A stretch of 35,542 bases of DNA, taken from positions 1 through 35,542 of the forward strand of contig CAJTIT010000024.1 of assembly GCA_910576345.1 (NCBI GenBank), read 5' to 3'. Shown here piece after piece: positions 1 through 35,542 of the stretch. The DNA comes from Erysipelotrichales bacterium (GTDB taxonomy: Bacteria; Bacillota_I; Bacilli_A; Erysipelotrichales; Erysipelotrichaceae). The notes beneath the pieces were generated by a model. That model did no database searches. It saw only the letters and a program-made list of their open reading frames with translations, and was not told the origin of the DNA. Each line of letters opens with the position of its first letter. Positions within the stretch are counted from its first letter, which is position 1. The translations under genes were made by a program, and so were the position numbers.

Positions 1-130
1 AGCCACAAGGATGAAGTATACAAATCCACATTCACATATTCAATATTTTACTAGCAAACTTAACCGTTATCAATCTCGGTTAATAGATTGATGGAAAGGA
101 AAAGGTATACTATGATGACTGTTAAATGAG

Positions 131-601
131 TCATCTATAATATACCAGGATGTAAGAATAAGAAAGCTAAATCAGGTAATCAGAGGGTGGATAAACTATT
201 TTGCATTGTGTAATATGAAAACACATATGACAAATATAGACACACATCTGAGAACAAGACTACGAGTAATCATCCGGAAGCAATGGAAGGTGCCTAAGAA
301 AAGGCAGTGGGGATTACAGAAGTTAGGAATAGGAAAAGATTTAGCAAGACAGACATCTTATATGGGAAACCACTATCAGTGGATAGCAATAAAAACATGT
401 GAAGTGAGAGCAATCAGCAAAGAAAAACTAACCCAAAAAGGATTAGTCAGTTGCCTAGATTACTATACAAAACAACATACTTTGAAATTGATAGAACACC
501 GTGTGCAAAACCGCATGCACGGTGGTGTGAGAGGGCAATTAGTTTTGCCCTACTCGATTGGTAAAAAAATGTATGTTTTCATTACGGATATTGTTTCATG
601 A
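131..601 (+). pseudogene. Group II intron reverse transcriptase/maturase, C-terminal remnant
   Basis: The frame shows the maturase (domain X) and DNA-binding end of a bacterial group II intron protein. Characteristic pieces are RKLNQVIRGWINYF near 155-202, then HLRTRLRVIIRKQWKVPKKR, and near the end GLVSCLDYY. Only about 120 residues of a roughly 600-residue protein remain. An in-frame TGA at 116-118 closes the frame upstream, and no reverse transcriptase domain is visible in the 118 bases before it. The usual stop just before intron domain V is missing, so translation would run through the domain V/VI RNA to the TGA at 599-601. No ribosome binding site precedes the first possible start codons (TTG 206, ATG 215). 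I read this as a decayed, non-functional relic. The identity is clear; the exact upstream limit is not. [Confidence was absent from the original answer; 0 is a placeholder.]. Confidence 0.
491..558 (+). mobile_element. Group II intron domains V and VI (3' end of intron relic)
   Basis: The arm CACCGTGTGC (498-507) pairs with GCATGCACGGTG (512-523), as in the catalytic domain V hairpin. It is followed by GTGTGAGAGG and a domain VI-like stem, GGGCAA (533-538) with TTGCCC (545-550). The sequence ends in the typical CTACTCGAT at about 550-558, which should mark the intron/3'-exon junction. The 5' end of the intron is not in the window. With the truncated maturase this is a fragment, not a mobile unit. 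Confidence 0.7.
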
Positions 602-637
602 AAAACCATAAAACAACCAATGTTTTACCATTGGTTG
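601..637 (-). terminator. Rho-independent terminator, minus strand
   Basis: The arms CAACCAATG (614-622) and CATTGGTTG (629-637) form a perfect 9-bp stem with a 6-base loop. On the minus strand it is followed by a T-rich run (complement of the A-rich 601-613). It lies about 160 bases downstream of the minus-strand gene ending at 795 and probably ends that transcript. The plus side has no T run. Confidence 0.55.
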
Positions 638-794
638 CTTATATGAATGAAAGAGGTTATTCAAAGAAACTAAAAACAGGCATACATGACTGAATGAAAT
701 GTGAGCTTTGGTTTTATTCATGTGGTTTATCCGTTATTCAATCAAATATTGCGATGAAATCATTGAATGGATCATCATAAGGTATTTGATGAAA

Positions 795-1418
795 TTATAA
801 TGTTCTCGTTTGCATTTGTGATAATACTGCTTGGACAAAATCTTTTTCTTTCAAATATGCGATTTCAGGATAGCAAGCCGCAATGTAAAGAGGACCAATG
901 CCTGCATAGACACAGTAAGATGTGTTCTGTTTCGCTGTCTCAAAAAGTGATTTTAGTGAATGGACCGGATGGTCGATATCATTTTGATACTTTAATAATT
1001 GCTCTTTGTATTTCTGCATCAGCTTTTCTTCTACATCTGGTATGTAAGAAAAGAGTAGTTCTTGAAAATCATGAAATTCTTTTGATTTTTTTTGTTTGTT
1101 TATTGCTCTGATTGTTTTTGTTTCGCCATTTTTGATTGTCAATTCCATGTCGTCCAACAGTGTTCTTAATGTGAATAGGACGCAATCTTTTTCTGTATAA
1201 TACAAATGCTCATATAACGTGCGTGCACAACAGATTTCATCCATTGCTTCATCCAATTCATCATCTTCTAAGTTCAGAAAGTCTTCTTTTGTATAGGAAA
1301 GCAGTTTGGCAGGCTCATTCAGACTTTCATTGATTGCTTGTAAAAGTCGTTGTGTATATTCATAAGTATGTTCTCTGTTGTTTACGTTTGGATATTCATA
1401 AGGTATATAAGATTTCAT
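795..1418 (-). CDS. Hypothetical protein, 207 residues
   Basis: I do not recognise this protein. It is soluble-looking, acidic and rich in Glu/Asp/Leu/Tyr, with no signal peptide or membrane segment; much of it should be helical. The start is well supported: AAGGAG lies 9 to 10 bases before the ATG, and a near-consensus promoter (TTGACA, 17 bases, TACACT) sits 28 bases further up. It diverges from an XRE-type regulator at 1569, so that regulator may control it. A terminator-like hairpin follows at 614-637. A 114-residue open frame on the opposite strand (767-1111) lacks a ribosome binding site and is taken as a shadow. The neighbouring intron relic suggests an accessory region, but nothing in the protein itself shows transfer. 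Confidence 0.75.
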   Translation of the reverse strand: MKSYIPYEYPNVNNREHTYEYTQRLLQAINESLNEPAKLLSYTKEDFLNLEDDELDEAMDEICCARTLYEHLYYTEKDCVLFTLRTLLDDMELTIKNGETKTIRAINKQKKSKEFHDFQELLFSYIPDVEEKLMQKYKEQLLKYQNDIDHPVHSLKSLFETAKQNTSYCVYAGIGPLYIAACYPEIAYLKEKDFVQAVLSQMQTRTL

Positions 1419-1445
1419 TTTAACTCTCTCCTTTAGTTAATACTT

Positions 1446-1474
1446 AGTGTATTGATAATAATCTATTTTGTCAA
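1446..1474 (-). promoter_or_regulatory. Sigma-A type promoter for the 795-1418 gene
   Basis: On the minus strand the -35 is TTGACA (1469-1474), the spacer is exactly 17 bases and the -10 is TACACT (1446-1451). It lies in the divergent intergenic region and points at the hypothetical gene. Confidence 0.75.
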
Positions 1475-1539
1475 CATATGTCGTTAAATTTATTTTTGTA
1501 TTATTAAGTCATAATCAGCCATCTGTTTGGGAATGATTA

Positions 1540-1545
1540 TATAAT
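1540..1545 (+). promoter_or_regulatory. Possible -10 element for the XRE regulator at 1569
   Basis: TATAAT at 1540-1545 is perfectly placed to give a leader of about 15-20 bases. No good -35 is visible 16-18 bases upstream, so the promoter may be weak or activator-dependent. Confidence 0.45.
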
Positions 1546-1568
1546 AAAACAAAAGTGACGGTGAAAAC

Positions 1569-1901
1569 ATGAAGTTCGGAAACATTTTGAAATTGGCAAT
1601 GGATAAACAAGGTGTTACGGTTCAAGAAATTGCGATGAAATTTTGCGTGGTGGAGCGAACGGCTTATCGATGGTATGTGGGTGATGCGGAACCTGATTTT
1701 GAGCGCATATGTGAATTAAGCAAAATGATGCATATCGACTTGAATCAGTTCGCTGATATCATTCCTGATAAAGATCTTATCAATGTGATTGAAGATTCAA
1801 AAGAATTGGAAATTCTTCAAACATATCGCAGTTTAAAACAGGAAGAACAAAAGGATTTTTTAAAAGCTGTACGCTTCTTATCACAATACATGTCTAAATA
1901 A
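1569..1901 (+). CDS. XRE-family helix-turn-helix regulator
   Basis: The 110-residue protein begins with an XRE/Cro-type DNA-binding domain (about residues 5-60). The segment VTVQEIAMKFCVVERTAYRW fits helix 2, turn and recognition helix 3, followed by PDFERICELSKMMHIDLNQF, typical of helices 4 and 5. Residues 70-110 form a charged helical tail that could mediate dimerisation. The ribosome binding site is weak (GTGACGGTG). The gene diverges from the unrecognised protein at 795-1418, the usual setting for a local repressor that also controls itself; that role is inference. A terminator follows at 1916-1946. The target and ligand cannot be told from sequence. Confidence 0.85.
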   Translation: MKFGNILKLAMDKQGVTVQEIAMKFCVVERTAYRWYVGDAEPDFERICELSKMMHIDLNQFADIIPDKDLINVIEDSKELEILQTYRSLKQEEQKDFLKAVRFLSQYMSK

Positions 1902-1915
1902 GGTTTTGAAATGTG

Positions 1916-1946
1916 AAATCACTTGTATGTATAAGTGATTTTCTTT
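1916..1946 (+). terminator. Terminator of the XRE gene
   Basis: AAATCACTT (1916-1924) pairs with AAGTGATTT (1933-1941) around an 8-base loop, followed by TCTTTG. It lies 15 bases after the stop codon. Confidence 0.7.
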
Positions 1947-2150
1947 GTCACAACTATATCTTACAGTATTATGCATCGTTATTCTACGATGTGATGTATG
2001 AATGATTTGCACAATTAGATATAATGACAGTTATAGTATATAAGGAATAAGGTAGGGAAACGTGTCATAATTTGTCGAAAGAAATAAATAATACAAATAT
2101 TATGTTAAAAATTATAAGAAAATATTATACCATTCATAAGTAAAATAGTG

Positions 2151-2177
2151 TATAATCTGATTATGAAAGCGATAACA
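2151..2177 (+). promoter_or_regulatory. Promoter -10 with overlapping cre site upstream of the surface protein
   Basis: TATAAT at 2151-2156 is followed at 2164-2177 by TGAAAGCGATAACA, a full match to the CcpA-binding cre pattern TGWAANCGNTNWCA. The site would cover the transcription start, the usual arrangement for carbon catabolite repression. No good -35 is seen. CcpA control is known biology for such sites; binding here is inferred. The gap 1947-2150 is AT-rich, and I see nothing else in it. Confidence 0.6.
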
Positions 2178-2227
2178 GTTTAACTGATTTTATCCGTTTG
2201 GAAATGTACACTTTTATAAACGCATAT

Positions 2228-2256
2228 AAACAGACATCTACTATGCCTGTTTTTTT
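2228..2256 (+). terminator. Terminator-like hairpin inside the leader
   Basis: AAACAG (2228-2233) pairs with CTGTTT (2247-2252), extended by CAT/ATG past one mismatch, and runs into seven T residues (2250-2256). It would end a transcript started at the 2151 promoter, so it is either an attenuator or the end of a roughly 90-base leader RNA. Confidence 0.5.
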
Positions 2257-2260
2257 CATC

Positions 2261-2274
2261 TGAAAGCGGTTACA
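2261..2274 (+). promoter_or_regulatory. Second cre site
   Basis: TGAAAGCGGTTACA fully matches TGWAANCGNTNWCA. It is 97 bases downstream of the first cre and directly after the terminator-like hairpin. Two full cre matches in one leader argue strongly for CcpA-type control of the surface protein. Confidence 0.6.
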
Positions 2275-2398
2275 TATATAAATACAACCTCTCTTAAAAA
2301 GTGTACCTTTTGAGATAGAGAAGGAGGGGTGCTAGCGCATATTTAGAGCACTGTTGTATGGTAAATAACAATTTATTTTATAAGAGAAGGAGGATTAT

Positions 2399-5392
2399 AT
2401 GAAAAAAGTAAATTTTAGAGCAAGCTGGAAATTTGCATTGGCATTTGCGATGTTATTGCAGGCAACAATCGTGCCATCTCATGCGGCGGAAGTTACTTCT
2501 GTTGAAGGTGGAAATAGTACTAAGACAGTTTATTATGGTTTGAATGATATGGATATTACAATCACAAATGAAAAAATGCCTACAGATGACGGAACGAATG
2601 TAAACACATTGATTGAAGGCGGAAACAGTGGTAAATACGGAGATTTGTTCAATGAATCTTATGGACGTGATTTTGAATACAGCTGGACGGTTACTGAAAA
2701 TCATGTGATTCCTGTAACATTGCATTTTGATATGAAACAGGCAGTTACATTATCTGAAGCCATTGTATATAATGCAAAAGACCATACTACAGCTGGTAGC
2801 AATGGTTTTGTGACGAAAGGACAATTTACTGTAAAATATGAAGGTATGGAGGAAGAGGTGTTGCCAGAGATTACGTTAACCACTGAGCAGATTGTACCAG
2901 GAGCTTTCTTCCAAGTAAATCTTGATCCATCCAAAAAAGTAGAAAAAATAGACTTTACAGTCTTAGAGTCTACAGGAATAAATTGTATGACGCTTTCTGA
3001 AGTGGAGTTCAATTATATTGATGCAACAGTGATCAATCCAGAAGGAGATAGTGACGTTTTAGGTATAGCAGCATCATCTTATGCGCCAGGAGATAGTGCC
3101 GATACGTTGATAAAGCTTCTTGATAATGATTCTTCTAGCTATTTTGAATCCAATTATAATAATGGCTCTTTACCGCAATGGGTAACCTTTGATTTGGGCG
3201 GCGTTTATGACTTGACCGATGTTGACATCTTAGCACGTCAAAGTGGTACCAATGGACAGGTAACGGGTGCTGAAATTTGGACAAGTTTAGATAATAGTGA
3301 ATTTGCAGATAATTATACTGTTGAAGGTGCATATACGTTCGCAACAGGTGCTGATGGTAAATTAACGGATGCTGCAAATTACAAAAATATGCATTTTAAC
3401 ACAGTGAAAGCACGTTATGTTAGAGTACATATTACTGCTGTTAGCGCGACAAGTGATTTCTTCTCTTTGAGCGAGGTTCGCTTTTACGGAGTTGCAAACA
3501 AAGATGAATTGAATGCAGCACTTACAGAAGCTGGAAAAATTACTGATACAACCGGTTATACGGCAGAAAGTGTTAAAACGTTTACAGATGCGAAAGCAGA
3601 AGCAAATCGAGTGAAAGATGATTCCACAGTGAAAGCAAAAGCTGTTGCAAAAGCAACATCAGATTTAACAAATGCGATTGCTGGACTTACTGTAGATAAA
3701 GCAGCATTGCAAAAAGCATATAATGATAACAAAGATAAAGCAGAAGCAGATTACACTGCCGAAACATGGGCGCCATTTAAGACAGCTTTGGATGCTGCGA
3801 AAACTGTTTTGGATAAAGCAGATGCAACTGTAGAAGAAGTAGCAAATGCAAAAACAGCATTGGAAGCTGCAGTAGGTAATTTGGTAGAGAAAACACCGGA
3901 CCCTGTAGTCGTAGATAAAACTGCGTTACAAACAGTATATAATGATAACAAAGATAAAGTAGAAGCAGATTACACTGCCGAAACATGGGCGCCATTCAAA
4001 ACGGCTTTGGATGCTGCAAAAGCTGTTTTGGATAAAGCGGATGCAACTGCAGAAGAAGTAGCAAATGCAAAAACAGCATTGGAAGCTGCAGTAGGTAATT
4101 TGGTAGAGAAAACACCGGACCCTGTAGTCGTAGATAAAACTGCGTTACAAACAGTATATAATGCGAACAAAGATAAAGTAGAAGCAGATTACACTGCCGA
4201 AACATGGGCGCCATTCAAAACGGCTTTGGATGCTGCAAAAGCTGTTTTGGATAAAGCGGATGCAACTGCAGAAGAAGTAGCAAATGCAAAAACAGCATTG
4301 GAAGCTGCAGTAGGTAATTTGGTAGAGAAAACACCAGACCCTGTAGTCGTAGATAAAACTGCGTTACAAACAGTATATAATGATAACAAAGATAAAGTAG
4401 AAGCAGATTACACTGCCGAAACATGGGCGCCATTCAAAACGGCTTTGGATGCTGCAAAAGCTGTTTTGGATAAAGCGGATGCAACTGTAGAAGAAGTAGC
4501 AAATGCAAAAACAGCATTGGAAGCTGCAGTAGGTAATTTGGTAGAGAAAACACCGGATCCTGACACTGTAGATAAGAGTGCGTTACAAACAGTATATAAT
4601 GCGAACAAAGATAAAGCAGAAGCAGATTACACTGCCGAAACATGGGCACCATTCAAAACGGTTTTGGATGCTGCAAAAGCTGTTTTGGATAAATCAGATG
4701 CGACAGCAGAAGAAGTAGCAAATGCAAAAACAGCATTGGAAGCTGCAGCAAGCGCATTGGTGGAAAAAACACCGGAGCAACCAGAAGATCCAAAAGATAC
4801 TGTACTGGTAGATAAAGACAACAATATCACAGTAGAAGCAAAACCTGGCGTGATCGATGAAAATACAATTTTAAAGGTTGAAAGTATTAAAGATTTCAAT
4901 ACATTAACACCTGCCGCAAACAAAGTATTAAGCAGCATTCGCGGTAAAGTAAATGCATTTGACATTTCTTTGTTGAAAAGCAATGTTACCGTTCAGCCAA
5001 ACGGAGAAATTACAATTACAATTTTAATTCCTAAAGATATGGACCCAACAAAAGTGTTGCTGTATCATATTGCTGATGACGGTACTATGACAACCCCTGA
5101 TACAGTTACATATTTTAATGGTTATTTAAAATTCACAACCGATCATTTAAGTGTTTATGCATTGGTTGAATATTCTAATCCAATCGATAATAATCCAGAT
5201 ACTGATCCTAAACCGGTTGATCCTGAAAAACCTGTTGTGCCAACTCCTGAAAAACCAAGCACAACAGATAAAAAGAGCGATATATTGGCTAATACAGCAG
5301 CAGAAGACACATCCTCTAATATGTATGTTGTATTCATGATGCTTTGTACAGGTGCTTACTTAGGATTGAAAGCAAAAAGAAAAGAAGCATAG
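2399..5392 (+). CDS. Large secreted surface protein: F5/8-type C domain, FIVAR repeats, C-terminal anchor
   Basis: The 997-residue protein begins with a signal peptide (basic start, hydrophobic 12-25, likely cut near Ala29/Ala30). Residues 31-210 are an unrecognised, probably beta-rich domain. Residues about 219-364 look like a discoidin (F5/8 type C) carbohydrate-binding module: WVTFDLGGVYDLTDVDI early, ARYVRVHI and SEVRFYG at the end. A divergent FIVAR-like unit (370-432) precedes five tandem 73-residue FIVAR repeats (433-797). A beta-type domain (about 800-925), a Pro-rich linker and one C-terminal hydrophobic helix (975-990) with a KAKRK tail complete it. No canonical LPXTG is seen; LANTA at 963-967 is the only sortase-like candidate. 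No catalytic domain is evident, so an adhesin or glycan-binding role is inferred. GAAGGAGG lies 5 to 6 bases before the ATG, and two cre sites upstream suggest catabolite control. Confidence 0.9.
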   Translation: MKKVNFRASWKFALAFAMLLQATIVPSHAAEVTSVEGGNSTKTVYYGLNDMDITITNEKMPTDDGTNVNTLIEGGNSGKYGDLFNESYGRDFEYSWTVTENHVIPVTLHFDMKQAVTLSEAIVYNAKDHTTAGSNGFVTKGQFTVKYEGMEEEVLPEITLTTEQIVPGAFFQVNLDPSKKVEKIDFTVLESTGINCMTLSEVEFNYIDATVINPEGDSDVLGIAASSYAPGDSADTLIKLLDNDSSSYFESNYNNGSLPQWVTFDLGGVYDLTDVDILARQSGTNGQVTGAEIWTSLDNSEFADNYTVEGAYTFATGADGKLTDAANYKNMHFNTVKARYVRVHITAVSATSDFFSLSEVRFYGVANKDELNAALTEAGKITDTTGYTAESVKTFTDAKAEANRVKDDSTVKAKAVAKATSDLTNAIAGLTVDKAALQKAYNDNKDKAEADYTAETWAPFKTALDAAKTVLDKADATVEEVANAKTALEAAVGNLVEKTPDPVVVDKTALQTVYNDNKDKVEADYTAETWAPFKTALDAAKAVLDKADATAEEVANAKTALEAAVGNLVEKTPDPVVVDKTALQTVYNANKDKVEADYTAETWAPFKTALDAAKAVLDKADATAEEVANAKTALEAAVGNLVEKTPDPVVVDKTALQTVYNDNKDKVEADYTAETWAPFKTALDAAKAVLDKADATVEEVANAKTALEAAVGNLVEKTPDPDTVDKSALQTVYNANKDKAEADYTAETWAPFKTVLDAAKAVLDKSDATAEEVANAKTALEAAASALVEKTPEQPEDPKDTVLVDKDNNITVEAKPGVIDENTILKVESIKDFNTLTPAANKVLSSIRGKVNAFDISLLKSNVTVQPNGEITITILIPKDMDPTKVLLYHIADDGTMTTPDTVTYFNGYLKFTTDHLSVYALVEYSNPIDNNPDTDPKPVDPEKPVVPTPEKPSTTDKKSDILANTAAEDTSSNMYVVFMMLCTGAYLGLKAKRKEA
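3695..4789 (+). repeat. Five tandem 219-bp repeats (FIVAR domains)
   Basis: Units start at 3695, 3914, 4133, 4352 and 4571, each exactly 219 bases (73 codons). Units 2, 3 and 4 differ at only a few bases, for example GAT/GCG in the YNDN/YNAN codon and GCA/GTA before EEVANA. Units 1 and 5 have diverged more. Such identity points to recent duplication or ongoing gene conversion, and the copy number is likely to vary between strains. Confidence 0.95.
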
Positions 5393-5405
5393 TATGTAAA
5401 TGAAG

Positions 5406-5446
5406 AAGAGTCTCTCAGCGACATTAGCTGACGGACTCTTTTTTTT
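5406..5446 (+). terminator. Terminator of the surface protein gene
   Basis: AAGAGTC (5406-5412) pairs with GACTCTT (5434-5440); an inner TCAGC/GCTGA stem extends the hairpin past a small internal loop. A run of T residues follows. Confidence 0.9.
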
Positions 5447-5513
5447 GGAAAATTTACTTAATAGTTATTTTGTTGTATTAAATATACAATTAGCAAACAA
5501 AAAATCACAAAAA

Positions 5514-5610
5514 AAAAGTGTATCTTTCATCTCCTAAGTAATGCTTAAACATCTTATGAAAATGATAACATTTTCGTGATTGCTTTCGTGTAAAAGACGT
5601 ACACTTTTAT
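5514..5610. repeat. Second copy of the regulatory block, downstream of the surface protein
   Basis: TTATGAAAATGATAACA (from 5554) followed 45 bases later by GTACACTTTTAT (from 5599) mirrors TTATGAAAGCGATAACA (from 2161) and GTACACTTTTAT (from 2206) with identical spacing. The sequence between also aligns (TGATT..T..CGT) with one single-base shift. The cre-like part carries TG instead of the central CG. The reverse arm AAAAGTGTAT lies at 5514-5523. No gene on the plus strand follows, so this may be a relic of a lost paralogous gene. Confidence 0.5.
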
Positions 5611-5635
5611 GTTGCACTTGTTATGATAAATTATC

Positions 5636-5665
5636 GATAAAAAAAGAGCTTCGATAAACTCTTTT
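5636..5665 (-). terminator. Terminator of the pentapeptide repeat gene
   Basis: On the minus strand AAAAGAG (complement of 5659-5665) pairs with CTCTTTT (complement of 5642-5648) and continues into a T run. It follows the stop codon at 5671 directly. Confidence 0.75.
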
Positions 5666-5670
5666 CTGTG

Positions 5671-6309
5671 CTATTCTTTGATTATAAGTCCCATAAGCTT
5701 TGCCAATGTAATCGCTTGATCACTGGAAACACAAACGCCTTTTAGATTTTCAATGTTAATGGTTATACCATCAATTACAGATGTGGAAAAATCAATTCCT
5801 TTTAAAGGTGTATTGATAAATTCACATTTTTTTAAATTACATTCTTCAAATGCAGTATGTGTAAAAACAGACTGATTGAAACTGCTTAAGGATAAATCCA
5901 TTCCAACAAAATTCACATGTTTACATTTTGTGTTTGAGAAATTCGCATATTTGCCATTGTTATTGGTGAAGGAAGTATTCGCAATCACACTGCCGCTAAA
6001 ATCACAGCCCATCATGCGGCAATGATGAAATTCTAGCCGATGTAGTGCACCATCTGTAAATTTGCAATTAGAAAGATCGCAGTTTTCAAAACGGCAGTCC
6101 AATAGATCAACTTGATCAAACGCACATTCTTCAAAATCAACATTGATAAACAAACAGCCATCCAAATGTAAATGCGCAATTTCACACAATGAAATCAATG
6201 CGTCTTGAAAGCGATAACCGTTTAAATAAAATTCATCTTTACATAAAGACATCAAATCCTTTGCATCTGTAAAAATAGCAGGTAATTTCGGTTTTGCAAT
6301 TTTTTTCAT
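5671..6309 (-). CDS. Pentapeptide repeat protein, Qnr-like in size
   Basis: The 212 residues contain many A(D/N)LXX/xxFxx-type pentapeptides from about residue 47 to 175, for example CLFINVDFEECAFDQVD, CRFENCDLSNCKF and CNLKKCEF. This predicts the right-handed quadrilateral beta-helix of the family. It ends with VSSDQAITLAKLMGLIIKE, a C-terminal helix often seen in Qnr/YjbI-like members. Some such proteins mimic DNA and protect gyrase from quinolones or toxins; that role is family knowledge and not shown here. Unusually many Cys residues occupy the repeat positions. The start has an AGAGGTG ribosome binding site and a promoter (6342-6370) carrying a palindrome in its spacer. It diverges from an ABC exporter. 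Confidence 0.88.
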   Translation of the reverse strand: MKKIAKPKLPAIFTDAKDLMSLCKDEFYLNGYRFQDALISLCEIAHLHLDGCLFINVDFEECAFDQVDLLDCRFENCDLSNCKFTDGALHRLEFHHCRMMGCDFSGSVIANTSFTNNNGKYANFSNTKCKHVNFVGMDLSLSSFNQSVFTHTAFEECNLKKCEFINTPLKGIDFSTSVIDGITINIENLKGVCVSSDQAITLAKLMGLIIKE

Positions 6310-6341
6310 AAAACACCTCTTATTTTCGACAGTGTTATCAT

Positions 6342-6370
6342 ATCATAAAATCTTATAAGAAGAAATGCAA
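6342..6370 (-). promoter_or_regulatory. Promoter of the pentapeptide gene with TCTTATAAGA in the spacer
   Basis: On the minus strand the -35 is TTGCAT (6365-6370), the spacer 17 bases and the -10 TATGAT (6342-6347). The spacer holds the 10-bp palindrome TCTTATAAGA (6351-6360), also found in the spacer of the promoter at 19883-19911, suggesting a repressor site. Confidence 0.6.
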
Positions 6371-6413
6371 AATCTAAAAACGCTTACTCACAACAACCTT
6401 ACAAAATCGATAT

Positions 6414-6441
6414 TTGACACAACCTATAAACAGAGTATAAT
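6414..6441 (+). promoter_or_regulatory. Consensus promoter for the ABC exporter genes
   Basis: TTGACA (6414-6419), 16 bases and TATAAT (6436-6441). Transcription should begin near 6448, which rules out the in-frame ATG at 6365 and supports the start at 6467. Confidence 0.85.
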
Positions 6442-6466
6442 GGTACATGGAAAGAGAGGGCTTTCT

Positions 6467-7156
6467 ATGATAGAAGTTGAACAATTGACAAAAACGTATG
6501 GTAAATTAAAAGCTGTTGATCATATCAGTCTTTGTGCAAAACCATATGAGATTACTGTTTTATTGGGACCAAACGGTGCTGGAAAATCCACGACCATCAA
6601 AAGTATAACCAATTTATTGAAATATGAGGGAACCATCCGTATTTGCGGACATGCGAATGACAGCATAGAAGCCAAAAGAAGTTTTGGTTATATACCGGAA
6701 ACCCCTATGCTTTATGATTTGTTGACAGTGAAAGAACATATCGATTTTATCTCACATGCATACAACTGTAAGGATAACCAACAAATAACAGAAGAATATC
6801 TAAATCTGTTTGAATTAAAAGAAAAACTTAAAACCCCGGCCAAAGAATTGAGTAAAGGAATGAAACAAAAACTCTCCATGCTGCTGGCACTGATCATTGA
6901 GCCAAAAGCATTGCTGGTAGACGAGCCTATGGTAGGACTTGATCCTTACAGTATAGAGGCCACGCTTCATTTGCTTGAAAAATTGAAAAAACAAGGTGTT
7001 GCGATATTGATTTCTACGCATATTATTGATGTCATTAATGAGATTTGGGATGAAGCATATATCATGAACAAAGGTCAGATCATCAAACATGTTTTCAAAT
7101 CGGAATGTGAAACGGAAACGTTGAAAAACTTGTTTTTTGAAGTAACGGGAGAATAA
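6467..7156 (+). CDS. ABC transporter ATP-binding protein
   Basis: The 229-residue ATPase subunit couples ATP hydrolysis to transport by the membrane protein encoded next. Visible motifs are Walker A GPNGAGKST (residues 34-42), the signature LSKGMKQKLS, Walker B ALLVDEP and the H-loop STH. The EcsA/YhaQ-like style (single half-transporter ATPase, about 230 residues) points to an exporter rather than an importer, and no binding protein lies nearby. The frame is open up to 6365, but the start at 6467 is chosen because the promoter lies at 6414-6441 and GAGAGGG precedes this ATG. The permease gene follows after 3 bases, so the two are surely co-transcribed. The substrate is unknown. Confidence 0.92.
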   Translation: MIEVEQLTKTYGKLKAVDHISLCAKPYEITVLLGPNGAGKSTTIKSITNLLKYEGTIRICGHANDSIEAKRSFGYIPETPMLYDLLTVKEHIDFISHAYNCKDNQQITEEYLNLFELKEKLKTPAKELSKGMKQKLSMLLALIIEPKALLVDEPMVGLDPYSIEATLHLLEKLKKQGVAILISTHIIDVINEIWDEAYIMNKGQIIKHVFKSECETETLKNLFFEVTGE

Positions 7157-7159
7157 TAT

Positions 7160-8716
7160 ATGGGTGTATTAACAAGACTTTGGTATTTAAAACAGAAAGC
7201 CATGTTGCGCAATTTGTTTCGCAAACCAGCTTCAGCGATCTTAACCATTTTCATGATTCTGATCTATGGCGTTATCACCATATCGTTACTTATCAATCCT
7301 GCACAAGTTTATGTGATGAAAGATTTGCATATGGCAGTATTATGCAGTATTGGTTTTAGCGCCTTGCTCACCTTTTCACTTCTTTTATCTAAACGAAAAG
7401 CATTGTTTTATGAAACAGATTCTTTCATCTTATTCAGCGGACCATTCACAAGAAAACAAGTGATGCGTTATTTATTTTCACAGACAATTATACAATCTTT
7501 GATGTTTTCATTCATCACCGTGTTTATTTTTATCACCTTGGCTGCCGGATTTACGTTTACCTTTCCATTCTTAATGACATGTTTGTTTGGTTATTTTATG
7601 CTTTATATGTTTTTTTTAAGTTTGACAGATTATGTATATGTATTATCCATTACCAATCAAAAATATAAAATGTTCAGTAAACTGATCGTCGCAAGTTTGG
7701 TTGTCATTACGTTGTGTATATGTATCGTGCATTTGGCGAATCAAGATTTTCAGTTTCAAAATGGCATGTGGACATTGGTGGAAAGTCCGTTATTTTATTA
7801 CGTGCCGGTTTTTGGTTGGATGAAAATGCTGCTGTTTGGCGTTGTGGATGGAAATACCATGCAGGCATTTATCTCCGGAATTCTTATGCTTACAGCGGTT
7901 TTGATCGTCTATTTCCTTATGACGTCTTTTCAAGGTGATTTTTATGAACAAGCATTATTAGATGCACAAGAAATCACAGCTATGATGAAAAACGTAAAAT
8001 CAGGAAAAAATAATGGCACACGCATCAATACTAGAATGCATAAAGCAAACGTAAAATTTCAAACGGGTGCGGGTGCCATCTATTCCAAGAATATTTTGAT
8101 TATGAAAAAGACAAGAGATTTTATCAGTATAACGGATATCATAAGCATTGGAATCTATTTCTCGGTATCCTACTTTATGGATTTAGGATATCCTATGTAT
8201 TGTTATATGTTGATTTTCTGGTTATTTCAAGTTATGAACACATCGGATTTAGTGACAGAACTCAAGAATTATCAAATTTACTTGATACCTGCAAAGCCGT
8301 TTGCAAAATTATGGTATGCGATTTTACCGACATTGTATAAAGTTTTGATACTGGTCAGTGTATCCATGCTTGTTGGCGGAGTGTTGTTCCATGTAGAGGC
8401 GATGGATATATTCCAATATTGGTTAATGCTGATTGGATATGTATCGATTTTTATCAGCGCTACGGTATTGTCCATACGTATATTGAAAAGCAGAACCAAT
8501 GCCGTGATGGAACAGATGATGCGCATGCTGTTGATTATTCTTTGTTCATTACCGGGGATTTTGCTAACGGTGTATATGTTGATCAATCAAGTTTATGATG
8601 AAACACTATTGTTTGTGGCCGGTAACTTGTCGCTTATATTGAATTTGGTATTGAGCGCTTGTATCTTATGCGCATGCAAAAACATGCTCAACGGCAGAGA
8701 ATTGAATGATGATTAA
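7160..8716 (+). CDS. ABC exporter membrane subunit
   Basis: The 518-residue protein has about ten to twelve hydrophobic segments, such as LTIFMILIYGVITISLL near residue 30, several between 115 and 250, and a cluster at the C-terminus. A basic loop around 275-310 (NVKSGKNNGTRINTRMHKANVK) is probably cytoplasmic. The layout fits the large putative ABC-exporter permeases found next to EcsA-like ATPases in Firmicutes. It starts 3 bases after the ATPase stop with GGGAG as ribosome binding site, and its stop overlaps a terminator. The cargo could be a peptide, lipid or drug; nothing in the sequence decides. Confidence 0.85.
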   Translation: MGVLTRLWYLKQKAMLRNLFRKPASAILTIFMILIYGVITISLLINPAQVYVMKDLHMAVLCSIGFSALLTFSLLLSKRKALFYETDSFILFSGPFTRKQVMRYLFSQTIIQSLMFSFITVFIFITLAAGFTFTFPFLMTCLFGYFMLYMFFLSLTDYVYVLSITNQKYKMFSKLIVASLVVITLCICIVHLANQDFQFQNGMWTLVESPLFYYVPVFGWMKMLLFGVVDGNTMQAFISGILMLTAVLIVYFLMTSFQGDFYEQALLDAQEITAMMKNVKSGKNNGTRINTRMHKANVKFQTGAGAIYSKNILIMKKTRDFISITDIISIGIYFSVSYFMDLGYPMYCYMLIFWLFQVMNTSDLVTELKNYQIYLIPAKPFAKLWYAILPTLYKVLILVSVSMLVGGVLFHVEAMDIFQYWLMLIGYVSIFISATVLSIRILKSRTNAVMEQMMRMLLIILCSLPGILLTVYMLINQVYDETLLFVAGNLSLILNLVLSACILCACKNMLNGRELNDD

Positions 8717-8742
8717 AATGTCCTGTATGCAGGGCATTTTTT
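8715..8742. terminator. Terminator between convergent genes, probably bidirectional
   Basis: AAAATGTCCTG (8715-8725) pairs with CAGGGCATTTT (8730-8740), allowing one G-U pair, around a TATG loop. T residues follow on the plus strand, and TTTTAATC follows on the minus strand, where the gene ending at 8752 would also stop. Confidence 0.85.
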
Positions 8743-8751
8743 AAAATAGGA

Positions 8752-8955
8752 TTATGCTGAAAAAAAGCGTGCTCGATATGCTTCGCTAATCTGATTTACC
8801 TTTTCATCGATATTCAAAAAACAATACGCCTGATTTTCATAAGATTCCAGAATCATTTGATTGAGCAGATCTTCTTGATGCGGCGTTAATTCCAAATAGG
8901 AAAGTGATAAATGATCCAATAATAATTTTCTGATAAAAACATCCAAACGTGTCAT
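8752..8955 (-). CDS. Small hypothetical protein, 67 residues
   Basis: I do not recognise this soluble protein, which should be largely helical (TRLDVFIRKLLLDHLSLSYL, then two more amphipathic stretches). The start at 8955 is preferred because a -10-like TATAAT (8990-8995, minus strand) lies just upstream and GTGGTGG precedes the ATG. An earlier in-frame ATG at 9000 with AGGA six bases before it is possible and would add 15 residues (MHIMNYHRRKSGGIH). It stands alone, convergent with the ABC exporter and divergent from pncA. Confidence 0.6.
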   Translation of the reverse strand: MTRLDVFIRKLLLDHLSLSYLELTPHQEDLLNQMILESYENQAYCFLNIDEKVNQISEAYRARFFSA

Positions 8956-9087
8956 ATGTATGCCACCACTCTTTCTACGATGATAATTCATTATATGCAT
9001 GCTTCATCCTTATTGTGCCTTATCTTTGTTTGATTAAACAAGAAGTGTCCGACAAATTGTGACAGTTTCATTCAGCCTATATTTTCA

Positions 9088-9115
9088 TTGAAACTTTGAT
9101 GAAATTGTTTATAAT
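9088..9115 (+). promoter_or_regulatory. Promoter of the nicotinate salvage operon
   Basis: TTGAAA (9088-9093), 16 bases and TATAAT (9110-9115). The short leader (about 30 bases) shows no riboswitch-like structure. Confidence 0.75.
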
Positions 9116-9151
9116 ATTAGATAAGAAATGGAAAATAAAGGAGATGTGCAA

Positions 9152-9763
9152 ATGGCAAGACGAGTAAAAGAATTTGTAGATCGATACCCAATCGTTTCAT
9201 TGCAGGATTTAAAGCGGCCTATGGTATTTGTGGTTGATATGAACAATGGTTTCCTGAAACAGGGTGCCTTACATGATAGGGGAATTATGGAATGTGTGAA
9301 ACCGATTGAAACGCTGCTTCAACAACAAATACCCTCTATTTTCTTTACCGATGCACATCATGTTCAAGCGATGGAATTTGACAGTTATCCGGCACACTGC
9401 GTGGAAGGAACATTAGAGTGTGAAATCATCGATGAATTGTATCCCTATGTGAAGAGTAAAATAGAAAAACACAGCACCAATGCTTTTGTCAGTGAAGGAT
9501 TTGAAAAATTCTTGATCGAGGATGTATATAAGTATGATGATTATATCATCACAGGATGTTGTAGCGACATTTGCATCTTGCAATTTGCAATGACACTCAA
9601 GGCGTATTTTAATGAACTGGAAGATAAAAACAAACGCATATTCGTGCCTATCAACTGTATTGATACCTTTCACAGCGATGATCACGACGCAGGTTACTGG
9701 AATGAATTTGCGATTTCATATATGAAGGCAAATGGTATTCATGTTGTTTCTTGTGTGAAATAG
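9152..9763 (+). CDS. pncA: Nicotinamidase (isochorismatase-fold hydrolase)
   Basis: The enzyme hydrolyses nicotinamide to nicotinate and ammonia in the cytoplasm, feeding the Preiss-Handler NAD pathway. The 203 residues show the cysteine hydrolase triad: Asp29 (FVVDMNN), Lys106 (IEKHSTNAF) and Cys141 (GCCSDICI). Asp67/His69/His70 (TDAHH) fit the metal site. Length is close to the family norm. The start at 9152 has AAAGGAG eight bases upstream; the in-frame ATG at 9128 has none. The neighbour pncB uses the product, which fixes the substrate better than sequence alone would for this broad family. A second Cys (136 or 137) beside the catalytic one is a minor oddity. Confidence 0.9.
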   Translation: MARRVKEFVDRYPIVSLQDLKRPMVFVVDMNNGFLKQGALHDRGIMECVKPIETLLQQQIPSIFFTDAHHVQAMEFDSYPAHCVEGTLECEIIDELYPYVKSKIEKHSTNAFVSEGFEKFLIEDVYKYDDYIITGCCSDICILQFAMTLKAYFNELEDKNKRIFVPINCIDTFHSDDHDAGYWNEFAISYMKANGIHVVSCVK

Positions 9764-9779
9764 AAAGAAGAAAGAAATT

Positions 9780-11261
9780 ATGAAAAATTATGATGAACAG
9801 TTTGATTTTCGTGATGAGCGAAACCTGAGCATGTGCATGGATTTTTATGAATTGACCATGAGTCAGTGTTATTTCAATTCAAAGGACAGAGATAAGATTG
9901 TTTCTTTTGATTTGTTTTATCGCAGGAATCCAGATCACGGAGGTTATACGGTATTTGCCGGATTGGAAGAAATCATCGGCTTTATTCAAAACCTACATTT
10001 CCGTGATGAAGATATTGCGTATTTAAGAAGTCTGGGTACATTCAGCGAATCGTTTTTAGATTATTTGCGCCATTTTATCTTTACCGGCGATATTTATGCC
10101 ATTAAGGAAGGGACGCCGGTATTTCCATATGAACCGCTAATCAGAGTGCGTGCGAAACAGATCGAAGCGCAAATCTTGGAAACGGCACTGTTACTGATTA
10201 TCAATCATCAAACGCTGATTGCCACCAAGGCAAAGCGCATCGTGAAAGCGGCACAAGGTAGGGCAGTTATGGAATTCGGTGCAAGAAGGGCTCACAATTT
10301 TGATGCGGCCAATTATGGCGCAAGAGCTGCTTATATCGGTGGTGTTGCAGGTACGGCCACAACCTATGCCGGACAGAAATTCCATATTCCGGTGATGGGC
10401 ACAATGGCACATTCGTTTATTCAATCGTTTGATAGTGAATATGATGCATTTTTGGCGTATGCGAAAACATATCCAAATGCTTGTACCGTATTATTAGATA
10501 CCTATGATACATTGCGCAGTGGTCTTCCCAATGCGATTCGCATTGCAAAAGAATATCTGGAGCCAAATGGGCATCATCTGGCAGGTGTCCGCATTGATTC
10601 CGGAGACATGGCGTATCTTTCCAAACAAATACGCAAGATATTGGATGAGAATGATATGGAATCTACCAATATCGTGGTTTCCAATTCTTTAGATGAATAT
10701 TTGATTACATCCTTGATTCAACAAGGCGCAAAAATTAACAGTATGGGAGTTGGGGAGAATCTAGTCTGCAGTAAAAGCGCTCCGGTATTTGGCGGCGTTT
10801 ATAAACTGTCCTCTGTTTTTGAAAATGGAAAAATGATTCCCAAAATTAAAATTAGTGAAAATATAGAAAAAGTGACCAATCCGGGATTTAAAAATTTGTA
10901 TCGTTTGTATGACAAATCAAGCAATAAGGCTGTGGCAGATTTAATGACGCTTTATGATGAGTTAATTGATCCAAATCAAGATCTGACGATCTATCATCAA
11001 ATGAATTCATGGAAAAATAAGACGCTGAGCGGTGGAACTTATGAAATGAAGGATTTGTTGGAACCTATTTTTGTGGGCGGGAAGTTGGTGTATGATGTGC
11101 CGACGTTGGAACAAATTCGTGCATACAGTGAAATGGAGTTTTCAAAAATCTGGGATGAAGTATTGCGTTTTGAATACCCACAGGTGTATTATGTGGATTT
11201 AAGCAAACAACTGTTGGATCTGAAATTGTCCATGTTGGAGGATGTAAAACATGAAGCATAA
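9780..11261 (+). CDS. pncB: Nicotinate phosphoribosyltransferase
   Basis: The enzyme joins nicotinate to PRPP with ATP hydrolysis to give nicotinate mononucleotide, the committed step of nicotinate salvage. The 493 residues are the usual length for the Gram-positive form. Landmarks are DFYELTMSQCYF at the start, the GARRAHNFDAANYGARAAYI segment with the active-site His, GTMAHSF, and RIDSGDM for phosphate binding. It lies 16 bases after pncA and overlaps the next gene by 11 bases, so the four genes from 9152 to 12650 form one operon. Confidence 0.95.
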   Translation: MKNYDEQFDFRDERNLSMCMDFYELTMSQCYFNSKDRDKIVSFDLFYRRNPDHGGYTVFAGLEEIIGFIQNLHFRDEDIAYLRSLGTFSESFLDYLRHFIFTGDIYAIKEGTPVFPYEPLIRVRAKQIEAQILETALLLIINHQTLIATKAKRIVKAAQGRAVMEFGARRAHNFDAANYGARAAYIGGVAGTATTYAGQKFHIPVMGTMAHSFIQSFDSEYDAFLAYAKTYPNACTVLLDTYDTLRSGLPNAIRIAKEYLEPNGHHLAGVRIDSGDMAYLSKQIRKILDENDMESTNIVVSNSLDEYLITSLIQQGAKINSMGVGENLVCSKSAPVFGGVYKLSSVFENGKMIPKIKISENIEKVTNPGFKNLYRLYDKSSNKAVADLMTLYDELIDPNQDLTIYHQMNSWKNKTLSGGTYEMKDLLEPIFVGGKLVYDVPTLEQIRAYSEMEFSKIWDEVLRFEYPQVYYVDLSKQLLDLKLSMLEDVKHEA

Positions 11262-11904
11262 TCAAAAGTTGAAGCTACTGTTACGTGCGGAGATCTTCAT
11301 TTATGCGATTTCTGTGGTGTATGGTTTTTATCATTCATGGATGATGGAAGATCATCAAGCGTTGGGCATGTGTGTCGTGGCTTGTTTAACGCCATGGATT
11401 GTACCGTTAATTTTTCACTTGGCACATTTTAAACGTGTGGTTGAAATTGATATCTGCAACATTGCTTTTGTTTATTTTGCCTCATTGATTGGTTCTGTTT
11501 TTCATGGTTATTCTGTATTTGGATTTGATAAAGTCGTTCATTTTTGCAGCGGTCTGCTTTTAACGACATGTTCTATTTTGTTGTTTATGATCATTAAGAA
11601 AACGGCGCATATACAGAATAAGGAAGATTATCATTTATTCTTGATTTTTATCAATGCGATGAATTTGGCGATAGCGGTGTGTTGGGAATTTTATGAATAT
11701 GCGATGCTGATTTTTTTCAATAACGATTGTATCAATCATTATACACAAGGTGTTCATGATTCGATTACGGATATGCTTTGTGCCTTTGTCGGCGGTATAT
11801 TGATAACACTGCTTGTGATGCGATCTTACCGTAAAAAAACACCTGGTTTTATCACGTCTTTATGTGAAAAATTCTATCGTCTGAATATTGAAAAGCATTC
11901 ATAA
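11251..11904 (+). CDS. Polytopic membrane protein (YjdF/DUF2238-like)
   Basis: The 217 residues contain about six membrane segments (near 10-27, 40-56, 66-84, 95-113, 129-150 and 178-196). The motifs KVVHFCSG, CWEFYEYA and HDSITDMLCAFVGG resemble the DUF2238/YjdF family, in which conserved His, Glu and Asp lie near the membrane face. Function of that family is unknown. Its ATG lies inside the end of pncB (11-base overlap), showing tight coupling to nicotinate salvage. A role in uptake of a pyridine precursor would fit the context but is only inference; the family assignment is from pattern and should be treated as likely, not certain. Confidence 0.72.
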   Translation: MKHNQKLKLLLRAEIFIYAISVVYGFYHSWMMEDHQALGMCVVACLTPWIVPLIFHLAHFKRVVEIDICNIAFVYFASLIGSVFHGYSVFGFDKVVHFCSGLLLTTCSILLFMIIKKTAHIQNKEDYHLFLIFINAMNLAIAVCWEFYEYAMLIFFNNDCINHYTQGVHDSITDMLCAFVGGILITLLVMRSYRKKTPGFITSLCEKFYRLNIEKHS

Positions 11905-11915
11905 AAGGTGCGCAC

Positions 11916-12650
11916 ATGAAGAAAAAAGCGACGCTGCTCATCCAACATTTGGAATCCATATATCCCATGGTGTTTCCTTTTGATCAGGTGATTCATGATG
12001 GATATATAGCCATACATCATGATAAAATTCTATCACTTGGTCTTGGGGAAGGAAAGGAATGGATTGAAAAGGATACAAGAATTTTGGAGGGCAGAGGAAA
12101 CATTGCGTTCCCGGGATTTATTGATGTGGATGTTTGTTTTTCTGATCATATGGAAGGACGTGTAAATGATTGGATCAAATTATATGAAACAGGCAATCGA
12201 TTATTGAAAAATGGCACTATGATAGTGGGTACAGAACCTATAGACGAAACAAAACGTAGTTGTTTGCGAGTGGAACCGGTAGTGAAAACAAAACATCGTT
12301 ATCCAATCGTTCACCCGCTTCATCCTGCGGAAATCACGAAAAGCTATCGCCGCTTTTGTATCAGCAGCGCTCATCTCACGGTGGATTGTTTGGATCAGCT
12401 GCAGTGTGCCAAACTTTATGCTTTGTGGCATCCGGAATTAAGCGAAACACAGATTTTGGCAGCGTGTTGCGTATATCCTGCGCGCGCTTTGCGTCTTAGA
12501 CAGGTTGGGCAGCTTCGACCATCTTGGAAAGCGAACGTATTGATGAGCGAAGGTCGTTCATTTTCTGATGTGTTAAATCGCTGGCATGGATCCAATATAC
12601 TTCAAGTAATCAAGAACGGTGTGCGTATTTATCCATATTTATTGATTTAA
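11916..12650 (+). CDS. Truncated amidohydrolase-like protein lacking the metal site
   Basis: The ends match metal-dependent amidohydrolases: an N-terminal beta part (DGYIAIHHDKILSLGLG, then GNIAFPGFIDVDVC) and a C-terminal part (ILAACCVYPARALRLRQVGQLRPSWKANVLM). The family usually has 380-450 residues and an HxH after PGFID; here there are 244 residues and DVDVC replaces the histidine pair. Most of the TIM barrel, about 150 residues, is absent. The frame is nonetheless intact, has an AAAGGTG ribosome binding site and starts 11 bases after the membrane protein gene, so it appears maintained. Hydrolase activity is unlikely; it may be a pseudoenzyme with a regulatory or scaffold role, or an early pseudogene still in frame. 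Confidence 0.75.
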   Translation: MKKKATLLIQHLESIYPMVFPFDQVIHDGYIAIHHDKILSLGLGEGKEWIEKDTRILEGRGNIAFPGFIDVDVCFSDHMEGRVNDWIKLYETGNRLLKNGTMIVGTEPIDETKRSCLRVEPVVKTKHRYPIVHPLHPAEITKSYRRFCISSAHLTVDCLDQLQCAKLYALWHPELSETQILAACCVYPARALRLRQVGQLRPSWKANVLMSEGRSFSDVLNRWHGSNILQVIKNGVRIYPYLLI

Positions 12651-12685
12651 TGCATTTTCGACACAAATCATGACGTCCAAATACA

Positions 12686-12691
12686 TATAAT
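12686..12691 (+). promoter_or_regulatory. -10 element before the DUF4352-like gene
   Basis: TATAAT (12686-12691) lies about 20 bases before the start codon at 12712. A TCGACA at 12658-12663 is too far to be a normal -35, so only the -10 is called. Confidence 0.45.
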
Positions 12692-12711
12692 GTACTATGG
12701 AGGTGGAATTC

Positions 12712-13179
12712 ATGGAAATTATCACACATGAAAATGACTGTGAAAAGCGATTGCTGACAAGCGATTATTGTCCCAATCCTGCGATGAAGAATTGTTTTCA
12801 GACACAGTTTTTCACTTGTACATTACGGAAAATCGAATTGTGCGGACAGACATTGAATCAGTTTCATGTAGATGAAGGTGCTCAGTTCTTATTAATGCAT
12901 TTGACTGTTCATAACATGACCAATGAAATATTAAGCATGTTCAAGGAAGATTTCTATATTAAATTTGATGGTGAGGGACCATTTGAACCTGAAGAGGAGT
13001 TTGGCGTCACGCACCAGTTTCCTGACACATACGCTTTGAAACCAAACGAGGAAATGAAGGGCGTTCTTGTGTTTTTGATTGCACAGGACACCAAAAAGAT
13101 CGTATTTAGTTATACGGAATACTTTGATGATGAAAGTGAAGGGAAAACATATCGGTTAAAGTATGATTTGAAATCATGA
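12712..13179 (+). CDS. DUF4352-like beta-sandwich protein, no signal peptide
   Basis: The 155 residues include a segment typical of DUF4352-style immunoglobulin-like domains: FLLMHLTVHNMTNEILSM, then FYIKFDG, LKPNEEMKGVLVF and DTKKIVFSY. In most relatives this domain follows a lipoprotein signal; here there is none, so the protein should be cytoplasmic, which is odd. The start at 12712 has GGAGGTG five to six bases upstream; the ATG at 12697 lies before that site and is rejected. It has its own -10 element and a strong terminator, so it is a single-gene unit. Function unknown. Confidence 0.7.
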   Translation: MEIITHENDCEKRLLTSDYCPNPAMKNCFQTQFFTCTLRKIELCGQTLNQFHVDEGAQFLLMHLTVHNMTNEILSMFKEDFYIKFDGEGPFEPEEEFGVTHQFPDTYALKPNEEMKGVLVFLIAQDTKKIVFSYTEYFDDESEGKTYRLKYDLKS

Positions 13180-13204
13180 GAATTGTAATATTTATTTGAT
13201 TTGC

Positions 13205-13257
13205 ATGACTTTTTAAACAAACGTTGTAGACGTTTTTCTAAAGAGTCATTTTTATTT
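13205..13257 (+). terminator. Terminator after the DUF4352-like gene
   Basis: ATGACT (13205-13210) pairs with AGTCAT (13244-13249), with TTTA/TAAA and an inner AAACG/CGTTT stem; T-rich sequence follows. Confidence 0.8.
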
Positions 13258-13301
13258 CTAAATGATAAAATCAGGAGCAGTGAAAAAAATCAAAAAAAAG
13301 A

Positions 13302-13330
13302 TTGACGAATGAGAAAAAGTGGTATATCAT
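13302..13330 (+). promoter_or_regulatory. Promoter of the T-box/metNIQ operon
   Basis: TTGACG (13302-13307), exactly 17 bases and TATCAT (13325-13330). Transcription should start near 13337. Confidence 0.8.
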
Positions 13331-13336
13331 TAGGGA

Positions 13337-13613
13337 CATAAAAGATAGCTGAGAAAAGATAAGTAAACAGAGAACGGTTTTGTAGAGAGTCTTCGCAAGG
13401 TGAAAGAAGATAAAGTAAGTATCTGTTGAACATGGTCTTGGAGCTGCCGCATTCGAGGGATTTCACTAAGGTTGCGGCGTGTGCGCACGTTATAGCGCTA
13501 GGGTATCATCCGTAATTTGTACGGCCGTACCTGAAGAGGTGATTTCTGTGAGGAAATCATAAATTAAGGTGGTAACACGAGTCTTCGTCCTTATGGCGAA
13601 GGCTCTTTTTTTG
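13337..13613 (+). ncRNA. T-box leader with terminator, probably methionine-specific
   Basis: The leader has the T-box hallmarks: AGAGAG of stem I (13384-13389), a GAAC followed by a candidate specifier ATG (13432-13434), the T-box sequence AATTAAGGTGGTAACACG (13562-13579) and a terminator, GAGTCTTCG (13579-13587) pairing with CGAAGGCTC (13597-13605) before seven T residues. Intervening stems include GCCGC/GCGGC and the palindrome GTACGGCCGTAC. Uncharged tRNA binding would form the antiterminator and allow metNIQ expression. The Met specifier is inferred from position and from the genes controlled; CAT (His) in the shifted register cannot be excluded by eye. Confidence 0.93.
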
Positions 13614-13628
13614 AAAGGAGAATCTTGC

Positions 13629-14696
13629 ATGATTGAACTTAGACATGTATCGAAAACTTTTCAAACGAAACATGATCATGTACATGCGGTAAAAGATGTC
13701 AGTCTGCATATCGAAAAAGGTGAAATCTTTGGCGTGATTGGTTATAGTGGAGCCGGTAAGTCAACACTGATTCGATGCATTAATTTATTGGAGCGTCCAT
13801 CAGAGGGTGATATATTGGTAGATGGGCACAATATGCTGGAGCTAAGTGATAAAGATTTGCGTAAGATGCGTAAGAAAATCGGAATGATTTTTCAGCATTT
13901 TAATTTGATGCGTTCCAGAACGGTATTTCAAAATGTTGCGTTTCCACTAAAAAACAGTGGTCTAACGAAAGATGAAATACAAAAAAAGGTGTCGGAGTTA
14001 TTGTCTTTGGTGGATTTGGCAGATAAAAAGGATGCGTATCCATCTCAATTATCCGGTGGACAAAAACAGCGAGTCGCAATTGCCAGAGCATTGGCGAATG
14101 ATCCAAGCGTATTATTGTGTGATGAAGCGACAAGCGCTTTGGATCCGCAAACAACGCAATCTATATTGAAACTGTTGAAAGAATTGAATCAGCGTTTGCA
14201 TATTACCATTGTATTGATTACACATGAAATGGCAGTGATTAAAGAAATTTGTGATCGTGTCGCTGTTATGGAACATGGCGTTGTCGTGGAAAGTGGGTCA
14301 ATCTTGGATATATTTGCACATCCCAAGGCAGATGCGACGAAAAAATTTATCCAATCTACATCAGCGATTTCCAAAATCTATGAAATGGTGGAAAACAATC
14401 ATGTGTTTACCCAAGTGTCAAAAGGGCAGTGGTTAATACATCTGAAATATGGCGCCGGCAATACAAAAGAAGCGATGCTGTCTCATATTTGTGCCAATAT
14501 AGGTGTTGAGATAAGCATTATATATGGAAATGTAGAAGTGATTCATGATACGCCGTTTGGCGATATGGTAGTTATATTGGATGCATCAGATGAAAAAAAG
14601 CAAGCGGCACTTGATTATTTAGAGAAGAGTGGTGTAGAAGTGGAGGTGATACGATATGATTGCGTGGTTAAGCAGCTGGATGCCGAATGTCGTTGA
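13629..14696 (+). CDS. metN: Methionine ABC importer ATPase MetN
   Basis: MetN powers methionine uptake through MetI with the lipoprotein MetQ. The 355 residues show Walker A GYSGAGKST (38-46), the signature LSGGQKQR, Walker B LLCDEATSALD and the switch THEM. After residue 265 comes a ferredoxin-like NIL domain (WLIHLKYGAGNTKEAMLSHI, then ISIIYGNVEVI), the allosteric methionine sensor that identifies MetN among ABC ATPases. The start at 13629 has AAAGGAG eight bases upstream and follows the T-box terminator; the frame is open further up into the leader RNA, which is not translated. It overlaps metI by 41 bases. Confidence 0.96.
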   Translation: MIELRHVSKTFQTKHDHVHAVKDVSLHIEKGEIFGVIGYSGAGKSTLIRCINLLERPSEGDILVDGHNMLELSDKDLRKMRKKIGMIFQHFNLMRSRTVFQNVAFPLKNSGLTKDEIQKKVSELLSLVDLADKKDAYPSQLSGGQKQRVAIARALANDPSVLLCDEATSALDPQTTQSILKLLKELNQRLHITIVLITHEMAVIKEICDRVAVMEHGVVVESGSILDIFAHPKADATKKFIQSTSAISKIYEMVENNHVFTQVSKGQWLIHLKYGAGNTKEAMLSHICANIGVEISIIYGNVEVIHDTPFGDMVVILDASDEKKQAALDYLEKSGVEVEVIRYDCVVKQLDAECR

Positions 14697-15336
14697 ATTG
14701 GCTGATGAATTTCCAATCAGTTTGATGCAGACGTTGCAAATGCTTGTCATTACGGGAGTGATATCATTTGTATTTGGCTTGTTATTTGCTATTGTGCTTG
14801 TAGTGAGCAAAAAAGGCGGCATATTGGAAAACAGGATTATTTTCTTTATACTGGATAAGATCATCAATCTCTTTCGCTCCATTCCATTTATTATTTTAAT
14901 GGCGCTCATGGTTGGCGTAACGAGAATGCTCATGCATACTTCCATTGGTATTGCAGGGGCTTTGCCTTCTTTGATCGTAGGGACGACCCCATTTTTTGCC
15001 AGACAGATAGAAAGCGCTTTGGCAGAAGTAGATAATGGAGTGATTGAGGCCAGTCAAGCAATGGGATTATCGCCAAAAGAAATCATCTTGCATGTCTATT
15101 TGAAAGAAAGTATTCCTGGTATTGCCCGTGCAGCGACGATCACATTGATTTCTTTGGTAGGTTTGACTGCGATTGCCGGAGCGATTGGCGCAGGCGGTTT
15201 GGGAGATATGGCGATTCGATACGGTTATAACCGATACATGTATGACGTTATTTATATGGTGGTGATCATTATATTATTGCTCATTACCTTGATTCAAAGT
15301 ATTGGTGATTTCATTGTGAAAAGAACAACACATTAA
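14656..15336 (+). CDS. metI: Methionine ABC importer permease MetI
   Basis: The 226-residue permease has five hydrophobic segments and the cytoplasmic coupling motif EASQAMGLSPKEIILHVYL (family EAA loop). Neighbouring metN and metQ settle the substrate family (methionine and derivatives). The ATG lies inside metN, with GGAGGTG upstream also inside metN, so translation is probably coupled. The stop is followed after 19 bases by metQ. Confidence 0.95.
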   Translation: MIAWLSSWMPNVVELADEFPISLMQTLQMLVITGVISFVFGLLFAIVLVVSKKGGILENRIIFFILDKIINLFRSIPFIILMALMVGVTRMLMHTSIGIAGALPSLIVGTTPFFARQIESALAEVDNGVIEASQAMGLSPKEIILHVYLKESIPGIARAATITLISLVGLTAIAGAIGAGGLGDMAIRYGYNRYMYDVIYMVVIIILLLITLIQSIGDFIVKRTTH

Positions 15337-15355
15337 AGAAAAGGAGAAAACGAAC

Positions 15356-16201
15356 ATGAAAAAATTTGTATTTGGATTATTGGCATTGGTATTATGTACC
15401 GGGATCAGCGGTTGTGGTTCTTCCGGTGAGGATTCTGAAGGTTTGACTAAAATAAAAGTTGGGGCGACCAGCAGTCCTCATGCGGTGATTCTAAATGCGG
15501 CGAAAGAAAAGATGAAAGAACAGGGGTTCGATCTGGAAATCGTAGAATTTACGGATTGGGCAAGAATCAATCCGGCAACAAGTGATCAATCTTTGGATGC
15601 GAATTATTTCCAGCATCAGCCATTTTTGGATGGCTATAATGCGGATTCCAATTATGCAAGTGGTCAAGATGGTTATCTGGTAAGTGCAGGTTCTATTCAT
15701 TTCGAGCCATTAGGAATTTATGCAAACGATCCGGCAGGAAGAACGACCATTTCGGCAGATGATTTATCTGATGGCGACAAAATTGCCGTTCCAAACGATG
15801 CGACAAATGAAGCGCGTGCATTATTATTGTTAGATAAATATGGAATCATTAAATTAAAGGAAGGTGCCGGAATCAATGCGACAGTAAAAGATATTGAATC
15901 CAAGGCAAAGAATATTGAAATCTATGAAGTAGAAGCGAGTCAGATTCCTAGCAAACTGCCCGATGTGAAAATTGCCGTTATTAATGGGAATTATGCATTG
16001 GATGCGAATGTTTCCGATAAATTGATTTGTTGTGAAGAAGTAAATGATGAAGCTGCACAAACATATGCGAATGTGATTGCGGTAAGAGAAGAAAAGAAAG
16101 ACGATGCTGCAGTGAAAGCGCTGGTGGAGATTTTAAAAAGTGATGATATAAAAGCATTTATTGATGAAGAATTCTCTGGCGTAGTCGTATCTGTGCAATA
16201 A
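15356..16201 (+). CDS. metQ: Methionine-binding lipoprotein MetQ
   Basis: The 281-residue NlpA-family binding protein has a lipoprotein signal ending in ISGC, with Cys20 lipidated. Typical features of the mature part are KVGATSSPHAVIL, NYFQHQPFLD, a KIAVPNDATNEARALLLL segment and NGNYALDA near 215. It delivers methionine to MetI at the outer face of the membrane. AAAGGAG precedes the ATG, and a terminator closes the operon at 16249-16290. Confidence 0.95.
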   Translation: MKKFVFGLLALVLCTGISGCGSSGEDSEGLTKIKVGATSSPHAVILNAAKEKMKEQGFDLEIVEFTDWARINPATSDQSLDANYFQHQPFLDGYNADSNYASGQDGYLVSAGSIHFEPLGIYANDPAGRTTISADDLSDGDKIAVPNDATNEARALLLLDKYGIIKLKEGAGINATVKDIESKAKNIEIYEVEASQIPSKLPDVKIAVINGNYALDANVSDKLICCEEVNDEAAQTYANVIAVREEKKDDAAVKALVEILKSDDIKAFIDEEFSGVVVSVQ

Positions 16202-16248
16202 GATGGAATCAATAGGGACAATATAGTAAGAAAGAAGTATAAAAATAG

Positions 16249-16290
16249 AAAAGCACGCATTCAATTTTATTGGATAAGTGCTTTTCTTTA
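16249..16290 (+). terminator. Terminator of metNIQ
   Basis: AAAAGCAC (16249-16256) pairs with GTGCTTTT (16278-16285); inner arms ATTCAAT/ATTGGAT lengthen the stem. CTTTA follows. Confidence 0.8.
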
Positions 16291-16649
16291 TATAAAATGA
16301 AATCATTCTTATCATATAGGATGATGTAAGAATGTATCCGTCAAGATGGATTATATAAGTCTAGGCTCATAAAGTACCGGTTACAATTTCCTTAAATAAG
16401 ATCCTCTACCCCCACTGGAATATTGTGCAATAAAATTGATTACTTTCGCCATATTTCTGTTTTCTAAAGATAACGTGTCAGTTAAATTTGGATTAAAAAT
16501 CATATCACGAAGTCATCACCTTAACAAAAATTGTAATCATACTGAGTTGATTTTTTTCTCAATCGATAGATGCATTTGCTTTATTCATACATTTTCTTAC
16601 AGAATACAGATTCATCATGCAAAAAACAAAGAAAATAAAACAAAAGTTA
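16291..16649. other. Intergenic gap, no convincing gene
   Basis: AT-rich sequence between metQ and feoA. A 74-codon plus-strand frame (16436-16660) lacks a ribosome binding site and runs into the feoA promoter, so I reject it. On the minus strand a short frame ending near 16395 (reading MAKVINFIAQYSSGGRGSYL before the end) has no start signals and could be a decayed fragment; I do not recognise it. No Fur-type palindrome is obvious. Confidence 0.4.
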
Positions 16650-16678
16650 TTGAATGCTAACTTTTTATGAAGTATAAT
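16650..16678 (+). promoter_or_regulatory. Promoter of the feo operon
   Basis: TTGAAT (16650-16655), 17 bases and TATAAT (16673-16678), about 38 bases before the feoA start. Iron control is expected for feo genes, but no operator is clear by eye. Confidence 0.7.
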
Positions 16679-16716
16679 ATGTACAGTTTCATAAAAAAAT
16701 GGAAAGGAACGCTTGT

Positions 16717-16992
16717 ATGACGACATTGGATCAAATCAAACCTGGAAATAGCGGCATTATAACAAAAGTTGGTGGCGAAGGTGCGTTGAGAAGAAGACTG
16801 TTGGACATGGGTTTAACTCCAAAAACAGTTGTTTTTGTCAGAAAGGTCGCACCGATGGGTGATCCTATGGAGCTTTATATCAGAAGTTATGTACTGAGCA
16901 TTCGAAAAGAAGATGCGGCAAAGATTGAAATTGAGGTGAAACAGGATGTCACAAATACTGCTTGCGCTTGCAGGAAATCAAAACAGCGGTAA
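16717..16992 (+). CDS. feoA: Ferrous iron transport protein FeoA
   Basis: FeoA is a small cytoplasmic SH3-like protein needed for FeoB function. The 91 residues carry the hallmarks: ITKVGGEGALRRRLLDMGLTPKTVVFV and the closing LSIRKEDAAKIEI. The start at 16717 has AAAGGAA upstream; the ATG at 16699 lies before that site. The gene overlaps feoB by 47 bases, so its last 15 codons (VTNTACACRKSKQR) are read from feoB's first codons in another frame. That tail is dispensable-looking and Cys-containing. Confidence 0.93.
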   Translation: MTTLDQIKPGNSGIITKVGGEGALRRRLLDMGLTPKTVVFVRKVAPMGDPMELYIRSYVLSIRKEDAAKIEIEVKQDVTNTACACRKSKQR

Positions 16993-18955
16993 AACGACGC
17001 TTTTCAATGCTTTAACCGGTAGTAACCAGCATGTGGGAAATTTCCCCGGTGTTACAGTTGAGAAAAAAGTAGGGCAGTTAAAAGCGTATAAGGAGGCGTC
17101 CATTGTTGATTTACCGGGCATCTATAGTTTATCACCTTATACAAGTGAAGAAATCGTCACAAGGGATTTTATATTGCATGAGCATCCGGATGTAATTGTC
17201 AATATTGTGGATGCGACCAATATTGAACGGAATTTGTATTTGACGATGCAGCTGATGGAATTGCAAGTTCCTATGGTCATTGCATTAAATATGATGGATG
17301 AGGTTATCAATAGTGGAAATCATATCGATACGGAAAAACTTTCAAAAGAACTGTCGATACCGGTTGTTGCGATTTCTGCGGCACATAAAGAAGGAATCAG
17401 TGATTTGGTTAGAACCGTTAAAAAGGTCGTAAAACAAAATACCGCCATTGAACATTTGGATTTCTGTAAAGGAGAAGTGCATCGTGCGCTTCATGCGATT
17501 GCGCACATTGTTGAGGATCATGCATCAGACGCAAAAATTCCGTTACGATTTGCGGCTACGAAATTGGTGGAGGGCGATGTATTGATGCAGGAAGCACTGC
17601 ATCTACATGAGGATGATTTGCACATTATCAATGACATTGTAAAAAGTATGGAGCATGCTTTGGATACCGATAGAGAAGCAGCGCTGGCGGATATGCGCTA
17701 TTCGTACATTGAGCAAATCTGTAAGGACAGCGTATTCAAAAAGCAAGAGACATATGGACAACAGCGCAGTGAAAAAATCGATCGTTGGCTTACACATAAG
17801 TATTTGGGAATTCCGATCTTCATTTTGATCATGTTGGTGATTTTTTATTTGACGTTTGTGGTGTTTGGAGGGACAATGCAAACATGGATGGAGGAAGGCA
17901 TTGAAATCGTTACAAATCAAGTAAGCGATTGGTTGGATCAAGCACAGGTAAGTTCATGGCTACATGCGCTGATCATTGACGGTGTGTTCGCAGGTGTGGG
18001 TAGCGTTTTATCATTTCTTCCTATCATTGTCATTTTGTTTTTCTTTTTGTCGTTATTGGAAGATTCCGGATATATGGCGCGTGTTGCATTTGTTATGGAT
18101 AAATCACTGCGAAAAATTGGATTGTCCGGAAAAAGTTTTGTACCGATGCTGATTGGCTTTGGATGCAGCGTCCCTGCCATCATGTCCACAAGAACATTGA
18201 GCAGCGAGCGAGATCGTAAAATGACGATATTGCTCACACCGTTTATGTCTTGTAGTGCGAAGCTTCCTATATATGGCATGATCACCGCTGCTTTTTTTCC
18301 AAATCATACAGCTTGGGTTTTGATATCGATTTATTCACTGGGAATGGTAGTAGCGATTCTTAGTGGCTTGATTTTGAAAAAAACGGTATTCCAAGGGACA
18401 TCTATGCCATTTGTTATGGAACTTCCCAGTTATCGCATACCGTCTTTGAAAAACGTTTTTTTGCATATGTGGGAGAAAGCAAAAGATTTTTTGCATCGTG
18501 CATTTACGGTAATTTTTGTTGCGAGCATTCTCATATGGTTTTTGCAAAGCTTTGACTGGCAGTTACATTATCTTGATGACAGCGCTACATCCATTTTGGC
18601 ATCCTTTGGAAATTTATTGGCGAAAGTATTTGCGCCGCTTGGCTTTGGTGATTGGCGAGCGGCAACCGCGCTTGTTAGCGGCATCAGCGCTAAAGAAAGC
18701 GTTGTGTCGACGTTAAGTGTTCTGAGTGGTGGTGATACTGGTTTGTTCATTGCTTTACAATCGATGTTTACGGGATTGAGTGCGTATGCATTTCTTGCGT
18801 TTACATTGCTTTATATGCCATGTATTGCAGCGTTGGCAGCTACAAAACGAGAACTTGGCTCTTGGAAAGAGGCGATTTATACGGTGATGTATCAAACCGC
18901 ATGTGCTTATATTGTCGCATTGTTGATTTATCAAATTGGTTCTGTTTTTCTGTGA
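16946..18955 (+). CDS. feoB: Ferrous iron transporter FeoB
   Basis: FeoB imports Fe2+ across the membrane. The 669 residues begin with a GTPase domain: G1 GNQNSGKTT (10-18), switch region GNFPGVTVE, G3 DLPGIYSL, G4 NMMD and G5-like ISAA. A helical spacer follows to about 275. The membrane part has two Gate repeats, the first with GFGCSVPAIMSTRTL and the second around ALVSGISAKESVVSTLSVL. Length is at the short end but normal for Firmicutes FeoB. GAGGTG lies eight bases before the ATG, inside feoA. The next gene encodes the usual Cys-rich partner. Confidence 0.97.
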   Translation: MSQILLALAGNQNSGKTTLFNALTGSNQHVGNFPGVTVEKKVGQLKAYKEASIVDLPGIYSLSPYTSEEIVTRDFILHEHPDVIVNIVDATNIERNLYLTMQLMELQVPMVIALNMMDEVINSGNHIDTEKLSKELSIPVVAISAAHKEGISDLVRTVKKVVKQNTAIEHLDFCKGEVHRALHAIAHIVEDHASDAKIPLRFAATKLVEGDVLMQEALHLHEDDLHIINDIVKSMEHALDTDREAALADMRYSYIEQICKDSVFKKQETYGQQRSEKIDRWLTHKYLGIPIFILIMLVIFYLTFVVFGGTMQTWMEEGIEIVTNQVSDWLDQAQVSSWLHALIIDGVFAGVGSVLSFLPIIVILFFFLSLLEDSGYMARVAFVMDKSLRKIGLSGKSFVPMLIGFGCSVPAIMSTRTLSSERDRKMTILLTPFMSCSAKLPIYGMITAAFFPNHTAWVLISIYSLGMVVAILSGLILKKTVFQGTSMPFVMELPSYRIPSLKNVFLHMWEKAKDFLHRAFTVIFVASILIWFLQSFDWQLHYLDDSATSILASFGNLLAKVFAPLGFGDWRAATALVSGISAKESVVSTLSVLSGGDTGLFIALQSMFTGLSAYAFLAFTLLYMPCIAALAATKRELGSWKEAIYTVMYQTACAYIVALLIYQIGSVFL

Positions 18956-19001
18956 CAAAACTTATCCTATTGTATATAATAATGCAGGAAGAAGGAATCT
19001 T

Positions 19002-19181
19002 ATGACATGGATTGATGTATTTGCGATTATCATTGTGCTTGCGGTTTTGGGAATATTGACCTACTTAACAAGAAACAAGAAAAAAGATGGGTGTCATGGT
19101 TGTGGGAGGGACTGCACAGCTTGTTCATTAAAGCACTCATTTTATGAAGATTATAAAAATGATCAAAAAAATGAAGAATAG
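19002..19181 (+). CDS. FeoB-associated Cys-rich membrane peptide
   Basis: The 59-residue peptide has one N-terminal membrane helix (about 3-23) followed by a basic stretch and the motif CHGCGRDCTACSLK, four cysteines that could bind iron or a cluster. This is the pattern of the small proteins found after feoB in many Firmicutes and thought to take the place of FeoC. The start at 19002 has an AGAAGGAA ribosome binding site; the frame extends upstream into feoB but has no start signal there. A terminator follows at 19254. Confidence 0.9.
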   Translation: MTWIDVFAIIIVLAVLGILTYLTRNKKKDGCHGCGRDCTACSLKHSFYEDYKNDQKNEE

Positions 19182-19253
19182 ATTTTAAATGTTTATATTT
19201 GTTGAAATATATACATGCCGCTTCGTTTTGAAGTTTTAGATTTTATAAACAAT

Positions 19254-19274
19254 AAAGTGCGTATGGCACTTTTT
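19254..19274 (+). terminator. Terminator of the feo operon
   Basis: AAAGTGC (19254-19260) pairs with GCACTTT (19266-19272) around a 5-base loop; T residues run to 19274. Confidence 0.85.
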
Positions 19275-19471
19275 GTTCAATGGTATAATACTTAAATTTT
19301 ATTGCTTTTGATTTGAATAGTGATGAAAAGATAATCTTAAAAAATGAAGTCGGATAGTCACGACATTGAAAAATATTTTACCGCAAAAAGAAATCAATGA
19401 AATATTGTCACGTTCCATGATTAACAAAAAGATAATAAGTTATGATAAATGTAGAGTAGAAAAAGTGTTGT

Positions 19472-19509
19472 AAAAAGTTGTCCACTATTCGTGTGTGGAT
19501 AACTTTTTT
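19472..19509. terminator. Strong hairpin, bidirectional terminator-like, with DnaA boxes in its arms
   Basis: AAAAAGTTGTCCAC (19472-19485) pairs with GTGGATAACTTTTT (19495-19508), 14 bp with one G-U, around a 9-base loop. Six T residues end the plus arm, and the complement of the A run follows on minus. It may stop the minus-strand transcript of the small gene at 19676. A perfect DnaA box (TTATCCACA on minus) overlaps at 19494-19502. Confidence 0.6.
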
Positions 19510-19626
19510 ATCCATCTGTTCTATAAAAATAAACTTCTTTGACAATGAAAAAGATACCAGATGATTGTTAAATATCAACTGTATTGTGACTATAAACATA
19601 TTTTTTACAACGTAGTTTTATCCACT
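19478..19626. other. Cluster of DnaA-box-like 9-mers
   Basis: A perfect TTATCCACA on minus at 19494-19502, TTATCCACT on plus at 19618-19626 (one mismatch), and weaker TTGTCCACT (19478-19486) and TTATCCATC (19508-19516). The surrounding 19275-19675 is AT-rich and has no credible gene. No dnaA, dnaN or rpmH is near, so this is not called an origin; part of the cluster is explained by the hairpin arms. Confidence 0.35.
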
Positions 19627-19675
19627 TTTTACATCCACATTCAGTAAAGGCTTTCGATACGTTTGAATTTATAGT

Positions 19676-19831
19676 TTAATGTGGTGTGTAACAATTCCCT
19701 CTGTTATTATTCGGACAAACCGGCACCTGTGTATGGGATTGTTTGCACTGTACCAGAAACAGACTCATAAGAAGTAGAATTAGAAACATCAAAAGGAAAG
19801 TCAATATGTTTTTCTTGCATTGCGATCTCAT
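19676..19831 (-). CDS. Small membrane-anchored peptide, 51 residues
   Basis: I do not recognise it. After a basic start (MRSQCKKN) comes a strongly hydrophobic helix (about 9-28, rich in Leu/Phe/Met) and then a polar tail with two further Cys residues (VCPNNNRGNCYTPH). The Cys after the helix (LVQC) has Gln before it, so it is not a good lipobox. AAAGGTG lies ten bases before this ATG; the in-frame ATG at 19870 has no such site. A near-consensus promoter with an 18-bp palindrome in its spacer drives it, and an XRE regulator diverges from it. Such a pair recalls small regulator/effector modules, including toxic peptides; that is inference only. Confidence 0.6.
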   Translation of the reverse strand: MRSQCKKNILTFLLMFLILLLMSLFLVQCKQSHTQVPVCPNNNRGNCYTPH

Positions 19832-19882
19832 GCTTTTATTCACCTTTTCTTTTAGTAAATTTGAAATCATAACATCATACTA

Positions 19883-19911
19883 ATAATACATCTTATAAGA
19901 TGTAAAGTCAA
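19883..19911 (-). promoter_or_regulatory. Promoter of the small membrane peptide with an 18-bp palindromic operator
   Basis: On the minus strand -35 TTGACT (19906-19911), 17 bases, -10 TATTAT (19883-19888). The perfect palindrome TACATCTTATAAGATGTA occupies 19887-19904, the spacer and the edge of the -10. A dimeric repressor bound there would block the promoter. The divergent XRE protein at 19961 is the obvious candidate. Confidence 0.75.
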
Positions 19912-19960
19912 TCTGTGAATGTTTTCATCATTTATCATTTGACTGCGAGGTGATTTCAAT

Positions 19961-20182
19961 ATGAAGTTTAAGCGTTTGAAAGATTTGAGAGAAGACAATG
20001 ATATAAAGCAACAACAAATCGCAGCGCTTTTGAAAACGACCCAGCAACAATATAGCAGATATGAAACCGGCGTACAGGAAATACCGGTACGTCATCTGAT
20101 TACATTGGCAGAATTTTATCATACCACAGTTGATTATATTGTGGGCTTGTCCGATATAAGAGAAAGGCAGGAATCTTTATAA
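19961..20182 (+). CDS. Small XRE-family regulator
   Basis: The 73 residues are essentially one HTH_3 domain: LKDLREDNDIKQQQIAALLKTTQQQYSRYETG, then PVRHLITLAEFYHTTVDYIVGLSD, as in Cro/SinR-like repressors. There is no ligand or protease domain. GAGGTG lies eight bases before the ATG. It diverges from the small membrane peptide gene, with an 18-bp palindrome between, so autoregulation and control of the peptide are likely. A short terminator overlaps its stop codon. Confidence 0.9.
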   Translation: MKFKRLKDLREDNDIKQQQIAALLKTTQQQYSRYETGVQEIPVRHLITLAEFYHTTVDYIVGLSDIRERQESL

Positions 20183-20195
20183 AAGGTTCTTTTTT
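20171..20195 (+). terminator. Short terminator of the XRE gene
   Basis: GAATC (20171-20175) pairs with GGTTC (20185-20189) with one G-U pair, followed by six T residues. The stem is short. Confidence 0.45.
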
Positions 20196-20301
20196 CATAT
20201 AGAAATGTAGTTGAGTTTCTCAAATGCATAAAGTTTATCAAAACACACATGACAAATAGGAAAAACTTTCATGAAAGAGTGATGCATTTTGATGTTCAAA
20301 C

Positions 20302-20310
20302 TGTTATAAT
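20302..20310 (+). promoter_or_regulatory. Extended -10 promoter of the MFS/pepT operon
   Basis: TGTTATAAT (20302-20310) fits the extended -10 pattern TGnTATAAT, which can work without a good -35; none is visible. Confidence 0.6.
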
Positions 20311-20335
20311 GTAGACATATGAGGAGGTTTTGTTT

Positions 20336-21628
20336 ATGTTCACAAAACTATTGTCCAAGTTTGGTTTTACGAAAGAAGAAACCAGCTGGATTTTATACGA
20401 TATTGGGAACAGCGCGCAGGTGCTGACAACCTGTACGGTTATATTCCCATTATTGATTGCGAAAATTACACCAGGGGATTCCAGTGTCTATGTTGGATGG
20501 GCAAATGCGATTTATGGACTGATACTCGCAGTTTTATCGCCAATCTTGGGTACGATTGCGGATTACAAGGGTAAGAAAATGAAATTCTTCCGTTTTTTTC
20601 TGTTTCTTGGCATTGTGGCAGGATTGTTATTATGTTTGCCTTCGATTGATTATTTGAGCGCAATCGTCATTTTTTGTATCGCTATGATTGGTTATAACGG
20701 TTCTATCATTTTTTATGATGCATTTATCGTAGATGTATGTGAAGATGCGCGCGTCGATAAAGTATCCGCGGCCGGATATGCATGGGGTTATATCGGATCC
20801 GTTTTGCCGTTTCTGATCTTCATTTTACCTTTTGCGGCTGTGACGTTATTTGGAGATGCACAAGGGAATGTGATGATTGGATCATTCACCTTGACATATC
20901 GCTTGGCATGTTCACTTACAATGGGGATGGCAGTTTTGTGGTGGTTTTTTTATTCACTTCCTATGTTGAAAAACATCAAACAGAGACAATATCATGAACC
21001 GGTGGATCATGTTGTGAAAGAATCATTCGCAAGGCTATGGCATACGTTTCGCAATATCAAGAAAAACAAAAATATATTTCTGTTTTGTATTTCTTATTTT
21101 TTCTACATTGACTGTGTGAATACCGTCATCAAAATGGCGGTTTCCTTAGCTACCGAAATGGGCATCAGTGATGTCATGAGCCTTGTCGTTGTGATTGCCA
21201 TTAACATCATCGCCTTTCCAAGCGCAATCTTTTTTGGTAAACTTGTAGAGAGATTTGGATCCAAACAAATGATTTTTGCAGGAATCTTTGGATATTTGGG
21301 CGTTGTGATTTGCGGCGCTTTGATTCCCGTTCATACAGGATTTATCTGGATTGTCGCAATATTGGTAGGATGTTTCCAAGGGGGCATACAGTCTGTTTCG
21401 CGTTCGTATTTTGCGAAACTGATACCGGACAAGGCAGATGCCAATGAGTTTTTTGGTTTCTTTTCGGTGTTCTCAAAATTCTCATCTATCATCGGGCCTA
21501 TGGCAATCGCATTGATTATTCAAATCAGCGGACAAACACAGATGGGAATCTTGGGATTGATTCCGATGATGTTATTGGGCGCATGGATTTTATTGTTTGT
21601 AAAAGATCCAAAAGAAAGGAAGAATTAG
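20336..21628 (+). CDS. MFS transporter, UMF1/Atg22-like family
   Basis: The 430-residue protein has twelve predicted membrane segments. The start, with ETSWILYDIGNSAQVLT, and the loop GTIADYKGKKMKFF are typical of the UMF1 branch of the major facilitator superfamily, whose yeast member Atg22 exports amino acids from the vacuole. In bacteria the substrate is unknown. AGGAGG lies eight bases before the ATG at 20336; the TTG at 20330 is too close to that site. The peptidase T gene follows after a single base, so export or exchange of amino acids or small peptides would fit; that link is inference. Confidence 0.88.
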   Translation: MFTKLLSKFGFTKEETSWILYDIGNSAQVLTTCTVIFPLLIAKITPGDSSVYVGWANAIYGLILAVLSPILGTIADYKGKKMKFFRFFLFLGIVAGLLLCLPSIDYLSAIVIFCIAMIGYNGSIIFYDAFIVDVCEDARVDKVSAAGYAWGYIGSVLPFLIFILPFAAVTLFGDAQGNVMIGSFTLTYRLACSLTMGMAVLWWFFYSLPMLKNIKQRQYHEPVDHVVKESFARLWHTFRNIKKNKNIFLFCISYFFYIDCVNTVIKMAVSLATEMGISDVMSLVVVIAINIIAFPSAIFFGKLVERFGSKQMIFAGIFGYLGVVICGALIPVHTGFIWIVAILVGCFQGGIQSVSRSYFAKLIPDKADANEFFGFFSVFSKFSSIIGPMAIALIIQISGQTQMGILGLIPMMLLGAWILLFVKDPKERKN

Positions 21629-21629
21629 T

Positions 21630-22844
21630 ATGAATGTAGTAGAACGATTTTTAAAGTATGTGTCATATGATACGACCTCCGATCCAAATTCAGAAACAAC
21701 GCCGACCTCAAACAGACAGCTGAAGCTTGCGGAAAAATTGGTCGAAGAAATGAAGGCGATTGGTATGAGTGAAGCGCATGTGGACGCTTTTGGCGTAGTA
21801 TATGGGTGGATAAACGCCAATGTAGAAAGTGAAACGCCATCCATCGGTCTGCTTGCGCATATGGATACATCTCCGGATATGTGCGGCGCGCAAATCAAAC
21901 CGCGCATTGTGGAACGCTATGATGGCGGTGATATCATACTCAATGAAAGCTTGGGCATTGTATTGTCACCAAAATCATTTGATTCTTTGAAACTGCATAT
22001 AGGAAAAGATTTGATTGTGACCGATGGCACGACCCTATTGGGCGCCGATGATAAGGCAGGTGTTGCGGAAATTATGACGATGGCAGAGCGCATCATCAAA
22101 GAAGATATTCCGCATGGCAAGATATGTATTGCCTTTACACCGGATGAAGAAGTCGGAAAAGGAACGGATCATTTCGATGTTGAAAAATTTGGCGCAGATT
22201 TTGCCTACACGGTAGATGGTGGCGGAGTCGAACAAATCAATTACGAAAATTTTCATGCCGCAAGCGCATCTGTTCATATCAAAGGCAATGTGATTCATCC
22301 AGGATATGCAAAAAATAAAATGCGCAATGCATCCTGTATTGCGATGGAGTTTCATCAGCTGTTGCCACAGTTTGAGAATCCGGCTTGTACTGAGGGGTAT
22401 GAAGGTTTTCATCATCTTCATGGCATGCAGGGAGATTGTGAATCATGTGATATGACCTATATCATCCGAAATCATGACAAAGCAATTTTTGAACGGCAAA
22501 AAACAGATTTCTTACATGCGGCAGCGTTTTTGAACCAAAAATATGGAGAAGATATTGTCACTTGTTTGATACAAGATCAATATATCAATATGCGTGCGTT
22601 TATTGAACAAAGAAAAGATATTTTGGAGCGAGTAGAAAACGCAATGAAGAAATGCAATATAACATATCGCTATGAACCAATACGTGGAGGAACCGATGGC
22701 GCAAGATTGACGTATATGGGTCTGCCTTGTCCCAATTTAGGGACGGGAGGTTATCATTGTCATGGTCGTTATGAATACGCATGTATCGATGAAATGAAAT
22801 TGGCAGTGGATGTATTGACAAAAATCGTGAAACTATCTTCATGA
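21630..22844 (+). CDS. pepT: Peptidase T (tripeptidase)
   Basis: This cytoplasmic M20-family zinc aminopeptidase releases the N-terminal residue of tripeptides. The 404 residues match the family length. Metal ligands are visible: HMDTSPD (His77, with catalytic Asp79), GADDKAG (Asp140 region), PDEEVGKG (Glu173/174) and DGGG near 196. The C-terminal lobe carries PIRGGTDGARL and NLGTGGYHCHGRYEY. It begins one base after the MFS stop, with AAAGGAAG as ribosome binding site, and ends at a strong terminator. Confidence 0.96.
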   Translation: MNVVERFLKYVSYDTTSDPNSETTPTSNRQLKLAEKLVEEMKAIGMSEAHVDAFGVVYGWINANVESETPSIGLLAHMDTSPDMCGAQIKPRIVERYDGGDIILNESLGIVLSPKSFDSLKLHIGKDLIVTDGTTLLGADDKAGVAEIMTMAERIIKEDIPHGKICIAFTPDEEVGKGTDHFDVEKFGADFAYTVDGGGVEQINYENFHAASASVHIKGNVIHPGYAKNKMRNASCIAMEFHQLLPQFENPACTEGYEGFHHLHGMQGDCESCDMTYIIRNHDKAIFERQKTDFLHAAAFLNQKYGEDIVTCLIQDQYINMRAFIEQRKDILERVENAMKKCNITYRYEPIRGGTDGARLTYMGLPCPNLGTGGYHCHGRYEYACIDEMKLAVDVLTKIVKLSS

Positions 22845-22861
22845 CAGCTTAAGCATAAAAC

Positions 22862-22903
22862 AAAAGGACACAGATGGATCATTTTTAACCTGTGTCTTTT
22901 TAT
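22862..22903 (+). terminator. Terminator of the MFS/pepT operon
   Basis: AAAAGGACACAG (22862-22873) pairs with CTGTGTCTTTTT (22890-22901), 12 bp with one G-U. The following gap to 23057 shows only a weak -10-like TAAACT before rapZ. Confidence 0.85.
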
Positions 22904-23057
22904 GTTTGATCAATAGGATGATTGACACAAAAGAGTAATGGATCATTTCAAAAAATTAGTGGAATATCTTATTGAGGTCGGTGCTCCAAAAGAGAAAAAT
23001 CATATAACACTGGATTTCTAAACGCGTGCTATGGTAAACTAATAACGAGGTGGTTTT

Positions 23058-23912
23058 ATGAGCCAACAAGACGTACTGCTTGTGACAGGGATGTCAGGGG
23101 CAGGCAAAACAACCGCAATGGGCATATTGGAAGATATGGGCTATCATTGTATTGACCAATTTCCGGTACAGTTGCTTTCTAATCTGGGAGAGATTATTCA
23201 TTCAAAAATCGATCCGCGATATTCCAATATCGCATTGGCGACGACTGCGCTGGACTATCCCAAATTTCTGAATTATTTTAAAAACATCGAAACAAATGTA
23301 AAAGTTATTTTTTTTGATGCAAGTGATGAAAAGCTGTTATTACGCTATAAATTTACACGAAGGCATCACCCGATGCTGATTGCTTCCAAGGCAAATACGT
23401 TGGAGGAAGCCATTGAAGTAGAGCGCGATATGTTTGAAAATTTAAATGATAATTCTATTATGAGAATCGATACGACCAAACTGTCGCAAGCAGAACTCAA
23501 AGCGATTTTAATGGAAAAACTGAAGCTAACTTCGCATGACGTATTCTCCATATCCTTCGTATCCTTTGGCTACAAGCATGGCGTACCACTGGATGCGGAT
23601 ATTATCTTTGATACGCGTTTTCTCCCTAACCCTTACTATGTGGATGAACTGAAAGAATTAACCGGAGATGACGCACCGGTTTATGATTATGTGATGAAAT
23701 TTGATGAAACAAAACAACTTCTGAAACATCTGACACAAACGCTAGACTTTTGTTTTGAATCATATGCGAAACAAAACAAAAACCATTTGAGCGTATGCAT
23801 CGGCTGTACCGGTGGACATCATCGCAGTGTATCGGTGACCAATTGGCTATATGAACATTACAAGAAGAAATATCACTGTTTCAAATCGCATCGAGATAAG
23901 AAAGTGAGATAA
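23058..23912 (+). CDS. rapZ: RapZ/YvcJ nucleotide-binding protein
   Basis: The 284-residue P-loop protein carries Walker A GMSGAGKTT (11-19) and the C-terminal block SVCIGCTGGHHRSV that identifies the family. In E. coli the homologue is an RNase adapter controlling GlmZ; in Gram-positive bacteria (YvcJ) it binds and hydrolyses GTP/ATP and influences competence and cell-envelope processes. It heads the conserved rapZ-yvcK-whiA cluster, with GAGGTGG before the ATG. yvcK starts 6 bases after its stop. Confidence 0.95.
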   Translation: MSQQDVLLVTGMSGAGKTTAMGILEDMGYHCIDQFPVQLLSNLGEIIHSKIDPRYSNIALATTALDYPKFLNYFKNIETNVKVIFFDASDEKLLLRYKFTRRHHPMLIASKANTLEEAIEVERDMFENLNDNSIMRIDTTKLSQAELKAILMEKLKLTSHDVFSISFVSFGYKHGVPLDADIIFDTRFLPNPYYVDELKELTGDDAPVYDYVMKFDETKQLLKHLTQTLDFCFESYAKQNKNHLSVCIGCTGGHHRSVSVTNWLYEHYKKKYHCFKSHRDKKVR

Positions 23913-23917
23913 GACAT

Positions 23918-24868
23918 ATGAAGCATATCGTTGTAATCGGCGGCGGGCATGGATTATCCATGATTGTGCGCGGATTGAAGCATTTAAAGAATATCAAACT
24001 CTCTGCGATTGTGACTGTCGCAGATGACGGTGGTAGTACTGGCAGACTTCGCGCGCAGTATCAAATACCGGCAATGGGTGATATCCGCAATGTCATGTGT
24101 GCAATGGCAGAGAGTGAGACATTGTTGTCAACACTCATGAATCATCGTTTCGCGGGCGGTGAAGAAGATGTGGGCGGACATAATCTGGGAAATCTGATTT
24201 TGACAGCTTTAACACAAAACTGCGGAAGCTTTATGGAAGCCGTCCAGTCATTTTCCAAGGTCATGAAGGTTAAAGGAGATATTATTCCCAGCAGCACGGA
24301 AGTAATCACGCTGTTTGCCACAATGGAAGACGGCACGATTGTACGCGGAGAAAGTAATATACCATCCTTTGATAATCGCATCAGCCGTGTTTTTTATCAA
24401 AGTGATGTACAGGCAAGCGAACAGGCGCTTGACGCAATACGTCATGCGGATCTCATTATTTATGGAATTGGATCGCTGTATACAAGCATTATGCCAAATC
24501 TCATCATTTCAAAAATTCGTGAAGAACTTTCTCTTAGTAAAGCCAAGAAGATCTATTTCTGTAATGCGATGACACAGCCCGGTGAAACCGATGGTTATAT
24601 GTTGGAAGATCACGTACAGGCCATTATTGATCATACGGGTCCTTATGCGGTCGATATTGTCATCCATCACAATAATGAAATACGAGATGATATTTTGATG
24701 AAATACCATGATATGGGCGCAAGTGAAGTTGGCATACGTGATGTATCCCATGCATATGAAATTTGGAACAGGGACATTTTGGCATTTGATAACGATTTGA
24801 TCCGTCATGACGGTGAAAAAATCAAGCGCGTCATGGAAGAATTGGTGAAAGAGGATAAAAACGCATGA
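23918..24868 (+). CDS. yvcK: YvcK/GlmR family gluconeogenesis factor
   Basis: The 316 residues start with VIGGGHGLSMIVRGLK, the nucleotide-sugar binding loop of the CofD-like family, followed by TVADDGGSTGRLR and MGDIRNVM. In B. subtilis the protein binds UDP-GlcNAc and links carbon source to cell wall precursor supply by stimulating GlmS. It overlaps whiA by four bases (ATGA), so the two are translationally coupled. Confidence 0.95.
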   Translation: MKHIVVIGGGHGLSMIVRGLKHLKNIKLSAIVTVADDGGSTGRLRAQYQIPAMGDIRNVMCAMAESETLLSTLMNHRFAGGEEDVGGHNLGNLILTALTQNCGSFMEAVQSFSKVMKVKGDIIPSSTEVITLFATMEDGTIVRGESNIPSFDNRISRVFYQSDVQASEQALDAIRHADLIIYGIGSLYTSIMPNLIISKIREELSLSKAKKIYFCNAMTQPGETDGYMLEDHVQAIIDHTGPYAVDIVIHHNNEIRDDILMKYHDMGASEVGIRDVSHAYEIWNRDILAFDNDLIRHDGEKIKRVMEELVKEDKNA

Positions 24869-25803
24869 GTTTTACGACAGATGTAAAAAAAGAAATCGCC
24901 ATGAATGAACTTCATGCGTGTTGCGAACAGGCAGAATTGTCCGCCATCATTCAGATGTGCGCCAGTTTATCTTTGACGTCTTTTGGAATGAGCATAGAAA
25001 TGCGCAGTGAAAATGTGGATACCGCAAAACGTGTGCTGAAATTGATGAAGAAGCGATATCAGGTTTCTTCCCAGCTGTCTGTATTAAGAAAAATGAAATT
25101 AAAGAAAAACAATATATATGTATTGAGAATTGTGAATCATGCCACAGCGATCTTAAATGATTTGCAAATCATGGATACGGATGGACTTCGTGCTTACCCC
25201 AGTACACAAATGGTGAAAAAAGAGTGCTGCGCAAGAGCCTATCTGGCAGGTGCTTTTTTAGCAAGCGGTAGTGTGAACCGACCGCAGACAGCGAATTATC
25301 ATTTGGAAATCGTCGCAAATTCCAAAGACCACGCAACATTTTTGATGAAGTTGATGAAACGATTTGATTTGCCTGCCAAATATATCAAGCGCCGTGCTCA
25401 GGATGTCGTTTATCTGAAAGCCAGTGATAAAATATCCGATTTTTTGCGTTGTATTGGCGCTAGTGAAGCCTTGTTCACATTTGAAGACAGCCGTATTCAA
25501 AGAGATTTTATGAATTCTTTAACAAGGTTAGATAACTGTGAGTTGGCCAATGAAATGAAAACAATCAGCGCCGGCAAAAAACAATTAGAGGACATTCAGT
25601 GGATCGAAACCTATCGAAGTTTGGACACGTTGCCTGAAAAACTGGTACAGGCAGCCACATTACGCAAACAGTTTCCGGAAGCCAGTCTGAATGAGCTTTG
25701 TGATGAATTTCATGAGCGTTACGGTGAAACAATTTCTAAGTCGGGGATGAAGCATCGTCTAGCCAAACTAAAAGAAATCGCTGCGCAGTATAAAAAGGTA
25801 TAA
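24865..25803 (+). CDS. whiA: WhiA, DNA-binding protein
   Basis: WhiA (312 residues) combines a degenerate LAGLIDADG homing-endonuclease fold, here with the AYLAGAFLASGSVNRP segment near 130, and a C-terminal helix-turn-helix (LNELCDEFHERYGETISKSGMKHRLAKL). It is a sporulation regulator in Streptomyces and affects cell division and chromosome segregation in B. subtilis, without endonuclease activity. Position after yvcK is conserved across Firmicutes. The stop codon touches a shared terminator. Confidence 0.95.
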   Translation: MSFTTDVKKEIAMNELHACCEQAELSAIIQMCASLSLTSFGMSIEMRSENVDTAKRVLKLMKKRYQVSSQLSVLRKMKLKKNNIYVLRIVNHATAILNDLQIMDTDGLRAYPSTQMVKKECCARAYLAGAFLASGSVNRPQTANYHLEIVANSKDHATFLMKLMKRFDLPAKYIKRRAQDVVYLKASDKISDFLRCIGASEALFTFEDSRIQRDFMNSLTRLDNCELANEMKTISAGKKQLEDIQWIETYRSLDTLPEKLVQAATLRKQFPEASLNELCDEFHERYGETISKSGMKHRLAKLKEIAAQYKKV

Positions 25804-25824
25804 AAAAAAGTAGTTAGCTACTTT
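25802..25824. terminator. Bidirectional terminator between whiA and the XRE gene
   Basis: AAAGTAG (25807-25813) and CTACTTT (25818-25824) form a stem around TTAG. On minus it is followed by eight T residues (complement of 25802-25809); on plus the T tail is weak. Confidence 0.75.
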
Positions 25825-26107
25825 CAATATTGACATTCGATATTTTGGCATCGCCGGAAACTTCTATTTCAAGAATAAACTTTGTTTTATTCTTTTTTTT
25901 CATAACGACATCATCCATGCTCATATCCAGCAAAGTGACCAACTCCGCAACGATTTGAAAGTCGGCCTTGTAATGTCCGGAAAGAATTTTGCTCAAAGAA
26001 GAACGACTGATCCCAATCTTTTTTGCCATTTGATCCTGCGTGATATTTTTAAACTGCATTTCTTCTTTGATGGCTTCCATCATCCTTAAACTATAGTTCT
26101 CTTTCAT
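25814..26107 (-). CDS. XRE-family regulator, 97 residues
   Basis: The N-terminal two thirds form an XRE domain: KEEMQFKNITQDQMAKKIGISRSSLSKILSG, then DFQIVAELVTLLDMSMDDVV. The tail (KFILEIEVSGDAKISNVNIESS) is beta-like and may serve dimerisation or sensing. The start at 26107 has AGAGG nine bases upstream; ATG codons at 26113 and 26170 are less well placed. A minus-strand TATAAT (26130-26135) lies close by, and an ACGTTC/GAACGT inverted repeat (26162-26180) further up could be its operator. It is a single-gene unit between whiA and the aconitase operon; its target is unknown. Confidence 0.82.
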   Translation of the reverse strand: MKENYSLRMMEAIKEEMQFKNITQDQMAKKIGISRSSLSKILSGHYKADFQIVAELVTLLDMSMDDVVMKKKNKTKFILEIEVSGDAKISNVNIESS

Positions 26108-26129
26108 CAACATCAACCTCTGTCTTTTA

Positions 26130-26180
26130 ATTATAGTATGTTTAAAAAAAACCGTCGGCATACGTTCCAATATAGAACGT
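26130..26180 (-). promoter_or_regulatory. -10 element and inverted repeat upstream of the XRE gene
   Basis: On minus, TATAAT is at 26130-26135. ACGTTC (26162-26167) and GAACGT (26175-26180) form a perfect 6-bp inverted repeat with a 7-base spacer, placed just upstream of the expected -35, as an operator would be. Confidence 0.45.
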
Positions 26181-26284
26181 TTTCAGCAAAAATATTGATA
26201 ATGAAGAAATAAAAAACCGACTTTTCTTTCTTGCATTTATTGTAAATTCTTGTTATATCAACAGTAATTGGAAATTTATGGAAA

Positions 26285-26325
26285 TTATAAAAAAAATCAA
26301 ACAGAACGGTAATGTTCTGTTTGAT
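26285..26325 (-). terminator. Terminator of the aconitase/lipoprotein operon
   Basis: ATCAAACAGAAC (26296-26307) and GTTCTGTTTGAT (26314-26325) form a perfect 12-bp stem with a GGTAAT loop. On the minus strand seven T residues follow. Confidence 0.9.
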
Positions 26326-26330
26326 GTCCA

Positions 26331-26909
26331 TCATTCCTTTAGTTTAGAAAATAAATCCTGATACAGATGCTTCAGCTGTTCTTGTTCTTGCGCTGTCATT
26401 GTGCGTTCATGTGCGTCATAATCTCCTATGGTGCTTAAATGATGATCGATGATCTCACCGTCTTTGACAACAACGACTTCCGGCACATACAAGTGTGGTT
26501 TTCCATCCATTTCTGTAAGGATGTCTTTTAATACGTCTTCCACTTTGGCAATGGTCGCCTCATCAGAAGTTTCTGCTTTTTTATCTATATAATAGATATT
26601 TAGATCAAGCTGTTTGGCAACTTCATTCATAACGGGAACTGCTTCCTGACACCAAGGACAGGCAACGTATCCAAAATAGAAGATGCCGCTTTCCTTATTT
26701 TCCGTTTTTACTAAAAAATCCTGCATTGGAATGGAGATAAAGCGATGGTCCGCATCTTTCATTGTTTCATATCCGCTCATATCTGCCTGATTTTTTACAT
26801 CGCATATTTCATCACCATCGCATCCTTTGACATTGTTTTCCTCTGTTTTTTTGTTCGTACAGCTTGTAAAAATGATGAGAAAACAAATGAGCCAAGCATA
26901 TTTTTTCAT
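26331..26909 (-). CDS. Thioredoxin-like lipoprotein with CPWC motif
   Basis: The 192 residues begin with a lipoprotein signal ending FTSC (Cys17 lipidated), so the protein should sit on the outer face of the membrane. A thioredoxin fold follows with CPWC at 84-87 (FYFGYVACPWCQEA) and a likely cis-Pro in YVPEVVVVKDG. A second Cys pair (Cys30 and Cys36, KGCDGDEIC) lies in the linker and might be a disulfide partner. Its ATG overlaps the aconitase stop by four bases (ATGA), so it is translationally coupled to a cytoplasmic Fe-S enzyme, an unexpected pairing. Thiol-disulfide exchange or metal handling is likely; the partner is unknown. Confidence 0.82.
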   Translation of the reverse strand: MKKYAWLICFLIIFTSCTNKKTEENNVKGCDGDEICDVKNQADMSGYETMKDADHRFISIPMQDFLVKTENKESGIFYFGYVACPWCQEAVPVMNEVAKQLDLNIYYIDKKAETSDEATIAKVEDVLKDILTEMDGKPHLYVPEVVVVKDGEIIDHHLSTIGDYDAHERTMTAQEQEQLKHLYQDLFSKLKE

Positions 26910-28843
26910 TCTGAAGTCTCCTTGTGCTGTAGCTGTTTAATGAGATTGAGTGTACCTCCCGCTAGGAGTGTTTCAATATCCAGTTGACTGCAGGCGTGTT
27001 TGACTGTAAATGTCGTATTTTTTGTTTGATTGCTTATTGTTAAGGTGGAGTCCGGGGCCAGTTCATGTAAATGTTCTAAAATCAGTATATCGTCTTCATC
27101 GATGGTATCGAAATCTTGTTCATCACAAAATGTAAGCGGCAGGATACCGAAATTGATCAAGTTTGCGTGATGGATGCGGGCAAAACTTTTTGCGATAATT
27201 GCTTTCACGCCAAGATACATCGGCGCCAATGCGGCATGTTCACGTGAAGATCCCTGTCCATAGTTACTACCGGCAATGATGATGCCACCGTTTTTTTCTT
27301 TACATAAGCCAGCGAAGTTTTCTTTGACATCACGAAATACAAATTCAGATATTTTTTCAATATTGGAGCGATAAGGAAGGACTTTTGCGCCAGCTGGCAT
27401 AATATGATCGGTCGTGATATTGTCTTCTACTTTTAACAGTACGTGCTTTTGAATGGAATCTTCCATCGGTGTATTGATGGGTAGCGGCTTAATGTTGGGG
27501 CCGCGAATGACTTCCACTTTGTCTGCGTGTGCCGGATCCGGTTTGATGATACAGCGATCATCTATCAGAAATTGTTTGGGTTCTTCGATTGCTTCCCATT
27601 CTTCTTTGCGTGGATCGCTCAAGTATCCGTGAATGGCGCTGGCCGCTGCGGTTTCCGGGGAGACTAGGCAAACTTTTGCGCTGAGTGTACCACTTCTTCC
27701 ATAGAAGTTGCGGTTAAAGGTGCGTAGTGATAAGGCATTGGTAATAGGGGATTGACCCATACCGATGCAGGGACCACAGGTGCTTTCCAGAATTCTGGCG
27801 CCGGATGCGATCATTTCAGCTAGGGCGCCGTTGCGTGCAATCATGTTTAATACTTGCTTTGATCCCGGTGAAATGGTCAAAGATACATTTTCATCAACGG
27901 TTTTTCCTTTGAGGATGTTCGCTACGCTCATCATATCCATATAGGATGAATTCGTACAGCTGCCAATCGAACATTGATCTACTTTGAGTCCTTCTACTTC
28001 TGAAACCGGCACCACATGATCCGGACTGTGCGGCATGGCTATCATCGGTTCCAACGTATTTAGATCAATTACATAAGTTTCATCATATATTGCATCTTCA
28101 TCAGCGAATAATGGCATATAATCTTCAACACGTCCTTGTTTTTTCAAGAATTCTTTTGTGATTTCATCACTTGGGAAAATGGATGTAGTCGCACCTAGTT
28201 CAGCGCCCATATTCGTTATCGTGGCACGTTGTGGTATGCTCAAGTTTTGTAAACCATCTCCACTGTATTCAATGACTTTGCCTACTCCGCCTTTGACACT
28301 TAACATGCCCAATAGTTTTAGGATGACGTCTTTGGAAGAGACGCCTTTCTGTAAGACGCCTGTTAATTGGACGTTTACGATATATGGCATTGTCAAATGG
28401 AATGCTCTTCCTGCCATGGCGCAGGCAACATCCAAACCACCGGCTCCCATGGCAAGTGCTCCCATTCCCCCGGCTGTAGGTGTATGGGAATCGCTGCCAA
28501 GAAGCGTTTTATATGGCATTGCGAATCGCTCCAAATGTACTTGGTGACAAATACCGTTTCCCGGTCTTGAAAAATACACACCGTGTTTTGCGGCAACGGT
28601 TTGTAAATATTTATGATCATCAGCATTTTCAAATCCGCTTTGTAATGTATTATGATCGACATAACTGATGGAACATTCTGTTTTTACCTGATCTATACCC
28701 ATTGCTTCCAACTGCAGATATGCCATGGTTCCGGTCGCATCCTGCGTCAGCGTTTGATCTATTTTGATGGCAATCGGTGTCCCTCGCTTCATTTCACCTT
28801 CGACAAGGTGAGCTTGTATGATTTTTTCTGTGATCGTTGGCAT
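26906..28843 (-). CDS. acnA: Aconitate hydratase
   Basis: The enzyme converts citrate to isocitrate with a [4Fe-4S] cluster. At 645 residues it belongs to the shorter bacterial aconitase type (Aquifex/Clostridium style) rather than the ~900-residue AcnA. Cluster ligands are Cys296 (SIGSCTNSS), Cys356 and Cys359 (CGPCIGMG). Other landmarks are LLGSDSHTPTAGG, the swivel-domain motif GSNYGQGSSREHAA and KSFARIHHANLINFG. GGGAGG precedes the ATG by seven to eight bases. It is divergent from citrate synthase, the enzyme before it in the pathway, and icd lies beyond. The symbol is used for function; acn or citB would do equally. Confidence 0.95.
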   Translation of the reverse strand: MPTITEKIIQAHLVEGEMKRGTPIAIKIDQTLTQDATGTMAYLQLEAMGIDQVKTECSISYVDHNTLQSGFENADDHKYLQTVAAKHGVYFSRPGNGICHQVHLERFAMPYKTLLGSDSHTPTAGGMGALAMGAGGLDVACAMAGRAFHLTMPYIVNVQLTGVLQKGVSSKDVILKLLGMLSVKGGVGKVIEYSGDGLQNLSIPQRATITNMGAELGATTSIFPSDEITKEFLKKQGRVEDYMPLFADEDAIYDETYVIDLNTLEPMIAMPHSPDHVVPVSEVEGLKVDQCSIGSCTNSSYMDMMSVANILKGKTVDENVSLTISPGSKQVLNMIARNGALAEMIASGARILESTCGPCIGMGQSPITNALSLRTFNRNFYGRSGTLSAKVCLVSPETAAASAIHGYLSDPRKEEWEAIEEPKQFLIDDRCIIKPDPAHADKVEVIRGPNIKPLPINTPMEDSIQKHVLLKVEDNITTDHIMPAGAKVLPYRSNIEKISEFVFRDVKENFAGLCKEKNGGIIIAGSNYGQGSSREHAALAPMYLGVKAIIAKSFARIHHANLINFGILPLTFCDEQDFDTIDEDDILILEHLHELAPDSTLTISNQTKNTTFTVKHACSQLDIETLLAGGTLNLIKQLQHKETSE

Positions 28844-28892
28844 AAAATCCTCCCTTTCTTTATAATATAGTGTTATGTTTTAGTGATGACTC

Positions 28893-28908
28893 CTGTTAAT
28901 TATAACAG
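28893..28908 (-). promoter_or_regulatory. Aconitase promoter inside an inverted repeat
   Basis: CTGTTA (28893-28898), ATTA, TAACAG (28903-28908) form a symmetric site. On minus it contains the extended -10 TGTTATAAT (TATAAT at 28899-28904). A regulator on this repeat would control aconitase directly. Confidence 0.55.
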
Positions 28909-28914
28909 ATATTC

Positions 28915-28954
28915 TTGAAAAAATTTCAATGAATTTATGAAAATATGTTATAAT
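28915..28954 (+). promoter_or_regulatory. Citrate synthase promoter with upstream inverted repeat
   Basis: The extended -10 TGTTATAAT lies at 28946-28954. TTGAAA (28915-28920), AAA, TTTCAA (28924-28929) forms an inverted repeat where the -35 would be, so it may be an operator or activator site. Confidence 0.5.
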
Positions 28955-28987
28955 GGATGAAACGATTATGAAAGAAGGGATGAGGAA

Positions 28988-30328
28988 ATGGATCAAAATA
29001 TAAAGAAATTTTATGAGAAAAGTTTAAGCGTTACCGATATTCCCAATGAACTGTTTAAACAATTTGATGTAAAAAAAGGACTGCGCAATGAGGATGGAAC
29101 CGGCGTGTGCGTCGGCTTGACCAAAATTGCGGATGTGGTTGGATATATACGCAAGGACGGTGTGAAAAAAGACGCCCATGGTAAATTGTATTATCGCGGC
29201 ATTGAAGTTCGTGATTTGATCTATGGCCGCGATCAAAGAAATGGCGCATATGCTTTTGAAGAAACCTGTTTCTTATTGTTGTTTGGATTTTTGCCAACGG
29301 CAGAACAACTGGCGACTTTTCAATCGGTTTTAAAGCATCATTATGAATTGCCAGATAAATTTTTAGAAACATCCATATTACAGATGCCATCCAAAAACTT
29401 AATGAACCAGTTGCAGCAGGCAGTACTGAATCTCTATGATTTTGATGAATCGCCGGATGATGTTTCCATTTCCCATACGTTGTATCAAGGCTTATCGATT
29501 ATGGCAAAGATGCCTTCGATTCTTTGTTATGCGTACCATTCCAAAGCGCATCATTATGAAAAAGCGTCGCTACATATTCATTATCCAAGAAAAGATTACA
29601 GTATGGCGGAGAATATCTTGCATATGTTAAGAGCAGATTCCAAATTTTCTGCACGTGAAGCAAGTATTTTGGATTTGATGCTTGTGATTCATGCGGACCA
29701 TGGCGGCGGCAACAATTCTACATTTACCAATGTGGTCATTTCATCAACCGGTACCGATATTTATTCTGCGGTGGCGGGATCTATTGGATCGCTGAAAGGT
29801 CCAAGACACGGTGGCGCCAATATCCAAGTGTGTCACATGATGGAAGAGGTTATATCTTCAATAGGTTTGGATGCATGTGATGAAACTATCAAAGCGTTGC
29901 AGCGCAAGATTTTGAATAAAGATTTCTTCGATCACAGTGGTTTGATCTATGGTATGGGACATGCGATTTATACATTGTCGGATCCTAGAGCAGAACTTCT
30001 GAAATCGCATTCAAAAGCATTGGCTATTGAAAAAAATAAGGAGGCAGAATTTGATTTTTACTGTCGCTTTGAGGAGTGTGCAAAAGAAGTCATGTTGGAA
30101 GAGAAGGGCATACATGTTTCCAGCAATGTCGATTTTTACAGCGGATTCGTTTATGATTTAATGAATATCCCCAGAGATATGTTTACGCCATTGTTTGTAT
30201 GTGCCAGAACGGTCGGCTGGCTAGCACACAATTTGGAAAACAAACTTTACGATGGCAAAATCATGCGTCCGGCAACGAAGTATGTTGGCGAATTGCAGGA
30301 ATATATTGATATCGATGATAGAAAATAA
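28988..30328 (+). CDS. gltA: Citrate synthase
   Basis: It condenses acetyl-CoA and oxaloacetate to citrate. The 446 residues are the longer form with an N-terminal extension seen in Clostridia and Erysipelotrichia. Motifs include YRGIEVRDLIYG near 70, the HADHGGGNNSTFTN block, SLKGPRHGGANIQV, GMGHAIYTLSDPRA with catalytic His, and VDFYSGFVYDLM with catalytic Asp. AGGGATGAGG precedes the ATG. It ends at a terminator, so icd has its own promoter, though the three genes clearly serve one pathway. Confidence 0.95.
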   Translation: MDQNIKKFYEKSLSVTDIPNELFKQFDVKKGLRNEDGTGVCVGLTKIADVVGYIRKDGVKKDAHGKLYYRGIEVRDLIYGRDQRNGAYAFEETCFLLLFGFLPTAEQLATFQSVLKHHYELPDKFLETSILQMPSKNLMNQLQQAVLNLYDFDESPDDVSISHTLYQGLSIMAKMPSILCYAYHSKAHHYEKASLHIHYPRKDYSMAENILHMLRADSKFSAREASILDLMLVIHADHGGGNNSTFTNVVISSTGTDIYSAVAGSIGSLKGPRHGGANIQVCHMMEEVISSIGLDACDETIKALQRKILNKDFFDHSGLIYGMGHAIYTLSDPRAELLKSHSKALAIEKNKEAEFDFYCRFEECAKEVMLEEKGIHVSSNVDFYSGFVYDLMNIPRDMFTPLFVCARTVGWLAHNLENKLYDGKIMRPATKYVGELQEYIDIDDRK

Positions 30329-30354
30329 GATTTGCTTGTGATTGGCATAAACAT

Positions 30355-30394
30355 AAAAAGGTAACAGATATATAGCAAAGGTTGCCTTTTTGTT
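30355..30394 (+). terminator. Terminator of citrate synthase
   Basis: AAAAAGGTAAC (30355-30365) pairs with GTTGCCTTTTT (30381-30391), 11 bp with one U-G pair. The gap from here to 30630 is AT-rich and shows no gene. Confidence 0.85.
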
Positions 30395-30632
30395 TGTATT
30401 GAGGATTTTGTCTTTTAATTTTTATTATAGAGGTTGCTTTTCAAGTTATCGCTATCTTTTTTATTGTGCGCTTCTCATTCCAATCGTTTGTGAAGACTTC
30501 CAACTTTCTTTGTTCTTTTGGATAAAAAAATTTAAATTGTAGCAAGATACCATGATTGAGTAAAAGTAAAATAGGCAAACAATGATAAAAATACCATGCC
30601 AATAAAATGTGATATACAAGAAAAACTTCCTA

Positions 30633-30641
30633 TGGTATACT
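30633..30641 (+). promoter_or_regulatory. Extended -10 promoter of icd
   Basis: TGGTATACT (30633-30641) fits TGnTATACT; the -35 region is poor. It leaves a leader of about 100 bases before the start, AT-rich and without clear structure. Confidence 0.5.
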
Positions 30642-30750
30642 AAGTCTTGTGAATGACCGTGAAAAGCATTTTAATGAAAATGTAAAATGATTTAAAAATG
30701 AAAATTGTTGTTTCTTATATTTAAAAGGTAAACTGAAAGGAATGATTAAG

Positions 30751-31749
30751 ATGACAAAAACAGTTACAGTGTTTAAAGGAGACGGTATAGGACCGGAGAT
30801 TGTTTCTGCAGTCATGCGGATTTTAAAATGCGCAGAAGCAAATTTGGACTATGAATGTTTTGAAGTAGGCGAAGCAGAATATGAACGCAATGGAAAATTG
30901 ATACCGGATGAAGCATATGCATCGTTTGAGAAAAACAAAGTGCTTTTGAAAGCACCGATCACAACGCCGATTGGCAAAGGATTTCGATCATTGAATGTCA
31001 CTTTACGTAAAAAATATGATTTGTATGCGAATATCCGTCCGGCTAAATCAAATGCGGCCGTCATTACACCGTTTGCGAATGTGGATATCGTGACATTTCG
31101 TGAAAATACCGAAGATTTATATGTGGGTGTAGAAGAAAAAATCGATGACAATACGGTACATGCGATAAAAATCATTACGCGTACAGCCAGTGAACGCATT
31201 ATTCGAGATGCTTTCACATATGCAAGAACACATGGCAGACAAAAAGTAACCTGTGTACATAAAGCCAATATTATGAAAATGAGCGATGGTTTGTTCTTGG
31301 ATATTTTTCATGAAATCGCCAAAGAATATCCGGATATTGTGCATGAGGATGTCATTGTGGATGCGGTATGTATGAAATTGGTGATGGATCCAACACAGTT
31401 TGATGTATTGGTTATGCCAAACCTTTATGGGGATATTGTTTCTGATTTGACAAGCGGCTTAATTGGCGGACTTGGTCTTTTGCCTTCCAGCAATCTTGGT
31501 GAGGAGTATGCGATGTTTGAAGCAGTCCATGGCAGTGCGCCGGATATTGCCGGCAAGCATATCGCCAATCCAACGGCTTTGTTGTGGAGTGCTTGTATGA
31601 TGCTGGATCATTTGGGACAAGATGAATGTGCCAATCGTATTCGTGTAGCTGTCTATGAGGTTCTAGCAGATGGCGAAGTGAGAACAAAAGATTTAGGCGG
31701 AAACGCAACCACTGAAGAATATTGTGATGCGATTATCGCAAAATTGTAA
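30751..31749 (+). CDS. icd: Isocitrate dehydrogenase, probably NAD-dependent
   Basis: The enzyme oxidises and decarboxylates isocitrate to 2-oxoglutarate. At 332 residues it is the short type of the beta-decarboxylating dehydrogenase family. [20 protein letters not shown] is the substrate-binding segment that separates isocitrate from isopropylmalate enzymes, and [22 protein letters not shown] binds metal and substrate. [15 protein letters not shown] has Asp-Ile where NADP enzymes have Lys-Tyr, predicting NAD use. The start at 30751 is nine bases after AAAGGA; the ATG at 30742 directly abuts that site. With gltA and acn this gives citrate to 2-oxoglutarate; the rest of the TCA cycle is not in the window. 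Confidence 0.93.
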
Positions 31750-31832
31750 ATAATTGGTAAATCAAAGCTTCACATAATTTCACTTAATTACTTGAAATTT
31801 CTATGATATGTTTTTTATATACTTGTAAACGT

Positions 31833-31946
31833 AGTAAGGATTAGAACTTCTTACTATTAAAAATTCTTCCCCTCTGAATTTTATTATTTTCTCCTTTCTT
31901 ATTTTTTAAGCGATTTCAGTAAAAAAGGCGGCGACGCCTTTTTTAT
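31833..31946 (+). terminator. Terminator of icd, with an inverted repeat upstream
   Basis: AAAAAAGGCG (31921-31930) pairs perfectly with CGCCTTTTTT (31935-31944) around GCGA. Further up, AGTAAG (31833-31838) and CTTACT (31850-31855) form a second small repeat of unknown role. Nothing else is seen between 31750 and 32035. Confidence 0.85.
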
Positions 31947-32035
31947 TATTTATCTACATCAGTGAAATTGATAAGTGTTTTCATTGTTATTGTTTGCATA
32001 TGGAAAAAGGTGGATAGGCAATACAATATTGCTTA

Positions 32036-32044
32036 TGTTATACT
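32036..32044 (+). promoter_or_regulatory. Extended -10 promoter of hslO
   Basis: TGTTATACT (32036-32044) fits an extended -10; no good -35 is visible. Confidence 0.55.
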
Positions 32045-32069
32045 ATGGACAATATAAGGAGTGATGATT

Positions 32070-32957
32070 ATGAAAGATTGTTTAATCAAGGCAATGGCAT
32101 GTGAAGGGCGTGTGCGTATTTTCGCCTGCGCTTCCACCCAATTAGTTGAGGAAGCAAGGCAGCGGTTTGATTTGTGGCCTACTTCTGCGGCTGCTTTAGG
32201 CAGAACGTTGAGTGTCGGCAGTATGATGGGGAGCATGTTAAAAAGCGAACAAGAGCAGTTGACCATTGTCATCAATGGTGGCGGCCCTATTGGAACCATT
32301 ATGGTCGATGCATACCATGACGGTCACGTACGCGGCTTTGTTAGTGAACCGCATATTATGATGACTTACAACGATACCGGTAAATTGGCGGTAGGTACGG
32401 CTGTAGGATGTAACGGTACATTGGAAGTCATAAAAGATTTGCATATGAAGGAAAATTGGAAAGGTACGGTTGCCTTACAAAGCGGTGAAATCGGTGATGA
32501 TTTTGCATATTATTTTACAGCAAGTGAACAAACGCCGTCTGCGGTTTCTGTAGGCGTTTTGGTAGATGAAACAAATGCGGTGATTTCCGCTGGCGGTTTG
32601 ATTATACAGATGATGCCGGATGCATTGGAGGAGGACATTGTAAAAACGGAACAAGTCATTCATATGCTTGCGCCGGTATCAGAATTGATACGCACCAATG
32701 AGACATTGGAGTCTATCGTTTCATCTCTATATGATGATGTTCACATTCTTTCAAAACAACCGATATGTTTCCAATGCCATTGTAATGCGTCCACAATGAA
32801 ACGTGTGTTATCTACACTTCCAAAAGAAGAACGCCTTGCCATGATGGAAGAAGACCATGGATGTGAAATCACTTGTAATTTCTGTAATGAGCGCTATTCA
32901 TTTAGTGAACAGGAACTAAGAGATTTGGAAAATTTTTTAGAAACACATGCCAAATAG
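32070..32957 (+). CDS. hslO: Hsp33 redox-regulated chaperone
   Basis: Hsp33 is a cytoplasmic holdase switched on by oxidation. The 295 residues have the usual N-terminal domain (ARQRFDLWPTSAAALGRTL, INGGGPIGTIMVDA) and a C-terminal zinc switch with CHC (FQCHCNAST) and CNFC (ITCNFCNERY). AAGGAG lies eight bases before the ATG at 32070; the GTG and ATG codons at 32061-32066 are too close to that site. It appears to be a single-gene unit. Confidence 0.95.
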   Translation: MKDCLIKAMACEGRVRIFACASTQLVEEARQRFDLWPTSAAALGRTLSVGSMMGSMLKSEQEQLTIVINGGGPIGTIMVDAYHDGHVRGFVSEPHIMMTYNDTGKLAVGTAVGCNGTLEVIKDLHMKENWKGTVALQSGEIGDDFAYYFTASEQTPSAVSVGVLVDETNAVISAGGLIIQMMPDALEEDIVKTEQVIHMLAPVSELIRTNETLESIVSSLYDDVHILSKQPICFQCHCNASTMKRVLSTLPKEERLAMMEEDHGCEITCNFCNERYSFSEQELRDLENFLETHAK

Positions 32958-33095
32958 ATTGTTAAAATGTAAATAATCACAACGCTTCATTGTAAAAATA
33001 GCGTGCATGCGTATGAAGGCGATCGAAAAACGATTTCTTCAATTTGTTTTTCGCATCCCATGAAATTGTGATAAAATAATAACGTAAAAAAGGTA
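32958..33095. other. Gap between hslO and the mgtE leader
   Basis: Contains TTCAT/ATGAA arms (about 32987-33017) and a GAAAAAC/GTTTTTC stem (33025-33052) that may end hslO transcription. A -10-like TAAAAT (33072-33077) may start the mgtE leader transcript close to 33085. No gene. Confidence 0.4.
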
Positions 33096-33204
33096 GGTGG
33101 TAAATGTGAAATCCGAAAGCAGCGGCGATGCGGTAGCGATACCATTGGATGAGGATCATTTACCGCCGAAACAATATGCAAAATGATCCTCCGTACAAGG
33201 AGGA
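33096..33204 (+). promoter_or_regulatory. Structured mgtE leader, candidate translational Mg2+ switch
   Basis: Three pairings are visible. (1) GGTGGTAAAT (33096-33105) with ATTTACCGCC (33158-33167), 10 bp, enclosing ATCC/GGAT and the hairpin GGTA-GCGA-TACC. (2) TCCTCC (33187-33192) with GGAGGA (33199-33204), which covers the mgtE ribosome binding site. (3) GAGGATCATTT (33151-33161) with AAATGATCCTC (33181-33191), a perfect 11 bp. Pairings 1 and 3 exclude each other at 33158-33161, and 3 excludes 2. This is the logic of a switch acting on translation of mgtE. It does not look like the M-box I know (no GTTAGGTGAGGCTCC start). The structure is seen in the sequence; the ligand and function are inferred. 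Confidence 0.6.
33106..33186 (+). CDS. Leader peptide upstream of mgtE, 26 residues
   Basis: GTG at 33106 opens a 26-codon frame with GGTGG five bases upstream. The peptide is short, soluble and acidic in its middle (PLDEDHLPPKQYAK at the end). A run of Asp-Glu-Asp and two prolines is the kind of nascent chain that destabilises ribosomes at low Mg2+ in the E. coli/Salmonella mgtA and mgtC leaders. The stop TGA (33184-33186) lies 23 bases before the mgtE ATG and just ahead of the TCCTCC arm that masks the mgtE ribosome binding site, so its translation should affect that hairpin. Whether it is translated is unproven. Confidence 0.5.
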   Translation: MKSESSGDAVAIPLDEDHLPPKQYAK

Positions 33205-33209
33205 CGATT

Positions 33210-34553
33210 ATGAAAAGAAAAATCACACAAGAAGAATTGAAGACACTGTTGGTACAAGGTAAAGTAGAGGAACTGCGTGAAATCATTTCTACAATTCATC
33301 CGGTAGATATCTTGGATATCATTCACGAAGATGAAGAAACGGCGCCTTTGATTTTAGCGCAACTAGACGAAGAAATCATTGCGGACATTGTGGAAGAAGA
33401 AGACGATGAAGACAAATATGAAATCTTGAAATTGTTTTCCGATGCCAAACAAAAACATATCTTGGAAGAAATGTCCAAAGATGAAGTCACGGATTTATTG
33501 GGAGAACTAGAAGAGGAAGAAGCAAAAGAACTGTTGGCAAAAATGAACAGCGAAGATCGTCAGGACATCAAGGAATTGATGAGTTATGATGAAGACAGCG
33601 CCGGCGGTTTGATGACCACAGAATTTATTTCGATACGCGCCAAAAATACGGTGCGACAAACATTGGAATATTTACAAAAAGCCGCAGATGCGGAAACATC
33701 TTATTATTTATATGTGACTGATCGCAACAACATATTAAAAGGAGTTGTATCCTTACGTGATATTGTGAGCAGTACATTTGAGACGAATATGTTGGAAATC
33801 ACCAATCCGAATGTGATCAGCGTTCGATATGATGAAGATCAGGAAGCAGTCGCAAAACTGTTTGAAAAATATGGATTCGTTATGATGCCGGTCGTTGATG
33901 AAGAACAACGCATGTTGGGAGTTATTACAGTGGATGATATTATGGATGTTATCCAGGAAGAAACTACGGAAGACATCCACCGTTTGGGCCAGGTAGGCAA
34001 AGAAGAGCGCATCGATTCATCGCTGCGTGATTCATTGAAATCACGTCTGCCATGGCTTATCATCAATATGTTTACGGCAATACTGGCCGCATCTGTCGTA
34101 TCTTTTTTTGAAGGTACAATTTCACAAGTGGTTGCGCTTGCGACCGTCATGCCCATTGTTACAGGGATGGGCGGTAATGCAGGTACGCAGACAATGACCA
34201 TTGTGGTACGTGGATTATCTTTACAAGAAATGACAAAGGACAACGCCAAATCGATTTTGCTAAAAAATATTGGCGTGGGTATATTAAGCGGGATTGTGAT
34301 CGGAGCGTTGATTGCTTGCGGCGCAATGATTTGGGAAAGCAATCCCATCTTTGGTCTTGTCGCAGGCGCTGCGATGTGTTTGAATATGATTTTGGCAAAT
34401 GTCGCCGGATATATCATACCGGTGATTTTAGAAAAATGTCATGTGGATCCTGCATTGGCATCCGGTGTTTTTGTGACTACCGTTACGGATATTTTGGGCT
34501 TTTTCTTTTTCCTTGGCCTTGCCACATGGACACTGCCTTATTTATTGCCTTAA
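33210..34553 (+). CDS. mgtE: Magnesium transporter MgtE
   Basis: The 447-residue channel-like Mg2+ importer has the standard order: an N-terminal superhelical domain (about 1-125, very acidic), two CBS domains (about 130-250, with GVVSLRDIV and GVITVDDIMDVIQEE), a plug helix and five membrane segments from about 280. The conserved pore region reads PIVTGMGGNAGTQ. The cytoplasmic domains close the pore at high Mg2+. The start at 33210 has AAGGAGG seven bases upstream, within a hairpin (see leader). The frame is open to 33183, but that earlier ATG has no free ribosome binding site. The SDR gene follows after 28 bases. Confidence 0.96.
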   Translation: MKRKITQEELKTLLVQGKVEELREIISTIHPVDILDIIHEDEETAPLILAQLDEEIIADIVEEEDDEDKYEILKLFSDAKQKHILEEMSKDEVTDLLGELEEEEAKELLAKMNSEDRQDIKELMSYDEDSAGGLMTTEFISIRAKNTVRQTLEYLQKAADAETSYYLYVTDRNNILKGVVSLRDIVSSTFETNMLEITNPNVISVRYDEDQEAVAKLFEKYGFVMMPVVDEEQRMLGVITVDDIMDVIQEETTEDIHRLGQVGKEERIDSSLRDSLKSRLPWLIINMFTAILAASVVSFFEGTISQVVALATVMPIVTGMGGNAGTQTMTIVVRGLSLQEMTKDNAKSILLKNIGVGILSGIVIGALIACGAMIWESNPIFGLVAGAAMCLNMILANVAGYIIPVILEKCHVDPALASGVFVTTVTDILGFFFFLGLATWTLPYLLP

Positions 34554-34581
34554 TCGAATATAAAAAGGAGTGTGTAAATGA

Positions 34582-35370
34582 ATGAAAGCATTAATTACCG
34601 GCGCCAGTTCCGGTTTGGGAAAGGATATGGCGCGAATTCTTGCCGATTATGGCATTGATTTGATTTTGGTTGCCCGACGATTGGAAAAGTTAAAGGAAGT
34701 AAAGGAGGAGCTTGAAAAGCGTGTGCAGGTGCGCTGTATCACAATGGATCTTTCCGATGAACAAAACTGTCGTTTGCTTTATGCACATATGAAACAGGAA
34801 GAAGATGTCGATATCCTTATTAACAATGCCGGTTTTGGTTTGGCAGGCGACTTTGATGAAACGGATCTGAATCGTGAATTGGAAATGATCGATACCAATA
34901 TTAAAGCTGTGCATATTTTAACGAAGATGTTTTTGAAAGACTTTATGGAAAAAGATTACGGCTATATTCTAAATGTGGCATCCGCAGCGGCTTTTTTGCC
35001 AGGACCATTGATGGCGTCTTATTATGCGTCTAAAGCGTATGTTAGAAACTTTACTTTGGCGCTTCATAAAGAAATGAAAAAGCGCGGCATCAATGTGCAA
35101 ATCAGCGCATTATGTCCCGGACCTGTACAGACGGAGTTTTCACAAGTAGCCCAAGTACAGTTTGCGATAAAGGGACAAGAAAGCATGGATGTCGCAAAGG
35201 CCGCTATCGACGGCATGTTTGCACAAAAAGCGCAGATTATTCCAGGTGCGCTAATGAAAGGCTGTTATTGGCTAAGCAAACTGGCGCCACTTACTTTATT
35301 GTTAGAAGCAGGCTACTACATTCAAAGACAAAAGCGCAAAGAAAAAGCACCTGTAAAAGAAATGGCGTAA
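34582..35370 (+). CDS. Short-chain dehydrogenase/reductase
   Basis: The 262 residues show the classical SDR pattern: TGASSGLG (6-13) for NAD(P) binding, NNAG (81-84), Ser134 (NVAS), Tyr147 and Lys151 (YYASK) as catalytic residues. Arg residues after the first beta strand (VARRLEKL) favour NADPH. This sub-group resembles DltE/YqjQ-like oxidoreductases with a C-terminal hydrophobic stretch (LSKLAPLTLLLEAGYYI). The substrate is unknown. AAGGAG precedes the ATG; an overlapping ATG at 34578 is in another frame. It is probably co-transcribed with mgtE. Confidence 0.9.
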   Translation: MKALITGASSGLGKDMARILADYGIDLILVARRLEKLKEVKEELEKRVQVRCITMDLSDEQNCRLLYAHMKQEEDVDILINNAGFGLAGDFDETDLNRELEMIDTNIKAVHILTKMFLKDFMEKDYGYILNVASAAAFLPGPLMASYYASKAYVRNFTLALHKEMKKRGINVQISALCPGPVQTEFSQVAQVQFAIKGQESMDVAKAAIDGMFAQKAQIIPGALMKGCYWLSKLAPLTLLLEAGYYIQRQKRKEKAPVKEMA

Positions 35371-35542
35371 ATCGTTTTTCAAAACAATAGAGCGATCTCA
35401 TATGAAAGCCAACTATATAGAAGTCAATAGGTTTTCATGAAAAAGTTTGAAAATATAAAGCCATGACTTTAGTTGGCAAAAGATCTTTGAAAAGTGAATC
35501 AGTGTACACTGAAAACAACTAACGATGTAGCCTGTTAAAAAA
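35371..35542. other. Structured non-coding end of the window, rRNA-leader-like
   Basis: GCCAACT (35417-35423 region) is complementary to AGTTGGC (35471-35477), with an inner AAGTCA/TGACTT pair and the palindrome TTTTCATGAAAA between. Downstream, GATCTTTGAAAAGTGAA (from 35482) resembles boxA-type antitermination sequence near rRNA genes, and TCAGTGTACACTGA (35499-35512) is a perfect 14-bp palindrome. A 16S or 23S gene may start beyond the window; this cannot be seen. Confidence 0.35.

Follow-up and report, generated by a model that had tools for sequence, protein, structure and literature searches.

An open reading frame at positions 11916-12650 of the plus strand of the window, by which we denote the whole stretch of 35,542 nucleotides analyzed here, encodes a short, metal-less, HutI-like protein of 244 aa. 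It belongs to a family-wide short form whose members constitute one clade, lack the metal ligands and are under purifying selection. Judged from sequence, the short form is a pseudoenzyme of the amidohydrolase superfamily, i.e. a protein homologous to enzymes that has lost the active site and is maintained by purifying selection. We favor, with about even confidence, the interpretation that it is a trimmed, metal-free relative of imidazolonepropionase (HutI) that selection might have maintained as a folded protein without catalytic activity, in a binding or adaptor role.

The open reading frame and its surroundings

The frame begins with an ATG 11 bp beyond the stop of a DUF2238 gene, and a ribosome-binding-site-like AAAGGTG (11904-11910, plus strand) can be read 5 nt ahead of this ATG and shares the final base of the preceding stop codon. 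The open frame, ribosome-binding site and tight spacing described in the first-pass annotation are hence all present. Upstream on the same strand lie genes for an isochorismatase-fold protein (9128-9763; Pfam Isochorismatase, 1.1e-16), named nicotinamidase pncA from its context, for the nicotinate phosphoribosyltransferase PncB (9780-11261; NCBIfam NF006695, 2e-200) and for the DUF2238-like "predicted membrane protein" (11251-11904; Pfam, 27.2 bits against a cut-off of 26.4). The downstream neighbor, also on the plus strand, codes for a DUF4352 protein (12697-13179; Pfam). It is followed by a T-box leader (13342-13595, plus strand; Rfam RF00230, 105.2 bits against a gathering threshold of 93) ahead of metNIQ, which is probably methionine-specific, judged by gene context; as they possess a leader of their own, the methionine transporter genes appear to be under separate control. 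A terminator-like hairpin is found at 13579-13605, in the T-box region before metNIQ. A promoter scan was uninformative (7 promoter-like sites versus 8.4 expected).

Phyletic distribution, size and selection

A profile of 18 members (A1), searched against 272 genomes of the family, recovers a full-length form of about 240 aa in 30 of them, the window's included (E <= 1.8e-70). The next match, at E 2.3e-27, is one further piece in G034 that is cut by an assembly gap, and then, at 5e-15, come ordinary full-length amidohydrolases. In the window genome the single match to the protein is the frame itself, with no second copy; together with the 30 full-length copies and the gap in E-values this indicates that the reading frame is not a chance occurrence. 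Across the order, 31 of 315 genomes, distributed over 17 genera, show a match when the G034 piece is counted, and all of them belong to one family; the remaining genomes of these 315 yielded no short form, and among 395 genomes sampled from the class the matches were confined to the same family. A name scan, which used a single pattern that catches only part of the short-form family, returned 16 named loci, and the named carriers are Erysipelotrichaceae, among them Longicatena caecimuris, Faecalicoccus pleomorphus, Faecalitalea cylindroides, Holdemanella biformis, Catenisphaera adipataccumulans and Absicoccus porci. Mapped onto a 45-row tree of pncB, the presence or absence of the short form requires at least 7 changes, implying that the gene is dispensable in places and that its loss or transfer is common.

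With start-codon extensions trimmed, the 30 members are 239-254 aa long, and internal stops are absent from all 30. Computed by the Nei-Gojobori method with a script of our own, the dN/dS ratio of 13 pairs of relatives lies at 0.026-0.187, the window protein itself having no close enough pair, and it is 0.045-0.187 in the 8 pairs with dS < 1, of which 6 are non-independent pairs among four genomes of the window's genus. This calculation, which the first-pass annotation had proposed as a check, points to purifying selection and, along with the 30 full-length members and the absent metal site, upholds its description of a conserved, apparently non-catalytic relative of the amidohydrolases.

An alternative explanation, that the short form is a decaying remnant of hutI, draws on the fast divergence of the protein, which is 41% identical between the window and G002 while the neighboring pncB, DUF4352 and metN products are 85%, 72% and 77% identical, and on the absence of a full-length hutI from all 31 genomes with a short form. 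Nevertheless, ratios of 0.03-0.19, intact frames throughout and nearly equal lengths lead us to reject decay, and the non-overlap with hutI is not significant: the two genes occur in 31 and 17 of the 272 genomes, with an overlap of 0 where about 2 would be expected (chance 0.12), so that mutual exclusion was discarded as well. The first-pass annotation held that full-length, metal-competent orthologues at the same place in close relatives would mark a decaying gene. Of the 99 genomes in which pncB is matched and a full-length short form is absent, we therefore took the pncB locus of 20, mostly those with the most similar pncB. Neither tblastn with 18 short forms (E 0.01) nor a profile search of the open reading frames uncovered a full-length version in these 20 loci. 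On this evidence the remnant explanation is extremely improbable.

Loss of the metal site and shortening of the barrel

The N-terminal half of the β-sandwich and the first barrel strand (residues 1-72; 11916-12131, plus strand) are the best conserved part of the protein and contain the invariant Y16, H35, T54 and P66. Codons 72-74 (12129-12137), at the position of the HxH motif of HutI, here read Asp-Val-Cys. They are followed by a barrel remnant (residues 73-147; 12132-12356) consisting of a helix, strand β-2 and a further short strand, which is the least conserved part, by the β-8/α-8 part (residues 148-192; 12357-12491), in which the metal Asp position 152 is occupied by Ala, and by the C-terminal half of the sandwich (residues 193-244; 12492-12647) with the invariant G235 and P240, all on the plus strand. 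What remains, according to model and alignment, is the sandwich, β-1, one helix, β-2, a further short strand and β-8/α-8. The observation that both flanking parts of an amidohydrolase are kept was correct, with residues 1-72 and about 150-244 matching amidohydrolases; the loss of barrel residues is equally real, though its size, put at about 150 residues in the first-pass annotation, is nearer 170 when four HutI of 406-421 aa from the same bacterial family serve as the reference.

The HxH motif, the β-5 His, the β-6 His and the β-8 Asp are what we take to be the metal ligands of HutI. In an alignment to the four HutI of the same family, the first His of the HxH is kept in 5 of the 30 short forms and the second in none, so that no member retains the full motif, as had been noted for the window protein with its Asp and Cys at residues 72 and 74. 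The β-5 His with an accompanying Glu and the β-6 His are deleted in 30/30, and the β-8 Asp is kept in 0/30. An HxH occurs elsewhere in 6 of the 30 short forms, at differing places.

Mean conservation is 0.607 for residues 1-62, 0.659 for 63-72, 0.405 for 73-147, 0.503 for 148-192 and 0.556 for 193-244. As the sandwich and β-1 are conserved above the rest of the barrel, the surviving constraint appears to act mainly there. Given that the metal site is lost and that selection persists in related genera, the short form is probably a binding protein rather than an enzyme, as far as sequences can tell. One might instead propose a new enzyme with another active site, perhaps around His35 and Thr54 of the sandwich. 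These two residues are indeed invariant in 30/30 and are not kept in the four aligned HutI, and all 30 members have an acidic residue (Asp or Glu) at position 51 and at position 70. However, among the listed invariant residues, which include Y16, H35, T54, P66, G100, G235 and P240, Cys and Lys are absent and His35 is the sole His, while D70 falls within a PGFID stretch common to ordinary HutI. We regard such an enzyme as rather improbable.

The same conservation profile bears on the possibility of a ligand-binding sensor, in which the open half-barrel would hold an imidazole- or pyridine-type compound and signal to a partner by conformational change. Many members of the second clade have a HutI-like loop after β-8 (SCGFGKPNS against SCDYNPGSS), the ligands of HutI and the nicotinate genes would both be small heterocycles, and pncA and pncB adjoin the gene in the window. 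Against this, conservation is lowest in what was once the barrel, and two positions examined as what are presumably substrate-loop residues of HutI are hardly retained (the Arg in 2/30, the Tyr in 0/30), which lends no support to the role in binding a pyridine-type ligand suggested in the first-pass annotation. Furthermore, Pfam at E 0.01 finds amidohydrolase families and no output domain in 18 members, and several genomes have no pncB nearby. A sensor of this kind is therefore unlikely.

Relationship to HutI and other amidohydrolases

Among the best 25 of 66 NCBIfam families, HutI (TIGR01224) gives the lowest E-value (1e-13) and is matched by all 18 A1 members, with the 8-oxoguanine deaminase and cytosine deaminase models matched by 17 of the 18. 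The similarity is remote, as the window protein scores 28.4 bits against TIGR01224, far below the equivalog cut-off of 298.15 bits, and 21 bits against Pfam Amidohydro_1, below the gathering threshold of 25. At E <= 0.01, Amidohydro_1 (PF01979) is matched by 18/18 A1 members (best 2.7e-11) and Amidohydro_3 (PF07969) by 16/18. The best PDB match of the short-form profile is Bacillus subtilis HutI (7.6e-12). With a profile of all 30 members, scores range from 56.1 to 89.0 bits for the HutI of the family and reach 58.7 bits for other amidohydrolases; the latter value, for an adenine deaminase, exceeds those of the two lowest HutI (56.1 and 56.2), so that the score ranges touch.

In a tree of 40 rows, comprising 20 of the 30 short forms, the short forms constitute one clade with a support of 99/93. 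The fork neighboring this clade has a support of 58/52, and the attachment to HutI was not recovered. Topologies that join the short form with HutI (p-AU 0.34) or with type-A HutI (p-AU 0.21) were not rejected, and trees with and without the long rows did not settle the descent. With HutI the best profile match and the branch point left unsettled by the trees, descent of the short form from HutI is likely.

Predicted structure

The first-pass annotation had also called for structure prediction, and this yielded a confident fold. The best of five AlphaFold2 models of the window protein has a pLDDT of 88 and a pTM of 0.89, and a model of a second-clade member (G027) reaches a pLDDT of 91.6. As a caveat, AlphaFold2, on which this fold rests, was trained on solved structures such as HutI. 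The predicted fold is the sandwich plus barrel of the amidohydrolase superfamily, with the barrel partial: three clear barrel strands are seen in the window model. In VIA-align comparisons the best match of the latter is HutI (2g3f; Z 24.0, 238/244 residues, rmsd 2.3 A); adenosine deaminases, with Z 23.4 and 23.1, lie within 1 Z unit of HutI and are to be considered tied with it. Foldseek places the amidohydrolase 3hpa just above HutI by E-value and gives HutI the higher TM-score. For the G027 model the best PDB match is aligned over 235 residues with Z 24.0, and the top five matches are all imidazolonepropionases (Z 24.0-22.0), the next being a triazine hydrolase (Z 21.9).

Gene neighborhoods with the short form

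Around the short form, in the window as well as in 29 other loci, the neighbors identified are genes for a divergent α/β-hydrolase (Pfam Hydrolase_4 in the 6 checked), DUF4352 and DUF2238 proteins, and methyltransferases, along with met and pnc genes. The most constant of them is the hydrolase gene, which stands head to head with the short form, on its pncB side, in 27 of the 29 other loci. The two exceptions are G057 and G056, the contig of the latter ending about 600 bp away. A DUF4352 relative occurs 3' of the short form in 14/29 other loci, at distances of 45-137 bp, and pncB is located within about 5.1 kb upstream in 20/29. A contig end is close to the short form in G006, G020 and G260; in G027 and G044 pncB is about 46-48 kb off, in G239 it is on another contig, and in G234 and G237 it was not found at E 1e-120.

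The first-pass annotation asked whether homologues also follow pncB: an upstream pncB within this distance is indeed common, but the gene that adjoins on that side is mostly the hydrolase. Likewise, the operon with pncA and pncB proposed there fits the spacing in the window and is not the general arrangement in the 29 other loci. The functional link to these two genes is further undermined by the head-to-head pair of hydrolase and short form being kept in the five genomes without a nearby pncB (G027, G044, G239, G234 and G237). The connection to nicotinate salvage is weak and mostly a matter of shared gene order.

Genome-wide, a hydrolase match at E 1e-6 is absent from the window genome (G000, 99.9% complete), G057 (97%) and G056 (81%), whereas the hydrolase is found at the locus in another five genomes from the window's genus (G002-G006). 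The simplest reading is that the window's line lost the hydrolase, a loss that accounts for the short form now being so close behind the pnc genes; with G057 also lacking the hydrolase, the tight spacing in the window looks derived.

These patterns raise the possibility that the short form is a specific partner of the divergent hydrolase, e.g. an activator, inhibitor or chaperone. The head-to-head arrangement persists where pncB is elsewhere or not found, and both genes are missing from G103, which shares its genus with G057. On the other hand, the window genome, G057 and G056 possess the short form with no hydrolase match, and the hydrolase often occurs alone. Specifically, of the 20 pncB loci taken from genomes with no full-length short form, 15 (L083-L097) have usable neighbors, L082 being cut by a contig end and L098-L101 having no conserved neighbors, and in 14 of these 15 the hydrolase is present and the short form missing, the hydrolase then often having DUF4352, metN or another gene as its immediate neighbor. 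An exclusive partnership of this type is quite unlikely.

Some loci show further rearrangements. In G231 the hydrolase gene beside the short form (L105:7897-8566) is split into two overlapping frames and may be broken. In G049 a 1075-aa surface-type protein with BspA leucine-rich repeats, a CAP domain and Listeria-Bacteroides repeats is encoded between DUF2238 and the hydrolase (L027:9896-13123). Genes for JetA, JetB and JetC, presumably of a Wadjet-type defense system, take the place of the hydrolase/short-form segment in G103 (L083:5637-10907) and lie beside a ferritin-like gene.

Neighborhoods of hutI

We took 17 regions around supposed hutI genes (L132-L148), of which 15 hold a hutI more than 40% identical to one of two queries, corresponding to 15 of the 17 genomes of the family with hutI. 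There are two hutI types in this bacterial family. None of the 15 loci has pncB, the hydrolase or DUF4352 within the stretch taken, and in all of those seen hutI is overlapped by an FTCD_C (formiminotransferase-cyclodeaminase) gene or has one within about 1 kb. An FTCD_C gene also fills the place between the hydrolase and DUF4352 in G030 (L084:6901-7524), a genome that has no short form. It is 35-41% identical to the FTCD_C that overlaps hutI in G025, G264, G250, G284 and G281, and 26-30% identical to that of ten other hut loci. This hints that a hutI-FTCD_C pair once occupied the site of the short form, with different lineages keeping different halves; alternatively, the G030 gene may have arrived by independent insertion. 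None of the loci taken has hutI and FTCD_C together at this site.

A proposed origin and function

Under our preferred interpretation, a relative of HutI would have shed about 170 barrel residues and the metal site before the present members diverged, and selection would then have kept the short form as a folded, non-catalytic protein. By analogy with other inactive relatives, we infer that it acts as a binding or adaptor protein through the β-sandwich, its best conserved part. In most species the product of the divergent α/β-hydrolase gene would be the first candidate partner; it cannot be the sole one, as no copy of the hydrolase is detectable in the window genome and in G057, both of which retain the short form. 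More tentatively, the short form might represent a free-standing half-barrel version of the amidohydrolases, stable and under selection, in which the sandwich and three or four adjoining barrel strands have acquired a new use as a binding subunit in many genera of one family; this is possible although we lean against it. If true, this would show which part of the amidohydrolase fold can stand alone, and the neglected β-sandwich would gain a function. The results also carry a warning for annotation, as the label "imidazolonepropionase" would be wrong for short forms.

Comparison with known systems

Of the known proteins, HutI (TIGR01224; PDB 2bb0, 2g3f) provides the best profile and VIA-align match over nearly the whole short protein, and the order of the sandwich, β-1 to β-2 and β-8/α-8 is the same in both. 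Unlike HutI, which has about 410 aa and a complete eight-stranded barrel, the short form is about 170 residues shorter and has no metal site, and those of its neighbors that were identified are not hut genes. Similarly, it differs from typical Amidohydro_1 and Amidohydro_3 proteins (PF01979, PF07969) in missing the barrel core along with the metal site.

The degree of trimming is unusual for a pseudoenzyme of the amidohydrolase superfamily, and we know of no other member that is cut down so far and yet folded and under selection. A shortened imidazolonepropionase was not reported in the literature we searched, which included PMC4581275 and PMC13081902 and covered few subscription journals. The idea of an inactive member is in itself not new. 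Inactive dihydroorotases, for example, are near full length and have a known partner, unlike the short form. According to PMC4581275, inactive members of the superfamily are already known, and an inactive dihydroorotase is required for the assembly of the Pseudomonas aspartate transcarbamoylase. In the dihydroorotases of aspartate transcarbamoylase assembly, i.e. that of Pseudomonas and the corresponding domain of yeast URA2, an inactive relative of the superfamily has been kept for a non-catalytic role, and by analogy the short form might have been retained in a comparable capacity.
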